From assembly GCA_009773515.1 (NCBI GenBank), contig WSXX01000024.1:1-64000 (forward strand): a stretch of 64,000 nt of DNA. Reading direction: 5' to 3'. This DNA comes from Bacteroidota bacterium (GTDB lineage Bacteria > Bacteroidota > Bacteroidia > Bacteroidales > Lentimicrobiaceae). Below are positions 1 through 64,000 of the stretch, one piece after another (the stretch's first letter is position 1; the number at the start of each line of letters is the position of its first letter). The notes under the pieces were generated by a model that was not told the DNA's origin, did not search any database, and saw only the letters and a list, made by a program, of their open reading frames with translations. The position numbers and the translations under genes were made by a program.

Positions 1-32
1 CTCCTTGAGGAGAAGGGCGGGGGGATGAGGTG
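1..32 (-). repeat. Partial copy of dispersed hairpin repeat (window edge)
   Basis: Read on the minus strand these bases give CACCTCATCCCCC, then CCTTCTCCTCAAGGAG. The same two blocks occur in the same order at 50526-50596. The second block forms a 9-bp stem (CCTTCTCCT/AGGAGAAGG) around a CA loop. The element is cut by the window start, so its full extent on this side is unknown. Confidence 0.6.
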
Positions 33-135
33 CTTACCTTCCTTCGTCAAAATTAATCCATGCAGGGTCGTTGTTGATGATTACAAAGTTAGAGATAAAA
101 TCGGTGCGGGTTATTGCATGATGCCCGCTTTTCGG

Positions 136-161
136 TTTGTGTCATCTTTTTTTGACACAAA
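136..161. other. Perfect 9-bp hairpin downstream of a membrane-protein gene
   Basis: TTTGTGTCA at 136-144 pairs with TGACACAAA at 153-161 around an 8-base T-rich loop. It lies about 30 bp beyond the stop of the minus-strand gene at 194-598 and could end its transcript. There is no U-tract after the stem on either strand, so a terminator role is only a guess. Confidence 0.35.
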
Positions 162-193
162 GTTAGGCAGCGAAAAACTGGAAGAAAAGATGC

Positions 194-598
194 TCATGCT
201 CGGACGGTTACAAATATTACTGTAACTACTATCAAAAAAATACTTGTCAGAGAGTAATACAGTGCTAATTTGCCATTATAATGAGTGTGTCTGGACATAA
301 GTCTTTTGTACCTGTCTCGAAAAAAGATTAAGAAATAATTTATAATTCCAATAGGTGCAAAAACATTAAAAAAAATCTCTAATAGTCCAACCGCAAATGA
401 ATCTGAGTGAAAATTAAAAAAGAAATTATGCTTGTATATTTTAAAAAAATCCAACCAAAGTAAAACCAGCATTACATTTAAAGCATTTGCAGTTGTTAAC
501 AACCACAAAGTGCTTGATTTCCAGCCAGGAGCATTCATCTTATAATCCTTTGCATTAACAATAGCATCTACCCATAGTTCAAAATACAAGTTTTTCAT
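194..598 (-). CDS. Uncharacterised integral membrane protein (134 aa)
   Basis: I do not recognise a named family. The 134-residue protein has about three hydrophobic segments: roughly residues 30-50 (LWLLTTANALNVMLVLLWL), 68-92 (FAVGLLEIFFNVFAPIGIIN) and 113-132 (YYSLTSIFLIVVTVIFVTV). There is no signal peptide, and a basic loop (RDRYKRLMSRH) lies between the last two segments. It begins with ATG. A TATATTTG box on the minus strand at 667-674 gives a plausible promoter with a leader of about 60 nt. It stands alone, with no same-strand neighbour in the window. Composition resembles the surrounding genes. No function can be assigned. Confidence 0.7.
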   Translation of the reverse strand: MKNLYFELWVDAIVNAKDYKMNAPGWKSSTLWLLTTANALNVMLVLLWLDFFKIYKHNFFFNFHSDSFAVGLLEIFFNVFAPIGIINYFLIFFRDRYKRLMSRHTHYNGKLALYYSLTSIFLIVVTVIFVTVRA

Positions 599-666
599 AC
601 TAGAATTTATTTTTAACCTTCATGTTGCGTCATATGGCGATGGAAGGAAAGATGTTAGAAAGAGTT

Positions 667-674
667 CAAATATA
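667..674 (-). promoter_or_regulatory. Bacteroidota -7 box for the 194-598 gene
   Basis: Minus strand reads TATATTTG, an exact match to the phylum consensus TAnnTTTG. It lies 68 bp upstream of the ATG at 598. No clear -33 TTTG is seen at the usual spacing. Confidence 0.5.
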
Positions 675-850
675 AACCTTTTGCAGAATTTAGCTCCTCC
701 ACTCTATTTAAAATTTGATGTCTTGGTGACATTGGATGTTCTCATCCTCAATACTGCCTGACTGCGCTGCGCAGGCAGGGCTCAACCTCAACCATAGCAA
801 GGGTTACATAAGAGATACGCTGCTTATGATCATAAAGAATAAAAGAAGAA

Positions 851-883
851 GACCTAACAAGTTGAAAGAAAACTTGTTAGGTC
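851..883. repeat. 13-bp perfect inverted repeat (hairpin)
   Basis: GACCTAACAAGTT at 851-863 pairs without mismatch with AACTTGTTAGGTC at 871-883 around GAAAGAA. On the minus strand the stem is followed by a T-rich stretch (TTCTTCTTTTATTC), as in an intrinsic terminator. No minus-strand gene lies upstream of it, so its job is unclear. Confidence 0.6.
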
Positions 884-928
884 AATTCATTATCAAATAA
901 TAGAATTCAGACGTTAGAACTTAATTCC

Positions 929-980
929 TTCAACCTCAACCTTAACCTCAACCTTAACCTCACCCTCACCCTCACCCTTA
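929..980 (+). repeat. C-rich hexanucleotide tandem repeat (CCTNAA / CCTCAC)
   Basis: About nine consecutive imperfect hexamers of the forms CCTCAA, CCTTAA and CCTCAC run directly up to the -33 region of the following promoter. A shorter stretch of the same motif is at 781-795. Only purine/pyrimidine strand asymmetry and period 6 are visible. Confidence 0.6.
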
Positions 981-992
981 TTAAAATCGATC

Positions 993-1023
993 TTGCTTTT
1001 TAATGAAAATAATTCTATGTTTG
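993..1023 (+). promoter_or_regulatory. Bacteroidota-type promoter (-33 TTG, -7 TATGTTTG)
   Basis: TTG at 993-995 and TATGTTTG at 1016-1023 are separated by 20 bp, matching the TTTG / TAnnTTTG promoter form of this phylum. The predicted start of transcription is near 1030. This places the protein start at 1044 rather than at the TTG at 993, which is itself the -33 element. Confidence 0.6.
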
Positions 1024-1043
1024 TAGTGTCAAATACCTCTACC

Positions 1044-1832
1044 ATGAGCATAAAACGCTATCTTTATTTATCAATGACTCCTGAGGCGCTCATTTCTTCG
1101 ATGCTGCCTCCCGAAGAGTTTGGAGTTTATTACGCTGTCGGAACCAATAAACGCACCCAGGGTCAGGCGCTGTTTTTTGAAATCGATCCTGATTTCGAAA
1201 GCGATTATTTCGATCTGGCAAGTATCGAAACCCGCTGTGTGCCTCACGTTGACGGCAAACCCAAACGGTCAGTCTATCTGTCAACCTACAGGGTATTGGA
1301 GAATATTCCTTTGAAATTATTCAGGAATCTCTACCTAACCACTGCCGATGGAAAAGTGCTGGAATTAACCAAATCGGAGTACATGCCCGAGGAAAAGCCG
1401 CTGCTACATTTCTATCAGCAGCTTTGTCCGGTTACGCCAAGGGTGGTGAGTAAACTCGATCCGCCGCATTATACCAAATGGGTAACCGATAAACACAATC
1501 CGATTTATTTCCCGAAAATTGTTTTTGTTGAGTTGATTCTCAATCGCCTTGCTGAAGATCCATTGTCGGCTCCGGTAGGTAATTTGCCTTATGCAAACAA
1601 AGATCACCTTCGCGATTGTTTGATCGGGCTGCATATGGGCTACGAAAAGCCAACCAAAACAGTTAACCGCTTTTACCAGGGCGACGTTTTATACCGCACA
1701 GTAAAGAATGGTTTCTTTGTTGGCGATATGGGCGGATTTATTTTTTATAAATTCCCTGAAACCGATGAGCTTCAGAAATTGTATTATCCGTGGTGGCGTT
1801 CAGCGCTGAATCTTGAGTTTCCTGAAAAGTAA
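1044..1832 (+). CDS. Conserved protein of unknown function (262 aa)
   Basis: I do not recognise a named family. The product is soluble, with no signal peptide or membrane segment. It is rich in aromatic and proline residues (PPEEFGVYYAVGTNKRTQGQ near the N-terminus, LYYPWWRSALNLEF at the C-terminus). I chose the ATG at 1044 (MSIKRYLYLSMTPEAL) because an exact TAnnTTTG promoter box lies at 1016-1023. The longer frame from TTG at 993 would start within the -33 element. A strong intrinsic terminator follows at 1874-1906, so the gene is probably transcribed alone. It is flanked by repeat-rich DNA on both sides. The role is unknown. Confidence 0.75.
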   Translation: MSIKRYLYLSMTPEALISSMLPPEEFGVYYAVGTNKRTQGQALFFEIDPDFESDYFDLASIETRCVPHVDGKPKRSVYLSTYRVLENIPLKLFRNLYLTTADGKVLELTKSEYMPEEKPLLHFYQQLCPVTPRVVSKLDPPHYTKWVTDKHNPIYFPKIVFVELILNRLAEDPLSAPVGNLPYANKDHLRDCLIGLHMGYEKPTKTVNRFYQGDVLYRTVKNGFFVGDMGGFIFYKFPETDELQKLYYPWWRSALNLEFPEK

Positions 1833-1873
1833 GGAATTCATATTCCGGAATTTAATTTCTGAAAAGATTGTTG

Positions 1874-1906
1874 CCTGCCGGATGCTTTTTCCGGCAGGTT
1901 TTTTTT
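1874..1906 (+). terminator. Intrinsic terminator
   Basis: CCTGCCGG (1874-1881) pairs perfectly with CCGGCAGG (1891-1898) and is followed by eight T residues, 41 bp after the stop codon at 1832. Confidence 0.9.
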
Positions 1907-1930
1907 ATTCCATACCCATGTCACACTGAG

Positions 1931-1946
1931 TCCCGCACGTGCGGGA
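1931..1946. repeat. 16-bp perfect palindrome within a dispersed-repeat fragment
   Basis: TCCCGCACGTGCGGGA is self-complementary over its full length. It is flanked by TGTCACACTGAG and AAGTGTTTAAAC, and both flanks have counterparts at 25388-25414 around a different core. Confidence 0.6.
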
Positions 1947-2021
1947 AAGTGTTTAAACTTATTTCACCATTCGATTGTCCTAGAGTAAAGATCATTTTAC
2001 AGTGTTGAAAATTAATCGCTT

Positions 2022-2482
2022 AGTCCTTCGACTCCGCTACCAATGACAGATTTGAATTTAATCAAATGCTGATCAAAGTAAAGATCAACCTTAATCACTC
2101 TTAATAACCTTAGTAACGAAACTGACCCCAACGATTTTTGAACCTTATTTTCTTCTTCAAAACCTTATAAGGTAAAACATATTAATTCTAACGAAAATAA
2201 GGTTAGGAAGAAAAAATAAGGTTGAAGGTGTTTGGTGGGTTGCTTGCTACTAAGGTTTGAAAGGTAAAATAAGGTTGGTCTTGCTCGCATTAAAGTTAAG
2301 AAGTGCTTTCAGACTTTCCGCCCCTGAAAAAGGGTAACGATAACGCCTGTCATCTCTGCATTATGCTCAAAAATTTTGAGTGTAAACTCAGGATGACATT
2401 CGTATTTAATTGATAATGTATTTATTAAAAAGAATATTGCTACCTTAACTTGCATATCACACTATTATGAGTCGAAGTGTTT
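2022..2482 (+). repeat. Dispersed repeat, copy 1, split by about 350 bp
   Basis: AGTCCTTCGACTCCGCT at 2022-2038 matches 25305-25321. The continuation CTCAGGATGACATTCGTAT (2387-2405) through GAGTCGAAGTGTTT (2469-2482) aligns with 25320-25412, including shared TGATAA, ATTGCT and CACTAT blocks. In copy 1 the two parts are separated by about 350 bp that are absent from the copy at 25.3 kb. Confidence 0.5.
2141..2276. repeat. AAAATAAGGTT repeat cluster
   Basis: AACCTTATTTTC (2141-2152) and its exact reverse complement GAAAATAAGGTT (2193-2204) flank the near-palindrome AACCTTATAAGGT (2161-2173). Further direct copies of AAAATAAGGTT are at 2213-2223 and 2266-2276. Confidence 0.65.
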
Positions 2483-2486
2483 TGAG

Positions 2487-2527
2487 CAAAAAAAAGACCG
2501 GTAAGTCCGCAAACTTACCGGTCTTTT
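2487..2527 (-). terminator. Intrinsic terminator of hppA
   Basis: AAAAGACCGGTAAGT (2492-2506) pairs with ACTTACCGGTCTTTT (2513-2527). On the minus strand the stem runs into eight T residues. It lies 17 bp beyond the hppA stop. Confidence 0.9.
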
Positions 2528-2544
2528 AATAATATCAGGTCTTG

Positions 2545-4929
2545 CTATTTCTGAATCCGCATTCCGTAGAATGAACGGTAAACAAAGAAAAGACCAATGG
2601 CAAGGAAAATAGCTCCGATCAATGCTGACCAGTCAGTTGAACCTGCAGCTTTTGCCTGCTGACTCATTTTAATTGCGATTTCAACAGCCAGCAAACCGAA
2701 CAAGGTTGAAAACTTGATAATTGGGTTGAGCGCAACCGATGAAGTATCCTTGTAAGGATCACCAACAGTGTCGCCTACAACGGTAGCATCGTGAAGCGGA
2801 GTACCTTTTTCTTTAAGGTCAACTTCAACCACCTTTTTGGCATTATCCCACGCACCGCCGGCATTTGCCATGTACATAGCCTGAAACAGACCGAAAACAG
2901 CAATGGAAATCAGATAAGCCACAAAGAAGTTAGGATCGAAAAATGCAAATGCAAGGGTTAAAGAGAAAATAACCGCGAAAATGTTCCACATGCCGGTTTG
3001 GGCATATTGAGTACAGATTCTTACAACAGCTTTTGAATCTTCAATGTCGGCTTCATCTTTATCGAGCTTAATGTTTCTTTTGATAAACTCAACTGCTCTG
3101 TAAGCACCAGTGGTAACTGCCTGAATTGAAGCACCTGAGAACCAGTAAATAACCGCACCTCCGGCGATAAATCCAAGAAGAACAGGGGCGTCGGTAAGGC
3201 TGAGGCTCAGAAGGCCAATCTGTTCGAGAAGAAGAATAATGGCAAAAATCATTGTAGTAGCCCCAATTACTGCTGTTCCGATCAAAACGGGTTTTGCTGT
3301 CGCTTTAAAGGTATTTCCTGCTGAATCGTTGGCTTCAAGGTAATGTTTCCCACGGGTAAAATCAGGTTCAAAACCAAAGTCACGTTTAATCTCTTCTTTG
3401 ATTCCCTGTCGTTTTTCAATCTGCGAAAGCTCAAAAACCGATTGTGCATTATCGGTCACAGGGCCGTAGCTGTCAACCGCAATGGTAACAGGTCCCATGC
3501 CCAGAAATCCGAAAGCAACCAATCCGAATGAGAAAATGGCCGGATAGGTCATAATCACGTCAAGTCCCATTTTTGAGATGGCAAAAGCACCGGCCATAAG
3601 TCCCATTATCACCATGCCTTTCCAAAAAGCACTGAAGTTACCGGCAACAATTCCTGAAAGTATAGTCAGCGATGCACCACCTTCGCGGGAAGCGGTAACT
3701 ATTTCATTTACATGCCGTGATTTGGAGCTTGTAAAAGCTTTGGTTAATTCGGGGATAATGGCTGCAGCCAGCGTTCCAAAACTGATGATAGAAGAGAGTT
3801 TCCACCAGAGCCCTGAACCGGGAAGAAGGTCGGCAATAAGCATGTAGCTTACAATGTAGGTTACAATGATTGAGATGATGGATGTAATCCACACCAGACT
3901 GGTTAATGGTGCTTCAAAATCGAAATCGTTTTTGTCTTTAAAACGCGCTGCCGAAATGGCCTGATTTATCTGGTAAGAAAGGATAGATGTAAAAACCATA
4001 AGGATACGCATGGCGAAAATCCACACGATAAGAATACTCTGAAACTCCAGCCCCATTGCAAGAACAATAAAGGAAATAAGTGCTACGCCTGTGACGCCGT
4101 ATGTTTCGAAACCATCGGCGGTAGGTCCGACGCTGTCACCGGCATTGTCACCAACGCAGTCGGCAATTACACCAGGGTTACGCGGATCGTCTTCGCCAAT
4201 GGCAAAAACAATTTTCATAAGGTCGGCTCCGATGTCAGCGATTTTCGTAAAAATACCTCCGGCAATCCTGAGGGCAGATGCTCCGAGTGATTCACCAATG
4301 GCAAAACCGATAAAACAGGCACCTGCGCTTTCGCCGGGGACAAACAATAGAATGAAGAGCATCATAATAAGCTCAACAGTAATAAGCAGCACTCCAACGC
4401 TCATTCCAGCCTGAAGCGGAATTGAAACCACGCTCCAGGGTTTTGACCTGAGGGCAGCAAATGAGGTACGGCTGTTTGCCAGTGTGTTGATTCTTATTCC
4501 AAACCAGGCAACACCGTATGATCCCAGAATACCCAGAATTGACCACAGTAAAACCAGCATTACTTTGCTGAATTCCATGTGATTGAGCCAGAAGAAATAA
4601 TAAAATATAAGAGATCCGATAATTGCAAACAGAATAATAAGGAATTTGCCCTGCTGAAGCATATATGTTTTGCAGGTTTCATAGATGATGTTTGATACTG
4701 CAAGCATCGATTTATGAGCCGGTAGTTTTTTGATCTGAACGAATTGTATTAAGCCGAAAAGCATACCAAACAGGATGATCAGGATTCCCCAGGTAAGCAG
4801 GGTATGTCCATTCATTCCAAACTGCTGAAAGTAACTGGTGGCAAGATCAGGTATCGGTAAATCGGCTTCACTGGCCCGTGATAAAAATGGTAGCAGGGCG
4901 GCAGCCAACAGAATTGAAATTTTCTTCAT
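2545..4929 (-). CDS. hppA: Membrane-bound, ion-pumping pyrophosphatase (divergent type)
   Basis: This protein hydrolyses cytoplasmic pyrophosphate and couples it to Na+ and/or H+ export across the inner membrane. The 794-residue protein has about 16 membrane segments, an N-terminal signal-like segment, and the family's acidic substrate motifs. These are EDDPRNPGVIADCVGDNAGD near residue 250 and DNAQSVFELS plus DTVGDPYKDTSSVALNPIIK in the C-terminal half. Two signature sites differ from the textbook forms. GADLxGKxE is replaced by GADLMKIVF, one residue shorter before EDD. The K+-site motif reads GNTFKA, with Lys at the position reported to distinguish K+-independent pumps, instead of GNTTAA. 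Ion specificity therefore cannot be read off by analogy. It is monocistronic: -7 box at 4970-4977, terminator at 2487-2527. Confidence 0.93.
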   Translation of the reverse strand: MKKISILLAAALLPFLSRASEADLPIPDLATSYFQQFGMNGHTLLTWGILIILFGMLFGLIQFVQIKKLPAHKSMLAVSNIIYETCKTYMLQQGKFLIILFAIIGSLIFYYFFWLNHMEFSKVMLVLLWSILGILGSYGVAWFGIRINTLANSRTSFAALRSKPWSVVSIPLQAGMSVGVLLITVELIMMLFILLFVPGESAGACFIGFAIGESLGASALRIAGGIFTKIADIGADLMKIVFAIGEDDPRNPGVIADCVGDNAGDSVGPTADGFETYGVTGVALISFIVLAMGLEFQSILIVWIFAMRILMVFTSILSYQINQAISAARFKDKNDFDFEAPLTSLVWITSIISIIVTYIVSYMLIADLLPGSGLWWKLSSIISFGTLAAAIIPELTKAFTSSKSRHVNEIVTASREGGASLTILSGIVAGNFSAFWKGMVIMGLMAGAFAISKMGLDVIMTYPAIFSFGLVAFGFLGMGPVTIAVDSYGPVTDNAQSVFELSQIEKRQGIKEEIKRDFGFEPDFTRGKHYLEANDSAGNTFKATAKPVLIGTAVIGATTMIFAIILLLEQIGLLSLSLTDAPVLLGFIAGGAVIYWFSGASIQAVTTGAYRAVEFIKRNIKLDKDEADIEDSKAVVRICTQYAQTGMWNIFAVIFSLTLAFAFFDPNFFVAYLISIAVFGLFQAMYMANAGGAWDNAKKVVEVDLKEKGTPLHDATVVGDTVGDPYKDTSSVALNPIIKFSTLFGLLAVEIAIKMSQQAKAAGSTDWSALIGAIFLAIGLFFVYRSFYGMRIQK

Positions 4930-5294
4930 AAAGATAAAAGATTAATTAAAAATGGTTGGTTTAATCGCACAAATATAGAAAAGTAAATATAATTATCCTC
5001 AGCAGTTCCATTCATTTTTTGCGGAACAAGCTGAAAAAAAGCGGTTTCGGGCAGTTGATGGATTCAAAATTCTTTGCTTTTGTCCTCATTTTCTGACATT
5101 TCCGCAATCGATTGCATGAATAAAAAAAATCAATTATTTTGTCAGAAAAATTCAGGATCACCCCCAAAATACGAATTTTGAACAGGAACTTATAACTTAA
5201 GGATAGGTTTGTGTTATAATTATTTGGCCAAAAAGCCGGAATACTCAGTAATTTGATTAATTTTATCGGCCTTAAAAATGATATTGTAAAAGGG
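4930..5294. other. Divergent intergenic region between hppA and the nuclease gene
   Basis: It holds the hppA promoter (minus-strand TATATTTG at 4970-4977) and AT-rich DNA. Open frames here (minus 5012-5332, plus TTG at 5253) have no protein-like features, and I do not count them as coding. Confidence 0.5.
4970..4977 (-). promoter_or_regulatory. hppA -7 promoter box
   Basis: Minus strand TATATTTG matches TAnnTTTG exactly. It lies 40 bp upstream of the hppA ATG, giving a leader of about 35 nt. Confidence 0.55.
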
Positions 5295-5879
5295 ATGGAG
5301 AAAATTGCGCTTAAACTTCTCGGAATGATCAACAGCCAATCGCAGAGTGGAGCTTACACTCTTATACTGGGCGAGGTTGAAGGAAACAGGCGATTGCCAA
5401 TTCTAATCAATGGTTTTGAGGCTCAGGCCATTCTGTTTCATATTGAACAGATAAAAATTCCCCGCCCGCTCACCCATGATTTATTCAAGAACTTCGCCGA
5501 CATTTTCGGAATCGAATTCAAACAGGTCACTATCAGTAAATTTGCGCAGGGCATTTTTTATTCAACCCTTTTGTGTGATGACGGAAAAGAGCAGAAAGAG
5601 ATAGATTCGCGCACTTCTGATGCAATTGCACTGGCCGTAAGATTTAACTGCCCTATTTTTACTTATGAAGATGTGATGAGTGCTGCAGGAGTTTCGGTTG
5701 ATGAAGAGCCCGACATTGATGATCTTGCAACCGGAGGAATTGGTAACCAATCCGAAGGTTTTGATTATGATAAATTTACAGTGGAGGAGCTTGAAGAAAT
5801 GATGAATGAAGCCATCGAGAACGAAGAATACGAAAAAGCTTCCCAGATCAGGGATATGATCAATAAGCGGAAACACTAA
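5295..5879 (+). CDS. Bifunctional nuclease family protein with C-terminal UVR motif
   Basis: Residues 1-130 match the DUF151 / bifunctional nuclease fold (LKLLGMINSQSQSGAYTLIL, then LPILINGFEAQAI, HDLF and DSRTSDAIALAVR). These proteins have reported RNase/DNase activity in plants. A UvrB/UvrC-type helical hairpin closes the protein (FTVEELEEMMNEAIENEEYE, ASQIRDMINKRK). The combination is standard in Bacteroidota, but its cellular role is unsettled. I chose ATG 5295 (MEKIALKLLG) because the longer frame starts at TTG 5253 and family N-termini begin with this short beta strand. It lies 36 bp upstream of the nucleoside transporter on the same strand and is probably co-transcribed with it. Confidence 0.85.
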   Translation: MEKIALKLLGMINSQSQSGAYTLILGEVEGNRRLPILINGFEAQAILFHIEQIKIPRPLTHDLFKNFADIFGIEFKQVTISKFAQGIFYSTLLCDDGKEQKEIDSRTSDAIALAVRFNCPIFTYEDVMSAAGVSVDEEPDIDDLATGGIGNQSEGFDYDKFTVEELEEMMNEAIENEEYEKASQIRDMINKRKH

Positions 5880-5915
5880 AAATTAATTTGTCCTTAAACT
5901 TTGTAATTTTCTGCC

Positions 5916-7382
5916 ATGAATAAGACAGCCTTAACTTTCCTGATCTTACTTTTTGTTTTTATGGTTCCCGGACTTTCTGCCTGGGCACAAACATCTGCCG
6001 ATTCGCTTGTAATTGCTGATACAGCTGCGGCAGTTCAGGCGGCTAAGCCCGCTATGGAATTACATAAAGTGAGCGATATTGGCAATGGGTTCACAATTAT
6101 AGGTTTGCTCAGAGGATTATTGGGAATGCTGGTTTTAATTGGCATTGCCTGGATATTCAGTACCAACCGGAAAGCGGTATCCTGGAAGATTGTGGGTATT
6201 GGATTACTGATTCAATCCACGCTGGCGATGGGTATCCTTCATGTGAAACCAATCAGGCTTACATTTGAGTTTGTTGGAAAAATATTTGTTGAAATTTTAA
6301 ATTTTACCAAAGCCGGCAGCGAATTTTTATTAGGAGGTCTTATGAATATTGACTCCTATGGTTTTATTTTTGCTTTCCAGGTACTTCCAACCATCATATT
6401 TTTCTCAGCCCTCACCAGTTTGCTGTTCTATTTGGGCATTATTCAAAAAGTTGTTTACGGACTTGCCTGGCTGATGACCAAAGCATTACGCCTCTCAGGC
6501 GCTGAAAGTCTTTCAGTAGCCGGAAATATTTTTCTGGGACAAACTGAAGCCCCGCTTATGATAAAGGCTTATCTCGAAAAGATGAACAGGTCTGAAATTC
6601 TGCTGGTGATGATTGGAGGAATGGCCACACTTGCCGGCGGCGTTCTGGCTGCTTATATCAGTTTTCTAGGCGGATCTGATCCGGTTCAGCAGCTAATGTT
6701 TGCAAAACATCTGCTGGCAGCCTCGGTAATGGCGGCTCCGGGTGCTGTGGTAATTTCAAAGATTCTGGTTCCTCAAACCGAACCCATTCAGAGTACCATA
6801 GAAATCACCAAAGAAAAAGTTGGCAGCAATGTGCTTGATGCCATTTCAAACGGAACTACCGAAGGCCTTAAACTTGCAGTGAATGTGGCTGCAATGTTGC
6901 TGGTTTTTATTGCTTTTATTGCGATGGCCAATTTTATTCTGATCAAAATAGGTGGTTGGTTTAACCTTAACCCGCTTATTGAGTCAGCAACCTCTGGGCA
7001 ATATAAAGAACTTTCGTTGCAGGTTTTACTTGGCTACATTCTGGCGCCGCTTATGTGGCTGATCGGGGTTGAGACCAACGATATTATCATGCTCGGTCAA
7101 TTGTTGGGCGAAAAACTTATACTTACCGAATTTATTGGTTATGTAAGTCTGGCTGAACTTAAAGAAACCGCAAGACTAACCAACCCGAAGAGCATTATTA
7201 TGGCAACCTATATGTTATGTGGTTTTGCCAACTTTGCCTCAATCGGAATTCAGATCGGGGGAATCGGCTCACTTGCCCCCGGAAAGCGGGTGTTGTTGTC
7301 AGAATTTGGTATGCGTGCACTGCTCGGCGGAACGTTGGCTTCGCTTTTGTCTGCTACGATGATAGGAATTATTCTGGGTTAA
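5916..7382 (+). CDS. Concentrative nucleoside transporter (CNT/NupC family)
   Basis: This is a cation-coupled nucleoside importer of the inner membrane. The family signature is clear: SVAGNIFLGQTEAPLMIKAY followed by GGMATLAGGVLAAYISFLGG in the middle, and GVETNDIIMLGQLLGEKLIL and GFANFASIGIQIGGIGSLAP near the C-terminus. At 488 residues it is longer than E. coli NupC (about 400). The extra length is an N-terminal signal-like segment (ending near SAWAQ) and a short linker before the first conserved membrane helix, as is usual for this phylum. Whether the cation is Na+ or H+ cannot be told. It follows the nuclease gene by 36 bp and ends at a strong terminator, so the two form a likely two-gene unit. 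Confidence 0.9.
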   Translation: MNKTALTFLILLFVFMVPGLSAWAQTSADSLVIADTAAAVQAAKPAMELHKVSDIGNGFTIIGLLRGLLGMLVLIGIAWIFSTNRKAVSWKIVGIGLLIQSTLAMGILHVKPIRLTFEFVGKIFVEILNFTKAGSEFLLGGLMNIDSYGFIFAFQVLPTIIFFSALTSLLFYLGIIQKVVYGLAWLMTKALRLSGAESLSVAGNIFLGQTEAPLMIKAYLEKMNRSEILLVMIGGMATLAGGVLAAYISFLGGSDPVQQLMFAKHLLAASVMAAPGAVVISKILVPQTEPIQSTIEITKEKVGSNVLDAISNGTTEGLKLAVNVAAMLLVFIAFIAMANFILIKIGGWFNLNPLIESATSGQYKELSLQVLLGYILAPLMWLIGVETNDIIMLGQLLGEKLILTEFIGYVSLAELKETARLTNPKSIIMATYMLCGFANFASIGIQIGGIGSLAPGKRVLLSEFGMRALLGGTLASLLSATMIGIILG

Positions 7383-7396
7383 CCCGAAAATATCAA

Positions 7397-7432
7397 TAAA
7401 AAAAGGGCAGTCATTTGGCTGCCCTTTTTTTG
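7397..7432. terminator. Bidirectional intrinsic terminator
   Basis: AAAAGGGCAG (7401-7410) pairs with CTGCCCTTTT (7419-7428), with A-tract before and T-tract after, so it can work on both strands. It follows the nucleoside transporter by 18 bp and also lies downstream of the minus-strand gene ending at 7512. Confidence 0.9.
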
Positions 7433-7511
7433 GTGAGATAACAATTCGCAAGATTTTTGTTTCCCTGTTTTGCCGGCTTTAACGACCATTAATGCAAGCA
7501 ATATTTTAATG

Positions 7512-7949
7512 TTATTTCCCGCAAACCCTCAGCTGGTTGCAATGCATAAATTGGTTTGCTATCACTGAAGTGTTAAAGGGTATGTCTTTAACATAGCCTT
7601 CTTCTTCAGGTGCGATTTCCGGTAAGATTTTATTCAGAAACCGGTCTGACATTGTTTTGGTATCAAACGGAAAATCATTAACTGATGCTTCCTGTGCCGG
7701 TTTAGGAAGATTTGAAGATAAATAGCCGGAACTCACCTCTTTTGTGTCGAAAGGAATGTCGTTGATGTATTCCTCTTCTTCTGGTTGTGGTAGATTTGCT
7801 GCCATGCCATTCTGGATTTCCAGCGTATCGGCTATAGCAGTGTCAGTTTTTGAGTTGAGGGGAAGTATCGGATTTGCTCCGGCTATTGATGCACCTATTC
7901 CGGAAAAAGTCAGTGCGCTGAGTAGTATGGATAAGATGATGGTTTTCAT
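7512..7949 (-). CDS. Small secreted protein with three NDIPFDT-type repeats (145 aa)
   Basis: Not a family I can name. A signal peptide (MKKTI-like start, LLSALTFSGIGASIAGA) is followed by a short linker. Then come three imperfect repeats of about 30 residues, each with an acidic lead and a (I/F)PF(D/N)T core: YINDIPFDTKEVSS, SVNDFPFDTKTMSD and YVKDIPFNTSVIAN. The first two cores are preceded by NLPxP. The protein ends in a short basic tail with two cysteines (HCNQLRVCGK). No catalytic motif or membrane anchor is visible. The acidic, proline-spaced repeats suggest a binding or structural role in the periplasm or outside the cell, but that is inference. It stands between two terminators, so it is probably a single-gene transcript. 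Confidence 0.7.
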   Translation of the reverse strand: MKTIILSILLSALTFSGIGASIAGANPILPLNSKTDTAIADTLEIQNGMAANLPQPEEEEYINDIPFDTKEVSSGYLSSNLPKPAQEASVNDFPFDTKTMSDRFLNKILPEIAPEEEGYVKDIPFNTSVIANQFMHCNQLRVCGK

Positions 7950-8355
7950 GGCAGTCGTTTTTAAGTTGTTTCCGAAGACAGTTTTACCATTATCGTGCCA
8001 GAATTTATAAGATACAGTATATCAATAAGATATGATGAAATATTGCAACAAATCCATTGATCAATAAAGGTCAAAATACTTGCAAATTTTATCCCTGCTT
8101 AAATACTAAATTTGTGTAATGTATTGATAATCAACAATAAAAGACAATTATAGCGCTGTCTTTTACATCGAAAAGATCCTAAGTTATAGATAATGAGCAG
8201 ATTAGTAAATAGTGTTCGTTTTCGGATAGCTTTCGTGCAAATACGTACAAAGTGAAATGTGAGATTAAGGCGTCGGAAACATTCAGGTTTCAGATAAAAA
8301 AAACCATCTGCAATCTAGTGCAGATGGTTTTTTATAAAAAATTATGCTGATCAGA
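7950..8355. other. 406-bp intergenic region
   Basis: AT-rich, with no gene and no exact TAnnTTTG box for the minus-strand gene at 7949. It ends in the terminator of the next gene (8299-8336). No RNA structure beyond that hairpin was recognised. Confidence 0.5.
8299..8336 (-). terminator. Intrinsic terminator of the T9SS cargo gene
   Basis: AAACCATCTGCA (8301-8312) pairs with TGCAGATGGTTT (8319-8330) around ATCTAG. Flanking A and T tracts allow termination on both strands. It lies 20 bp beyond the minus-strand stop at 8356. Confidence 0.9.
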
Positions 8356-9873
8356 TTAGTTGCGAACGAATCGCGCAATGCCTGTCCGTTTGTTGTCGCT
8401 CACTTTTAAGATGTAACTTCCTGCACTAAGCTTTGATGTATTTATGATCAAAATGCCCTTGTCGCCTGATGTTACATCTGCTTTAACAGGGCGTCCGTTC
8501 ATATCCTGAATCAAAACCTCTGATGTTTCAAACAGTCCGCCGGTTTCAACAATAAGGTAGTCTTTGGCAGGATTGGGGTAGATTTTCAGGCGCAGCATTT
8601 CCTGTTCGGCAATGCTTCCGCAGATGTAAAATCCGACCGAAATTTCGTCGGAAGCAGAACATTCTCCCTGCTCATATTCAACCCTTACAATTACATTGCT
8701 AAGCCCGATGCCTGTTGTATCGAGCGAAAATGTTTGTGTTTGCGAGATAAGCACATCATTAACAAACCATCTTACCAGAGTGTAATCTGTACCTGCATCA
8801 AACGAAATGCTCGCTTCAGCACAAACCAATGTGTCAGAACCCAGTTCAAGTCTTTCGAAAGGAATTACATTTACAATTACATTTCCGGTAACGGCTCCAT
8901 TCTGGGTGTCGGTGACAAGTACAGTATAAGTTGTGGTTTCATCAGGCGAAACTTTTATAGTTTTGGTTTGCTCACCTGTACTCCAAATGTAGTTGTATGG
9001 AGGAAATCCGCCACTTACGTCAACAGAAATTGTGGCTGTATCGCCCTTACAGATTGTAGTATCTTCTGTAAAAACAACAATCGGATTAAAATTCTGGGCA
9101 ATATCTCTGTACCTGACAGTAGTCATCGGGCCTTCAACCGTAATCGAGAGCAAAGGAATTCCCTGATTGTTGCCAAGCCATTGATATTCGGTGTAATAAC
9201 GTACAATCGGAAATCCGGTTTGCAGTGAATCTACGTAAAGACTATCGCGCTCATAAATGTCAGACCTGACCCTCAGAACATCAAAAGTGCCTAAAGGAGT
9301 TGTCAGACTTCCCCAGCCATCAACCTGATTAACGCGTTTGCGTTCAATGCTGAAATAGGCAAGGTTGGGAAGGTCGAGGGAATAATTAGACAAACTTGAA
9401 TCTTTGAGCGATGTAAAAGACAGAGGAAATGTGTAAAGTAACTCAGGTATATCAAATTTCATGGGAATGGGAATGCCCATAAGTGTAGCTGCATAACCGG
9501 CTCTTACATAATTGGCAGGATTGTCTTTGTAAAAAATGTAAGCATCGGTAATGTCGATATCAGGAATAAAATCAATTGCTTCGATTGGAGAAGCCAGATT
9601 TGCAACATTCAGGTTAAATACAATCTGATACAGAAAAGGAGTTGTATTCGGATTTACATATTGTTCAACTATCTGGTTTGAAGGTTGCAGTGTTGAATAG
9701 TCCCAGGTGTATCCGGGGCCGGTGAGCGACGGATCCTGGCCAAAAAGAATGGGCGAAGTACTCACCCTGAGTGTATCTCCGATATTTGGCATATCATCAC
9801 GGGTAATTGTGATCTGAGCCTGTAATGCAATTGTCAGCATCAGGCCGGCAAAGGTTACGACAGCTTTTTTCAT
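8356..9873 (-). CDS. Secreted protein with T9SS type A sorting domain
   Basis: A signal peptide (cleavage near IALQAQ) leads into a region of about 240 residues that I do not recognise. A PKD/Ig-like module follows (TTICKGDTATISVDVSGGFP, YIWSTGEQ, TTTYTVLVTD, about residues 270-340), then a second beta-rich module. The last 75 residues or so are a typical Por-secretion C-terminal domain: KIYPNPAKDYLIVE, VLIQDMNGRPV, LSAGSYILKVSD and a basic RFVRN end. It is therefore exported to the periplasm by Sec and across the outer membrane by the type IX system, then attached to the surface or released. The gene follows tamB by 72 bp on the same strand, so it could be read from the tamB promoter. Its own terminator is at 8299-8336. 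Confidence 0.88.
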   Translation of the reverse strand: MKKAVVTFAGLMLTIALQAQITITRDDMPNIGDTLRVSTSPILFGQDPSLTGPGYTWDYSTLQPSNQIVEQYVNPNTTPFLYQIVFNLNVANLASPIEAIDFIPDIDITDAYIFYKDNPANYVRAGYAATLMGIPIPMKFDIPELLYTFPLSFTSLKDSSLSNYSLDLPNLAYFSIERKRVNQVDGWGSLTTPLGTFDVLRVRSDIYERDSLYVDSLQTGFPIVRYYTEYQWLGNNQGIPLLSITVEGPMTTVRYRDIAQNFNPIVVFTEDTTICKGDTATISVDVSGGFPPYNYIWSTGEQTKTIKVSPDETTTYTVLVTDTQNGAVTGNVIVNVIPFERLELGSDTLVCAEASISFDAGTDYTLVRWFVNDVLISQTQTFSLDTTGIGLSNVIVRVEYEQGECSASDEISVGFYICGSIAEQEMLRLKIYPNPAKDYLIVETGGLFETSEVLIQDMNGRPVKADVTSGDKGILIINTSKLSAGSYILKVSDNKRTGIARFVRN

Positions 9874-9945
9874 AGTATCTGTTTTTGTGGTTGGTTTTCA
9901 ATTTTTTTTGCCCGGAGGAAGAATCCGGGATTTGAAATATTGAGT

Positions 9946-12900
9946 TTATTCAGGTGATAAAGGTACAGCCTTTTTGCGCTGGCGGCGGAAAATTTCAGAA
10001 AATCGGTCAAACTCATACCGATAATAAATACCCACACCTTGCTTGTAATTGACGTTATAGGATGCTACCTCAAAAGGATTGTTGGTTTTATTGTATGCTT
10101 TTACTCTGAATCTTCCATCTCGGGTGATTTTTACATCAACAGTTACATCTCCCACAATATTACCGGTGTTTTGCGTGGAACCCGAACTGATTAAACCGAA
10201 ATTTCCATCAATGGTAACACGATCGTTGAAAAGATGGGTTGACAGCGCAACTTCAATTGCCTCAGAGGTGAGTGCATCTGCTGTACGATAGTTTAAACCT
10301 ATATCAATATCATCGCTGATTTGCGACAACATGCTGCTCAACTGACTTGTAAGCATTTCCATGGATGATGAGCCGACACTGCTCGCCAGACTGGTATTTC
10401 CGGTAAAACTAAACGATTTTAGCAACAGCAGCGAAACCATCTGCTGAGTCATAACTGCTTCATTGGTGGTGTCAATGGCTGAAAAAACCAGGCTTTTCAG
10501 TGCTTCTTCTGAATCGGGCAGCCTTATGCTGAATGCGATATCAGGATTATACAGGTTGTTTTTCAGGTGAATAATGCAGTCAACCGGAACATTACGTCCA
10601 GCATACTCCGGTATAGCTGCCAGCTCAGGAATACCACTCAGCGAAGCCCGGATTTTATAGACTGCCTTAACATTCATATTTGCATCGTAAGGACTGCCGG
10701 TAAAAGAGATGACACTTCCGCGTTCAATAGAAAATAACCGGTTTATAATGTCCTGAAAAGTAAACAGGAAAGTTCCGCTTTCAATATTATAGTCGCCGAA
10801 GGTTGTGATGTCGCCCCGGGTATCAATGCCCATTTGAATCTGCCCCGTTCCCGTGGCTTTTATGTTGCCGATGTTTTCGGGAAGGAATATCTGAATGCCG
10901 GCATCTTTGGTTACATCTATCAGCATGTCGAGGTTTACACCCGAAGTTACTGGTTCGAAATAGGAGATTTCTTCTTCTTCGCCATTTTTTTTAGTGAATC
11001 TGATGTATTCATTTTCAGTGGCGTCAACATCCAGATTTATGGGAATAAAGATATTGGTACCTTTTTCTGATCGGGCTCTGATATTCATTCTGAGATCGGA
11101 GAACGGACCTTGGATACTTACATTTCCGGTTGCAACTGCATTGCCATAGAACAATTCGTTCTGTTTGAAAGTAGTATGCAGACCAGCCAGATTATTGGCC
11201 TGAACATTGAGGCTCATAACCATATCGCGGAAATAATTGTGCGACAGGCTGAAATCGCAAAGCCCTGTATTTCCCAGCGAATCGTAAATCATAATACTTT
11301 TAGCTGAAATCAGATCGGGGGTTATTTCTACTTTATCGGCCAACGAATAGATCACATTCAGGTAATCAATTTTCATTTGGGTGCGCATCAGCTGCAATGA
11401 ACCAGTAAAAGCAGGTTGATCAAAAGTGCCGTCAAGTCTGAGATTTCCGCTGGTGTATCCTTTCAGGTATGAGGCAAATCCTTTCAAAAACGGGTTTAAC
11501 GATGCCAGGTTGTAATTGGTAAGCCCGATGTCGAGATCAAAGTTTCTGTCATTGCTGATTTCCGGGTAAATATATCCCTGTACCGAGATGGGTTTATGTG
11601 AGCCGATGTTTCCTTTGTAAATTACATCAGCACTTATTTCAAGGCCTGACTTTTGATTATCCCACCTGCTGACAATTACTGCATCGCCAAGCCGTTCCTT
11701 GTTGAAGCTAAAGTCGTTGACTACAATATCGGCTTGTAATTTTCGTTCACCATACACATCATTCAGCGATATATTTCCGTTTACAATGCCATCAAAGTCA
11801 AGATTATCCTGCGCAAGCAGCAAATCGGCATTGGAAATATTCAGATCTTCGAACCTTAAATAGAGTGTATCGCCCGTGTTTTTGCTTATTTTTCCGGATA
11901 TGTTTAAGTCCTGATTCAACCCGTTGATATGCAGGTTGTTTATGAAAACTGAACTGCTGTCGATGATAAAATCTCCAATCTGTTCAACCACAAAAGTGGT
12001 ATCATTTACAGCGAAATCGCCTTTATACAGGTTTGCTCTGATGTAAGGTTTTTCTGAGAAAGAAAGTATTCCTTCAAAATCACCGAAATTCCGTTTGCCT
12101 GTAACTTTATCTTTCCACTTTATCAGGTATCTGATGCTGTCGCCCCGCATCGAAACGTCAAATGAAAAGTTTTCAAGTCCCAGCTCCAGGGTATTCTCTT
12201 CGGATGCTTCGCTGAAAACAACCGATGAAGAACCAGTGGTGATCTGAAGCGAATTTCCACTGTTTTGGCCGCGTATAAACCAGTCGTTGATTTTAATGCC
12301 TTGATATTCAAATTGATCAGTTTGTCCATTGATCAGAACGGTTTCATTAACCGAATTATAGCTCCCGAAAAGGTATGCAGATGAGTTGATTTTTAATGCA
12401 GGCAAAAACAGTTCGGTAAGAGCATCAACATCTTTTATATTGATGGTGTATTCCAATATGTGTTCCTGTTTTACATCCAGCTGAATTGCAGGACCTGATC
12501 GGAGCGAAGGCAGGTATGCATTCAGAATATTCATGAGCGATGAATAAAAATCGATAAATGCAAACTGACCGGTAAAATTAATATCGGCAAAGTCTGATTC
12601 AAGGCTTAGTGTTTTTGAATTTTCTGAGGTAGTTCTGGTGGTTAGTTCAATATTCTTTGCAGGATATGCTTTTCCTGATTCAGTGTATAATGTGTTTGAA
12701 AACCTGAGTGAGCCGAGAATGTTGTCAATGTTTGAACCTGTAAAATTCAGATCCATTGAAGTGCTGAGTTTTGATGTTGAATCTCTGTCCCATATGTTTA
12801 ATTTACTGAGATACGCATCTTTGACGGTTGAAGTAAAGTTAAATGCCGGAATTTTTGACGAGAAATCCACAAGGCCATTAAAATCAAGATCTATCAGTTC

Positions 12901-14499
12901 GTCGCGCAACGCAAGTGTTCCATTAAAAAGTTTGTTCTCCAGAGCTCCATCAAGATCGATGTTGTTAAATTCATTGCCCATTAATTCAAGTCTTTTTACC
13001 ACTCCATCCAGCAACAATGAAATTCCTTCCGTTTTATGAAAGCTGCCTGAGAGCTCAGAGTCAAAATCAATTTTTCCTAAATATTCCTGTGCTTCAAAGC
13101 TTTTTCCCATATCCCAGTTTTGGATGTAGGCATGTCCCAGGAAATTAATTTTTTTCTTTGAATCTGTTTTCAGGCTGATATCGGTTTGCAGCGTGCCGGA
13201 CGATGTCGAGAATGTAGCAGCAGAAACAAAGTCATAAATAAATCCGGTGAAGTATCCTTTTATCCTGATATTTCCCAGGTTTCTGACCAATTCCGGTATT
13301 TCTAACGACTGATTGTCTTTTAATCTGAATGCCGATATGTCCTGATAATTGGTTCTGAAGTCCTTGATATTTAAATGAATAAATGTTTCGTTGATATTTG
13401 GGAGACCATCCATCGAAATATTGCCTTCAAAATAGGTGTTGTTGCCGAATGCCAGTTTCAGTTGCCGGGCTCGCAGCGAAGCAATTGTGCCTTTCACCGG
13501 TCCGTAAATCTTAAGCAGCTCTCTGGTTTCAGATAATTCAGGTGCAAAATAACCAATGTCGCTCAGCATTATTTCCGACTGATCGAAATCGCCGGATATT
13601 CTTACACTATCAATAAAATTATTGTAGGCTGAATAACCGTTATGAAGAAATTTCAGATTCAGTTTTATATGACTATCCGGAGTAATAATTTCCATATTCC
13701 GGGCAACAATAGAATCTTTTTTTACATGCAATTGTGCAGACAAAGAATTGAGGGTAAATCCAGATTTATCATCAAACTGCAGGTTTTTGATATTTCCTGA
13801 AATGCTGTCGCTGCTAAAGGTAAGGCGGTTGATTTCAAGGTTTAAATTGCGGATAAATATGTTGTTGTAATCAACGCCGATGGCAACCGTGTCTTTGAGC
13901 TGGTTTAAATACCTGAAGGAGGCATTTGAAAATTTAATTCCTGAAAAACCAATGTTCCATGGCTTTTCAGATGATTTTGTTGTGGTTGTGTCGTCCCCGG
14001 TAAAATAATCAGCAATAAATTTGTAATTCATTACGCTGTCTGATCGGTACAGTATCATATTTACTTCTGCCTGCTGCAGAGAGAATGTGTAAATTCCGAG
14101 ATACCTGCTTTTAAAGTTTAGTTTTCCGATGTTAAACTTAATTTTTTCGGCTTTGAGAAGATAATTATGTTGAAGATCTTTAACAGAAACGCCTGTCAGC
14201 TCAATTTTTAACAGAAATGAAATATCGAGGCTTTCAATACTTACCTGAGTGCCGAGTTCTTTGGAAATATAGCGGGTTGCCATTCCGGCGAGTTTGGTCT
14301 GCACAAAAGATGTTCTGAATACTCCATAAACCACAAGCAGGGTAATTGCGCCTGTTAAAAATGTAAGGAATGATATGTAAAGCGTCTTTTTGATAACTTT
14401 GCAGGCTTTAAGTGATTCTGTGCTTTTTTGGATTGCTTCAGGTTTTCTGCTTAACCTGCAAAGGTCACAAAAATCAGGCAGATTCTTCAGGTTTCGCAA
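9946..14499 (-). CDS. tamB: TamB-type translocation and assembly module protein (AsmA-like)
   Basis: A very long (1517 aa) protein with one N-terminal membrane anchor (about residues 38-60, LYISFLTFLTGAITLLVVYG). A repetitive beta-rich periplasmic body follows, and the conserved DUF490 C-terminal domain closes it (GDITTFGDYNIESGTFLFTF, FTGSPYDANMNVKAVYKI, and the FRVKAYNKTNNPFE strand near the end). Such proteins bridge the inner and outer membranes. They are linked to outer-membrane protein assembly and to phospholipid transport. The start is uncertain: the open frame begins at TTG, and no ATG exists before the anchor. A near-match promoter box (GACCTTTG) lies inside the first 20 codons, so the true start may be downstream. 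It is divergent from tsaD with only 34 bp between the annotated starts. Confidence 0.88.
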   Translation of the reverse strand: MRNLKNLPDFCDLCRLSRKPEAIQKSTESLKACKVIKKTLYISFLTFLTGAITLLVVYGVFRTSFVQTKLAGMATRYISKELGTQVSIESLDISFLLKIELTGVSVKDLQHNYLLKAEKIKFNIGKLNFKSRYLGIYTFSLQQAEVNMILYRSDSVMNYKFIADYFTGDDTTTTKSSEKPWNIGFSGIKFSNASFRYLNQLKDTVAIGVDYNNIFIRNLNLEINRLTFSSDSISGNIKNLQFDDKSGFTLNSLSAQLHVKKDSIVARNMEIITPDSHIKLNLKFLHNGYSAYNNFIDSVRISGDFDQSEIMLSDIGYFAPELSETRELLKIYGPVKGTIASLRARQLKLAFGNNTYFEGNISMDGLPNINETFIHLNIKDFRTNYQDISAFRLKDNQSLEIPELVRNLGNIRIKGYFTGFIYDFVSAATFSTSSGTLQTDISLKTDSKKKINFLGHAYIQNWDMGKSFEAQEYLGKIDFDSELSGSFHKTEGISLLLDGVVKRLELMGNEFNNIDLDGALENKLFNGTLALRDELIDLDFNGLVDFSSKIPAFNFTSTVKDAYLSKLNIWDRDSTSKLSTSMDLNFTGSNIDNILGSLRFSNTLYTESGKAYPAKNIELTTRTTSENSKTLSLESDFADINFTGQFAFIDFYSSLMNILNAYLPSLRSGPAIQLDVKQEHILEYTINIKDVDALTELFLPALKINSSAYLFGSYNSVNETVLINGQTDQFEYQGIKINDWFIRGQNSGNSLQITTGSSSVVFSEASEENTLELGLENFSFDVSMRGDSIRYLIKWKDKVTGKRNFGDFEGILSFSEKPYIRANLYKGDFAVNDTTFVVEQIGDFIIDSSSVFINNLHINGLNQDLNISGKISKNTGDTLYLRFEDLNISNADLLLAQDNLDFDGIVNGNISLNDVYGERKLQADIVVNDFSFNKERLGDAVIVSRWDNQKSGLEISADVIYKGNIGSHKPISVQGYIYPEISNDRNFDLDIGLTNYNLASLNPFLKGFASYLKGYTSGNLRLDGTFDQPAFTGSLQLMRTQMKIDYLNVIYSLADKVEITPDLISAKSIMIYDSLGNTGLCDFSLSHNYFRDMVMSLNVQANNLAGLHTTFKQNELFYGNAVATGNVSIQGPFSDLRMNIRARSEKGTNIFIPINLDVDATENEYIRFTKKNGEEEEISYFEPVTSGVNLDMLIDVTKDAGIQIFLPENIGNIKATGTGQIQMGIDTRGDITTFGDYNIESGTFLFTFQDIINRLFSIERGSVISFTGSPYDANMNVKAVYKIRASLSGIPELAAIPEYAGRNVPVDCIIHLKNNLYNPDIAFSIRLPDSEEALKSLVFSAIDTTNEAVMTQQMVSLLLLKSFSFTGNTSLASSVGSSSMEMLTSQLSSMLSQISDDIDIGLNYRTADALTSEAIEVALSTHLFNDRVTIDGNFGLISSGSTQNTGNIVGDVTVDVKITRDGRFRVKAYNKTNNPFEVASYNVNYKQGVGIYYRYEFDRFSEIFRRQRKKAVPLSPE

Positions 14500-14533
14500 T
14501 TTTTTTTACACTCAATTTTGCATTCAAACAAAT

Positions 14534-15556
14534 ATGTCAAAATATATTCTTGGTATTGAATCTTCATGCGATGATACTTCGGCTGCAATTTTGCAGGATA
14601 CCGTTATTTTATCAAACGTTATCGCGAACCAGGAAATACATTCGGGCTTTGGAGGAGTTGTTCCCGAGCTGGCGTCGCGTGCGCATCAGCAGAATATAAT
14701 TCCGGTTATTCACGAAGCAATTAAACGAGCAGGAATTTCGAAAAATCAGTTGAGTGCAGTTGCATTTACACGCGGACCCGGGCTGCTGGGTTCACTGCTT
14801 GTAGGAACTTCATTTGCCAAATCTTTTGCATGGGCGCTCAATATTCCATTGATAGAGGTGGATCATATGCAGGCGCACATTCTTGCACACTTCATAACTA
14901 AAGCTGATGAGTACAGCCGCGTGCCATCGTTTCCGTTTCTATGCCTCACAGTTTCGGGTGGACATACACAAATTGTGCGGATTGACGATTATTTCTCTAT
15001 GGAAATAATTGGTCAAACCATTGATGATGCTGCTGGTGAAGCTTTTGATAAAGCTGCCAAAATAATGGGTTTGCCGTATCCCGGTGGTCCATTGATTGAT
15101 AAATTCGGAAAGGAAGGAAATCCAACAGCGTTTAGATTTGCGAAGCCACACATTCCCGAACTGAATTATAGTTTCAGCGGTCTTAAAACCTCATTTCTTT
15201 ATTTCTTGCGCGATAATCTGAAAAATGACCCTGATTTTATTGAAAAAAATAAAGCAGATCTTTGCGCGTCTATTCAAAAAGCCATTGTTGATTCGTTAAT
15301 GGATAAGCTGATTAAGGCTGTTTCCCAGACCGGAATAGCGCAGGTTGCCATTGCTGGCGGAGTTTCAGCTAATTCCGCTTTGCGTGCTGCCATTCTTCAA
15401 AAACAATCTGAAGGCGTATTTGAAGCTTTCATTCCCGAATTTCAATACACCACCGATAACGCTGCAATGATTGCTATTGCCGGGTACTATAAATACCTGA
15501 ATGGTGCTTTTTCTGATTATTCAGTAGCTCCTTATTCGCGGGGAAGTGTTATGTAA
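14534..15556 (+). CDS. tsaD: tRNA N6-adenosine threonylcarbamoyltransferase
   Basis: TsaD transfers the threonylcarbamoyl group to A37 of ANN-decoding tRNAs (t6A) together with TsaB and TsaE. The 340-residue protein shows the full Kae1/TsaD set: the GIESSCDDTSAA nucleotide motif, the metal-binding HMQAH, the LTVSGGHTQIV loop, GEAFDKAAKIMGLPYPGGP, AGGVSANSALR and TDNAAMIA. I chose ATG 14534 (MSKYILGIESS) because family proteins start about seven residues before GIESSCD. The longer frame from 14390 runs through the tamB 5' end. A near-match -7 box (CAATTTTG) lies just upstream. tsaE is in the same window at 43064-43489. Confidence 0.96.
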   Translation: MSKYILGIESSCDDTSAAILQDTVILSNVIANQEIHSGFGGVVPELASRAHQQNIIPVIHEAIKRAGISKNQLSAVAFTRGPGLLGSLLVGTSFAKSFAWALNIPLIEVDHMQAHILAHFITKADEYSRVPSFPFLCLTVSGGHTQIVRIDDYFSMEIIGQTIDDAAGEAFDKAAKIMGLPYPGGPLIDKFGKEGNPTAFRFAKPHIPELNYSFSGLKTSFLYFLRDNLKNDPDFIEKNKADLCASIQKAIVDSLMDKLIKAVSQTGIAQVAIAGGVSANSALRAAILQKQSEGVFEAFIPEFQYTTDNAAMIAIAGYYKYLNGAFSDYSVAPYSRGSVM

Positions 15557-15614
15557 TATATGCCAGTCACAGCTTTCTCAAAATCAATACTTACCCCAAA
15601 ATCAGCGCTGGATA

Positions 15615-15753
15615 AGTCAAGCCATGACTCTCAGCCTTAAATCGCTGACTTTTAAGTCAGGACTTGACCCGAACTTTCGTTTCGTTTCAAAAGACAAATT
15701 AAATACGAAGTCAAGCACTGACTTCAATTAAGCGTTGAGTCAAGCGCTGACTC
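15615..15753. repeat. Cluster of three short hairpins with common stem and loop pattern
   Basis: The copies are AGTCA-AGCCA-TGACT (15615-15629), GAAGTCA-AGCAC-TGACTTC (15707-15725) and GAGTCA-AGCGC-TGACTC (15737-15753). TGACTT-TT-AAGTCA at about 15646-15659 uses the same stem letters in the opposite order. The stems vary in length by compensating base pairs at the outer end. Confidence 0.7.
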
Positions 15754-15808
15754 TGACTCCGGCGGAAAAAAGATTTTCACTTAAACCCCTTTTAAATTCA
15801 ATAACCTG

Positions 15809-15816
15809 TATATTTG
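15809..15816 (+). promoter_or_regulatory. -7 box for the hybrid histidine kinase gene
   Basis: TATATTTG matches TAnnTTTG exactly, 40 bp upstream of ATG 15857. A weak TTTT/TTTA stretch lies at about the -33 distance. Confidence 0.5.
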
Positions 15817-15856
15817 TATTGATGCAATGTAGTTTTATCAACCCAATTTGAACCTT

Positions 15857-18800
15857 ATGGCCCTAAACAATAAAAAATCAATTGTAGTTGGCAAAGGAGT
15901 TTACCGCTTTATTTTCCTGTATTTAATATTGCTTGTTGTTACAGGTTTTGCTGTAATAAAAATTTATAATTATAAGATTGACGCCCTAAAACAAAGCAAA
16001 GGGAGCTATCTGAAGGCTCTTTCAGAGCTTAAGGTCAGGCAGCTGAAAGCCTGGTATCTTGATGAAATGAATGATGCTGCTTTGATTTCTGAAAATATGT
16101 CGAAGAAGTCAGAGTATAATGATTTTATTGCCAGCAAAGATAGCAACAGCAAAGAATCATTCAGAGATTACCTGCAGTTTCTTGCAAAAGAACATGGATT
16201 TGTTGATGTTGTGGTTACAAAACCTGATGGTGATTTTCTTGCCTCGGCCATGGAAGGATATTATGAGGATTGCAACATTCTAAGGGATTTTATATTGCAG
16301 TCGGTACAGGAAAAAGCAATAGTGTTTTCTGATATTTACAATTGTCCGATTCATAAATTGCCTCATATCGACATTTTTTCTCCGATTCTGGATAAAAACA
16401 GAGAAATCCGGTCAGTTATAGTTTTTAGAAAGGATCCGATAAAAGATATCTATCCTTTGGTTTCATTCTGGCCCGAAGATAACAGTTCATACGAATCAGT
16501 TCTCGTTAAAAAAGAAGGTGATAGTATCCGTATAATAAATAAACTCAGGTTTTCAGATAAAGAAGTTCTTGATGTAAAAATGTCGTTAAAACAGCTGGAT
16601 ATAGCTGCTGCAGCTGCAGTTTCAGGGCATAAAGGAATTTTCGAAGGCATTGATTATCGTGGAATTGAGGTGTTCTCATACACAAGTCCGGTTACCGGAA
16701 CTCCCTGGTTTATGGTGTCGAAAGTTGATAAAGCCGAACTGTTCAGCAATTTAAACGCTGAGTTAATTTTGATTACTTCAGCTGTTCTTCTGTTTCTATT
16801 GCTTGCAATTTTTGGATTTCTTTTCTTTTATAACAGACGCAGGCTTCAGATATATAAATCACTCTATCGTTCTAAAAAGGAATTTCAAACAATCTTATAC
16901 AGCATCGGCGATGGCGTAATTGTTACTGATGCGGCTGGAAATGTAAAAAATATCAATCTGGTAGCTGAACAGCTTACCGGCTGGAATGAAGATGAAGCGA
17001 TCAACAAAAATGTTGAAGAGATTTTTAATATTGTAAACTTCGATACCCGTGCAAAGGTTGAAAATCCTGTTCATCGCGTTATAGAAGAGGGTGTTGTTGT
17101 GGGATTGGCCAACCATACCCTGCTGATCTCGAAAAACGGCAAAGAATTTCCAATCTCTGACAGCGGGGCTCCCATTAGAGATGAAGATGGCAGCCTTAGC
17201 GGTGTCGTTCTGGTTTTCAGGGATCAGGCCGAAGAGTATTATTACCGTAAAGAACTTGAAGACGGGCGCACCCGTTATCAGAAATTATTTGTTGAGAATC
17301 CTCAACCCATGTGGATATATGATCTGGAAACCCTTCAATTTCTGGAAGTAAACGAAACCGCAATAAAAAAGTATGGCTATACACGCGAGGAGTTTCTGAC
17401 AATGACACTTAAGGATATCAGACCCTCTGAAGATATTCCTGCTTTGCTTGAAGATGTTAGCCAAACATCAAATATGCTTAATGATGCCGGGGTTTGGAGG
17501 CATATTCTGAAGGATGGCAGTCTGGTGTTCGTTGAGATTACCTCGCATTCAGTAAACTTCAAAGGCAGACCAGCCCGTCATGTGATGGTTAATAATATCA
17601 CAGGGCGGTTAGAAGCGGAGAATAACCTGCGTAAAGCGGAAGAGTATTACAGAACATTAATAGAAAAGGCTCCTGATGGAATTGTTCTGATTGATAAAAC
17701 CGGTAAAATGATTTTCGCAAGTCCTTCTGCCAGAAAAATATTTGGTTACCCGGATCCGGCATCCGAATTTCCTGACCCGAATGAATCTACACATCCTGAT
17801 GACCTGCCTGTTGTTTTGGGCGCTTTGAGTGATGTGATTGGTGATAAAAGTCGGGTTCGTACCCTGGTTTATCGTTTCAAAACGCATAATAACGAATGGC
17901 GTTGGGTTGAAAGCACTTTCAGTAATATGTTTCACGTGCCTGAAGTTGAGGCAATTGTAATAAATTTCAGAGATGTTACTGATCGCAAACATGCAGAATA
18001 TGAGAGGTTTAAACTACAGAATATTGTTGAAAGCAGTATAAATGAGATATTCGTTTTTGATGGTGATACCTTAAAATTTGAATTTGCCAATAAAAGCGGA
18101 CTGCAGAATCTGGGGTATTCTTTAAGAGAATTATCGGAACTGACACCGCTTGATGTGGCTCCGGAATTTACAGATGATGAGTTTAAAGGATTTATTAATC
18201 AAATTGAAGCAGAACCTGAAAAAAGTATCTATCTGGAATCCTTCCATCGTCGAAAAAACGGAACTGTTTATCCTATTGAGATCAGATTGCAAATCTTGAA
18301 ACAGGATGGCCGTAAGTTGTTTTTTGCAGTAATCAATGATATTACCTATCGCAAAAGAGCAGAACAGACCCTGATGCAAAGTGAGGAAAAGTTCAGAAGC
18401 ATCTTTCGAAACGATGCCGCCATTAAGCTGCTGATTGATCCCGACTCACTGAAAATTGTGGATGCAAATGATGCTGCTACAACCTTTTATGGATGGAGTT
18501 TCGACGAACTTACATCAATGCAGATTGATCAGGTAAATACACTGACAGCTGATCAGATACGCTTCGAGATTACAAGGATTGTTGCAAAAGAGAAACTTCA
18601 TTTTAACTTTCAGCATCGGCTCAAAGACGGCAGCATAAGAGATGTAGAAGTCTATTCAAGTGCTGTTCGGATTGGCGACAGATTTCTTCTTCATTCTATC
18701 GTGCATGACGTTACTTCACAAAAAGAGGCACAGCGAAAAATCAATTTCCTGATACGTTCAGTAGATCAAAGTCCGGTTGGTATAATTGTGACCAACAGTG

Positions 18801-20269
18801 AAGGTATTATTGAATATACCAATCCAAAATACTCTGAAATAACAGGTTTTAGTGCCGATGAAATGCTTGGTACTATTCCCCGCATTCTGCTTGCTGATGA
18901 TGACGGAGTTGAGGATAGCCCGATTTGGAAAATTGTAAATACCGGAGAAAGTTATGTTGGCGAGGATAAAGACGTCCGGAAAAACGGTGAGTATTATTGG
19001 CGGAATTCTGCAGTCTCTCCTGTTCTGGACGAAAAAGAAAGAATCCGCAACTTTGTTATTGTTGTGGAAGACATCAGCCGTCAAAAACAATTGCTCGATG
19101 AACTCAGGTTGTCGAAGGAAAAAGCAGAAGAAAGCGACAGACTTAAATCATCGTTTCTTGCCAATATGAGTCATGAAATCAGAACTCCAATGAATGGAAT
19201 TCTTGGTTTTATGAGTCTTCTTCAGGAACCCGATCTTACCGGTGAAATGCGCGACGAATACATCGAAATCGTTAATGCAAGCGGTCAACGACTTTTGAAT
19301 ACAATCAATGATATTATCGACATCTCGAAGATTGAATCGGGGCAAATATCCATTAACAAAGAAAATGTTGACATTATCGCTTTACTGAAAAGGCTTTTCA
19401 TGTTCTTTAAGCCTGAAACTGATGCCAAGGGCCTGGATCTGATACTAAATGTCAGCCTGAAGAAAGAGGAAAGTACCTGTCTTATAGATATTCATAAAAC
19501 CGAATCGGTTCTGACCAATCTGTTAAAGAATGCCATCAAATTTACTTTTGAAGGAAGTATTACTCTTGAATGTAAATTTGTTGATAATTCTCTCAATTTT
19601 TCAATTACAGATACCGGAAAAGGAGTGCCGGCTGACAGGCTGAAAAGTATTTTTGATCGTTTTGTGCAGGCCGATGTTTCTCATTCACGCGAATTTGAGG
19701 GATCGGGTCTGGGACTTGCTATTTCCAAAGCTTTTGTGGAAATGATGGGCGGAACCATTCATGTTACATCAGAATTGGGTGCTGGATCGAAATTTTCATT
19801 TACAGTGCCGATAGAAATCAAAGAAACCCAGATAACCAAGCCGGTAATTTCAGAGACGGTTCAACCCGATGTAGCCAAAAAACTTGATTACGTATTTCTT
19901 GTTGCGGAGGACGACAATGTTAGTTTCCTTTACCTGAGCAAACTTTTTGCAAACTATCAGGTGAAGCTCATCAGGGCAAACAATGGACTGGAGGCTGTTA
20001 ACATCTGTAAGAGTAATCCGGAAATTTCATTGGTGTTTATGGATATTAAAATGCCTGTAATGGATAGTTACACCGCAACCCGAAAGATACTGGAACTCAA
20101 TCCCGGAATGCCAATCATTGCCCTGACTGCTTTTGCTTTTTCCGAAGACAAAGAAAAAGCATTGAATGCCGGCTGTATTGATTACATCAGCAAACCGGCA
20201 AACCGCAGGGTTCTTATGGAAATGCTCGAACGCATTCTGAATTTTAAAGATACAATTGAGTGGCGCTGA
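15857..20269 (+). CDS. Hybrid sensor histidine kinase/response regulator with six PAS domains
   Basis: A membrane-bound sensor of about 1470 residues. Membrane helix 1 is near residues 16-38. It is followed by a periplasmic sensory domain of about 260 residues and helix 2 near 300-325. Six cytoplasmic PAS modules start near residues 343, 472, 596, 718, 844 and 963. Next come the HisKA phospho-acceptor motif (SFLANMSHEIRTPMNG, near 1100), the ATPase with its N box (TNLLKNAIKF), G1 (DTGKGVP) and G2 (GSGLGLAI), and a receiver with the acceptor Asp in FMDIKMP near 1395 and KP in DYISKPANR. All catalytic residues look intact. There is no HPt or output domain, so a partner must act downstream. ATG 15857 is preferred over TTG 15848. 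The ligand is unknown. Confidence 0.93.
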   Translation: MALNNKKSIVVGKGVYRFIFLYLILLVVTGFAVIKIYNYKIDALKQSKGSYLKALSELKVRQLKAWYLDEMNDAALISENMSKKSEYNDFIASKDSNSKESFRDYLQFLAKEHGFVDVVVTKPDGDFLASAMEGYYEDCNILRDFILQSVQEKAIVFSDIYNCPIHKLPHIDIFSPILDKNREIRSVIVFRKDPIKDIYPLVSFWPEDNSSYESVLVKKEGDSIRIINKLRFSDKEVLDVKMSLKQLDIAAAAAVSGHKGIFEGIDYRGIEVFSYTSPVTGTPWFMVSKVDKAELFSNLNAELILITSAVLLFLLLAIFGFLFFYNRRRLQIYKSLYRSKKEFQTILYSIGDGVIVTDAAGNVKNINLVAEQLTGWNEDEAINKNVEEIFNIVNFDTRAKVENPVHRVIEEGVVVGLANHTLLISKNGKEFPISDSGAPIRDEDGSLSGVVLVFRDQAEEYYYRKELEDGRTRYQKLFVENPQPMWIYDLETLQFLEVNETAIKKYGYTREEFLTMTLKDIRPSEDIPALLEDVSQTSNMLNDAGVWRHILKDGSLVFVEITSHSVNFKGRPARHVMVNNITGRLEAENNLRKAEEYYRTLIEKAPDGIVLIDKTGKMIFASPSARKIFGYPDPASEFPDPNESTHPDDLPVVLGALSDVIGDKSRVRTLVYRFKTHNNEWRWVESTFSNMFHVPEVEAIVINFRDVTDRKHAEYERFKLQNIVESSINEIFVFDGDTLKFEFANKSGLQNLGYSLRELSELTPLDVAPEFTDDEFKGFINQIEAEPEKSIYLESFHRRKNGTVYPIEIRLQILKQDGRKLFFAVINDITYRKRAEQTLMQSEEKFRSIFRNDAAIKLLIDPDSLKIVDANDAATTFYGWSFDELTSMQIDQVNTLTADQIRFEITRIVAKEKLHFNFQHRLKDGSIRDVEVYSSAVRIGDRFLLHSIVHDVTSQKEAQRKINFLIRSVDQSPVGIIVTNSEGIIEYTNPKYSEITGFSADEMLGTIPRILLADDDGVEDSPIWKIVNTGESYVGEDKDVRKNGEYYWRNSAVSPVLDEKERIRNFVIVVEDISRQKQLLDELRLSKEKAEESDRLKSSFLANMSHEIRTPMNGILGFMSLLQEPDLTGEMRDEYIEIVNASGQRLLNTINDIIDISKIESGQISINKENVDIIALLKRLFMFFKPETDAKGLDLILNVSLKKEESTCLIDIHKTESVLTNLLKNAIKFTFEGSITLECKFVDNSLNFSITDTGKGVPADRLKSIFDRFVQADVSHSREFEGSGLGLAISKAFVEMMGGTIHVTSELGAGSKFSFTVPIEIKETQITKPVISETVQPDVAKKLDYVFLVAEDDNVSFLYLSKLFANYQVKLIRANNGLEAVNICKSNPEISLVFMDIKMPVMDSYTATRKILELNPGMPIIALTAFAFSEDKEKALNAGCIDYISKPANRRVLMEMLERILNFKDTIEWR

Positions 20270-20336
20270 ACAATCGTTGTTTTTTGCTTTATTGATTGAT
20301 TTACTTTTATTTTGTTTTTACTGACCAGTGTTTTTT

Positions 20337-21116
20337 ATGTTGTTGAATTTCTCCCGAAGGGTAATAAATTTTGCCAGATACAGGCTCATTCCTCCTCATA
20401 ATATGTTCAGTCATAAAGCTGAACAGTTTTATTTTGATGAATATATGCAATTTATCAGCCCTTATCTCATCAAAGGGCAAACCATGCTGGATATCGGTTG
20501 TCAGATGGGGCGGTTTACCATTCCTGCTGCGCTTGCTGGTGTTAATGTGGTTGCTACCGATATAAGAACCAGCTACTTTCGTTTTATCAGTAAAAAAATC
20601 AATGGCCAGGGGAATGTTGAATTCCGCCACGAAACACTTGAGCAGTCTTTGAGTAGCCTCCCAAAAGAGCAGTTTGATGTGGTTATGTGTCTGGAACTGC
20701 TTTACAATCTGCCTGATACTGAGCAGAATCTGCAAAAGCTGGCTTTGTTGCTGAAACCTGGAGGTGTGTTGATTACTTCTCACCGCAGTCCGGGATATTA
20801 TCTTTTCCGGTTTATCCGCGAAAAGAATTTCGAAGCGGCAAATCTTATTTTGCAGGCAAAACATCCTGATTATAACGCTCAGACTGTTGATGAATTGAAA
20901 ACTCTGTGCATTAAGTCGGGGCTGGAACTTATTCAACTGTCTCCTGTTGGGTTGTTCTCAGGTTTCGGAAGTGATGCCTTTTCGGGGATTGCAAACCCAA
21001 TGAAACTTTCAGAACAAGAAAAACAGGCTTTAAAGCAATTTGAAACCAATCCTGATCTGGGCAAGCTTTATGGCAATTCGGCCCGATATAACCTTATGAT
21101 CGGGAAGCGAAAGTAA
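20337..21116 (+). CDS. Class I SAM-dependent methyltransferase
   Basis: The N-terminal third has the SAM-binding motif I, MLDIGCQMGRFTIPAA, then the acidic post-I strand VVATDIR. Motif IV follows as FDVVMCLELLYNLPD, and LLKPGGVLITSHRS is the family's usual loop after helix E. This is a Methyltransf_11/25-type fold of about 259 residues; the substrate cannot be predicted. The frame opens at GTG 20328, but I chose ATG 20337 (MLLNFSRRV) three codons later. It follows the histidine kinase by 67 bp and precedes ftsE by 89 bp, all on the plus strand. No promoter box or terminator is obvious between them. Confidence 0.85.
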   Translation: MLLNFSRRVINFARYRLIPPHNMFSHKAEQFYFDEYMQFISPYLIKGQTMLDIGCQMGRFTIPAALAGVNVVATDIRTSYFRFISKKINGQGNVEFRHETLEQSLSSLPKEQFDVVMCLELLYNLPDTEQNLQKLALLLKPGGVLITSHRSPGYYLFRFIREKNFEAANLILQAKHPDYNAQTVDELKTLCIKSGLELIQLSPVGLFSGFGSDAFSGIANPMKLSEQEKQALKQFETNPDLGKLYGNSARYNLMIGKRK

Positions 21117-21205
21117 TCAGAACGGTATATGTTTTGAAATCCTGACTTATAATCAGCCGCCTCATGGTATTCCTTGCTATCTTTACACACTCAAAATAAA
21201 AGGGT

Positions 21206-21892
21206 ATGGATTCAGATGTAATAATTGATCTTCAGAATATCAGCATTTTTCAGCGCGATAATCTTGTTTTGTCAGGTGTTGACCTTAAAGTAAAACAAGG
21301 AGAATTTGTTTACCTGATCGGAAAAACCGGAACAGGGAAAAGCAGTTTGCTGAAAACCCTTTATGCTGAACTGCCTCTCAATGAAGGTTATGGAACCGTT
21401 TGTGGTTATAATCTGGTAGGAATTAAGCGTAAAGATGTGCCTTTTCTGAGACGCAGACTTGGTATTGTTTTTCAGGATTTTCAGTTGATGTTCGATCGCT
21501 CAGTGCAGGCGAATCTGATGTTTGTGCTCAAAGCTACAGGCTGGAAAGATAAAGTGGCTATGGATGACCGTATAAAGCAGGTGCTTGAAAAAGTTGGTCT
21601 TTCGACCAAGGGATTTAAAATGCCTCATCAGCTTTCAGGTGGCGAGCAGCAAAGGGTTTCCATTGCACGGGCGCTGTTGAATGATCCTGAACTTATCCTT
21701 GCCGATGAACCTACCGGAAATCTTGACCCCGAAACTTCAATTGGAATTATGAACCTGCTGATCGACATCAGCAAATCGGGCAGGGCTGTTTTAATGGCTA
21801 CCCATAATTATGCACTGATGGATAGATTCCCATCACGAACGGTTAAATGTGAAAGCGGGAAAGTTTTAATCTTCGAACACAGCATTGATTAA
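21206..21892 (+). CDS. ftsE: Cell division ATP-binding protein FtsE
   Basis: ATPase half of the FtsEX complex, which controls peptidoglycan hydrolysis at the septum. The 228 residues contain Walker A (GKTGTGKSS), a Q-loop (GIVFQDFQLMFDRSVQAN), the signature LSGGEQQRVSIARAL, Walker B (LILADEPTGNLDPE) and the switch His (MATHNY). The overall sequence pattern is that of Bacteroidota FtsE. FtsX, the membrane partner, is not in the window. The gene's 3' end overlaps the convergent glycosyltransferase gene by 27 bp. A near-match promoter box (TATCTTTA, 21178-21185) lies upstream. LolD-type ATPases are similar, but the fit to FtsE is better. Confidence 0.88.
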   Translation: MDSDVIIDLQNISIFQRDNLVLSGVDLKVKQGEFVYLIGKTGTGKSSLLKTLYAELPLNEGYGTVCGYNLVGIKRKDVPFLRRRLGIVFQDFQLMFDRSVQANLMFVLKATGWKDKVAMDDRIKQVLEKVGLSTKGFKMPHQLSGGEQQRVSIARALLNDPELILADEPTGNLDPETSIGIMNLLIDISKSGRAVLMATHNYALMDRFPSRTVKCESGKVLIFEHSID

Positions 21893-22999
21893 CTTGCGTG
21901 CATTGGCGGCATTTGAGTATGTCGTCTGAAGAATTTCCATTCGTGCCAGTGCTTCAGCACCCGAAAATGGTTTCCCTGAAAGTTTATCAAGCATTTTTCT
22001 GAGTTCTGCAGGAGTTTCAGCCGTATAGCATAAACTATTCAAGCCTGTTCCGTTGAGCATTGCCAGATTAACAAGGCAATGTCTTCCGTTGTATAATGTA
22101 TTGAGCAGCTTTAGCTTAAGCCCGGTAGCCTGAAAAGTCACCAGAATATTTACCTGTGCGTTTCTGATAAGCGAGAATAGTTCAGCATCATCAGGGTTGG
22201 CAATTACTGAAATATTACTGTGCTTTGCGGCCAGCTCAATTATGTGTTTCGGCGGGTTCATCCCGGCAATTATCAACTGATGACTGGTTTGTGCAAAAAC
22301 CTTATTGATCAGAAATGCTGCTGCTGCCTCGTTTTCAGGAACTTCTATATTACCATGATAAAGCGCATAATTTCCGGTGCCTTCAATTACATTCAATTCT
22401 TCGTTCGTGTGAAAACTGGGCAGAAATCTCACATCGTTGTGCGGAAATTTACTTTTCAGATAACTGGTGTCGTATTCTGAAACAACCAGCATGAGATCAG
22501 CGTGTTTCAGTTTCTTTTGAAAGAAAAGGAGTTTCAGACTTTCAACGAGGAAATATGCTTTTTTGCCGGGATTACGCTCTGCTTTGAAAAGATTTATATA
22601 ATACTGATGTTCGATATTGCTTTCCCGATAAATCAGTTTTCGTCCCTTCAGTCTTGAATCATCTATATAAAAGCATGAATGCAATCCTTCGAACAATATC
22701 GGATGATTATCCTGCAAAAGGTTGTTGATCATAGCTTCAGAACGCCTGCTTTTTACGATATATGGTTTCAGGCAGAAAGCTGATTTCAATCCGAGTTTGC
22801 GTGGATAGTAAAAAACTTTTTCGCACATCGGCTCAAGTTCGGGAGCTTGATCGCGGCCCGGGTATTCAATGATGTGAAGATAAATTCTTATCCCCATTTT
22901 GTGCAGTGCCCTGATTTTGTAGTAAACGTCAATCACCCCGCCGTAATTGGGTGGAAAAGGCACATCAAAAGAAACAATGTGAAGGAAACGCTCAGACAT
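21866..22999 (-). CDS. Glycosyltransferase (GT4-like, putative)
   Basis: A 377-residue GT-B type protein. The N-terminus FDVPFPPNYGGVIDVYYKI is the usual glycine-rich acceptor-side opening of family 4 transferases. The second domain has SEYDTSYLKSKF, ALYHGNIEVPEN and a degenerate donor-binding region. The classic EGFG-type motif is not obvious (here TFQATGLKLKLLNTLY), so the donor site is atypical for GT4. It likely builds a surface glycan. Its start overlaps the stop of the preceding glycosyltransferase gene by 8 bp, indicating translational coupling, and its 3' end overlaps ftsE on the other strand by 27 bp. Confidence 0.78.
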   Translation of the reverse strand: MSERFLHIVSFDVPFPPNYGGVIDVYYKIRALHKMGIRIYLHIIEYPGRDQAPELEPMCEKVFYYPRKLGLKSAFCLKPYIVKSRRSEAMINNLLQDNHPILFEGLHSCFYIDDSRLKGRKLIYRESNIEHQYYINLFKAERNPGKKAYFLVESLKLLFFQKKLKHADLMLVVSEYDTSYLKSKFPHNDVRFLPSFHTNEELNVIEGTGNYALYHGNIEVPENEAAAAFLINKVFAQTSHQLIIAGMNPPKHIIELAAKHSNISVIANPDDAELFSLIRNAQVNILVTFQATGLKLKLLNTLYNGRHCLVNLAMLNGTGLNSLCYTAETPAELRKMLDKLSGKPFSGAEALARMEILQTTYSNAANARKLINAVFED

Positions 23000-24107
23000 A
23001 TTTTTTGTAAAGTTCTATCAGGGTTATTGCTTCTTTTTCCCAGGTAAGTTCTGATGAAGCATGTAAAAGGTTTTTTCTCCAGATTTTTTGTGATTCAACA
23101 TCCGAAAGCATGTTTGTTATCAGATTGCCAAGGTATTCAGGATCATGACTTTCGGCAATTCTACCGATGTTGTAACCTTCAACAATACGGGCAATTTCGG
23201 GCAGACGTGAAGCCAACACCGGAATTCCGGCGTGAATGTAATCAAAAAGCTTGTTGGGAAGACTAAACCGGTAATTGATGTTGGTATTTTTGTCAAGTGT
23301 CAAACCAATGTCTGCTAGCCGCGTGTGTCTGATAAGTTCGGGGTAGGGGAGTCTGTTTTTGAAAATGATTTTATCCTCAAGTTTCAGATTCTTAGCCATT
23401 TCCTTGAGTTTCCCGATCACATCTCCTCCGCCGATGATAAGCAGAATAGCATTATCAACAAATTTCATGGCTTCGACAGTTTCTTCTGCCCCGCGCTGAA
23501 TGTTAATTCCTGCGCCTTGCATCAGTATAATACTTTTGTCAGCAGGCAGTCCGCATTCCTCGCGCGATAAAGGTTTTGATTCTGTTTGAAGCCGCGGTAT
23601 GTTTCTGAGAACATTAAGTTTCTTTCCGTATTTCTTTTCGTAAAGGTCGGCAATGGATTGATTGACGGTGATAATATCCATGAGTTTCGGAAAAATAAAT
23701 CGCTCAATCCTTTCCCATATTCCCTGAACAAATGGTCGGTTGACCAGTTCCGGCGTTTCAGTGTAATATTCGTGGCTATCGTAAACTATAGGAGTGCGCT
23801 TTAGCTTATGTGCTGCGAAGTTCGCAGGAAGGGTGTCCAGATCGTTGGATACCAGCAGATTGCTTTTTCTGGCAAGAAGATAAATCAGCAGCCTTATATT
23901 GTACTCTGCATAAAAGAGCGGGCCTTTCCTGAAAAGCAATTTCATGCGATGCGTTTTATAAGGCCTGTCATTGAGTGGCAGACAACCAGGTAGCCATCGT
24001 CCGGTAAGGGTAACATCAAAGCCCATTTCTGATAAGGTTCTGCATACCTTGTCCACACGTTGATCCGTGCTTAAATCATTGGTAACTGAAACGATAACTT
24101 TTTTCAA
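22992..24107 (-). CDS. Glycosyltransferase family 4 protein
   Basis: A 371-residue GT-B glycosyltransferase with the N-terminal VIVSVTNDLSTDQRVDKVCR pattern of family 4, the linker YDSHEYYTETPEL, ILMQGAGINIQRGAEETVEA, and the donor-site region NYRFSLPNKLFDYIHAGIPV ending before EIARIVEG. I start it at TTG 24107 (giving KKVIVSVTND). An exact minus-strand -7 box (TACTTTTG, 24134-24141) lies just upstream, and the residues before it in the longer frame (to 24371) are unlike any GT and would run through murB. The next gene overlaps by 8 bp, so the two GTs form an operon, probably for surface polysaccharide. Confidence 0.85.
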   Translation of the reverse strand: MKKVIVSVTNDLSTDQRVDKVCRTLSEMGFDVTLTGRWLPGCLPLNDRPYKTHRMKLLFRKGPLFYAEYNIRLLIYLLARKSNLLVSNDLDTLPANFAAHKLKRTPIVYDSHEYYTETPELVNRPFVQGIWERIERFIFPKLMDIITVNQSIADLYEKKYGKKLNVLRNIPRLQTESKPLSREECGLPADKSIILMQGAGINIQRGAEETVEAMKFVDNAILLIIGGGDVIGKLKEMAKNLKLEDKIIFKNRLPYPELIRHTRLADIGLTLDKNTNINYRFSLPNKLFDYIHAGIPVLASRLPEIARIVEGYNIGRIAESHDPEYLGNLITNMLSDVESQKIWRKNLLHASSELTWEKEAITLIELYKKYV

Positions 24108-24133
24108 AATGCAGACAGAAATTGAATGGCATG

Positions 24134-24141
24134 CAAAAGTA
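24134..24141 (-). promoter_or_regulatory. -7 box of the two-gene glycosyltransferase operon
   Basis: Minus strand TACTTTTG matches TAnnTTTG exactly. It lies 26 bp upstream of TTG 24107, and this position supports the short start. Confidence 0.6.
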
Positions 24142-24219
24142 CCTGATTTTTGTTTAAAAAAAATTTTATAAGCAGCAGAACACTGAATTTCCCTGCTTCG
24201 TTTAATCGTGCAATCTCTG

Positions 24220-24227
24220 TACTTTTG
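24220..24227 (+). promoter_or_regulatory. murB -7 promoter box
   Basis: TACTTTTG, followed by C, lies only 4 bp before ATG 24232. The predicted transcription start falls at or next to the start codon. Confidence 0.6.
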
Positions 24228-24231
24228 CAGC

Positions 24232-25260
24232 ATGAACAAACAGATTCCAATCAGCATACAGCATAATATCAGCCTTAAGCCATTCAACACCTTTGGTATG
24301 GATGTTAAAGCAGCCGCATTTACTGAAATCACTTCCGAAGAACAGTTGCCGGCTTTGCTTAAGTTTGTCAATACTTACAGCGGGCCTGTTCTTTTTCTGG
24401 GAGGAGGAAGTAATTTGCTGTTTACCGGCGATTTTAATGGATTGGTTGTTCATATTGCTACCAGGGGCATTGAGATTGTTGATGAAGATGACGAATTTGT
24501 TTACGTAAGAGGCAAAGCCGGCGAAAACTGGAATGATTTTGTACAGTTCTGCGTAAAGCGGAATTATGGCGGACTTGAGAACCTGAGCCTGATTCCCGGA
24601 AATGTTGGCAGTGCGCCCATTCAGAATATCGGAGCTTACGGTGTGGAAATCAAGGACACATTTTATATGCTCGATGCCATTGCTGTGCGAAGTGGTGAGT
24701 TTCGAGAATTCTTTAGTGACGAATGTGATTTTGGCTACCGCCACAGTATTTTTAAAACTGAATTAAAGGGCAGTTATATCATCCTTTCGGTGACCTTCAG
24801 GCTGCATAAAAATCCCGGATTGAGCCTTTCGTACGGATCAATCAAAGATCAGTTGAATGCCATGGGATTGAAAGAGAGTGTTCAAGCTGTTTCTGAGGCA
24901 GTTATCAGCATTCGCAGGAGCAAATTGCCCGATCCTCTTGAACTTGGCAATGCAGGTAGTTTCTTTAAAAATCCGGTTATTTCTAACCAACATTTTAATC
25001 AGATTCAGGCTTTGCATCCCGGCATTCCATCTTATCCGGCAGATGGAGGAGTTAAGCTTGCTGCCGGCTGGCTTATTGAAAAGTGCGGATGGAAAGGTTT
25101 CAGGGATGGAGATGCCGGAGTTCATGAAAAACAGGCTTTGGTGCTGGTAAATTATGGTGCTGCAAATGGTACACAAATACTTACACTTGCTCATAAAATA
25201 ATGGATTCAGTTAAAACCACTTTCGGCGTTGAAATTGAGCCTGAGGTGAATATACTTTAA
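24232..25260 (+). CDS. murB: UDP-N-acetylenolpyruvoylglucosamine reductase
   Basis: MurB reduces UDP-GlcNAc-enolpyruvate to UDP-MurNAc with NADPH and FAD, the second committed step of peptidoglycan synthesis in the cytoplasm. The 342-residue protein is the type I (E. coli-like) form. It has FLGGGSNLL for FAD, GGLENLSLIPGNVGSAPIQN, the Arg of YRHSIFK, the proton-donor Ser of NAGSFFKNP, and the closing Glu in EIEPEVNIL. ATG 24232 (MNKQIPISIQHNISL) is chosen; the track upstream to 24208 would include the promoter box. It is divergent from the glycosyltransferase operon, with the two -7 boxes about 80 bp apart. Confidence 0.95.
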   Translation: MNKQIPISIQHNISLKPFNTFGMDVKAAAFTEITSEEQLPALLKFVNTYSGPVLFLGGGSNLLFTGDFNGLVVHIATRGIEIVDEDDEFVYVRGKAGENWNDFVQFCVKRNYGGLENLSLIPGNVGSAPIQNIGAYGVEIKDTFYMLDAIAVRSGEFREFFSDECDFGYRHSIFKTELKGSYIILSVTFRLHKNPGLSLSYGSIKDQLNAMGLKESVQAVSEAVISIRRSKLPDPLELGNAGSFFKNPVISNQHFNQIQALHPGIPSYPADGGVKLAAGWLIEKCGWKGFRDGDAGVHEKQALVLVNYGAANGTQILTLAHKIMDSVKTTFGVEIEPEVNIL

Positions 25261-25303
25261 CTTGCTAATGACGTTTAGTCAAGGTGTAGGAATACTAAAA
25301 AAA

Positions 25304-25412
25304 AAGTCCTTCGACTCCGCTCAGGAGGACATCGTATAGAGCTGATAACGTGTGCAATAAAGATAATCATTGCTGAACTGACTCGAATGTCACTATGAGA
25401 GTCGAAGTGTTT
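25304..25412 (+). repeat. Dispersed intergenic repeat, copy 2
   Basis: AAGTCCTTCGACTCCGCT (25304-25321), CTCAGGAGGACATCGTAT (25320-25337) and GAGTCGAAGTGTTT (25399-25412) form one continuous element. The same blocks occur at 2022-2482, where they are interrupted. The 3' part also resembles 1919-1958. Confidence 0.6.
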
Positions 25413-25490
25413 AAACGCTTTTCCTGCAAAGATTCCTTTATCAAAGGGAAATTTTCTAAATTCGCACTTCCACTTTCTTAAATCTCGGGC

Positions 25491-26930
25491 ATGGGAGCAA
25501 CGCTGATTGGATTTATCGTTTACCTCGTTGCCATGATGGGCATTGGAATATATGCTTACAGGCGCAACGAATCAACCGCAGATTATTACCTGGGCGGACG
25601 AAAAATGAACTCATGGGTGGTGGCTCTTTCTGAGCGTTCGTCGGGTGAGTCGGCCTGGTTGTTGCTTGGGCTTCCCGGCGCAGCTCTTGCGCTTGGCATA
25701 GTTGAAGTCTGGACTGCCTTGGGTTGCCTTATCGGGATATTTTTTTACTGGTATGCTGTTGCAGAAGAAATAAGGCTGCAGTCAGAAAAATCAAACGCTA
25801 TCACACTTCCCGATGTTTTTGCAAACCGTTTTTCACGTGGAAGCCTGATCATTAGGTTCACAGCCATGATCATCATTATCTTTTTCTTTACATTTTATCT
25901 GGCAGCTCAGTTTAATGGTGCCGGAAAAGTACTTAATGTTACATTTGGCATTGACCCGTTTACCGGAATGGTTGTAGGAGCTGTGGTGATTATTCTGTAC
26001 ACCATGCTGGGTGGTTTTTCTGCAGTGGTGTGGACGGATTTTGTGCAGGCGCTGCTGATGTTCGGAGCGCTTGTGGTGCTGCCTGTTGCCGGATTGATTG
26101 AGGTGTCTTCATCTGGCCATTCGCTGCACACAGCCATTCAGAGTGCAGGTGGAAGTTATCTCGATATCGTTGGCGGTAAAACCGGATGGGCGGCTGTGGC
26201 AACTGTAGTTGGCGGATTAAGTTGGGCTTTTGGTTATATGGGTCAGCCTCATTTGCTTACCAAATTTATGTCAATCAAAGATCCCGGAAAAATAAAGAAA
26301 AGCAGGCGGATTGCTTTTATGTGGGCTGTTCCTGCTTTTGCCGGTGCTTTTGTAATAGGCCTTGTGGGGCTGGCTTTGTTTGGTCAGGGCTATTTTGATG
26401 ATGTGGAAAAAGTAATGCCACATCTGGCAAATTACCTGATGCCTCAATGGGTTGCCGGTATTCTTGTATCAGCCGCCATTGCAGCCATGATGTCAACTGC
26501 CGATGGTCAATTGCTGGTTATTTCATCTACTGTCTCTGAGGATTTTTTCAGGCATATCCTGAAAATTAATTTGTCGCCCAAATCGATGGTTAATTTGAGT
26601 CGTTTGGTAACATTGATTGTAGGAATTGCAGCATTCGCGGTTGCTGTTTCTTCAGGGAAACTGATTTTTGCGATGGTATCTTATGCCTGGGCAGGACTGG
26701 GCGCCGCATTTGGGCCGGCTTTGCTGCTAATGCTCCGATGGAAAAAAATTACCTGGCAAGGTGTGTTTGCCGGAATGGTAACAGGTACGTTGGTAACCAT
26801 TATCTGGACAGAAATTTCAATCCTCGATCAAAACCTTTCTGCCAGATTTGCCTCTTTTGCGCTGGCTTTTGCAGCGGTTTATTTCGTAAGCCTGTTTACT
26901 TTCCGGAAAGAGCAGCCGGTGAAGCTTTAA
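25491..26930 (+). CDS. putP: Sodium:solute symporter, PutP-like (proline)
   Basis: An inner-membrane Na+-coupled importer of the SSS family with about 13 membrane helices (479 aa). The opening TADYYLGGRKMNSWVVALSE with SGESAWLLLGLPG is typical of PutP, as are FILYTMLGGFSAVVWTDFVQ-type residues in helix 5 (IILYTMLGGFSAVVWTDFVQ), GYMGQPHLLTKFM and SAAIAAMMSTADGQLLVIS. Proline is the most likely substrate by family resemblance, but related carriers take other solutes. A weak -7 box (TAAATTCG, 25457-25464) precedes it. The 3' end overlaps the convergent glycosyltransferase gene by 35 bp. Confidence 0.85.
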   Translation: MGATLIGFIVYLVAMMGIGIYAYRRNESTADYYLGGRKMNSWVVALSERSSGESAWLLLGLPGAALALGIVEVWTALGCLIGIFFYWYAVAEEIRLQSEKSNAITLPDVFANRFSRGSLIIRFTAMIIIIFFFTFYLAAQFNGAGKVLNVTFGIDPFTGMVVGAVVIILYTMLGGFSAVVWTDFVQALLMFGALVVLPVAGLIEVSSSGHSLHTAIQSAGGSYLDIVGGKTGWAAVATVVGGLSWAFGYMGQPHLLTKFMSIKDPGKIKKSRRIAFMWAVPAFAGAFVIGLVGLALFGQGYFDDVEKVMPHLANYLMPQWVAGILVSAAIAAMMSTADGQLLVISSTVSEDFFRHILKINLSPKSMVNLSRLVTLIVGIAAFAVAVSSGKLIFAMVSYAWAGLGAAFGPALLLMLRWKKITWQGVFAGMVTGTLVTIIWTEISILDQNLSARFASFALAFAAVYFVSLFTFRKEQPVKL

Positions 26931-28047
26931 GAACTTTCTCAATGCAGTTCCATAGTCTTTCGGCTGATTTGTCCCATGTAAAAATCTCAGCGCGCCTGAA
27001 ACCTTCTGTTATCAGCTTTTTTCTGAGATCTTCATCCTGAACAATCCTGTGCATAGCTTCTGATATTTCCTCAGGATCGAATGGGTTTATAAGCAGGGCA
27101 GCCTCTCCGCTTACCTCAGGCATTGAGGTAACATTTGATGAAATCACCGGAGTGCCGCATCTGAATGCTTCAACAATCGGTATTCCAAACCCTTCAAAAT
27201 AAGAAACATAAGTTAATGCGATTGCTGAACCCGTTACGTTTTTCATCTCTTCGGTTTCCAGTCTTCCTGTAAAAATAACCGATTCACTGAATTTCATTGC
27301 TTCAAACACCGACGCAATTTCACCCGTCCACCATTTTTTTGCACCAGCAAGTAAAAGCACACAATTCTGTGTGTCATTCTTTTTGAAAATATCGAATGCC
27401 CTGAAAAGATTTACCAGGTTTTTTCGTGGATGCAGCGATCCAACAAAGAAGAAGTAAGGGCGGCCGTTGGTATATTTTTTACGTGTAGTGTTTTTAATAT
27501 CCTCATTAACAGGAGCGTACATTTCGTTGGCGCCGTTGTAAACTACGTCAATCAGAGCCAGGTCGGTGCCGTACTGTTTGTGGATATCACTTTTCGAATA
27601 TTCTGAAACCGTTGCTATCCGTGCTGCTTTAGCAGCATATTTCCTGAAAAAGGTTCTGTAATACCATCTTTCGGCAAATGGCAGATCAGCAGGATAGTGT
27701 TCAAAGTTAAGATCGTGGAATACCGCGATTGATGGTATTCCGGAACTCAGTGATAAATATCCGTCAGGAGAAAGAAAAAGATCTGCTTTCAGTTTGCGAA
27801 GCATTCGGCGTACTGAAAATTCGAACCAGATAAAATATAAAACAGGGTGCCTTGCCGGAGGTCCTATAACCACGGGAGTAACATTACTACTGAACACAAA
27901 ATCAGCATGATACGGTCTGTCAAAAAGAAAGAAAAAGTTATGCTCAGGGTGGGCAGTTACGATTCGGCGGAGGTTCTCACAGGTGAACCAGCCGATGCCT
28001 TCGAGCCGGCCTTGAAGCAATAATCTGGTGTTTACAACTATATTCAA
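26896..28047 (-). CDS. Glycosyltransferase family 4 (mannosyltransferase-like)
   Basis: A 383-residue GT-B retaining transferase. It has an N-terminal GIGWFTCENLRRIV acceptor-side loop, then IAVFHDLNFEHYP and IATVSEYSKSDI. The donor domain has YFFFVGSLHPRKNLVNLFRA and the diagnostic EX7E-type region YVSYFEGFGIPIVEAFRCGT, followed by VSGEAALLINPFDPEEISEA. It resembles WbdA/WbaZ-like mannosyltransferases of surface glycan loci, though the sugar is not certain. Its -7 box (28123-28130, minus strand) is interlocked with the promoter box of the flippase gene. It overlaps the symporter gene tail to tail. Confidence 0.88.
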   Translation of the reverse strand: MNIVVNTRLLLQGRLEGIGWFTCENLRRIVTAHPEHNFFFLFDRPYHADFVFSSNVTPVVIGPPARHPVLYFIWFEFSVRRMLRKLKADLFLSPDGYLSLSSGIPSIAVFHDLNFEHYPADLPFAERWYYRTFFRKYAAKAARIATVSEYSKSDIHKQYGTDLALIDVVYNGANEMYAPVNEDIKNTTRKKYTNGRPYFFFVGSLHPRKNLVNLFRAFDIFKKNDTQNCVLLLAGAKKWWTGEIASVFEAMKFSESVIFTGRLETEEMKNVTGSAIALTYVSYFEGFGIPIVEAFRCGTPVISSNVTSMPEVSGEAALLINPFDPEEISEAMHRIVQDEDLRKKLITEGFRRAEIFTWDKSAERLWNCIEKVLKASPAALSGK

Positions 28048-28112
28048 ATCAGTTAATTATTCTGCAGAAGTTTTTATTCTGCCGGTGTGAAAGATTATTT
28101 GAAGAATAGTGA

Positions 28113-28130
28113 TATTTTTGCGCAAATTTA
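28113..28130. promoter_or_regulatory. Interlocked divergent -7 boxes
   Basis: Plus strand TATTTTTG (28113-28120) and minus strand TAAATTTG (28123-28130) both match TAnnTTTG and are separated by only CG. They serve the flippase gene (ATG 28196) and the glycosyltransferase gene (ATG 28047). No good -33 element is seen for either. Confidence 0.5.
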
Positions 28131-28195
28131 ATCTTTATTGAACAATTGAAGGTTAAAATTCATGTTTCAAGGTAATACATCACCCGGCCGCATAA

Positions 28196-29665
28196 ATGGT
28201 CAAATTTTCCGGAATGCAACGTAAATTTATTACCAATCTTGGTTTTCTTCTGTTTCTGAACCTGCTGATCAAACCCTTCTGGATTTTTGGTATAGACCGG
28301 ACAGTGCAGAATGTGGTTGGTGCTGAGGATTTCGGGTTTTATTTTGTCATTTTCAATTTCTCTTTTCTATTCAATATTTTGTTTGACTTTGGGATAACCA
28401 ACTTCAACAACCGGAATATTGCCCAGAATACGCAATTGCTGAACAAGCACTTTTCGAGTATTCTGATTCTTAAGCTACTGCTTGCAATTGTTTATTTCTT
28501 TGTCACCTTTATCTCAGGAGTTCTTTGGGGGTTTCGTGGAAACGAGCTGTGGTTGCTTGCTTTACTGGGACTGAATCAGTTTTTTATCTCATTTATTATG
28601 TATCTGAGATCAAATGTTTCAGCCCTGCTTCTTTTTAAAACCGACAGTATTTTATCAGTCCTTGACAGAGTATTGATGATAGCCATCTGCAGTGTGCTGC
28701 TCTGGGGTAATGTCACTGAAAGTCAGTTTCGTATAGAATGGTTTGTTTATGCACAAACGGCCTCTTACCTGTTAACAGGAATTGTTGCGCTGCTGATAGT
28801 AATTCGCAAAGCTTCTTTCAGGCGTTTGAACTGGAATTGGCCATTTTTTATGGTGATTATCAAACAAAGCCTTCCTTTTGCAATTCTGGTTTTGTTAATG
28901 ACATTTTATAACCGCATTGACTCGGTAATGCTTAAAGGTCTGTTGCCAAAAGAATCCGGAAATCTGCAAGCCGGAATTTATGCCCATGCATATAGGCTTC
29001 TGGATGCGCTAAACAACATCGCATATCTTTTCTCGGTGCTTCTTTTGCCATTGTTTGCACGCCTGATTAAAACGGGAGAGAATGTTGAAAAGCTCGTAAA
29101 GTTGTCTTTTACCCTGCTGTTTGTTGTTTCGGTTATATTTTCTGTTACTTCTTATTTCTTCAGTTATCAGCTGATGGATATGATGTATGACCACTATATT
29201 GCTGAATCATCAGTTGTTTTTGGTATTCTTATCGGATGCTTCGTTGCCATTTCTACTACATATGTTTTCGGAACCTTACTTACAGCAAACGGCAATCTGA
29301 AACATCTGAATATAGTTGCAGCCGGAGGAATGCTGCTCAATATTACGCTGAATGTAATTCTGATTCCTCGTTTTGGAGCCCTTGGTTCAGCATGGACCAG
29401 TCTGATTACACAGGCAATAATGGCTATTATTCAGGTTATTCTTGCTGCACTGTTCTTCAGGTTTACCATTAATTATTCTTTTATCTTCCGTCTCATTTTT
29501 TTCTTCGCAGGTGTAATTGCCATTAACTGGCTTGCAACTTTTCTGACCATTCATTGGGCAAAATCCGCTTTGTTGGTACTTTCTGTGTCCATTATCTGGG
29601 CAGGTTTGCTTCAACTGCTCAATATCAGGAACCTTATCAGGATATTTTTAAGCACAGATCATTGA
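28196..29665 (+). CDS. Polysaccharide flippase (Wzx/MATE-like)
   Basis: A 489-residue membrane protein with about 14 hydrophobic segments and the opening FITNLGFLLFLNLLIKPFWI, GAEDFGFYFVIFNFSFLF and DFGITNFNNRNIAQ, typical of the polysaccharide_synt family. It would flip undecaprenyl-linked oligosaccharide to the periplasmic face of the inner membrane. Starts at 28196 and 28214 (MQRKFITN) are both possible; I give the longer. It leads a plus-strand run: flippase, two Wzz-like genes and a ligase/polymerase. A second promoter at 29819 separates it from the Wzz pair. Confidence 0.85.
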   Translation: MVKFSGMQRKFITNLGFLLFLNLLIKPFWIFGIDRTVQNVVGAEDFGFYFVIFNFSFLFNILFDFGITNFNNRNIAQNTQLLNKHFSSILILKLLLAIVYFFVTFISGVLWGFRGNELWLLALLGLNQFFISFIMYLRSNVSALLLFKTDSILSVLDRVLMIAICSVLLWGNVTESQFRIEWFVYAQTASYLLTGIVALLIVIRKASFRRLNWNWPFFMVIIKQSLPFAILVLLMTFYNRIDSVMLKGLLPKESGNLQAGIYAHAYRLLDALNNIAYLFSVLLLPLFARLIKTGENVEKLVKLSFTLLFVVSVIFSVTSYFFSYQLMDMMYDHYIAESSVVFGILIGCFVAISTTYVFGTLLTANGNLKHLNIVAAGGMLLNITLNVILIPRFGALGSAWTSLITQAIMAIIQVILAALFFRFTINYSFIFRLIFFFAGVIAINWLATFLTIHWAKSALLVLSVSIIWAGLLQLLNIRNLIRIFLSTDH

Positions 29666-29818
29666 TTTTTTGAAAAAATTTCTGATTGCGAAGTCCTGAA
29701 GAATAACAATAGTGCTGATAATCAAAGGTTTTTATTTGAATTGACGACAATTTTTGATTTTTGATTTCAAAAATGTGAAACTGTATGTTTTCATTTCACT
29801 AAGTGAAATATTTTTCCA

Positions 29819-29826
29819 TATCTTTG
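29819..29826 (+). promoter_or_regulatory. -7 box for the Wzz pair
   Basis: TATCTTTG matches TAnnTTTG exactly, 27 bp upstream of ATG 29854. It lies downstream of the GTG at 29803, which argues against that start. Confidence 0.55.
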
Positions 29827-29853
29827 ACAACCCTAAACGAACCAGCATTCCAT

Positions 29854-30900
29854 ATGTCGGAGAATAAGTTTTCAGAAATCAGGGATTTTGACTCCACCAG
29901 TCTCGGGATGTTTCTCTACTCCTGGCGTAAACACCTGATAATAATAAGCCTTAGTGCCGCCATATTGGCTGCGGTCTTTTCATCATCCTGGTTTATTACG
30001 CCTTTATTCAAATCAACTGTTGTTTTATTTCCGGTTTCCAGCAATTCCGTTTCAAGGGCATTGTTAACCGATCAGCCAACAGCAAAAACTGATATTCTTG
30101 AATTTGGAGAAGATGAACAAACAGAGCAAATGCTTCAGATTCTGAGCTCTAGTAAGATCAGAGATAAAGTGGTTGAAAAATTTGACCTGCTTAAGCATTA
30201 CAGGATAAACCCCAAATCAAAGTACAAAAACACCGAACTCAACAGAAGGTATGAAAGCAATATAACCTTCAGAAGAACTGAGTTTATGGCAGTCAAGATT
30301 ACAGTCCTCGACCGTGATCCTCAAATGGCCGCTGATATTGCCAATGCAATTTCCGAACTGCTTGATTCAACAAAAAATGCAATGCAATCAGAACGGGCAA
30401 TGAGAGGTTTTCGAATTGTTGAACGCGAATATCTTAAGTTGGTTAATGAGATCTCTGTCATGGAGGATTCATTGCGGAAAATAAGACTACTCGGTGTTTA
30501 TGATTATGAATCGCAGTCTGAAATGATTAACCAGCAGCTGGCAGTTGAAATTGCAAGAGGTAACACTTCCGGTATCCGTTCACTTGAAGAAAGGCTCTCA
30601 GTACTTGCAAAATACGGAGGTTCCTACGTTTCACTGCGCGACATGCTTGAGCATGAGAAAAAGCAACTTAGCTACCTGAAAGCGCGTTATGAAGAAGCGC
30701 GTGTTGATGCAACTGAGAATCTGCCTCAGAAGTTTATTGTTGAGTCGGCCTATAAAGCTGAAAAAAAATCATACCCGGTGCGATGGATAATTGTTATGGT
30801 ATCAACCATTTCAGCCTTCCTTATTTCTGTGCTTGTTATCATAAGCCTTGAAAAGCTGGGGCAGCTCAATCTGTTAAAAAAAAACGCTCGTTCGATTTAA
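29854..30900 (+). CDS. Wzz-like polysaccharide chain-length determinant protein, copy 1
   Basis: A 348-residue PCP-type protein. There is an N-terminal membrane helix (LIIISLSAAILAAVFSSSWF, near residue 30), then the Wzz-domain strand FKSTVVLFPVSS. A long, largely helical periplasmic part follows (VKITVLDRDPQMAADIANAI, then REYLKLVNEISVMEDSLRKI), and a second helix sits near the C-terminus after KKSYPVRWIIV. Such proteins set the length of the polymer made by Wzy. There is no BY-kinase domain and no Wza export channel nearby. The start is ATG 29854, just after a -7 box. It lies 20 bp before a clear paralogue with the same layout. Confidence 0.85.
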   Translation: MSENKFSEIRDFDSTSLGMFLYSWRKHLIIISLSAAILAAVFSSSWFITPLFKSTVVLFPVSSNSVSRALLTDQPTAKTDILEFGEDEQTEQMLQILSSSKIRDKVVEKFDLLKHYRINPKSKYKNTELNRRYESNITFRRTEFMAVKITVLDRDPQMAADIANAISELLDSTKNAMQSERAMRGFRIVEREYLKLVNEISVMEDSLRKIRLLGVYDYESQSEMINQQLAVEIARGNTSGIRSLEERLSVLAKYGGSYVSLRDMLEHEKKQLSYLKARYEEARVDATENLPQKFIVESAYKAEKKSYPVRWIIVMVSTISAFLISVLVIISLEKLGQLNLLKKNARSI

Positions 30901-30920
30901 AAAGCCTAAAATTCAGCATA

Positions 30921-31931
30921 ATGGACAACATTAAGCCCAACATGGAGAATTACTTCAGCAATATTCATATGATGAAAATCTTCCTCAAATGGAAGTGGCA
31001 TCTGGTTGCAATTGCTGTTATTGCTGCATTGCTTGCTGCTATCTTTTCCAGCTCATTTTTTATTAAACCACGATTCAAATCGTATGCGCTGGTGTATCCT
31101 TCCAATATTGCACCTTATTCTGATGAAAGTGAATCGGAGCAAATGCTGCAATGGCTGCAATCGCAGGATATCAAAGATAGTGTTATCAAAAAGTTCAACC
31201 TTGCAGAACACTATCGTATTGATCCCGAATATAAATATTATCAATCCACCATGCAGTTTCTTTTTAATAAGAATGTAAAGATCAGCAAAACGCAGTGGGA
31301 ATCAATCGAGATTGTTGTAATGGATGCTGATCCCGTAATTGCAAGGGATATGGTACTGTCGATTATTGACTTCTGTAACGAGAAAATCAGAGCTATTCAT
31401 CGTGATAAATATTCAGAGGTTGTAAATAGCATGGGTTTCACTCTTAGGGAGAAAAAAGCCCAGCTTGACAGCGTTGAAAATGCATTGAGTGAATTGCGCA
31501 AAAATTATGAACTCATCGATTATGAATCACAGGCACGCGAAATTACCCGCGGATACCTTCGTACAGTTGATGGATCTAATTCTACCAGCATCAATACCAA
31601 AGATGTGCTCAGGATGAAGGAAAATTTTGAGGCAAAGTCAGGTGAAATGGCTATCCTTACCCAGCGACGCAACGACATTATGCGTATTTACTCAGAATTC
31701 GAGCTGGTTTACGACAGGGCAGTGTATGATGCCGCAAAAGTATTTACATTTACCAATGTGGTAACACCCCCGGTTATTGCTGATAAAAAGTCTTATCCGG
31801 TGCGTTGGTTAATCGTTCTTTATGCTGTGGTTGCTTCAATGTTCTTTTCTGTTGTGGTTATCTCTGTAATTGAGAACCGGAAAATTAATCTGGAACTACA
31901 GAAACTGACCCGAAATAATCCTAACGATTAA
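30921..31931 (+). CDS. Wzz-like polysaccharide chain-length determinant protein, copy 2
   Basis: Paralogue of the gene before it (336 aa) with the same order of elements: membrane helix (LVAIAVIAALLAAIFSSSFF), FKSYALVYPSNIAPYSDESE, SEQMLQWLQSQDIKDSVIKK, EHYRIDPEYKY, VVMDADPVIARDMVLSIIDF, and a C-terminal helix after DKKSYPVRWLIV. Compared with copy 1 it lacks the insert before the acidic stretch and has a different middle coil. The two genes are 20 bp apart and the next starts 12 bp later, so they form one operon. The two products may form mixed or alternative oligomers (inference). Confidence 0.85.
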   Translation: MDNIKPNMENYFSNIHMMKIFLKWKWHLVAIAVIAALLAAIFSSSFFIKPRFKSYALVYPSNIAPYSDESESEQMLQWLQSQDIKDSVIKKFNLAEHYRIDPEYKYYQSTMQFLFNKNVKISKTQWESIEIVVMDADPVIARDMVLSIIDFCNEKIRAIHRDKYSEVVNSMGFTLREKKAQLDSVENALSELRKNYELIDYESQAREITRGYLRTVDGSNSTSINTKDVLRMKENFEAKSGEMAILTQRRNDIMRIYSEFELVYDRAVYDAAKVFTFTNVVTPPVIADKKSYPVRWLIVLYAVVASMFFSVVVISVIENRKINLELQKLTRNNPND

Positions 31932-31943
31932 TCAAGCTTCTCA

Positions 31944-33428
31944 GTGTTGGCCAATCCCAAACTCAAATGGTATTACCTGCTCAGCGGTTTATTTATTCTG
32001 CTGAACTCTCTCCTTATTGTTAAGGAGTTCTATTTGGGTATTGCTATTCCTGTTGCCATTATCATTGCGCTGATGTACCTGTTCTGGCTGGATAAACTTT
32101 TACTTTTTATTGTAATGGTTACACCGCTGGCAGTGAACTTCGCCGATAGTGAGATGGGGTTTGGAATCTCCCTGCCATCTGAACCGCTTATGGTTGGGGT
32201 AATGATTATCTTTATCCTGAAAACAATATTCAACAGTAATTATGATAAGCGAATTCTTTCGCATCCGGTAACCATTGCAATTTTCTTCAGCCTTGCATGG
32301 ATGCTAATTACCAGTATAACCAGCGAATTACCCATGGTGTCGTTCAAATCATTTGCCGCCAGGCTCTGGTTTGTGATCCCTTTCTATTTTCTCGGGGTTT
32401 TGCTTTTCAGGGATATCAAGAATGTTTCAAGATTCAAATGGCTTTACATGGCCAGCCTTACTATCGTAATTATTTATACCACAATACATCATTCAGCTTA
32501 CGGGTTCGCTGAAAGGCAAGGGCATTGGGTAATGAAGCCCTTTTATAATGACCACACGGCCTATGGCGCTATTCTGGCATTCTTTATCCCCGTGTTTATT
32601 GGTTTTATGTTTAATCGGGAAAGATCCAAAACTTATCGGATGTATGCGCTGATAGCTTCTGCCGTTTTATTGGTAGCTCTCTATCTTTCATACAGCCGAG
32701 CAGCCTGGGTGAGTGTTGCCGGTTCAGTTGCAATTGCGGTTCTTGTGGTTTATAAAATTAAATTTCGCTGGATTCTTGGTGGAATGGTCATTGTGATCGC
32801 TTCTTTTTACATGTTTAAAACAGAGATCCTTTATGTTCTTGAAAAGAATAAACAGGATTCCTCCCAGAATTTTATCGAACATGTAAAATCTATCTATAAT
32901 ATTTCATCTGATGCCTCTAATCTTGAGAGAATAAACAGATGGCAGTCTGCTTTCAGAATGTTTGAAGAACGTCCATTGCTTGGCTGGGGACCTGGTACTT
33001 ATCAGTTTGTATATGCCCCTTTCCAGCGTTCGAAAGAGCGAACCATTATCAGTACAAATGCCGGAGATCTGGGAAACGCACACAGCGAATATATTGGTCC
33101 GCTTTCCGAGCAGGGTGTTTTCGGACTTATAAGCATCTTTTGGATCGGGATTGTGGTTATAATTACCGGTATCAGGGTCTATAAAACGGCACTTAACCGG
33201 GAAGTAAGGCTATATAGTTTGGTTTCTGTACTTGCACTGGTTACCTATTTTATTCATGGATTCCTGAATAATTTTCTCGATACCGACAAAGCTTCAGTTC
33301 CATTCTGGGGATTTATTGCTATGATAGTTGCGCTGGATATTTATCACAAAAATTCTGTATTTGTCAAAACAGGTTCAATGCATGCACCCCATGCAGACAC
33401 TGACGAAAATCCGGTTAAGGATTCCTGA
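31944..33428 (+). CDS. O-antigen ligase/polymerase family membrane protein (Wzy/WaaL-like)
   Basis: A 494-residue membrane protein with about 12 hydrophobic segments and the long periplasmic loop of the O-antigen ligase superfamily. The loop includes LGWGPGTYQFVYAPF and NAHSEYIGPLSEQGVFGLIS, with the usual His-Ser-Glu. YSRAAWVSVAGS lies on the preceding helix. It could polymerise repeat units or ligate glycan to lipid A core; the sequence alone does not decide. There is no ATG near the start. GTG 31944 or TTG 31947 are the candidates, 12 bp after the second Wzz gene. Confidence 0.85.
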   Translation: MLANPKLKWYYLLSGLFILLNSLLIVKEFYLGIAIPVAIIIALMYLFWLDKLLLFIVMVTPLAVNFADSEMGFGISLPSEPLMVGVMIIFILKTIFNSNYDKRILSHPVTIAIFFSLAWMLITSITSELPMVSFKSFAARLWFVIPFYFLGVLLFRDIKNVSRFKWLYMASLTIVIIYTTIHHSAYGFAERQGHWVMKPFYNDHTAYGAILAFFIPVFIGFMFNRERSKTYRMYALIASAVLLVALYLSYSRAAWVSVAGSVAIAVLVVYKIKFRWILGGMVIVIASFYMFKTEILYVLEKNKQDSSQNFIEHVKSIYNISSDASNLERINRWQSAFRMFEERPLLGWGPGTYQFVYAPFQRSKERTIISTNAGDLGNAHSEYIGPLSEQGVFGLISIFWIGIVVIITGIRVYKTALNREVRLYSLVSVLALVTYFIHGFLNNFLDTDKASVPFWGFIAMIVALDIYHKNSVFVKTGSMHAPHADTDENPVKDS

Positions 33429-33661
33429 TTCTGCTTTCTTCCATAATCTTTTCTGTAACTAATAGCTGTTGAGCCCGTCAAATTCAGGTCAATAATTCTG
33501 TAACTGATTCATCTGATCGTTACTGGTATAAGTCTGTTCATTATTGAACATGATTTATTTTGTTCTTGTAACGATATTAGATTCTATATTTCAGATAAAC
33601 AGGATGTTATGCTGTTGGCATGAACTTTGAATTACTCTACCACAAATAAACTCTATCTCTC

Positions 33662-33970
33662 ATGCGCATCGATCTAAAGGCAAACGAAACTGTTGTGAAA
33701 GCCACCAACACGCTTCATTCTTCTGGAAAAGAACAACATAAAGGAAAGCTGATTCTTACAAATCAAAGATTATATTTCATTTCAGCACAGCGGGCAGCGG
33801 ATGCCTATGATTTTGAGGTTCTTCCTGGTCAGATAAGCGAGGTTGTTTATTATAATGCGTTCAGGTTTTTTCCAAAAGGACTTGAACTAAAAACAAAGGA
33901 AGGAAACAGCCTGAAATTTACAATGAAAGATCGGGATACATGGTGCAGAATGATAGTTTCAATGAATTAA
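33662..33970 (+). CDS. Small GRAM/PH-like domain protein (102 aa)
   Basis: A small soluble protein whose whole length looks like a GRAM / bacterial PH fold: KLILTNQRLYFISAQ (the typical 'G.L.LT..RL.F' strand pair), then ISEVVYYNAFRFFPKGLELK and GNSLKFTMKDRDTWCRMI. Such domains often bind membranes or protein partners; nothing more specific can be said. It is 233 bp downstream of the ligase/polymerase gene and convergent with the lpxD-like gene 24 bp further on. No exact promoter box is seen. Confidence 0.7.
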   Translation: MRIDLKANETVVKATNTLHSSGKEQHKGKLILTNQRLYFISAQRAADAYDFEVLPGQISEVVYYNAFRFFPKGLELKTKEGNSLKFTMKDRDTWCRMIVSMN

Positions 33971-33994
33971 TCTGAGAAATTATCCCCGCCTCAT

Positions 33995-34936
33995 CTACTC
34001 ATTGATTTTGCCCAATGCAGCCAAAACTGAGGGCAATTGCTTAAGCGCAGCAAATTCACGCATTTTCTTGCGAGCTTCTTCTGCGGGTATACCAAAGTAG
34101 GTTTTTCCGCCTTCAAGGTTTTTGTTAACAGCCGAAGTAGCGAGCAAGACCGCACCTTTTCCAATTACAATGTCTTTATTTATTGCAACTTTTCCCCATA
34201 AAATTACATCGTCCTCAATTCTTGTAACTCCCGCAATTGCACACTGAGAGCCTATCAGGCAGTTGCTGCCAATGTAAGTGTCATGACCTACCTGAACTTG
34301 ATTGTCGAATTTGGTTCCTTTGCCGATAAAGGTATCTCCTGATACTCCTTTGTCGATTGCACACAATGCACCTATCTCTACATTGTCGCTGATGACCACT
34401 TTTCCGCATGATTCAAACTTCCGGTATCCATCGGGCTTGCGTTGAAAATAATATGCATCGGCGCCTATAACGCTGCCTGAGTGGATAATTACATTATTGC
34501 CTATCTCGGTATGATCGTAAATGGTGACATTCGCATGAATAATGCAGTTCTTTCCAATTTTTACGTGGTTGCCAACAAAAGCATGTGGCTGAATAATGGT
34601 TCCTTCGCCGATTTCAGCACTTGCACTTATGGCAGCAGTTGCCGGCTCAAAAGGCCTGAATCTTTTTACCAGCGATACATAAGCTGCAAAAGGATCTTCA
34701 TGAAAAATCAAGGCTTTGCCTTCGGGGCACTCAACCTCTTTGTTTATAATAATTGTGGTTGCCTTTGATCCCAGTGCTTTGCTGTAATATTTCGGATGAT
34801 CAACAAATGTGAGATCGCCGGCCTGTACCATATGTATCTCGTTAAGCCCAGAAATGATAAATTCAGGATGTCCGGAAAATTTAGCCTCCAGGAGGTCAGC
34901 TATGCTTGCAAGTGTAAATGATGGGTTGAGTTGCAT
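33995..34936 (-). CDS. LpxD-like acyltransferase, second copy
   Basis: A 313-residue left-handed beta-helix protein of the LpxD family. The N-terminal uridine-binding-like domain (FTLASIADLLEAKF, LTFVDHPKYYSKAL) is followed by hexapeptide repeats and a C-terminal helix. The catalytic His is kept in the context VQVGHDTYIGSN. It differs from the lpxD at 38934-39965 in the loop AYYFQRKPDGYRKFESCGKV and in VILWGKVAI, so it may have another acyl or sugar substrate. I chose ATG 34936 because the longer frame starts at TTG 34957. It is the last gene of the lipid A block, downstream of efp. Confidence 0.85.
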   Translation of the reverse strand: MQLNPSFTLASIADLLEAKFSGHPEFIISGLNEIHMVQAGDLTFVDHPKYYSKALGSKATTIIINKEVECPEGKALIFHEDPFAAYVSLVKRFRPFEPATAAISASAEIGEGTIIQPHAFVGNHVKIGKNCIIHANVTIYDHTEIGNNVIIHSGSVIGADAYYFQRKPDGYRKFESCGKVVISDNVEIGALCAIDKGVSGDTFIGKGTKFDNQVQVGHDTYIGSNCLIGSQCAIAGVTRIEDDVILWGKVAINKDIVIGKGAVLLATSAVNKNLEGGKTYFGIPAEEARKKMREFAALKQLPSVLAALGKINE

Positions 34937-35171
34937 GGTTGGTTGATTTTTTGGCAAAGAAAAACCGGACTATTATTCATCGGCCCGGTAATTATTAATT
35001 TTTGGAAATGATTTGAAATATAAGCCAGCTAAGCTTTTGAATGTGTCTGAATTTATCAAATTAAACTTCCGGTTATTTCTTTCGCAGTAAGCACTGCCTG
35101 AGAAATTGCATTTGATTATTCTGCTTGTCACAATAGCTTGTTTGCAGGATTTATATCACGTCAATTTATAA

Positions 35172-35212
35172 CAAAACGGGCAGGCAATATTGCTTTTGCC
35201 GGCCCGGTTTTA
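35172..35212 (-). terminator. Intrinsic terminator of efp
   Basis: On the minus strand AAAAC-GGGC-GGCAA pairs with TTGCC-GCCC-GTTTT with two small bulges, ending in a short T run. It starts directly at the efp stop codon. Readthrough to the lpxD-like gene would have to pass it. Confidence 0.7.
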
Positions 35213-35779
35213 TCAGGATTTAACTCTTTCTGCGTAGTCTCCGGTACGGGTGTCAACTTTAATCCGTTCGCCTTCGCCTATAAACAATGGAACATGAACG
35301 ATGGCTCCGGTGTCAACTGTTGCTGGTTTAAGCGTGTTGGTAGCGGTGTCACCGCGAAGTCCGGGTTCAGTATAAGTTACTATCAGCTCAACAAATGGAG
35401 GCAATTCGCAACTAAGCGGAGTTTCAGTTTCGGCATGAAACATAATTTCAACAGACTGACTTTCCTTGAGAAACTGTGGTGCGTTGATAATGGCTTCCTG
35501 AATCAATACCTGTTCGAAGGTTTCGATATGCATAAAGTTGTAGCCATCTTCTTCTTTGTAAAGAAACTGATAGGGACGGCGTTCAACCCTGGCAATGTCA
35601 ATTTTTACACCTGCACTGAAAGTATTGGGTATAACTTTTCCGGTTTTGAGGTTCCTGAGTTTTGTTCTTACAAAAGCAGCGCCTTTTCCGGGTTTTACAT
35701 GTTGAAACTCGACAAGAGTATATAAATCTCCGTTAAAATCAATGCAGATTCCGTTCTTAAAATCAGCGGTAGTTGCCAT
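35213..35779 (-). CDS. efp: Elongation factor P
   Basis: EF-P enters stalled ribosomes and helps peptide-bond formation at polyproline stretches. The 188 residues cover the KOW-like N-domain with the loop [10 protein letters not shown]. The Lys of PGKG is the site that is modified in other bacteria. Two OB domains follow, ending in the family signature [20 protein letters not shown]. An exact -7 box (TACCTTTG, minus strand 35814-35821) lies 35 bp upstream, and a terminator immediately follows. It is placed between the lipid A genes, a common arrangement in this phylum. Confidence 0.96.
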
Positions 35780-35813
35780 AAAATGTGTTGATTGTTAATA
35801 TTTTTTGAGTTGG

Positions 35814-35821
35814 CAAAGGTA
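35814..35821 (-). promoter_or_regulatory. efp -7 promoter box
   Basis: Minus strand TACCTTTG followed by C, an exact TAnnTTTG match, 34 bp upstream of the efp ATG. Confidence 0.6.
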
Positions 35822-35926
35822 ATAATTTTGCCATTAGTTGTTGTATTATTTTGCTCGTTGCAGAGCCAATATGTTGCTGGCGATACTTTTATCCCGCACA
35901 ATATTGTATGAGTAAGCTCAAACTGT

Positions 35927-36586
35927 TTAAATATAGACAGGAATCTGTTCTATTCCGGAAATGGCTTTGTAATCCTCCATTTTAATTTGCTGTTTGCAGA
36001 AGTCAAATTCATCGGTAATTGAATTTGAGCTGATTACAATAAGCCGGTTTGCCGAATTTTTGTCAACAAGTTCGCGAAACCAGGCAATACCTGCTCTGTC
36101 AAGGTTTGTAACCGGTTCGTCGAGAAGCAGGGCAGGAGTGTCGCTCAAAATGGCGAGTGCCAGCCTTACCCGTTGTTTCATTCCTGATGAGAAATGCTTT
36201 ATGGCTTTATCCGAATTATCGGTAAGCTGACAAATACGGATAAACTCAGGAGTAGCCATGTTTCTGACCAGAGGTTTAAGCCTTCGGTGAAAACAAACCA
36301 TTTCGGTAAGGGTAAAATCTTCAATCAGCTCAATGTATGGTGCCGCAATTGACATCAGCCTGAATGCATGCTCAGGCCGAACGTCGGAGCCATTCAGATT
36401 GTAATTTAAGCTGCCCCGGGTAGGCATTATTGCAGATGAAATCACCTGCAGCAAGGTGGATTTCCCTGAACCATTGGAACCAAGTATTGCAGTAGCTGTG
36501 CCTGATTGCAATGCTGCGCTCAGGTCGGAAAATATCCAGGCATGGTTATACTGCTTGCCGGCTTTTTCAAGGGTTATAGAAAGCAT
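35927..36586 (-). CDS. ABC transporter ATP-binding protein without a membrane partner
   Basis: A 219-residue ABC ATPase: Walker A (GSNGSGKST), Q-loop region near SIAAPYIELIEDFTLTE, signature FSSGMKQRVRLALAI, Walker B (ALLLDEPVTNLD) and an unusual switch region (VISSNSITDEFDFC), where the expected His is replaced by Asn or Ser. It resembles CcmA/YadG-type export ATPases. No permease gene is adjacent. It follows lpxA by 76 bp on the same strand, which suggests but does not prove an envelope role. Its position between lpxA and efp is shared with related genomes as far as I recall. Confidence 0.82.
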   Translation of the reverse strand: MLSITLEKAGKQYNHAWIFSDLSAALQSGTATAILGSNGSGKSTLLQVISSAIMPTRGSLNYNLNGSDVRPEHAFRLMSIAAPYIELIEDFTLTEMVCFHRRLKPLVRNMATPEFIRICQLTDNSDKAIKHFSSGMKQRVRLALAILSDTPALLLDEPVTNLDRAGIAWFRELVDKNSANRLIVISSNSITDEFDFCKQQIKMEDYKAISGIEQIPVYI

Positions 36587-36662
36587 TGTCTTTTTAAATC
36601 TTGTAGTTGTGTAGCAATGGGTAGTTGCGGAAAATACCGCCGGTGAAAGTGAAGCGCTGCGG

Positions 36663-37448
36663 TTATACCTGTTTAGAATAACCTTTCATAATACCTCTGG
36701 TTGACCGTGAAATGAATGAAATAATTTCATCACGTTCAGACGTTGCAGGTAAATTGGCTTCAATAAACTCAAGAGCCTGGGTTACATTGTTTCCTTTCAG
36801 GTAAATTAACCTGTAAATATCCTGAATTTCACTGATTTTTTCAGGTGTAAATCCACGTCTTCTAAGTCCGATTGAGTTGATGCCAACATATGAAAGAGGC
36901 TCTCTGGCTGCTTTTGTAAAAGGAGGTACATCTTTTCGCACCAGCGAACCGCCGGAGATCATTACATGCGCTCCGATGTTGACAAACTGATGTATGGCAG
37001 AAAGTCCGCCGATAATGGCGTAATCATCAATGGTAATATGTCCGGCAAGCGTAGCAGCATTGGCAAGAATTACGTTGTTGCCTACAATGCAGTCGTGAGC
37101 AACGTGAACATAAGCCATCAGCAGGCAATTATTTCCGACAACTGTCTCATTGTTGGCTTTGGTGCCGCGGTTAATGGTTACAAACTCTCTGATAACGGTG
37201 TTATCTCCGATTCTGACAAGGGTTTCCTCTCCGTCGAACTTTAAATCCTGGGGAACAGCAGAAATTACCGCTCCGGGGAATATTTTGCAGTTTTTACCGA
37301 TGCGCGCACCTTCCATGATGGTAACATTGGAGCCTATCCAGGTGCCTTCGCCGATTTCAACATTTTTCTCGATATTGACAAAAGGTTCAATAACAGTATT
37401 CTTCGCCACTTTTGCTTGTGGATGGACGTAAGCCAGGGGTTGATTCAT
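36663..37448 (-). CDS. lpxA: Acyl-ACP--UDP-N-acetylglucosamine O-acyltransferase
   Basis: LpxA starts lipid A synthesis by moving a 3-hydroxyacyl chain from ACP to the 3-OH of UDP-GlcNAc. The 261 residues consist of left-handed beta-helix hexapeptide repeats, with the catalytic His in AYVHVAHDCIVGNN. The helical C-terminal domain opens with GINSIGLRRRGFTPEKISEI, the usual LpxA motif. Its ATG directly abuts the stop of lpxC-fabZ (TAAATG), so the two are translationally coupled. Confidence 0.96.
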   Translation of the reverse strand: MNQPLAYVHPQAKVAKNTVIEPFVNIEKNVEIGEGTWIGSNVTIMEGARIGKNCKIFPGAVISAVPQDLKFDGEETLVRIGDNTVIREFVTINRGTKANNETVVGNNCLLMAYVHVAHDCIVGNNVILANAATLAGHITIDDYAIIGGLSAIHQFVNIGAHVMISGGSLVRKDVPPFTKAAREPLSYVGINSIGLRRRGFTPEKISEIQDIYRLIYLKGNNVTQALEFIEANLPATSERDEIISFISRSTRGIMKGYSKQV

Positions 37449-38849
37449 TTAGGATATTGTTTTTTTTGAGATTTGAGCCATCAGTTCAGCTTCGGCTACT
37501 ATTTTTGATCCTACATAAGCAATGCCACGCATATGACTTATTCCTCTGCGGAAAGGTGATATGAGGTCGAGGTGGAAAACCAGTGTATCTCCCGGAACTA
37601 CCTTTTGCCTGAACCTTACATTGTCAATCTTCATGAAGTAGGTGATGTAATTCTCAGGGTCAGGAACAGAGCTGAGTACAAATATTCCTCCGGCTTGTGC
37701 CATAGCTTCAATGATCAGTACACCTGGCATAACGGGTTCGTCAGGAAAATGTCCCACAAAAAAGCCTTCATTCATGGTAACATTTTTGAGCCCCATTACA
37801 TCATGATCGCTCATGCTGAGTATTTTATCAACCAGCAAAAACGGAGGCCGGTGCGGCAACAGGCGTTTAATGTCGTTGATGTCGTATAGCGGAGGTTTGT
37901 TCAGGTCATATTTTGGAACCTGAGGCTGTGAGGTTTCGTGTTTAATGTGCTGCTTGATGATTCTTGCAAATTGTGTATTGGCCAGATGTCCTGGGCGGCT
38001 GGCAATTACATGCCCTTTTATTCTTGTGCCTACCAGCGTTAGATCTCCAACCACATCAAGCAGTTTATGCCGGGCCGGTTCATTGCTGAACGAAAGCTCA
38101 AGGTTATTGAGAATCCCTTCTTTAAGAACTTCTACTTTTGGTTTGTTGAAAAACTTCGCCAGCCTGTCAAGTTCACTCTGGTCGATAAGTCGGTTTACAA
38201 ATACAATGGCATTGCTCAGGTCACCGCCTTTAATAAGATTGTTCTGGATCAGGAACTCAAGTTCATGAAGAAAAACAAAGGTGCGGCAGGGTCCTATTTC
38301 ATCAGCAAACTCATTCAAATGACTGAGATGGGCATTTTGTGTCCCTAAAACTTTTGTGTCGTAATCAATCATTACCGACACTTTAAAAGTATCATCGGGA
38401 AGGATTAATAATTCAGTTTTCTTTTCAGGATCAGAATATCTGAGGACCTCAGTAATTTTGAAATAATTTCTTTCAGCTTCCTGCTCAACAACACCAACAT
38501 TTTTTATGGCTTCAACATAATATTTTGAACTACCATCAAGTATCGGAGTTTCCTGACAATCGAGATCAATCAGGGCATTGTCGATATCCATTCCGGTAAG
38601 TGCTGCAAGCGCATGCTCAATTGTGCTTACTCTTACGCCTTTATACTCCAGGGTTGTTCCCCGGGATGTATCAACAACCAGATCAGCATCAGCATCTACA
38701 ATAGGTGCATCAGGCAAATCAATTCTTCTGAATTTAAACCCGTGGTTTACTGGTGCCGGTCTGAAAGTAATGTTTACTTCTTGGCCGGTATGAAGTCCGG
38801 CACCTGAAATGGTAACGGATTCTTTTAATGTTTTCTGTTTTTCTGACAT
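37449..38849 (-). CDS. lpxC/fabZ: Bifunctional LpxC deacetylase / FabZ 3-hydroxyacyl-ACP dehydratase
   Basis: A 466-residue natural fusion. Residues 1-310 or so are LpxC, the Zn-dependent deacetylase that commits UDP-acyl-GlcNAc to lipid A: GAGLHTGQEVNITFRPA, the metal His in STIEHALAAL, LDGSS, and ARHKLLDVVGDL with the second metal site. Residues 320-466 are FabZ, a fatty-acid dehydratase: IKRLLPHRPPFLLVDKIL, then HFPDEPVMPGVLIIEAMAQA with catalytic His and Glu. One gene thus controls the branch where 3-hydroxyacyl-ACP goes to lipid A or to phospholipid. This fusion is characteristic of Bacteroidota. An exact -7 box is at 38858-38865, nearly touching the ATG. Confidence 0.97.
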   Translation of the reverse strand: MSEKQKTLKESVTISGAGLHTGQEVNITFRPAPVNHGFKFRRIDLPDAPIVDADADLVVDTSRGTTLEYKGVRVSTIEHALAALTGMDIDNALIDLDCQETPILDGSSKYYVEAIKNVGVVEQEAERNYFKITEVLRYSDPEKKTELLILPDDTFKVSVMIDYDTKVLGTQNAHLSHLNEFADEIGPCRTFVFLHELEFLIQNNLIKGGDLSNAIVFVNRLIDQSELDRLAKFFNKPKVEVLKEGILNNLELSFSNEPARHKLLDVVGDLTLVGTRIKGHVIASRPGHLANTQFARIIKQHIKHETSQPQVPKYDLNKPPLYDINDIKRLLPHRPPFLLVDKILSMSDHDVMGLKNVTMNEGFFVGHFPDEPVMPGVLIIEAMAQAGGIFVLSSVPDPENYITYFMKIDNVRFRQKVVPGDTLVFHLDLISPFRRGISHMRGIAYVGSKIVAEAELMAQISKKTIS

Positions 38850-38857
38850 AAGGTTTG

Positions 38858-38865
38858 CAAAGTTA
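38858..38865 (-). promoter_or_regulatory. lpxC/fabZ -7 promoter box
   Basis: Minus strand TAACTTTG followed by C, exact TAnnTTTG match, only 8 bp before the ATG at 38849. It predicts a very short leader and an internal promoter within the lpx block. Confidence 0.55.
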
Positions 38866-38933
38866 AGAATTATAATGTTTCCTTTGTCTGTGCGTAAGTG
38901 TCAATAAATCAGTGATATAAAATTATTCGAAGG

Positions 38934-39965
38934 TTATTCCTTTGCTTTTTTTGCTTGTTTTTCAAGTTCACTGATGCGATCAGCAAGCTTGGGCAGGCTG
39001 CGGAAATATACATATGACTTCCGGTAGTTTGAAATATCAAAAGCAGGACTTCCCATAATTATCAGCCCGTCGGCAACATTTGTTGAAATTCCCGATTGAG
39101 CTGCAATTTTTACATCATTGCCTATGTCGAGGTGACCGGTTATTCCAACCTGCCCGCCAATCATGCAGTTTGCCCCTATTTTGGTTGATCCTGCCACGCC
39201 AGATTGAGCAGCAATTACTGTGTTTCTGCCAATTTCAACGTTGTGTGCGATCTGAATAAGATTATCGAGTTTTGCCCCTTTGCGGATAATGGTTGAACCT
39301 AAGGTGGCACGGTCAATGGTTGTGTTGGCGCCAATTTCAACATTATCCTCAATGATTACATTTCCTATCTGAGCAACTTTTGAATACTGATTGTCGCTTT
39401 GAGGAGCAAAGCCAAATCCATCGGCACCGATAACCACTCCGGCGTGCAGGTTACAGGCATTGCCAATCTGGCAATCATTATAGATTTTTACGCCTGCATA
39501 TATTGTACATCTATCTCCGATTGAAGCATTATCTCCAACAGATGTGTTTGGGTAAATTTTGGTGTCCTTGCCAATTTTTACATTTTCACCTATGCTTACA
39601 AAATCGCCGATGTAGCAATTTTCGCCAATAACGGCTGATTCAGCAATGGCAGCATGTTTTGAGATTCCCGGCTTTTTTGAAGTAAGCTGATTGTAAGCAT
39701 CAAGCATTTTTGCAAATGCAGTATTTGCATTCTCAACCCTTATCAAAGTGCAGGAAATATTTTGCTCAGGCTGAAAATCACGGTTGACGATTACCGCTGA
39801 CGCTTTGGTTTCGTAAATGTAATGGGTGTATTTTGGGTTGCCCAAAAATGAGATTGACCCTGGTTCTCCCTGCTCTATCTTTGAAAGTTTATATATTTCT
39901 GCGTTGGCGTTTCCTTCTATCGTTCCTTCAATAAGGTCTGCAATTTGTTGTGCGGTAAATTTCAT
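38934..39965 (-). CDS. lpxD: UDP-3-O-(3-hydroxyacyl)glucosamine N-acyltransferase
   Basis: Third enzyme of lipid A synthesis; adds the amide-linked 3-hydroxyacyl chain. The 343 residues show the N-terminal domain ([40 protein letters not shown]), the beta-helix, the conserved GADGFGFAP loop, the catalytic His in [20 protein letters not shown], and a C-terminal helix rich in Lys. It is the better LpxD of the two in the window. It lies 84 bp upstream of lpxC/fabZ on the same strand. A possible -7 box (minus strand TATTTTTG, 40062-40069) is about 100 bp upstream. Confidence 0.95.
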
Positions 39966-40096
39966 GTGGACTGGTTTACGGTTCGGCTGCGGATGTCAGC
40001 TTCAGATTGTTTCAGGGTTATTGAGGTAAATTGTTCTGCTTCAAAAAGCGGCGCAAGTTACCAAAAATATATGGTTTTATAAGTAAGCCTAAACAA

Positions 40097-41428
40097 TCAG
40101 AATGCCTGAATGGTTTTTGGGAAAATAAGGAAATGTCTGCTGATGGAGACAGACAATACAGAAACGTTTATCTGATCAGATGATTCAGTAATATCTGATA
40201 CATCTCCATTGCGGTAAAGCAGTTTTATCTTGTCGCTTTCAGGATTATAGGCATTGTTGGTTATTGAACCCTGCATTATGAAATATGCCAGTTCATGTGC
40301 ATCAAGCAAAGGCCACATTTTTTGCAGGGATTGCTCAATTGCTGAAATTTCTGAAGTAGTGAATGGCTCATTTTTGATCACAATTCTGAATAAACGCCTC
40401 GAGATCAGTGAATCGCTCAAAAAAGAAAGTACAGGATCTGAATGTTTTGACCACACTTTAATGGCCGACATAATATCGTAATCATCAAGTTGTGCGAACC
40501 AATCCGAAACTTCAGGCTTTGACTGAAAATCATTTGCATTCAGTTTGTTTCGCAGAAAAAAGTCGAGAGCTGGCGTTGCATGGAGGCTTACACCTTCCGA
40601 AATCAGCTCTTTGGCCCTTTTTAAAAGACTTATCAGCATATTTTCTGCGGCAACAACAGTTTTGTGATAATAAACCTGCCAGTACATCAGCCGCCTTGCA
40701 ACGATGAATTTCTCAATCGAATAAATTCCTTTGTCTTCAACCACAAGCTCATCGTTGTGCACCATGAGCATTTTAATTATTCGTTCGGTGTTGATCACAC
40801 CTTCCGAAACTCCTGTAAAAAAACTATCACGTTTAAGATAATCAAGCCGGTCAGTGTCAAGTTGCCCTGAAACCAGCTGATGCAGAAATTTCTTTGAATA
40901 GGTGTTTGTGAAAATACTGATGGCCATGTCGAGTTTTCCATGGTTTTCTTCATTCAACTTTTGCATGAAGAGCAGTGAAATCTCTTCATGATTTATATCT
41001 GAAACAATACTGTGCTCAAGTGCATGAGAGTATGGGCCATGCCCGATATCGTGCAGCAAAATGGCAGCCAGGGTTGATTCGGTTTCTTTGTCAGTAATTT
41101 CGATTCCTTTGAGTTTCAGTGTTTCAAGGGCATCCTGCATAAGGTGCATGGCGCCCAGCGCATGATGAAAACGGGTGTGCAATGCTCCCGGGTAAACATA
41201 TGAAGTCATTCCGAGTTGCCTTATCCTTCTAAGTCTTTGAAAAAGAGGATTTTCTACAAGGCCCAGCAATAGGTCGCCTGATACGGTTATAAACCCATGA
41301 ACAGGGTCGTTGATGATTTTTCGTTTGTTGTTGAGGCTTCGACTCACGATTTGACGTATCTTTGTTAAGCGAAAAAATGTTAAATAACCGGAGCGAATGT
41401 AATAATCTGCCTTTTCCGGCATTATCAT
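40097..41428 (-). CDS. HD-domain phosphohydrolase (dNTPase-like)
   Basis: A 443-residue protein. Conserved NDPVHGFITVSGDLL, FQRLRRIRQLGMTSYVYPGA and HTRFHHALGAMHL lead to the metal-binding HD of ILLHDIGHGPYSHALEHS. The remaining HD-domain His/Asp lie in LVSGQLDTDRLDYLKRDSFF. It is related to dGTP triphosphohydrolases and SAMHD1-type proteins; the substrate is not proven. It precedes lpxD in the standard Bacteroidota lipid A block. An exact -7 box (41448-41455) is just upstream of ATG 41428. A GTG at 41347 would give a length closer to most homologues, so the first 27 residues are doubtful. Confidence 0.88.
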   Translation of the reverse strand: MIMPEKADYYIRSGYLTFFRLTKIRQIVSRSLNNKRKIINDPVHGFITVSGDLLLGLVENPLFQRLRRIRQLGMTSYVYPGALHTRFHHALGAMHLMQDALETLKLKGIEITDKETESTLAAILLHDIGHGPYSHALEHSIVSDINHEEISLLFMQKLNEENHGKLDMAISIFTNTYSKKFLHQLVSGQLDTDRLDYLKRDSFFTGVSEGVINTERIIKMLMVHNDELVVEDKGIYSIEKFIVARRLMYWQVYYHKTVVAAENMLISLLKRAKELISEGVSLHATPALDFFLRNKLNANDFQSKPEVSDWFAQLDDYDIMSAIKVWSKHSDPVLSFLSDSLISRRLFRIVIKNEPFTTSEISAIEQSLQKMWPLLDAHELAYFIMQGSITNNAYNPESDKIKLLYRNGDVSDITESSDQINVSVLSVSISRHFLIFPKTIQAF

Positions 41429-41447
41429 TGGGGTGGCAAACTGTATG

Positions 41448-41455
41448 CAAAGGTA
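41448..41455 (-). promoter_or_regulatory. -7 box for the HD hydrolase / lipid A block
   Basis: Minus strand TACCTTTG followed by C, exact TAnnTTTG match, 19 bp upstream of ATG 41428. Confidence 0.55.
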
Positions 41456-41502
41456 TGGCTTTTAGCCCACCAAATTATCAGCATAAACTTTAAACAATCA
41501 AC

Positions 41503-43056
41503 ATGGATAAGATAGCAATACTCTGGGCCGATGATGAAATCGATCTGCTCAAACCTCATATTATGTTTCTTAAGGAAAAGGGATATGATGTATTTACCTC
41601 CAATAATGGGGTTGAAGCCATTGAAATTCTGCAATCGCGCCCTTTCAATATTGTATTTCTTGATGAACAAATGCCAGGCCTTTCAGGTGTTGAGACACTG
41701 ATGCAGATAAAAAACCTGTATCCTAATCTTCCGGTTGTGATGATCACCAAAAGTGAGGAAGAGTCGATTATGGAGGATGCCATCGGGTCGAAAATTTCTG
41801 ACTACCTTATAAAACCGGTTAATCCGAATCAGATTCTTCTGAGTCTGAAGAAAAACCTCGACAACAAAAAACTTATCAGCGAGAAAACTGCTTTTTCATA
41901 TCAGCAGCAATTCAGAAGCATTGGAATGGAAATCAGCAACCGACTGTCTTTTGAAGAATGGATGGTGGTTTATCGAAAACTTATTTTCTGGGAGCTGGAA
42001 CTTGAAAGATCACAGGATCCTGGCATTATGAGTATTTTAAAAATGCAGAAGGATGAAGCCGGACAGGTTTTCAGCCGTTTTGTGGAGCAGAATTACATGG
42101 ACTGGGTAAATGGAAAAAGTCAGAACAGGCCTGTAATGTCGCACACACTGATCAGAGATAAGGTAATTCCTTTGCTTGATGAAACGCCACAACTGTTTCT
42201 GATTGTGATTGATAACCTCAGGTACGATCAATGGAAAGTGCTGCAACCCATTATTGAGGAATTATTCAGGGTTGAACGCGATGAAATATATTTCAGCATA
42301 TTGCCTACCACAACACAATATGCACGAAATGCGCTTTTCTCAGGATTAATGCCAACTGAGATCGAAAAGAAATATCCGAAATATTGGGTGAATGAAGAAG
42401 AAGAAGGTAGCAAAAATCAGTTTGAAAGTGAATTGCTGGGCGAGCAGCTCCGCAGGTTTGGACGTGATATAAAGTACAGTTATCACAAAATACTAAACCT
42501 TACAGCAGGACGTAAATTGGTGGAAACCATGCCAAATATTGCCGGAAATCCACTTAATGTGATTGTCTATAACTTTATTGATATGCTTTCACATGCCCGG
42601 ACTGAAATGGAAGTTATCCGCGAGCTGGCCGACGATGAAGCTGCCTATCGTTCATTGACTGTTTCGTGGTTTGAACATTCACCTTTGTACGACATTATGA
42701 AGTTTCTGGCCGATAAAAAAATAAAAACAGTCATCACAACCGACCATGGCTCAGTGAAAGTTGATGGTCCGGTTAAAATTGTCGGCGACAAAGCAACAAA
42801 TACCAACCTGCGTTACAAAACCGGCCGCAGTCTGAGCTATAACCGCCGCGAAGTATTTGAAGTCAAGAATCCGGCTGATGTATTTCTGCCAAAAACCAAT
42901 GTAAGTTCAAACTACGTATTTTGCAGGGGAAGTGATTTCTTCGCGTATCCGAACAACTACAATTATTATGTGAATTACTACCGGAATACTTTCCAGCATG
43001 GAGGTATTTCAATGGAAGAAATGATGGTTCCCTTCATAACTTTAAATCCAAAGTAA
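41503..43056 (+). CDS. porX: T9SS response regulator PorX (receiver + PglZ domain)
   Basis: Two-component regulator of the type IX secretion system, partner of the kinase PorY. Residues 1-120 are a receiver with acidic pocket Asp10-Asp11, acceptor Asp54 (FLDEQMPG), and SDYLIKPVNP with the conserved Lys. Residues 200-510 are a PglZ/alkaline-phosphatase-like domain: LFLIVIDNLRYDQWKVL, LPTTTQYARNALFSGLMP and TDHGSVKV hold the likely metal ligands. The product is about 517 aa, the usual length. PorX is reported to bind or hydrolyse signalling nucleotides in the second domain and to act with the sigma factor SigP. porY is not in the window. tsaE follows 7 bp downstream. Confidence 0.95.
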   Translation: MDKIAILWADDEIDLLKPHIMFLKEKGYDVFTSNNGVEAIEILQSRPFNIVFLDEQMPGLSGVETLMQIKNLYPNLPVVMITKSEEESIMEDAIGSKISDYLIKPVNPNQILLSLKKNLDNKKLISEKTAFSYQQQFRSIGMEISNRLSFEEWMVVYRKLIFWELELERSQDPGIMSILKMQKDEAGQVFSRFVEQNYMDWVNGKSQNRPVMSHTLIRDKVIPLLDETPQLFLIVIDNLRYDQWKVLQPIIEELFRVERDEIYFSILPTTTQYARNALFSGLMPTEIEKKYPKYWVNEEEEGSKNQFESELLGEQLRRFGRDIKYSYHKILNLTAGRKLVETMPNIAGNPLNVIVYNFIDMLSHARTEMEVIRELADDEAAYRSLTVSWFEHSPLYDIMKFLADKKIKTVITTDHGSVKVDGPVKIVGDKATNTNLRYKTGRSLSYNRREVFEVKNPADVFLPKTNVSSNYVFCRGSDFFAYPNNYNYYVNYYRNTFQHGGISMEEMMVPFITLNPK

Positions 43057-43063
43057 TTGGTTT

Positions 43064-43489
43064 ATGAAACCTGAAACTTTTATTTGCGCAGGCTTGGATT
43101 CGCTTGATAATATTGCTGCACAGATACTTGCACACAATCCTGATGCCAGAGTTATGGCGATCTCAGGGCAGATGGGCGTCGGCAAAACCACTTTTATTCA
43201 GGCTCTGTGCCGGCAACTGACGGTTGAAGATACTGTAACCAGCCCAACTTTCTCAATTGTTAATGAATACAGAACCAGTACCGGAAACCCTGTTTATCAC
43301 TTCGACCTTTACCGCTTGCGCAAACCCTCGGAGCTTCTGGATATTGGTTATGAGGATTACTTTTACAGCGGAAATTATTGTTTTATTGAATGGCCCGAAG
43401 TAGCTGGGGAGTTTATACCTGAGGATTGCCTTTCCATCAATATCCGCATTGATGAGTTAAACGATTCAAGGATTTTCAGTGTTTTGTGA
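43064..43489 (+). CDS. tsaE: tRNA threonylcarbamoyladenosine biosynthesis ATPase TsaE
   Basis: A small P-loop ATPase (141 aa) needed for t6A formation with TsaB and TsaD. It has Walker A GQMGVGKTTF, the TSPTFSIVNEY switch, YHFDLYRL and FIEWPE, in the family order. It starts 7 bp after porX, so it is surely in the porX transcript. TsaD is encoded about 27 kb away at 14534-15556. Confidence 0.95.
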   Translation: MKPETFICAGLDSLDNIAAQILAHNPDARVMAISGQMGVGKTTFIQALCRQLTVEDTVTSPTFSIVNEYRTSTGNPVYHFDLYRLRKPSELLDIGYEDYFYSGNYCFIEWPEVAGEFIPEDCLSINIRIDELNDSRIFSVL

Positions 43490-43562
43490 TTTGCTTTTCA
43501 GATGGTTTTTCTATTGAATTATTGCTTAAATTAGCATGACAATTTGATAACCATCCGCGAAA

Positions 43563-44786
43563 ATGCAAGAGCAGAATGAATATTATGTGTATCCTTCTCA
43601 TTCTGTTGGCCTTATGCCTCAGGAGGAGCGACTTGAGATACCCAATCAGGCCTGTAAACTCACACTAGGTATTCCATGCGAAACCACGCTTTTAGAGAAC
43701 CGTGTTTCTTTGGTTCCCGATGCTGTTGCTTTGCTTGTTAATGCCGGACACAGGGTTCTGGTTGAAACAAAAGCGGGAATGGCTGCGCATTACTCTGACA
43801 ATGAGTTCAGCGAAGCAGGAGCCGAAATTGTAAAGGATTCATCGCCGGTTTTTCAGTGCGATGTTATTATAAAAGTATCTCCGCCAACTGGTGAAGAAAT
43901 TGAGATGATGCGCGGAAAACAGGTTCTGCTTTCATCACTCAATCTTGCCAGTCTGAATGATTCTCATTTCAGGAAACTTTCCTCAAAAAGGATTACCGCC
44001 CTGGCTTATGAATATGTTAAGGATAAGGAAAGCAATTACCCTGTGATTCGTGCTATGTCAGAAATAGCCGGAAATACATCTATTCTGATAGCTGCTGAAT
44101 ACCTTAGTCATCCTGGTTATGGGCGTGGTCTTATGTTTGGCGGACTGAGCGGAATTTCTCCCACCGAAGTTGTAATTCTTGGTGCCGGAACTGTCGGTGA
44201 ATTTGCAACACGCGCTGCCATGGGAATGGGTGCACTTGTTAAGGTATTTGATAGTTCAGTTTACAGGCTTCGCAGATTGCAGAATAACCTGGGGGCAAGG
44301 ATTTTCACATCTATTCTTCAGCCTAAATCCATTCTTGATGCGCTGCGAACAGCCGATGTTGCAATCGGTGCCATCAGGCCACAGGGTGGGTTATCGCCGG
44401 TTTGTGTTACCGAAGCGATGGTTCAGCAAATGAAAGGCGGAGCCATCATTATTGATGTAAGCATTGATCAGGGCGGATGTTTCGAAACATCAGAAATCAC
44501 CAACCATAAGAATCCGGTTTTTGAAAAATACGGGGTTACCCATTATTGTGTGCCCAATATAGCTTCCAGAGTTCCGCGCACAGCTTCACGTGCACTCAGC
44601 AACCTGCTTGCTCCGATTTTACTCAAAATAGGAGAGGAGGGAGGAATCAATAACATCCTCAGGACTGATATTGGCGTGAGAAACGGGGTGTATCTCTACA
44701 ACGGCATTTCAACAAATCGCTACATCAGTGAGTATTTCCACCTTCCGCATAAAGATATTGATCTGTTGATTGCGGCTTTTCATTGA
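43563..44786 (+). CDS. ald: Alanine dehydrogenase
   Basis: NAD-dependent, interconverts L-alanine and pyruvate plus ammonia. The 407-residue protein opens with an extra stretch of about 30 residues (PQEERLEIPNQ). The AlaDH/PNT N-domain follows (LGIPCETTLLENRVSLVPDA, the NNT-like KAGMAAHYSD), then the Rossmann motif VILGAGTVGEFATRAAMGMG and VPNIASRVPRTASRALSN. The N-terminal extension is common in the Bacteroidota group of the family. It lies 73 bp after tsaE on the same strand. No exact promoter box was found between them. Confidence 0.9.
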   Translation: MQEQNEYYVYPSHSVGLMPQEERLEIPNQACKLTLGIPCETTLLENRVSLVPDAVALLVNAGHRVLVETKAGMAAHYSDNEFSEAGAEIVKDSSPVFQCDVIIKVSPPTGEEIEMMRGKQVLLSSLNLASLNDSHFRKLSSKRITALAYEYVKDKESNYPVIRAMSEIAGNTSILIAAEYLSHPGYGRGLMFGGLSGISPTEVVILGAGTVGEFATRAAMGMGALVKVFDSSVYRLRRLQNNLGARIFTSILQPKSILDALRTADVAIGAIRPQGGLSPVCVTEAMVQQMKGGAIIIDVSIDQGGCFETSEITNHKNPVFEKYGVTHYCVPNIASRVPRTASRALSNLLAPILLKIGEEGGINNILRTDIGVRNGVYLYNGISTNRYISEYFHLPHKDIDLLIAAFH

Positions 44787-44802
44787 ATTAGGGACGCTGG
44801 GC

Positions 44803-45000
44803 GAGGGGCGAGGGACGGCCGTCCTGCTTCAAATTTCGGATAGTGGATAGCGGATAGCGGATTTCGGATTTTCGGATTTTCAAATCTTCAAATTGCTAAA
44901 TCTTCAAATCTGACATCCGACCTCTGACCTCTGTCCTCCGACCTCTCTCGTTATCTCTTCGAGCTCCCGAGACAAGCGATCTCTGTCCTCTGACCTCCGA
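44803..45000. repeat. Low-complexity degenerate tandem repeats
   Basis: Between ald and purB the DNA is made of short near-tandem words. GGATAGCGGAT / GGATTTCGGATTTTC lies at about 44838-44880, TTCAAATCTTCAAATT at 44878-44910, and CCTCTGACCTCTGTCCTCCGA at about 44920-45000. No frame shows protein-like sequence. Similar filler occurs at 929-980 and 50700-50770. Confidence 0.6.
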
Positions 45001-45006
45001 CTAAAA

Positions 45007-46359
45007 CTAAAACCCGATATGCCCTGTGTAATTATGTGGACTTAGCGCCAGAAGCTCATTTTTGACTTTGTCACTTACATTGAGTTTTTCAATAAAAGTA
45101 TGGATACTTTCTGCGGTTATGCGGGTATTTGTTCGGGTCAGGCCTTTAAGCGCTTCATATGGTTTCGGGAAACCTTCTCTTCTTAAAATAGTTTGGATGG
45201 CTTCAGCAACTACCGCCCAGTTATTTTCCAGATCGAGTGCAATTTTTTCCTCATTCAGAACGAGCTTGGATAAACCGCGTGTGATTGATTTTATGGCAAT
45301 GACAGTATGCGCTGCCGGAATACCAATGTTTCTGGAAACTGTTGAATCGGTAAGATCGCGTTGCAACCTCGAAATGGGCAGTTTTGAAGAAAGATGTTCA
45401 AAAAGTGCATTTGCAATTCCCAGATTTCCTTCAGCATTTTCGAAATCAATGGGATTGACTTTGTGCGGCATTGCTGATGATCCAACTTCACCGGCTTTAA
45501 TCTTCTGTTTGAAATAATCCATTGACACATAAGCCCATACATCGCGACTCAGGTCGATCATAATGTTGTTTATGCGTTTGAGGGCATCAAAAAGCGCAGC
45601 CAGATTATCGTAGTGCTCAATCTGAGTGGTGAATTTCTGCCGTTCAAGATTCAGGTGTTCGCGGGTGAATTTATCTGCAAAGGCAATCCAGTCGATTTCC
45701 GGATAAGCGGCATAATGTGCATTCAGGTTTCCGGTTGCTCCTCCGAATTTGGCCGTATATGGAATAGATTTCAATTGTTTGATCTGGTGTTTCAACCGAT
45801 CAACAAAAACATATAATTCTTTGCCAACCGTGGTTGGCGTTGCCGGTTGACCGTGAGTTCTGGCCAACATGGGAACGTTTTTCCATGTTTTTGATTTGTC
45901 GGTGAGTTTCTTCACCAGCTCCTCAAGTATTGGAAGTACAATTTCTTCCATTGCGAGCCTCAGCGCATAAGGCCCTGAAGTATTATTGATATCCTGAGAA
46001 GTTAGCCCGAAATGAAGGAACTCCTTGTATTTTCCAAGGCCCATTTTGTCGAACTTCTTCTTGAGATAGTATTCCACGGCTTTTACGTCGTGGTTTGTTG
46101 TAGCCTCTATCTCTTTAACTTCGGCGGCATCGTTAAAAGTAAAATCACGGCAAAGTGCCCGCAGATTTTCAAAATCGGCGGTGGTTACATTTTTTAACTG
46201 GGGCAGAGGAATCTGGCAAAGTGCAATAAAATACTCTGTTTCAACAAAAACCCTGTAGTTAATAAGGGCTGCTTCTGAAAAGAAGTATGCCAGTCCTTCT
46301 ACCTGTTTTCTATATCTCCCGTCTACAGGAGAGATAGCATTTAATACAGTTAATTCCAT
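45007..46359 (-). CDS. purB: Adenylosuccinate lyase
   Basis: Cleaves SAICAR and adenylosuccinate in purine synthesis. The 450-residue protein has NAISPVDGRYRKQVEGLAYF, the catalytic His region EATTNHDVKAVEYYLKKKF, FGLTSQDINNTSGPYALRLA, and the fumarase/aspartase superfamily signature GSSAMPHKVNPIDFENAEGN with the mobile catalytic Ser. It is the E. coli-like form. A good promoter lies at 46383-46415 (minus strand -7 TACTTTTG, -33 CTTG, 20-21 bp apart). It is probably a single gene, since the upstream LUD-domain gene ends 157 bp away. Confidence 0.96.
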   Translation of the reverse strand: MELTVLNAISPVDGRYRKQVEGLAYFFSEAALINYRVFVETEYFIALCQIPLPQLKNVTTADFENLRALCRDFTFNDAAEVKEIEATTNHDVKAVEYYLKKKFDKMGLGKYKEFLHFGLTSQDINNTSGPYALRLAMEEIVLPILEELVKKLTDKSKTWKNVPMLARTHGQPATPTTVGKELYVFVDRLKHQIKQLKSIPYTAKFGGATGNLNAHYAAYPEIDWIAFADKFTREHLNLERQKFTTQIEHYDNLAALFDALKRINNIMIDLSRDVWAYVSMDYFKQKIKAGEVGSSAMPHKVNPIDFENAEGNLGIANALFEHLSSKLPISRLQRDLTDSTVSRNIGIPAAHTVIAIKSITRGLSKLVLNEEKIALDLENNWAVVAEAIQTILRREGFPKPYEALKGLTRTNTRITAESIHTFIEKLNVSDKVKNELLALSPHNYTGHIGF

Positions 46360-46382
46360 ATCAGTAACTTTAAACGAAAGTT

Positions 46383-46415
46383 CAAAAGTAAGGAAGCAAA
46401 TCTAAAGAAAGCAAG
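46383..46415 (-). promoter_or_regulatory. purB promoter (-7 TACTTTTG, -33 CTTG)
   Basis: On the minus strand CTTG (46412-46415) and TACTTTTG (46383-46390) are 21 bp apart and match the Bacteroidota promoter form. They lie 24 bp upstream of the ATG. Confidence 0.6.
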
Positions 46416-46516
46416 TTTTTTATTAAATTATTGATTAAAAGTGTATTAAATTATGTAAATAGCTGATATTAAGCTTAATGGGCTGTGCTTTTTGATGGAA
46501 GGAAGCCGCGTTATTA

Positions 46517-47158
46517 CTACATTCCCAGGTCTTCACCGATAATGATAACCTGCGTTGGTGTATGAGCCGGGCGTCGTCGAAGTATAGTGTATGCTCTGCA
46601 GCCTCTTTCTTCAGCATTGCAATCGTGGCAGATTCCATCAATGGCGCATGGAGTATCGCGGTTCAGGCGTTTCATATTCATAGGGGCGGCAGTATTTTTT
46701 AATCGGCTCAGGGCAGCTTCTTCGTTGTCAACAACTTTATTAATACCTGCCACAATAATTACCTTCCGTGGACCAAAAATCATAGCTGCAACCCGGTTTC
46801 CATATCCGTCGGCATTAACAATGCTACCATCCAGGGTTAATGCGTTGCTGCTGCTGATAAACACATCGCTCATCAACTCCTGCCGCATTATGTCCAGGCG
46901 CTCATTCTCACTTAAATCAGGTAAACCGTGGTCGATAATAACACAGTCGCTGATTTTTGCCAGTTCTCTCAGCCCAAGTTGTCTGGCCGTTAGTGATCCG
47001 CCGAAAGCAACTTTTAACCCGGGGGAAAACTGAGCCGAGATGTGCTTTATGGCTTCCTCTTTTGTTGAAAAGAAAAAAGCATCAAACCCATGCTTTTTGA
47101 GTTTTGAAACTGCTTTTTCGCCAATTACTTTGCTGTGCCATACGTGGTGTTCGGTCAT
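46517..47158 (-). CDS. LUD-domain protein (DUF162, LutC-like)
   Basis: A 213-residue protein of the LUD family, whose best-known members LutB/LutC take part in lactate oxidation. It has VAFGGSLTARQLGL, DVFISSSNALTLDGSIVNAD, GYGNRVAAMIFGPRKVIIVA and GINKVVDNEEAALSRL. It ends in a Cys-rich tail (TPCAIDGICHDCNAEERGCR) that could bind a metal or Fe-S cluster, a known variant of short LUD proteins. There are no lutA or lutB genes beside it, so a lactate role is not supported here. An exact -7 box is at 47179-47186. Confidence 0.88.
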   Translation of the reverse strand: MTEHHVWHSKVIGEKAVSKLKKHGFDAFFFSTKEEAIKHISAQFSPGLKVAFGGSLTARQLGLRELAKISDCVIIDHGLPDLSENERLDIMRQELMSDVFISSSNALTLDGSIVNADGYGNRVAAMIFGPRKVIIVAGINKVVDNEEAALSRLKNTAAPMNMKRLNRDTPCAIDGICHDCNAEERGCRAYTILRRRPAHTPTQVIIIGEDLGM

Positions 47159-47178
47159 CTGATTATATGTTGGTGTGG

Positions 47179-47186
47179 CAAAGTTA
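47179..47186 (-). promoter_or_regulatory. -7 box for the LUD-domain gene
   Basis: Minus strand TAACTTTG followed by C, exact TAnnTTTG match, 20 bp upstream of the ATG at 47158. Confidence 0.55.
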
Positions 47187-47399
47187 GCAGATAAAACCGC
47201 GTGGCAATGGAGGAAATGATTTTGAATTTGGGATTGTCAGGGCAGAGGAGGTGTATTAAATTACCTGAGCAAATATAACCTCATAATATCTGAAATGTAT
47301 TTTTAGACCATTTGTCTTTATGCATCAAATGTATGGAATAATAAAAGATAGCGAAGATGATGGTTTGGAAGAGGGAGGAATGAAAGTTTATCAGAGGGC

Positions 47400-48257
47400 T
47401 TATTCATACTCAAATTCCTGGAAATATGACAAGTTTGGTCTTTCTTCGAGTTTTGTTTCAGGAAGGTCGGTTTCAAGATAAGTAAAAATGAAACTTTGTG
47501 TAAAGGTATTAATAAGTTCACCATTAATGTTGATCCTTTTGGTGGTAACTGAAATTGCATTGTTTGCAGAGCACATGTATGCATTCTCTGAAAACTTGTA
47601 AAAATAGAATTTTCTGAACGGATTTTCTTTTTGATCATAAGTGTATACCACATCTTCATACTTGTAAAATAAGGAACCTGAATGGTTAGTGCCTTCGAAC
47701 TCAGTGCCTGCTTCAGGAGTGAAAGCTTTGGAGTAAGCATCAACAAAAATTTCTGTTCTGGTAAGATTCTCATTTATCCAGGTATATGTGTTATAATTAG
47801 TTAATTGCCAGTTTGTTCCGTCATATTCATAGGACTCCATTTTTACCATGTTTTCATTGTCGTCAAGTGTGATTACTGTTCTAGCCGCCGGATCTGATGT
47901 GGAAGTTATCGTTACTGTATTTTTATCCCAGGTGTATTGGGTTGTATATTGAAAACCGTCAGATTCCTGATAGAATGATGAAATTATCTTTCCGTCCGTC
48001 AGATATGTAAAATAAACTGAGTCGCCAAAGAATGGAGAAGCAATACTTACAAGTTCATTCTTGTTGTTATATCGAAAAAAAACTTCATTGATCTCTTCAG
48101 GTGGATTATTGGTTAATCGGAGTGTGGCAGTAAGTTTTTTTAACCTTGGATCACGATTACCGGGATCAGTGTCGTCCTTGTTACTTTCTTTGTCACAGGA
48201 AACTAAAACAAGTAAAAGTATAATTATGAACGAATTAAATGTATATGTATTTCTCAT
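47400..48257 (-). CDS. Putative surface lipoprotein of unknown function
   Basis: A 285-residue protein with a lipoprotein signal peptide (FIIILLLVLVSC, Cys near residue 21). CDKESNKDD follows, an acidic run of the kind reported as a lipoprotein export signal in Bacteroidota, so surface exposure is likely (inference). The body is beta-rich with YD-like strand patterns (VFFRYNNKNELVSIASPFFG, FQYTTQYTWDKNTVTI, NMVKMESYEYDGTNWQL), resembling DUF4595-type lipoproteins. I cannot assign a function. An exact -7 box is at 48280-48287. It is divergent from the CNNM/CorC gene. Confidence 0.75.
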   Translation of the reverse strand: MRNTYTFNSFIIILLLVLVSCDKESNKDDTDPGNRDPRLKKLTATLRLTNNPPEEINEVFFRYNNKNELVSIASPFFGDSVYFTYLTDGKIISSFYQESDGFQYTTQYTWDKNTVTITSTSDPAARTVITLDDNENMVKMESYEYDGTNWQLTNYNTYTWINENLTRTEIFVDAYSKAFTPEAGTEFEGTNHSGSLFYKYEDVVYTYDQKENPFRKFYFYKFSENAYMCSANNAISVTTKRININGELINTFTQSFIFTYLETDLPETKLEERPNLSYFQEFEYE

Positions 48258-48279
48258 TTCTATTGTTTTTAAAGGAACT

Positions 48280-48287
48280 CAAATTTA
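48280..48287 (-). promoter_or_regulatory. -7 box for the lipoprotein gene
   Basis: Minus strand TAAATTTG, exact TAnnTTTG match, 22 bp upstream of the ATG at 48257. Confidence 0.5.
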
Positions 48288-48414
48288 TGGAAATTTTCAA
48301 CTAATTATTGTCAGATCTTTTAAACTATCCCTTCTTAACACTATTTCTGCTACATGTTATGTCATATGGTAACTTGGTATCAAATTTGATGCTATAAGAA
48401 TCTTAAATTTTTAC

Positions 48415-49719
48415 ATGGAAATTCTGGTTATTTTTTCGCTGATTTTATTAAACGGTTTTTTTGCCCTATCCGAAATTGCGCTCGTCTCAAGTAAAGCTGC
48501 AAGACTAGAGCATCTTAGAAAACAGGGAAACAGTGGAGCTAAACGGGCTTTGTTGTTGCTGCAAAATCCTGACCGTTTTCTTTCGGCCATTCAGGTTGGT
48601 ATTACACTTATCGGAATTGTTACCGGTATGTACGGAGGTATTAGTCTTGCGGATAATCTTACACCAGTATTCGCTCAGATAGAATGGCTCAAAGATTACG
48701 CACATGAAGCGGCACTCTTTATTATTGTTTTGTTGATCACTTATGTTTCAATTGTTCTCGGAGAACTGGTGCCCAAGACTTTTGCGATCAGCAATCCCGA
48801 AAAAATAGCTTGCAAGGTAGCTTCGCCTGTACATTATTTCAGCCTGTTATTTTACCCTTTCGTAAAACTTTTGTCAGGCTCTACAGTTTTCATCAATAAA
48901 TTGCTGGGCATCAAAATGCGGGATGACAAAATTACAGAGAGGGAGATTCGCCAGTTACTGAAGAATGCCTCAGTTGAAGGTGTAATTGAAAAAAATCAAA
49001 GTGACTTTCACGAAAAATTATTTCACTTTTCCGATAAAAGAGCCAAACACTTTATGACTCACAGAACTGAAGTTGAGTGGATTGATATAAGTATGGCACC
49101 TGATAAGATTAATGAAATGTTAATAGGTTTAAGTCATAGTAAGATTATTGGTTGTAATGGCAGTCTCGACGATTTTGCAGGATATTTCTATCAAAGAGAA
49201 TTTTTTAAAAGGCAGTATTCAGGTTCAGGATTTGATTTAGCTGAAATAATGGTAAAGCCTGTGATTATACCTGAAACAGCTCATTCACAGGCAATTCTCA
49301 ATATACTGAGACAGCCGGGAAATCAACTGTGTTTTGTTGTAAATGAATACGGAGGTTTTGAAGGAATAATTACATTGCATGATGTTATAGAGAGCATTAT
49401 GGGGCAGTTTCCTTCCAATGATATGGACATTTCGTCAGAGATTTTCAAAAGGGAAGATGGTTCTTTCCTGATAGGAGGTGATTCGCCTGTTGAAATTCTG
49501 AGTGATCTTATAGAGGATTTTACCATTGACTTTGACGATGTGGACTATTCTACGGTTGCCGGATTTTTAATAGAAAATCTGAATCAGATCCCTCAGATTG
49601 GAGATAAATTCAGGTTTAAAAATCATACTTTTGAGATTGTTGACATGGATGGTAACCGAATAGATAAGGTGCTTATTTCAGAAAATCATAACTCCAGATC
49701 ATTAACTGAGAGTTCCTGA
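48415..49719 (+). CDS. CNNM/CorC-type hemolysin family protein (cation transport)
   Basis: A 434-residue inner-membrane protein. The CNNM domain with three or four helices is at residues 1-190 (LILLNGFFALSEIALVSSKA, then LSAIQVGITLIGIVTGMYGG and VLGELVPKTFAISNPEKIA). A CBS pair follows at about 205-335 (NEYGGFEGIITLHDVIESIM), and a C-terminal CorC_HlyC domain (DYSTVAGFLIENLNQIPQIG) closes the protein. Family members act in Mg2+ or Co2+ efflux or in membrane repair; the old name hemolysin is misleading. It begins with ATG 48415. No exact promoter box was found. Confidence 0.92.
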   Translation: MEILVIFSLILLNGFFALSEIALVSSKAARLEHLRKQGNSGAKRALLLLQNPDRFLSAIQVGITLIGIVTGMYGGISLADNLTPVFAQIEWLKDYAHEAALFIIVLLITYVSIVLGELVPKTFAISNPEKIACKVASPVHYFSLLFYPFVKLLSGSTVFINKLLGIKMRDDKITEREIRQLLKNASVEGVIEKNQSDFHEKLFHFSDKRAKHFMTHRTEVEWIDISMAPDKINEMLIGLSHSKIIGCNGSLDDFAGYFYQREFFKRQYSGSGFDLAEIMVKPVIIPETAHSQAILNILRQPGNQLCFVVNEYGGFEGIITLHDVIESIMGQFPSNDMDISSEIFKREDGSFLIGGDSPVEILSDLIEDFTIDFDDVDYSTVAGFLIENLNQIPQIGDKFRFKNHTFEIVDMDGNRIDKVLISENHNSRSLTESS

Positions 49720-49816
49720 GTTCAAATGAAATAGTAAGTCAGGATTTGCCGGATTTTGAAAATGGGATAATATTTATGTTAATCACTCAAAGGGTTAGTA
49801 ATATGCTGATGCATTT

Positions 49817-50443
49817 TTAAGATTGATTGTTTTTGCTTTTTGCCTTAAATCCCTGGTAAACCAGATATAAGGCAAACAAAATACCGGAAATAATCATCAC
49901 CGCATTTATTTCATGGTAATATTTATCCATTAGCTCTTTCGGGAAATAATAACCGATAAAAGCCAGAATAATGTTCCACAGCAAGGCACCGGCGGTGGTA
50001 TAAATTATAAAACTCTTCAGTGGCATACGGGCCAGTCCTGCAGGAATGGATATCAACTGACGTATTGCTGGTATCAGTCTGCCGATGAAGGTTGAAGTTT
50101 TGCCGTGTCTGACAAAATAATCCTCAGCTTTTTTTATGGATGAAGGCTGAATCATAAACATTCTTGCCAACCTTGTTTCAGCCAGAGCGTAAACTGCTGA
50201 CCGGCCTATCCATAAAGCGAAATAGTAATTGAATAATGCACCAATCAAAGCGCCCAGGGTTGCGAAGAAAACGACCAGAAATATATTCAACTCGCCTGCT
50301 GCTGCTTTGTAGGCTGCCGGAGGTACAATAACTTCCGAAGGAAAGGGTATAAACGAACTCTCAACCACCATAAGCAAGGTAATGGTGAAATAGTTGATGT
50401 TATTGAAATACCAGGAAGTTATTTCAGAAAATATCTCTGTCAT
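49817..50443 (-). CDS. DedA family membrane protein
   Basis: A 208-residue protein of the DedA/VTT family. Bacterial members include flippases for undecaprenyl phosphate or phospholipid and are needed for proton-motive-force homeostasis. Diagnostic stretches are ESSFIPFPSEVIVPPAAYKA, FATLGALIGALFNYYFALWI, and FIGRLIPAIRQLISIPAGLA with the conserved R-x-x-P-x-x-R core. The last is followed by the GALLWNIILAFIGYYF helix. Which lipid it moves cannot be told. It is followed, in the opposite direction, by a hairpin-rich intergenic region. Confidence 0.92.
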   Translation of the reverse strand: MTEIFSEITSWYFNNINYFTITLLMVVESSFIPFPSEVIVPPAAYKAAAGELNIFLVVFFATLGALIGALFNYYFALWIGRSAVYALAETRLARMFMIQPSSIKKAEDYFVRHGKTSTFIGRLIPAIRQLISIPAGLARMPLKSFIIYTTAGALLWNIILAFIGYYFPKELMDKYYHEINAVMIISGILFALYLVYQGFKAKSKNNQS

Positions 50444-50770
50444 GGAATTTGGTTAAACGATTGAAAAATCAATTTACTTGTGAGCAAGAAATTGAGAAAA
50501 ACATTGAATTTTTTGAATCCTTCTTCACCTCATCCCCCGTCACAAAAGTGCGACGGGGCAAGCTGCCCTTCGGGCACCTTCTCCTCAAGGAGAAGGACCA
50601 CTCCATCAAAGTCATTGATTTTTTGGCCCGAAACTTCGGGATTGAACCGACCGCAGAGCCTGTTCCGCCGCTTTTGCGGAAGAGCTCAGCGAAGCTGATT
50701 CTTGAATCTTTGTCCCGAAACTTCGGGATTAAATCCTTGAATCTTTGAATCCTTGAATCTTTGAATCTCT
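50444..50770. other. Hairpin-rich intergenic element and TTGAATC tandem repeat
   Basis: No gene; the frame at 50449-50748 has repetitive, non-protein-like sequence. It holds the second copy of the window-start repeat (50526-50596), two identical hairpins CCCGAA-AC-TTCGGG followed by ATT (50627-50640, 50714-50727), CCGC-CGCTTTT-GCGG, and a terminal run of TTGAATC(C/T)T words (about 50730-50770). Confidence 0.6.
50526..50596 (+). repeat. Dispersed hairpin repeat, internal copy
   Basis: CACCTCATCCCCCG (50526-50539) and CCTTCTCCTCAAGGAGAAGG (50577-50596) bracket GCCC-TTC-GGGC. The outer blocks match the minus strand of 1-32, where the spacer between them is much shorter. Confidence 0.6.
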
Positions 50771-52984
50771 TTATTTATTCAAGCTGTGCAAAACCTGTGA
50801 TGAAAAGTGAACTATATTCCTGGTTTCCTGCAACATGCTCATAAACAAAATGCTGCTTCGGTTGCCAGTCATTTCTTCGCGGATTCGTTTTACCTCGTTT
50901 TTACTGCTTTTCTCTATTTCGGCTTCTACCGGTATTTTCAGCACCTCAGGAGTTTCTGCGACGGTGTTGTCATCGGGTGCAACAGTCCGGGCTATACCAT
51001 GTAAAAGAATGGTGAGTTTATCATTTATTATTTTAAGCTCAGTCAGCTGCATTTCGCTCAGAGGCTTATGATGATTGGCCATATGACTTATTGAAGCTCC
51101 TGCAATAATGCCAATACAATTAAGTATCTCCAGAAGGTTATCCTGTGTTCTGATGGCATAGTAGGCCTGATCGGCTTCCTGCTCAGCAGTTCCTTTAAGC
51201 ACCTGCGATACTATCTTTCTTTGCGTTCTGGCTTCCTTCTGCAGCCCGGTAATGTTATTTCTGATCTCTCTTAATGCGCTTATGTCGGTATTTTGGTTTC
51301 CGGCAATAATCTGATTGTAAAATGCGGAAACTGTTGTAAAGGTTTCAGCTGCATTTTTGGTGCAGAATTCTTTTACATTATCCGGATTTACTGCTTCTTC
51401 TTTAGCCTTTGATACTTTTCCTGATTCTTCTTTTTTCAGGTGAATTCTATGAGTCCGGTAAGCCATAAAAACAGCAATTGAAATCATGATAAAAATGGCA
51501 ATTGTTCCGCCAACGAAAAACAGGGAGGCCAGAATAAAAGATATTGTAAATGCAGATATAGCTGTAAAAAACCAACCTCCGATGACTGAAAATACGCCTG
51601 TGATTCTGTAAACTGCACTTTCTCTGTCCCATGCGCCATCAGAAAGGCTGGTGCCCATAGCCACCATAAATGTTACATAAGTAGTTGAAAGCGGAAGTTT
51701 TAATGAAGTTCCAAGTGCAATCAGGGCACTTGATACCACCAGATTCACCGCAGCCCTGAGGAGGTCAAAAGCCGGAAGATTTTTCTCTTTTCGTTTTCGG
51801 GGAAGTGGAGCAAACCTCACGGCTATCCATTCTTTCGTGCTTTCAGGGAGAATACCTGAAAAAAACCTGTTCATGCCAAGCGAAACTCTGACAATGCCTC
51901 TTGATAATGCTGAGGAACCAAATCTTTCTTCACCTTCATCCTGGCGACTGAGGTTAACCTCGGTCATAATTACAGTACGGGCTTTTTTTGATAAGTAAAG
52001 TGTAATAACCATAACTACTCCCGAGAGAAGCAGGAATATCAGAGGAGTTTTTACCGCACCGCTGAGTGCTTCCATGGTAAAGGAGCCAGGATTGGCACCG
52101 GGCGTATTTATGAAAGTTAAATAAGAGTCATAGCCTGCCAGCGGAACACCGATAAAATTCACAAGATCGTTTCCGGCAAAAGCCATCGCCAATGCGAATG
52201 TTCCCACAAGTACCACAACTTTCAGAACATTAACCCTGAAGAAAATATTAACCAGGTAAAGCAGTGAAGTGAAGCCTGCAAAACTAAAAAACAGAAGTTG
52301 CAAACTGTTGTCTTTTACCCATTTATAATTGGCAGGGGTCATAAAAGCTGCATCTTTTGCACCTTTTATCAGAATAAAATAGACTATGATGGTGATTGCG
52401 ATTCCTCCGAAAAGTCCGCCAAGGTATTTGAGTTTCCGCTCATAGTTAAAAGTGAAAATCAATCGGGTTATAAACTGAGTGAAGGCCCCTAGTGTAAAAG
52501 CTATGATGACAGAAAGTAAAATTCCCGAGATAACTGCCAGTGCCTTTCCCGAATTTATGTATTCGCCAAGCTGTGAATGTTCTGTCCCTCCGGTAATTTT
52601 AAATATTGCAATTGCAACCGAGGCTCCCATAAGTTCAAAAATCAGCGAAACTGTTGTTGAAGTCGGAAAACCTATGGTGTTGAAGGTGTCAAGCAAAATC
52701 ACATCGGTGATCATTACCGCCAGAAAAATCAGCATTATATCGGCAAATGTGAACTTGTCGGGATAAAAAATCCCGCTTCTGGCTATTTCCATCATTCCTC
52801 CCGAAAAAACTGTTCCCGCAAGAACTCCCGCTGCGGCTACAAACATTATAATTTTCAGTGGAGCAGCCTTGGACCCAACTGCTGAATTTAAAAAATTTAC
52901 TGCATCATTGCTCACACCTACAATAAGGTCAGAAATGGCAAGCAGAAATAAAACAAGAACGAGAATCAGGTAAATGGTTTCCAT
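50771..52984 (-). CDS. PiT-family inorganic phosphate transporter with PhoU-like C-terminal domain
   Basis: A 737-residue low-affinity phosphate carrier. The N-terminal Pho-4 half has FLLAISDLIVGVSNDAVNFL and GAWDRESAVYRITGV-like repeats in two copies. Two membrane bundles (residues 1-340 and 410-520) are separated by a cytoplasmic stretch, and the last 190 residues are helical and PhoU-like (NAAETFTTVSAFYNQIIAGN, TQDNLLEILNCIGIIAGASI). That domain probably senses or gates phosphate uptake. I chose ATG 52984 (METIYLILV) because the longer frame starts at TTG 53020 and PiT proteins start this way. A near -7 box (AATCTTTG) lies upstream. Confidence 0.9.
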   Translation of the reverse strand: METIYLILVLVLFLLAISDLIVGVSNDAVNFLNSAVGSKAAPLKIIMFVAAAGVLAGTVFSGGMMEIARSGIFYPDKFTFADIMLIFLAVMITDVILLDTFNTIGFPTSTTVSLIFELMGASVAIAIFKITGGTEHSQLGEYINSGKALAVISGILLSVIIAFTLGAFTQFITRLIFTFNYERKLKYLGGLFGGIAITIIVYFILIKGAKDAAFMTPANYKWVKDNSLQLLFFSFAGFTSLLYLVNIFFRVNVLKVVVLVGTFALAMAFAGNDLVNFIGVPLAGYDSYLTFINTPGANPGSFTMEALSGAVKTPLIFLLLSGVVMVITLYLSKKARTVIMTEVNLSRQDEGEERFGSSALSRGIVRVSLGMNRFFSGILPESTKEWIAVRFAPLPRKRKEKNLPAFDLLRAAVNLVVSSALIALGTSLKLPLSTTYVTFMVAMGTSLSDGAWDRESAVYRITGVFSVIGGWFFTAISAFTISFILASLFFVGGTIAIFIMISIAVFMAYRTHRIHLKKEESGKVSKAKEEAVNPDNVKEFCTKNAAETFTTVSAFYNQIIAGNQNTDISALREIRNNITGLQKEARTQRKIVSQVLKGTAEQEADQAYYAIRTQDNLLEILNCIGIIAGASISHMANHHKPLSEMQLTELKIINDKLTILLHGIARTVAPDDNTVAETPEVLKIPVEAEIEKSSKNEVKRIREEMTGNRSSILFMSMLQETRNIVHFSSQVLHSLNK

Positions 52985-53153
52985 TTGCAAGGGAAGAATT
53001 GAGGCCGCAATATTAGTCAAAGATTATTTCTGCATAACTGTGCGTATGTTAAGTTATTGTTAAGTTATTATGCGATGGCTTATTTGCTATGAATGGCATA
53101 AGAATTAATTGTTATAGACAGATTTGTTCAGTAATTAATGATGTTATTTTGTA

Positions 53154-53161
53154 TACTTTTG
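53154..53161 (+). promoter_or_regulatory. -7 box of the CaCA exchanger gene
   Basis: TACTTTTG followed by C, an exact TAnnTTTG match, 29 bp before ATG 53191 and inside the longer frame that starts at 53089. Confidence 0.55.
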
Positions 53162-53190
53162 CAATCGTTTTTAAAACTCTGTGTAGTCCT

Positions 53191-54147
53191 ATGATACTGC
53201 AAATATTTTTGTTACTGGCAGGTTTTGTTCTGCTGATAAAAGGGGCCGACTGGCTGGTTGAAGGAGCTTCGGCTCTTGCAAAAAAATACAGGATTCCTGA
53301 TCTGGCCATTGGATTGACCATTGTTGCGTTTGGAACTTCTGCCCCCGAACTGGTGGTGAATGTTTATGCATCAATGCAAAATCATAATGATATTGTTTTT
53401 GCCAATGTCATCGGCAGCAATATGTTTAACCTGTTTGCCATTCTGGGCATTGCCGGTTTAATCAGTCCGTTGGTTGTGCAATCAAGCACTGTGTGGAAAG
53501 AGATTCCCTTTTCTTTGTTGGCGTTGGTTGTACTCTTTGTGGTGGGTAACGATTTGTTCATGGGTGGGAATAACATAGTTTCACGAGTCGATGCTTTTAT
53601 TTTGCTTGCTTTATTTGCTCTTTTCCTTTATTATATTTACAGGCAAATGCGATCAGACAGAACTGATGCTAAAGTCGAGGACAAGCATTTAACGGTATTT
53701 AAAATCACGCTGTTTATCGTTCTTGGTTTTGCAGGTCTGATTTTTGGTGGCAGGCTGGTTGTTACAAATGCCATTGACCTTGCTGAAGCTTATGGTATGA
53801 GTCAAAAAATAATCGGACTAACAATAATAGCTGCCGGCACTTCATTACCCGAACTGGCGACATCGGTGGTGGCCGCCTACCGCAAAAACAATGATATTGC
53901 CGTGGGTAATATTATCGGATCGAATATCTTCAATATATTTTTCATACTTGGGGTAAGTGGAATGATCAGACCACTGAGTTTCAATACTACCTTTAATACC
54001 GATATCTATCTGGTAGCAGCAGGCACTTTGTTATTGTTTCTTGCCATGTTTCTGGGCGGTAAAAAGAGACTCGACAGGTGGGAAGCAGCCATTTTATTGA
54101 TGATTTACATCGGTTACACTGTTTTCCTGATTCAAAGGGAAATCTGA
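53191..54147 (+). CDS. Calcium/sodium antiporter (CaCA family, YrbG-like)
   Basis: A 318-residue exchanger made of two related halves, each with an alpha-repeat: AFGTSAPELVVNVYASMQ plus VIGSNMFNLFAILG in the first, and AAGTSLPELATSVVAAYRKN plus IIGSNIFNIFFILG in the second. The acidic ion ligands (PEL) are present in both. It should exchange Ca2+ for Na+ or H+ across the inner membrane. I start it at ATG 53191 (MILQIFLLLAG), after the -7 box. The longer frame from 53089 adds 34 unlike residues. It is convergent with the CPA2 gene, 29 bp apart, and a 14-bp palindrome (GATAACCGGTTATC, 54146-54159) spans its stop. Confidence 0.92.
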   Translation: MILQIFLLLAGFVLLIKGADWLVEGASALAKKYRIPDLAIGLTIVAFGTSAPELVVNVYASMQNHNDIVFANVIGSNMFNLFAILGIAGLISPLVVQSSTVWKEIPFSLLALVVLFVVGNDLFMGGNNIVSRVDAFILLALFALFLYYIYRQMRSDRTDAKVEDKHLTVFKITLFIVLGFAGLIFGGRLVVTNAIDLAEAYGMSQKIIGLTIIAAGTSLPELATSVVAAYRKNNDIAVGNIIGSNIFNIFFILGVSGMIRPLSFNTTFNTDIYLVAAGTLLLFLAMFLGGKKRLDRWEAAILLMIYIGYTVFLIQREI

Positions 54148-54159
54148 TAACCGGTTATC
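54146..54159. repeat. 14-bp perfect palindrome at the convergent gene ends
   Basis: GATAACCGGTTATC has no unpaired centre. It overlaps the stop codon of the CaCA gene and is followed by CGTTTTGGTTTT, so it may act as a weak terminator for that gene. Other uses, such as a protein-binding site, are open. Confidence 0.45.
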
Positions 54160-54176
54160 CGTTTTGGTTTTAGATT

Positions 54177-56312
54177 TTACTTTCTGAACAGCTTGAGTAT
54201 ATTTTTCCCAAGTTCATCGAGCTTTTCAATGGGTTCAACCATTGAAGGATTGTTCAGGTCAAACACATCGTCGTTTACTTTGCGCTGCATCGGATAAACC
54301 AGGATAAAGCTGTTTGACGAGAAGTATTTATTGAGATATCCCGCTACATTATTCATTTTTTCGTGATACGACAGATTTTCAGGCCTGCTCAGAACAATTA
54401 TCAGGTTATCGTCTGTCCGGATGTCTCTCGAAATTATTAAAAAATCATCCCAGTTCTCAAACGGCATGAATTCAACTTCAACAGGATGTGTTTTTTGTAT
54501 CTTCTTAATGTAGTCAAGCGCAGATTTGTCGGCATAAAAGACCATTTTTGCACCGGTATTCCTGGAAATATTCCACATCTTTGACAGCCATAACGGGAAC
54601 CCGATTTCTTTCTCTGCATGACCAGGAACAACAATAACATGTCGTTTTATGGTAGAAACGGGTTGCACTGATTTATAAATAAAAGTGGTTGTGTCACATT
54701 TCTGAATTACACCCTCGGTGAGCTTACCCAAAAAAGATTCCGAAATACTTGATTTAACATGAAGTCCCAGAATCAGGTCGGTAATGTTTTGTTCCTTTAT
54801 TACACCGGTTATTCCATTGACAAAATTATTATCATAACGCAACAACTTATTCAGGTGAATATCAATGGCTGAAGCTGTAAATACAGCCTTATCGAGCAGT
54901 TTCTGCGCTTTGTTCATGGAGTCGCTGGAGTCACTGTCAATAACATTAAGTGCGTAAAGTTCTTTTTTGTTATTTTTCGATCTTAAAACAGAACTCAAAC
55001 TAATCAGCTCTTCGATGGTTGCCGGATTACTGACAGGAATCAAGAATTTCTCTGCGATTTCACTGCTATCATCTTCTGTTTCGGTAGCTTCCTGAAGTGA
55101 AATGTTTTTCCCTCCCTTTTGTGCTGCAAACGATGCAATGGTGCAGGTGACCAGAATCATGATGATGGTTCCATTTAAAACACTGTCGTTTAACAGCCTG
55201 ATGGGTTCGCCGGAAGCTGTTTCACCAAGAATCACGTTATATCCTACCAATACTGCAGCGAGTGTTGCAGCTGCCTGAGCATTGCTGAGTCCAAAAATCA
55301 AACGGCGTTCATCAGCCGAAAGTCTGAAGGTTTTTTGTGTGATCCATGCTGCCGAAAACTTGGCAATTGTAGCAACTACAGTCATAACCGCGGCAACGAA
55401 AATGGTGTCGGTATCTTTGAAAAATGCCTTATAGTCAACAAGCATTCCCACACCGATCAGGAAAAAGGGGATAAAAACGGCATTGCCTACAAACTCAACC
55501 CTGTTCATCAGCGATGAGGTGGAAGGTATAAGCCTGTTGAGCGCCAGGCCCGAGAGGAATGCGCCTATAATGGCTTCTATTCCTGCGGCTTCGGCAAGTA
55601 CAGCGCCGAGAAAAACCATCACCAGCACAAAAATGTATTGTGAAATACTGTCGTCGTATTTCTTGAAAAACCATCGTCCGATAACCGGGAACAAAAACAT
55701 TACAGTCAAGCCAAACAAAACTATGGAAACCGAGAGTCTGGTCCAGAAAGCAGGAGTAACATCGCCATTGGCAAGACCAACAATCACGGCCAAAACAAGT
55801 AGTGCGAGGGTGTCGGTAATCAGGGTTCCGCCAACTGCTATATTTACTGCGCGGTTTTTTATAACACCCAGTCTGCTTAAAATCGGGTAAGCCAGCAAAG
55901 TGTGAGAAGCAAACATACTTGCCAGAAGAACCGAGGTAAGCATCGAAAAATTAAGTATGTACAGGCCTGTAAATGTGCCGAGCAACATGGGAATAGCGAA
56001 GGTGTAAAAACCGAAAACCAAACTCTTTTTGCTGTTCTTTTTAAACTCATTCAGGTCAATTTCCAATCCAGCCAGAAACATGATGTAAAGCAAACCAGCA
56101 GTACCCGACAAAATGATGCTGCTGTCGCGCAAAAGCAGATTTAAGCCATTTGGGCCGATAACAGCTCCGGCAACAATTAACCCGAGAATGTGGGGAATCT
56201 TCAGTCGGTTCGACAATATCGGGGCAAGCAATATAATCAGCAATATCACCAGAAACCTCAGTACAGGATTGACCAGAGGAAGGCTTATATCAAAAATGCT
56301 GAGAAGTATCAT
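54177..56312 (-). CDS. CPA2-type cation:proton antiporter with USP-like C-terminal domain
   Basis: A 711-residue membrane protein. The N-terminal 400 residues are a Na+/H+ exchanger fold (Kef/CPA2): NRLKIPHILGLIVAGAVIGP, LAGLEIDLNEFKKNSKKSL, ASMFASHTLLAYPILSRLGV, and GAFLSGLALNRLIPSTSSLM, a motif bearing conserved charges. The cytoplasmic tail carries two universal-stress-protein-like halves (VLRSKNNKKELYALNVID..., then HVIVVPGHAEKEIGFPLWLS). It has no TrkA-N (NAD-binding) domain, so it differs from KefB/C. Ion preference is unknown. An exact -7 box (TAACTTTG, minus strand 56341-56348) is 29 bp upstream of the ATG. Confidence 0.88.
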   Translation of the reverse strand: MILLSIFDISLPLVNPVLRFLVILLIILLAPILSNRLKIPHILGLIVAGAVIGPNGLNLLLRDSSIILSGTAGLLYIMFLAGLEIDLNEFKKNSKKSLVFGFYTFAIPMLLGTFTGLYILNFSMLTSVLLASMFASHTLLAYPILSRLGVIKNRAVNIAVGGTLITDTLALLVLAVIVGLANGDVTPAFWTRLSVSIVLFGLTVMFLFPVIGRWFFKKYDDSISQYIFVLVMVFLGAVLAEAAGIEAIIGAFLSGLALNRLIPSTSSLMNRVEFVGNAVFIPFFLIGVGMLVDYKAFFKDTDTIFVAAVMTVVATIAKFSAAWITQKTFRLSADERRLIFGLSNAQAAATLAAVLVGYNVILGETASGEPIRLLNDSVLNGTIIMILVTCTIASFAAQKGGKNISLQEATETEDDSSEIAEKFLIPVSNPATIEELISLSSVLRSKNNKKELYALNVIDSDSSDSMNKAQKLLDKAVFTASAIDIHLNKLLRYDNNFVNGITGVIKEQNITDLILGLHVKSSISESFLGKLTEGVIQKCDTTTFIYKSVQPVSTIKRHVIVVPGHAEKEIGFPLWLSKMWNISRNTGAKMVFYADKSALDYIKKIQKTHPVEVEFMPFENWDDFLIISRDIRTDDNLIIVLSRPENLSYHEKMNNVAGYLNKYFSSNSFILVYPMQRKVNDDVFDLNNPSMVEPIEKLDELGKNILKLFRK

Positions 56313-56770
56313 TGACTTGCAGTTTTTAGCATTAACACGGCAAAGTTAGTATAAGTTTTTGAGGCAGGAAGAACCATATGATTCTGATTTGTAAACTAAT
56401 TTTATGATTTCTTATGAGGGATATAAATGTCAGAGATTCGCCGATTCGCCCAGGTAACTTATTGGGATATGTGTTTTTGAGGTGTGAGAGGTGTTTTATA
56501 ATAATCACATTATCAATATTATACGATATCTCTTGAGTTGACAGAATAAGTGAAAGATCACAACGATCATTTTCTAACATGAAACTTAACTAAAAAATGA
56601 CACAGTCCTTGTATAAAAAAAGTCAACAAATGTATTTTCTTGTGGTTATATAACTGCTACGCAACTTTTGACGATCATCGGTTTATTTGTACGTTTTACC
56701 GATTTGATTTCGTGGCTTAGAAATTATCTTCATTTTAGCTGCACGGTTTGAATTTTTAATTGATTGGAGT
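56313..56770. other. 458-bp divergent intergenic region
   Basis: It holds the CPA2 promoter box at 56341-56348. The rest is AT-rich with no recognised gene. The minus frame at 56332-56580 has no protein-like features. I see no exact TAnnTTTG box for the outer-membrane gene at 56771. Confidence 0.5.
56341..56348 (-). promoter_or_regulatory. -7 box of the CPA2 antiporter gene
   Basis: Minus strand TAACTTTG followed by C, exact TAnnTTTG match, 28 bp upstream of the ATG at 56312. Confidence 0.55.
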
Positions 56771-59131
56771 ATGAGAAACAGAGTACTTTTAATACTTGGA
56801 TTGCTTGTTTTATTTGTGGTTGTAAAAGCTCAGTCGCAGTCATTTCAGGTAAAGGGAATGCTATGGGACGAGTTAAAGAATGAAGCCGTTATTTACGCAA
56901 CCATTGCTGCCAGATCAGCAGCCAATCACGAAGTATTGCATGGAACAGTTTCGGGTGATGATGGTATTTTTTTAATCAATGTACCCGACGAGAATTTCTA
57001 TCTGGAAGTGAGTTTTCTGGGCTACGAAACCAAAATTATTCGGGAGTTTAATAAATCCAAATCATATGTAGATCTTGGCAGGGTTGGTATGAAGCAACAA
57101 ACTCAGCAGCTTTCTGAATTTGTGGTGAGGGGTGAAAAATCTACTGTGGAATACCGCCTCGACAAAAAAGTATTTAATGTTGGACAGGATTTAACCAGTG
57201 CTGGTTTGAGCGCACTGGAAGTGCTGAACAATGTGCCATCGGTAAATGTAGATCTGGAAGGGAATATTTCATTAAGGGGAAATACCGGAGTTCAGGTTTT
57301 GATAAACGGAAAACCCTCGGTACTGGCAGATGCCGGCAGCAATGCACTTGGCACGATCACCGCCGAAATGATGGAAAGTGTTGAGGTAATTACCAATCCA
57401 TCAGCCAAATATGAAGCCGAAGGAACATCGGGAATTATCAATATTATTCTTAAAAAGGAGGAAAAAGAAGGGGTAAACGGCTCTATTTCCTTAAATACAG
57501 GAATTCCGCATAACCACAGCGTAGGTTTGAGTTTGAACAAACGTACTGAAAAATTTAACTTTTTTACGCAGTTGGGCGGAGGATACGGAACTTTTCCGGC
57601 TTTTAACGAAAACTTCAGCCACGACCTCGTTAAAAACAGCATATTGGAAAGTTCGGGTGAGAATTTCAGGAATGAATATTTTTATAACATTACTCTTGGC
57701 GCAGATTATCACATAAATAATCTTAATATTATCACGCTTTCAGGAAGTTATTCTTATGAATTTGAAAATGAAACTTCCGAAACAGCGTTTTCGCGGTTTG
57801 GTGCTCCCACTGAGCCGGTGCATCAATGGAACAGGTATGAAACGACTGATGCGGGTAATCCCGACTGGCAGTTTGATCTGGAATACAAAAAACAGTTCAG
57901 CAATAACAAAGAACATTTTTTGCTTGCAGGTGTGCAGGGGAACTTCTTTGGAAAAGATAGTAATTCAGCGTTCCGAAATGTATCTTCCGGACTATTTGTG
58001 CCAGAAAATGATCAGCTTACAGAAACCGATTTTCATCAGGCAAACTATACACTACGCGCCGATTATACCAATCCCGTTTCAAAAAAAGTGAATATTGAAA
58101 CCGGCCTGGCTTATACCATAAACGATGTTGCCAACGAATATCTGGTTAGTAACCTCGACGATGGAATATGGTTGCCCGATCCTTCGCTGAACAATAATTT
58201 CGGGTATAATCAAAAGGTCTTTGGCGCTTATGCAACTGTGGCCTTCGAACAGGATAAATGGGGCATTAAAACCGGTTTAAGATTTGAACAAACCGATTTA
58301 ATGACCATGCTTGAAAATACCAATCAGGAAAATCAGCAAAATTATGCCGACTTTTTCCCAAGCATTCATACATCTTACAAAATCACTCAGTTTTTCTCAA
58401 TCCAGGCAGGATATTCAAAGCGGATTTACCGCCCGCGTCTTTGGGATCTTAATCCCTTCTTTAATATCAGAAACAACTATAACATCCGCACAGGAAATCC
58501 TGACCTGATGCCACAATATGCTGATTCTTATGAAATTACCGGAGTATTTATTTTTGAAAAACTTTCGCTCAATTCAAGTTTGTATCACCTGTTTACCCGT
58601 GATGTAATTGAATGGGTGTCGGAATTCAAAGATGAAGTTGTGATCAGCTCTCCGCTTAACATAGGAACCAATGCAAAAACCGGAATAAACATTGATGGTA
58701 AATACGAACCTGCAAAATGGATAAATCTGAATGGTGACATTAATTATGGCTTGTATGTGCGCGAAGGTGAGTATAAGGGCGAAAGTTTCGACAGAAAAGG
58801 CGATCAATGGTCGGCCCGACTTATTTCGAAATTAAAGTTGCCTGCCGATGTTGAAATTGAAATTACAGGAAGATATGAGTCATCCTACAAAACCATACAG
58901 GGAGAGGTTAAAGGATTTGCCCACGCAGATATCGGGATACGCAAGAAACTCTGGAATGGAAAACTGATAATTGATGCCAGCATACGGGACATTTTTGAAT
59001 CACGTTTCCGTAAAAGTTATGTATATCAACCCGACTATACCGCTTACAGCTTTTCGCAGCGGGGCAGATTTTTCAGACTTGGCGTGAGTTATGGTTTCGG
59101 CAAAGGAGAAGCCATGTATTACAGACCCTGA
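56771..59131 (+). CDS. Outer-membrane beta-barrel family protein (TonB-dependent receptor-like)
   Basis: A 786-residue outer-membrane protein. A signal peptide (LLVLFVVVKAQ) leads into a carboxypeptidase-regulatory-like domain (VKGMLWDELKNEAVIYATIA, FLGYETKIIREF). A plug domain follows (VFNVGQDLTSAGLSALEVLN, NGKPSVLADAGS, VITNPSAKYEAEGTSGIINI), then a barrel of about 550 residues (GYSKRIYRPRLWDLNPFFNI, RTGNPDLMPQYADSYEI) ending in RFFRLGVSYGFG. The NPSAKYEAEGTSGIINI stretch marks the OMP_b-brl_3 group, which often lacks a SusD partner, and none is present here. The ligand is unknown. It starts at ATG 56771 and is followed by a convergent small gene. Confidence 0.9.
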   Translation: MRNRVLLILGLLVLFVVVKAQSQSFQVKGMLWDELKNEAVIYATIAARSAANHEVLHGTVSGDDGIFLINVPDENFYLEVSFLGYETKIIREFNKSKSYVDLGRVGMKQQTQQLSEFVVRGEKSTVEYRLDKKVFNVGQDLTSAGLSALEVLNNVPSVNVDLEGNISLRGNTGVQVLINGKPSVLADAGSNALGTITAEMMESVEVITNPSAKYEAEGTSGIINIILKKEEKEGVNGSISLNTGIPHNHSVGLSLNKRTEKFNFFTQLGGGYGTFPAFNENFSHDLVKNSILESSGENFRNEYFYNITLGADYHINNLNIITLSGSYSYEFENETSETAFSRFGAPTEPVHQWNRYETTDAGNPDWQFDLEYKKQFSNNKEHFLLAGVQGNFFGKDSNSAFRNVSSGLFVPENDQLTETDFHQANYTLRADYTNPVSKKVNIETGLAYTINDVANEYLVSNLDDGIWLPDPSLNNNFGYNQKVFGAYATVAFEQDKWGIKTGLRFEQTDLMTMLENTNQENQQNYADFFPSIHTSYKITQFFSIQAGYSKRIYRPRLWDLNPFFNIRNNYNIRTGNPDLMPQYADSYEITGVFIFEKLSLNSSLYHLFTRDVIEWVSEFKDEVVISSPLNIGTNAKTGINIDGKYEPAKWINLNGDINYGLYVREGEYKGESFDRKGDQWSARLISKLKLPADVEIEITGRYESSYKTIQGEVKGFAHADIGIRKKLWNGKLIIDASIRDIFESRFRKSYVYQPDYTAYSFSQRGRFFRLGVSYGFGKGEAMYYRP

Positions 59132-59241
59132 TAATTTTTGTTTTGAAGTGTAATCACAAGAGAAGAACCTTTAAATACATGGTTTTTCATGATCGCCCTT
59201 TATTTCATGTATCATTTTCATAAAGTATCGAATTTGCATTG

Positions 59242-59604
59242 TCACCCCCGCAATATCTTTTCCATTTTTCTTCCTTTTGCCAGTTCATCCACCAGTTTGT
59301 CAAGATACCGTACTTTTTGCGTGAGGGGGTTTTGTATTTTTTCCACACGGTATCCGCAAATTGTACCTGTAATCAGATGTGACGCAGGGTTTAAAGTTGC
59401 ACGTTGAAAAAAGGTTTCAAAATTTACATTTTCATCAATCAGGCTTTGAAGTTTTTCATTGTTGAAGCCTGTAAGCCATTCAATTACCTGATGAAGTTCA
59501 TCACTGGTTCTGCCTTTCTTTTCCACTTTAATGAGGTACATGGGATAAACCAGGGCAAAGGACATTTTGGCGAAACGCTCATTATGAGCAGTCGTATTGT
59601 TCAT
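59242..59604 (-). CDS. DUF2200 family protein
   Basis: A 120-residue cytoplasmic protein of the widely spread but uncharacterised DUF2200 family: FALVYPMYLIKVEKKGRTSD, VIEWLTGFNNEKLQSLIDEN, NFETFFQRATLNPASHLITG, ICGYRVEKIQNPLTQKVRYL and a Lys-rich end (DELAKGRKMEKIL). I chose ATG 59604 because an exact -7 box (minus strand TACTTTTG, 59640-59647) lies inside the longer frame to 59679, and homologues start a few residues before the FAKMSF stretch. No partner gene is evident. Confidence 0.88.
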   Translation of the reverse strand: MNNTTAHNERFAKMSFALVYPMYLIKVEKKGRTSDELHQVIEWLTGFNNEKLQSLIDENVNFETFFQRATLNPASHLITGTICGYRVEKIQNPLTQKVRYLDKLVDELAKGRKMEKILRG

Positions 59605-59639
59605 GGTCAGATGGTTTGATACTGGTGATTTTACTGCTT

Positions 59640-59647
59640 CAAAAGTA
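59640..59647 (-). promoter_or_regulatory. -7 box of the DUF2200 gene
   Basis: Minus strand TACTTTTG, exact TAnnTTTG match, 35 bp upstream of ATG 59604. Confidence 0.55.
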
Positions 59648-59715
59648 ACTTTTTTCGAGGGAAAAGTAAAGTGTAGCATGATAATGAGTCAGGCTTTGCC
59701 GGGTTAGCCATTTAT

Positions 59716-60381
59716 TTATTCAAAGCAATTGTTATAAATATTAACAACTGTTGGTATATCGCTGATTGTGTAAAAACCAGACTTTACCATATTGACAACC
59801 TCCGGGCAATCGCTAAAATAGTCCTCAACGAATTTTTTAAATTTCAACTCAATATCATTTGTTCTGATGATCATCATCGCGCTATTCCTGCTGTCCTTGG
59901 AATCTCGCAGATCAATATTTTTGTCGTAAGGGGATATGACCACATACTCTTTCTGAGATGGGAATTTTAAGTAGAAGAGCACTCTGTTGTCATATTCAAT
60001 GCTTCCCCGCATGTATAAATCAACCCGGCCTTCTTCCTTTATCTCTATAAAAAACGATTTCCCTTCAGAAAAATGCCTGATGTATCTCTGATTTTTTACA
60101 GAATAACCATCAATTTCTTTTGGAGTGAAGATTATCAGCGAATCATTCGGGGCTTTTACAATGCAGTAATAATATGCTTTCCCACTGTCTTTCCTTTTGT
60201 AAATCAATATGTTTGCAGGAATTTCTTCCTGTGACCTGATAATATAACCCTCCTCAAACTTTGCATTTTTTAAAAGTCCCCTGATTTCAGAATCATTTAA
60301 TGTAACAGCTGACTGATCAATTGAAAAGACATTTGTCGTGCAAACCATTAATAAGAAAAAGAATATAATTCTGGATGTCAT
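59716..60381 (-). CDS. Secreted protein of unknown function (221 aa)
   Basis: Not a family I can name. A clear signal peptide (RIIFFFLLMVCTTNVFS) is followed by a mixed alpha/beta protein rich in Tyr, Lys and Asp: EIRGLLKNAKFEEGYIIRSQ, YYCIVKAPNDSLIIFTPKEI, FYLKFPSQKEYVVISPYDKN. The Cys-containing end is DYFSDCPEVVNM...NIYNNCFE. The pattern resembles unnamed Bacteroidota periplasmic proteins. I use ATG 60381, since the frame to 60387 starts at TTG. An exact -7 box (minus strand TATATTTG, 60421-60428) lies upstream. Confidence 0.75.
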   Translation of the reverse strand: MTSRIIFFFLLMVCTTNVFSIDQSAVTLNDSEIRGLLKNAKFEEGYIIRSQEEIPANILIYKRKDSGKAYYYCIVKAPNDSLIIFTPKEIDGYSVKNQRYIRHFSEGKSFFIEIKEEGRVDLYMRGSIEYDNRVLFYLKFPSQKEYVVISPYDKNIDLRDSKDSRNSAMMIIRTNDIELKFKKFVEDYFSDCPEVVNMVKSGFYTISDIPTVVNIYNNCFE

Positions 60382-60782
60382 AATCAATGAGTAATGAACT
60401 TTATTCTATTACACAGTGGACAAATATACGTATCTGAAGGGACAATTATCAAATTCCTGCTTCAGATATATAGTTTTTTCCAGTGCACTGCATAATATTG
60501 ATTACAAAGATTTTGGAAGTGGAATTGCAGATTCCGGATAGGGGGGGGAGTAAGTTTACTTATGCTGCATGAAAGCTTTGGGTTACATCACAAAAAAAGG
60601 AGTTCCCTTTTAGACGTTCTGCCTTTTTCCATACAAGGTTTTTATCTTCACAAAAGGGTGCAATTCTTTATCACCTATCCATTCATAACAACTCTATAAA
60701 TCTCCCGGAGAAACAGATGTTTCCCCGGGCAGCAATGTTACATAATCAAAGTCCAAAGCATTTCCTGCATTGAGCGATTTAG
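60382..60782. other. 401-bp intergenic region with G8 run and imperfect hairpin
   Basis: It holds the -7 box at 60421-60428, a run of eight G (60541-60548) and the hairpin CCCGG-A-GAAAC / GTTTC-C-CCGGG at about 60704-60728. The hairpin may end the T9SS cargo gene on the minus strand but lacks a clear T run. No gene seen. Confidence 0.5.
60421..60428 (-). promoter_or_regulatory. -7 box for the secreted protein gene at 59716
   Basis: Minus strand TATATTTG, exact TAnnTTTG match, 39 bp upstream of ATG 60381. Confidence 0.5.
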
Positions 60783-63362
60783 TTATTGTTTCACAATTTT
60801 CACGTAAAAACACGATTCATTGGTGTAAACTTTTAGAATGTAATACCCTGGTAGTATATTATTTAGTTGTATTGTTGCTCTACCAGCATGGTTATAATCA
60901 ATAGAGCCAAGGCCGATTACTCTGCCTGCTGCATTAATCAACTCGCATTTTTGAATGAACTTTTCGTTTTTTAAAATGATATTAATGTAGTCATCAGCTG
61001 GCATTGGATAGACCTGAATTTCTGAAGATTTCTGAATATTACTTGCGGTACAGACATCAACAAAAACATTTAATGAGTCATTTGAGAGACATCCGTTTGA
61101 GTCAATAAATGTATAAATTAACCAAAATGTACCAATGCCGGCTTCAAAAGGATTGAAGTAATTATCGGTTACACAAGGGCCTGAGTAAAAACCGCCTTCA
61201 GGTAAACCACCAGTTAGAAGTACCGGCTCCCAGTTAATGCATAAAGTATCTGGCTCAAAAGCCGGCCAGATTACATCAGGAACCGGATTGACAATAGCTG
61301 TAATGGTGTTTGATTCAACCGGATTTTGTGTTGTGCAGGATTCACCGGAAGTTAAAAGAAGTGAGATCAGGTCATTGTTTGCAGGAATATAAGTCAGTGT
61401 TATGTTGTTTTCTTCGCTTTCCACCCCATTTACAAACCACTGGTAAACAGGGTCGTCGCCACCATAATTTGCAGCTGCTATATAAATTACCTCCGTTCCT
61501 TCGCATACCTCACCTGATTCGGTGAAAATGGTTACTGAAGGTGTAACATACACATTTTCAATAATTACAGCATTGCCACTCATTTGGGTTGTGCCATTGT
61601 TGTTGGTGCCATCAACCGTGTAGGTTCCGAAGAGTTGATTTCCAAAACTGATGGCCTGGCCGGTACCGGCAATCGTCGGGGATTGTGCAACACCATCCTT
61701 AAACAGAGTATAGACTACACTGGCTTCTGATCCTGAAAGGCCTACCTCAACCCCTTCCTCTCCCTCGCAATATGCGCCGCTGCCGGTAACGGTATAACCC
61801 AGAGGCCAGGATGAGTTGTCTGACTGTTTTCCAGTGTAAGTTCCGAAAGAAGAGATGTTGCTGGCAGAAAGCTGATGTGTTGATGAATTGGTTTGATTGT
61901 ATTGATTGGATGTCGGTGAAACCCGGTAGCAATACAAATTATTCTCTATTCCTGTTACATCGGCAGAAACATAATCAAATTGTGTGTCACAGGCAAAGTC
62001 AGTAATCCCGGATGAATTGATATTCCAGTAGCGGTTAAGGTAGCTACCGATAGCACCTGGATAAGGTTCATTTACAAGGTTTACACCAACATAGCCAGCG
62101 GTAAAGGTTCCCGATGTAAAATTCACGGTTACAGGCGTATATTCAACAGTACCATAATTGTCGCCCACAGGGTATACAAAACTACCGGTAGTTGTAAATG
62201 TCTTTCTTACTTCACCTGTTCCGGTTGCAATGATCATACTGACAGACGAAGGAATACCCAGTATGATTGTTGTATCTGACAAGTTAAGATTTTTGTCTGC
62301 AATAGTTAACAATCCATTTATAAGAGATAGGTCCCCATTTACGGTAATGTCAGCATCTATTGAAACGCCTTCATTACTTGAATTATTAATTACCAGATTG
62401 GAATAAGCCATATCGGCAGGCAACTTTATAATCTGGGCAGAGGTTCCATTATACTCGATGGTATTAGGTTCAGAAGAGCCCATTACCGGGCTATTCACTG
62501 CAAACAGAAATCCATCGCCATCAGGGAAAACGCTGCCACCAAATTTCACAACTGCGTTTACTTCCTGGAAAAAATAAGTATCATTACCACCGGTCAGATT
62601 GCCCCCGATTACCATATTTCCGTAATTCTGGCAACAGCTGCTGAAAGGGCCCAGGCTGAGATTGCCTGAAATATTGAAAGTTCCACCTGCGAAGTTGGTT
62701 ATTATTCCACCAGAACCAGCGGACGAACTTCCTGGCAAACTGACATTTCCATTTACAATTATATTGGCTCCATTTTCTATCCCAACACCACCATAAACCG
62801 GATTTGTGATTATATCACCATTAATCGTCAGGCTTGCCCCAAGCTGTGTTTCTATTAAAATCTTTCCATTCATCCCATTGTTGCCCGGACTGGCATGCTG
62901 GATATTCCCGTTGATGGTGAGCTGGCAGTCATTAAGTAAAAGGAGACCATAACTTCTGATGATGATGGTACAGTTGGTTATCCCATTGCCTCTTAATTCA
63001 GTTTTAAAGAAATCAAAGGCAATCAGATGGCCAGTACCATTATGTATTCCATTGTTGTTATAGATTGGATTACCTACAGAAGAATTACCTATGGTAAGCG
63101 GATATGTTGCATTATCAAGGGTAGCGCCATTCTGAATGGTAATGTTGTAAACAATAGGGGCTACATCCAGTGTTACGGTATGGCCTGAGGCAATGATTAT
63201 GTCATCATAAGGAGCGGGAGCTGCCCCGCCTACCCAGGTAGATCCTAAACTAAAATCGCCTGATTGTGCTGATGTATATACAGCAGCAAACAAAGGGTGT
63301 ACCGATAATCCGAAAAGGAAAATGGCCTGAATAAGTGTTGTCTTGAGTATTGACCTCTTCAT
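60783..63362 (-). CDS. Large secreted protein with T9SS type A sorting domain
   Basis: An 859-residue exported protein. The signal peptide ends near LFAAVYT. A G8-like start (SGDFSLGSTWVGG, IIIASGHTVTLDV) leads into a long parallel-beta-type region of repeated N-G-x-hydrophobic turns (LTINGNI, SLTINGDI, NISGNLSL). Then come an Ig-like module (YCEGEEGVEVGLSG), a second with VCEGTEVIYIAAANYGGDDP, a FEPDTLCINWEPVLLTGGLP module, and the Por-secretion tail (IQVYPMPADDYINIIL, LPGYYILKVYTNESCFYVKI). I chose ATG 63362 (MKRSILKTTL); the frame beyond it overlaps the preceding gene's end. The upstream gene stops 13 bp before this start, so the two are likely co-transcribed. Adhesion or carbohydrate binding is possible but unproven. 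Confidence 0.88.
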   Translation of the reverse strand: MKRSILKTTLIQAIFLFGLSVHPLFAAVYTSAQSGDFSLGSTWVGGAAPAPYDDIIIASGHTVTLDVAPIVYNITIQNGATLDNATYPLTIGNSSVGNPIYNNNGIHNGTGHLIAFDFFKTELRGNGITNCTIIIRSYGLLLLNDCQLTINGNIQHASPGNNGMNGKILIETQLGASLTINGDIITNPVYGGVGIENGANIIVNGNVSLPGSSSAGSGGIITNFAGGTFNISGNLSLGPFSSCCQNYGNMVIGGNLTGGNDTYFFQEVNAVVKFGGSVFPDGDGFLFAVNSPVMGSSEPNTIEYNGTSAQIIKLPADMAYSNLVINNSSNEGVSIDADITVNGDLSLINGLLTIADKNLNLSDTTIILGIPSSVSMIIATGTGEVRKTFTTTGSFVYPVGDNYGTVEYTPVTVNFTSGTFTAGYVGVNLVNEPYPGAIGSYLNRYWNINSSGITDFACDTQFDYVSADVTGIENNLYCYRVSPTSNQYNQTNSSTHQLSASNISSFGTYTGKQSDNSSWPLGYTVTGSGAYCEGEEGVEVGLSGSEASVVYTLFKDGVAQSPTIAGTGQAISFGNQLFGTYTVDGTNNNGTTQMSGNAVIIENVYVTPSVTIFTESGEVCEGTEVIYIAAANYGGDDPVYQWFVNGVESEENNITLTYIPANNDLISLLLTSGESCTTQNPVESNTITAIVNPVPDVIWPAFEPDTLCINWEPVLLTGGLPEGGFYSGPCVTDNYFNPFEAGIGTFWLIYTFIDSNGCLSNDSLNVFVDVCTASNIQKSSEIQVYPMPADDYINIILKNEKFIQKCELINAAGRVIGLGSIDYNHAGRATIQLNNILPGYYILKVYTNESCFYVKIVKQ

Positions 63363-63375
63363 ATTGCCCGTTTGC

Positions 63376-64000
63376 TTAATGTAAAATAATCGATTTTGTG
63401 AATGTTTTATTACTACTTGAAACCCTAAGTGTGTAGATTCCTGTAGGAAAATTGCTAACGGGTATGGAATATTGCCCAATTACATTCAGGTTCTCTTTAG
63501 AAAACACTATGCTTCCAACCTGGTTGAGCAATTCGATCTTTAGGATAAACTTTCCGTCATTTAGTAAAACATTCAGTTTCTCAGAAGCAGGGTTCGGGTA
63601 AACCATAATCTCTGTATTAATCTCCTGAATTCCCAGGCAGCTATTTACAATAAACAACTTAGTTGATACACCGGAACAGTTATTCGTATCAGTATAGGTA
63701 TAGGTTATCAAATGACTACCTGTACCTGATGCCAGAGGATCGAAGATACTATTTGAAACCCCATCCCCTGAATAAAATCCCCCTTCCGGAGAAGCACCGC
63801 TTAAAAGTACCGGTGCCCAGTTAATACAAAGCGAATCCGGTTCAAATGTGAGCCATTCAACTTCAGGTATTGAATTTACAACAGTTGTTATGCTGTTTGA
63901 TTCCACCTGATTCTGGACTGTGCATGTTTCACTGGATGTAAAAAGAAGTAATATCTCATCTCCGTTTGAGGGGATATAGACGAATTCAGGAGTATTGTCT
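63376..64000 (-). CDS. T9SS cargo protein, 3' part (cut by window end)
   Basis: The frame stays open to base 64000, so only the last 208 codons or so are seen; the GTG at 63906 is internal. The visible part repeats the end of the gene downstream: YIPSNGDEILLLFTSSETCT, FEPDSLCINWAPVLLSGASP, GFYSGDGVSNSIFDPLASGT, then a sorting tail (IMVYPNPASEKLNVLL, FPTGIYTLRVSSSNKTFTKS). It is thus a tandem paralogue of the 60783-63362 product. The similarity is strongest in the FEPD...GGFYSG module and weaker in the tail. Both should be exported by the type IX system regulated by PorX. Confidence 0.85.
   Translation of the reverse strand, partial: DNTPEFVYIPSNGDEILLLFTSSETCTVQNQVESNSITTVVNSIPEVEWLTFEPDSLCINWAPVLLSGASPEGGFYSGDGVSNSIFDPLASGTGSHLITYTYTDTNNCSGVSTKLFIVNSCLGIQEINTEIMVYPNPASEKLNVLLNDGKFILKIELLNQVGSIVFSKENLNVIGQYSIPVSNFPTGIYTLRVSSSNKTFTKSIILH

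Follow-up and report, generated by a model that had tools for sequence, protein, structure and literature searches.

A family of exported DIPF-repeat proteins in the Bacteroidales with a probable role in cell-envelope stress

What might a small exported protein do when it is built of short acidic repeats, resembles no described family and is encoded apart from its neighbours? The question is raised by a gene in the window, the stretch of 64,000 nucleotides of a Lentimicrobiaceae contig (WSXX01000024.1) analysed here. The original prediction, made from the letters of the DNA, was of a 145-residue signal-peptide protein with three 30-residue repeats around an NDIPFDT-like core, a two-cysteine tail and a transcription unit of its own between two terminators. 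To our knowledge, envelope stress in the Bacteroidota is poorly mapped, and the comparisons described below indicate that the window protein probably represents a new type of cell-envelope stress protein.

The window gene and its family

The features of the locus are collected in Table 1. The open reading frame is present and intact, the three cores and the two cysteines are found as first described, and a helix is predicted at the N-terminus. By eye, the AGA|N that follows this helix would be a suitable cleavage site for signal peptidase I. The core, [NK]D[IF]PF[DN]T, recurs at spacings of 28 and 30 residues; among 100,000 shuffles of the mature part, none contained three cores and a single one contained one or more. 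A nucleoside transporter gene is convergent with the window gene and a secreted-protein gene lies upstream on the same strand, both named from the reading of their frames. Inverted repeats accompanied by T/A runs flank the gene on both sides, in keeping with a separate transcription unit; a terminator consensus scan listed the downstream repeat as a minus-strand terminator, and the upstream one was absent from its list. Elsewhere in the window, a 1517-aa frame on the minus strand (9946-14499) has, by eye, a TamB-type look.

Table 1. Position of the window gene, its parts and its flanking elements (coordinates of the window)
Feature	Position	Strand	Basis or remark
CDS, exported repeat protein, 145 aa, ATG start	7512..7949, including stop codon	-	intact ORF; homologues in same genus
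Predicted signal peptide, about residues 1-25	7875..7949	-	predicted helix 2-22; hydrophobicity of family N-terminus
Repeat core 1, NDIPFDT, residues 63-69, then predicted helix 69-80	7743..7763	-	
Repeat core 2, NDFPFDT, residues 91-97, then predicted helix 97-108	7659..7679	-	
Repeat core 3, KDIPFNT, residues 121-127, then predicted helix 127-137	7569..7589	-	
C-terminal tail with C137 and C143; not a family feature	7515..7544	-	two Cys in last 16 residues in 7/103 members
Putative sigma-54 type promoter CTGGCACGATAATGGTAA (-24 GG, N10, -12 G)	7984..8001	-	same kind of site upstream of family genes
Terminator-like inverted repeat, common to convergent nucleoside transporter gene	7390-7413/7416-7439		
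Terminator-like inverted repeat behind upstream gene	8295-8312/8319-8336		

Homologues proved numerous, in Bacteroidales from the environment. The window genome holds one copy, and a single-sequence search recovered the family in 15 of the 19 genomes of the genus (G000 included), the four without a match having completeness values of 97, 89, 78 and 72. A profile search of 393 Bacteroidales genomes gave matches at E ≤ 0.01 in 32, or in 30 once the two weakest (0.007), which cover the signal-peptide end only, were set aside. A second profile matched just the window genome itself among 395 genomes from across the phylum, a sample in which 5 of the 20 other genomes listed belong to the same order, a further 374 falling outside the listing. 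In contigs of named genomes a pattern matched 275 times; 146 of these matches proved to be relatives, of which the best 80 were kept. The 10 stretches of viral contigs that matched a pattern encoded no relative. From 137 loci, 105 distinct frames with at least two motif matches were obtained, of which two (L006, L116) were dropped for lack of a start, leaving a set of 103 genes; as many as six copies were detected in a single genome. In genome G018 a family gene is split over two frames (L006/L025). Eight contigs carry Chlorobiota titles (L067, L068, L070, L089, L092, L097, L103 and L107), and their family genes group among Bacteroidetes rows of the tree; these titles may be wrong.

Family members are defined by an N-terminal signal and at least two [DN]DIPF[ND]T-type cores approximately 24-38 residues apart, a description that the window protein fits. 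Under a looser core pattern, nine of the 103 genes have two cores, 74 have three, 17 have four and three have five. The consensus reads EEEAYI[DN]DIPF[ND]Txx[IV]A, and neighbouring cores lie 28-32 residues apart in 179 of 220 cases and exactly 32 apart in 105. Over 297 repeat units D1 is constant, E occupies position -4 in 293, and F4 and T6 are each kept in 289, with the proviso that the core pattern itself allows D, N or E at position 1 and fixes P3. A strongly hydrophobic N-terminus is present in 99 of 103 members, an AxA motif in 20 and a lipobox in none. Values of dN/dS lie between 0.06 and 0.55 in 27 of the 28 close pairs listed (one pair was not computable), and thus the frame is constrained as a protein and the family is under purifying selection.

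The family is without a name in the libraries searched (Pfam, NCBIfam and PDB sequences). Pfam returned no family for the window protein at E ≤ 10, and for 37 members none better than E 0.006. In NCBIfam, against which 45 members were scanned, the window protein scored at best 14.1 bits where the cut-off is 156; a ferredoxin model was matched by one other member (E 0.00095), which is taken as chance. The single match among PDB sequences, a glutamine-tRNA ligase at E 0.17, is at chance level. Three longer relatives were also scanned with Pfam: the C-terminal ends of L046 and L047 resemble TonB_C (18.9 and 17.4 bits) without reaching its cut-off of 24.6, and L034 resembles MtrC-MtrF_N, likewise below cut-off (20.3 bits against 27.7). 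The first two members lie at L046:1294-2064 and L047:1381-2130, and a C-terminus like theirs is seen by eye in L205. Literature searches for DDIPF, NDIPF, DIPFNT and DIPFDT gave no DIPFNT or DIPFDT among the titles of the matches listed, many of which concern SSB, and the titles and opening abstract lines of the matches listed for regulators, Psp and envelope stress named no such protein. The suggestion that the protein belongs to no described family has therefore stood, with homologues under selection and no clear match to a characterized domain in these libraries.

Structure prediction gave no global fold. AlphaFold2, run on alignments of 45 and 37 sequences, returned mean pLDDT values of 70.6 and 72.9 and pTM values of 0.20 and 0.21, which at about 0.2 in both models leave too little confidence for a fold search. 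Both models show a signal helix (residues 2-22 in the window protein, where the first two blocks have mean pLDDT 91 and 81), beyond which the chain runs extended except for a single short helix immediately after each PF[DN]T. They are read as a predicted, mostly disordered multivalent chain.

Promoter patterns upstream of family genes

Among 102 genes classed by upstream sequence, 62 carry a sigma-54 type site and 3 a weak form of it, 29 a direct repeat, 5 an ECF-type box and 1 a weak one, and 2 none. One of three promoter patterns is thus matched by 100 of the 102, and no gene fits two; the two unclassed genes show, by eye, a decayed direct repeat and were counted as such for the tree. Since the patterns were defined on the very genes counted, these family counts are descriptive, and the control counts and genome scans serve as the tests. 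The relatives are non-independent samples, and the control frames were picked mechanically, wrong starts included, which may lower the control rates. The putative regulators named below (sigma-54 with an NtrC-type activator, LytTR proteins and ECF sigma factors) are those suggested by the anatomy of the sites.

A sigma-54 site, of which TTTGGCAC-N5-TnG is the commonest form, is present between -90 and -30 in 61 of 101 family genes (two of the 103 near contig ends being excluded). Among control ORFs, taken from the same loci and no shorter than 150 aa, 9 of 645 have one. Over a wider upstream interval the pattern precedes 62 of 102 family genes versus 21 of 918 controls, with seven further controls having the weak form. 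Upstream of the site, a TGTNCG-N4-CGNACA-type palindrome (TATNCG allowed) is found in 27 of 61 genes against 4 of 702 controls, and half-sites average 2.05 per sigma-54 family gene against 0.22 in controls. The remaining 34 of the 61 have no full palindrome, and the window gene (L001) and its closest relative (L002) have neither palindrome nor half-site upstream. The usual -12 element of sigma-54 promoters is GC; that of the window gene reads GT, and its -24 GG and -12 G are in place. The window genome encodes rpoN, and the sigma-54 activator domain is matched strongly 10 times and weakly 5 times. An enrichment of the bare -24/-12 pattern across the window genome was considered and rejected, as 10 such sites stand against 14 for the reversed control.

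The combination of sigma-54 site and palindrome, scanned in 15 genomes, occurs at 22 sites in 13 of them against one reversed-control site; 18 of the 22 precede family genes, in genomes that, as for the direct-repeat scan below, were picked because they hold such genes. The four non-family sites precede a MacB/FtsX permease identified by Pfam (L214), an unassigned exported protein (L198), no gene that could be found (L206), and a contig end (L213), where the promoter sequence is nearly that of family gene L205. A related scan with different spacing in the genus of the window yielded nine sites, six of them at family genes by coordinates.

The second pattern, CATTCACCGA-N11-CA[CT]TCGCC[GT]A, is a 10-bp direct repeat, followed in most cases by a TAnnTTTG box. 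In its strict form it precedes 18 of 101 family genes and none of 690 controls, and in a looser form 29 of 102 versus 2 of 918, one of these two controls being a liaF-like gene (L187) itself fetched by the site. The window gene has no such repeat. The general form of LytTR sites is reported as two repeats of 9-11 nt with a spacer of 11-13 nt (PMC4847170), a geometry into which the family repeat fits, and a LytTR protein may accordingly be its regulator. With one mismatch allowed, seven genomes of this class contain 19 sites and none with the reversed pattern. Counted once per locus, 15 precede family genes, as expected because the genomes were chosen for these genes; the four others all precede a pspC gene (L181, L185, L189) or a liaF-like gene (L187), identified by Pfam except for L189, which was identified by eye.

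The third pattern, an ECF-type box TGTAAC-N15-18-CGTC, precedes 5 of 102 family genes, plus a weak case, and 5 of 918 controls; these controls comprise a counted family gene (L056), a family-like neighbour (L054) and one ABC ATPase gene in three related loci. L054 and L056 have a DVPF variant of the repeat behind ECF-type boxes, in L054 in neighbouring genes. In L127 and L135 the ABC ATPase gene that comes directly downstream of a family gene has an ECF-type box as well. Of 21 pspC loci fetched in the genus of the window, all 17 stand-alone genes counted (L215-L229, L231, L232) have the box, which suggests ECF sigma control; by eye it is absent from L230, L234 and L235, which are among the four uncounted loci, and the pspC genes L181 and L185 of other genomes have none. 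The upstream regions of pspC examined in the genus contain no sigma-54 match within 95 bases of the start, the matches of L224 and L225 lying at 109 and 129. Co-regulation of the family with pspC in the genus of the window is therefore unsupported, and the idea that pspC had there simply moved from LytTR to sigma-54 control was rejected, since pspC carries the ECF-type box.

On a weakly resolved tree of 102 proteins (149 columns) the promoter classes need 9 changes, versus 31.9 when shuffled, and well supported branches taken by themselves force at least three changes for the sigma-54 label. Copies with sigma-54 and direct-repeat sites occur together in 8 of 34 named genomes, and are adjacent in L078 and L098.

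Interpretation and alternatives

With moderate confidence, the window gene is proposed to encode an exported effector of the Bacteroidales cell-envelope stress response, a proposal that rests on comparative sequence evidence. The reading is favoured because pspC, liaF-like genes and a permease stand behind the same DNA sites as family genes, the link to stress coming from four non-family direct-repeat sites and one clear sigma-54 site. Transcription would depend on sigma-54 with an NtrC-type activator, on a LytTR-type response regulator or on an ECF sigma factor, and the signal, to judge from the few other genes behind these sites, may be envelope or antimicrobial-peptide stress. The steps that follow are the least certain. 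The protein might be retained in the periplasm and act there as a multivalent binder, disordered for the most part, in which the repeated EEEAYIDDIPFNT core and its short helix could dock one conserved partner; each induced molecule might then engage several partner molecules and act as a scaffold, chaperone or decoy. A broader view can be put forward tentatively: this undescribed repeat family may be a recurrent output of envelope stress that has been re-wired among sigma-54/NtrC-type, LytTR and ECF control, even between neighbouring paralogues, and that docks its core multivalently to a single conserved envelope partner.

Much of the same evidence can be viewed differently. The mature part of family members has a median pI of 4.1 and a median excess of 16 acidic over basic residues, and a MacB/FtsX permease lies behind the same sigma-54 site; the protein could on these grounds be an acidic decoy that soaks up cationic antimicrobial peptides or metal ions by its charge, with the repeat as a mere supply of acidic residues. 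This is unlikely, as I, P, F and T are among the most conserved positions, and the strictness with which D-I-P-F and T are kept speaks for specific recognition rather than for charge alone. An ordinary structural or surface repeat protein unconnected to stress, under routine regulation, would agree with the scarcity of non-family sites and the missing palindrome of the window gene, but is improbable in view of three promoter patterns, with low control rates and no gene fitting two of them, and of pspC and liaF behind the same site.

Two-component or LytTR-type systems often govern peptide pheromones, and each repeat might conceivably be a mature signal peptide cut from a precursor after export. 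Similar units do follow in tandem behind a signal peptide, the geometry of LytTR-type sites is seen in 29 of 102 genes, and 11 of 80 loci contain a member of a cluster of ABC ATPase genes no more than about 6 kb away, which in L114, L127 and L135 is the next gene downstream of a family gene. By eye, however, this cluster joins ABC proteins of several unlike kinds. Among the 40 neighbour clusters printed (each from at least 3 of the 80 loci, with representatives viewed by eye) there is neither a common processing gene nor a conserved operon partner, and those that could be placed by eye are mostly housekeeping genes that track species relatedness. The segments between repeats vary freely, and the hydrophobic C-terminal stretches of 5 of 103 members suit an anchored protein. 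Such a precursor is decidedly improbable.

An envelope stress effector, the reading preferred here, would have practical uses. The tie of the family to three stress-type promoter patterns offers reporter genes for the respective circuits as well as DNA sites that are directly testable, and the compactness of the repeat motif means that a binding partner could be fished with a synthetic peptide.

Comparison with known systems

Spy and CpxP of Escherichia coli are small proteins of the periplasm whose synthesis rises under envelope stress, Spy being controlled by two two-component systems, and the role proposed for the family would be alike in these respects. They differ in that Spy and CpxP fold into helical cradles and have no DIPF repeats.

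A likeness of another kind is to the C-terminal tip of SSB, given as DDDIPF (PMC5872125), in which acidic residues also precede DIPF. In the family the motif lies inside an exported protein, recurs several times and has [ND]T after it, and none of the 103 members ends in DIPF; because of this internal position and the export, the likeness is taken as a coincidence of letters. ABC antimicrobial-peptide permeases (COG0577) of Bacteroidia are reported to be sigma-54-regulated (PMC12316311), and one sigma-54 and palindrome site of the family type precedes a MacB/FtsX permease, although the family protein is itself no part of a transporter.

The Psp and Lia systems offer the remaining parallel. PspC and LiaF are placed in envelope stress (PMC11237479, PMC9239133), and Lia and Toastrack proteins are reported with LytTR and two-component links (PMC11237479). 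The window protein differs from them in being exported rather than a multi-pass membrane protein, and neither it nor the 37 members scanned with Pfam matched a PspC, LiaF or Toastrack domain. The likeness lies instead in the promoters, as pspC and liaF-like genes stand behind the same direct-repeat site as the family genes of their genomes.
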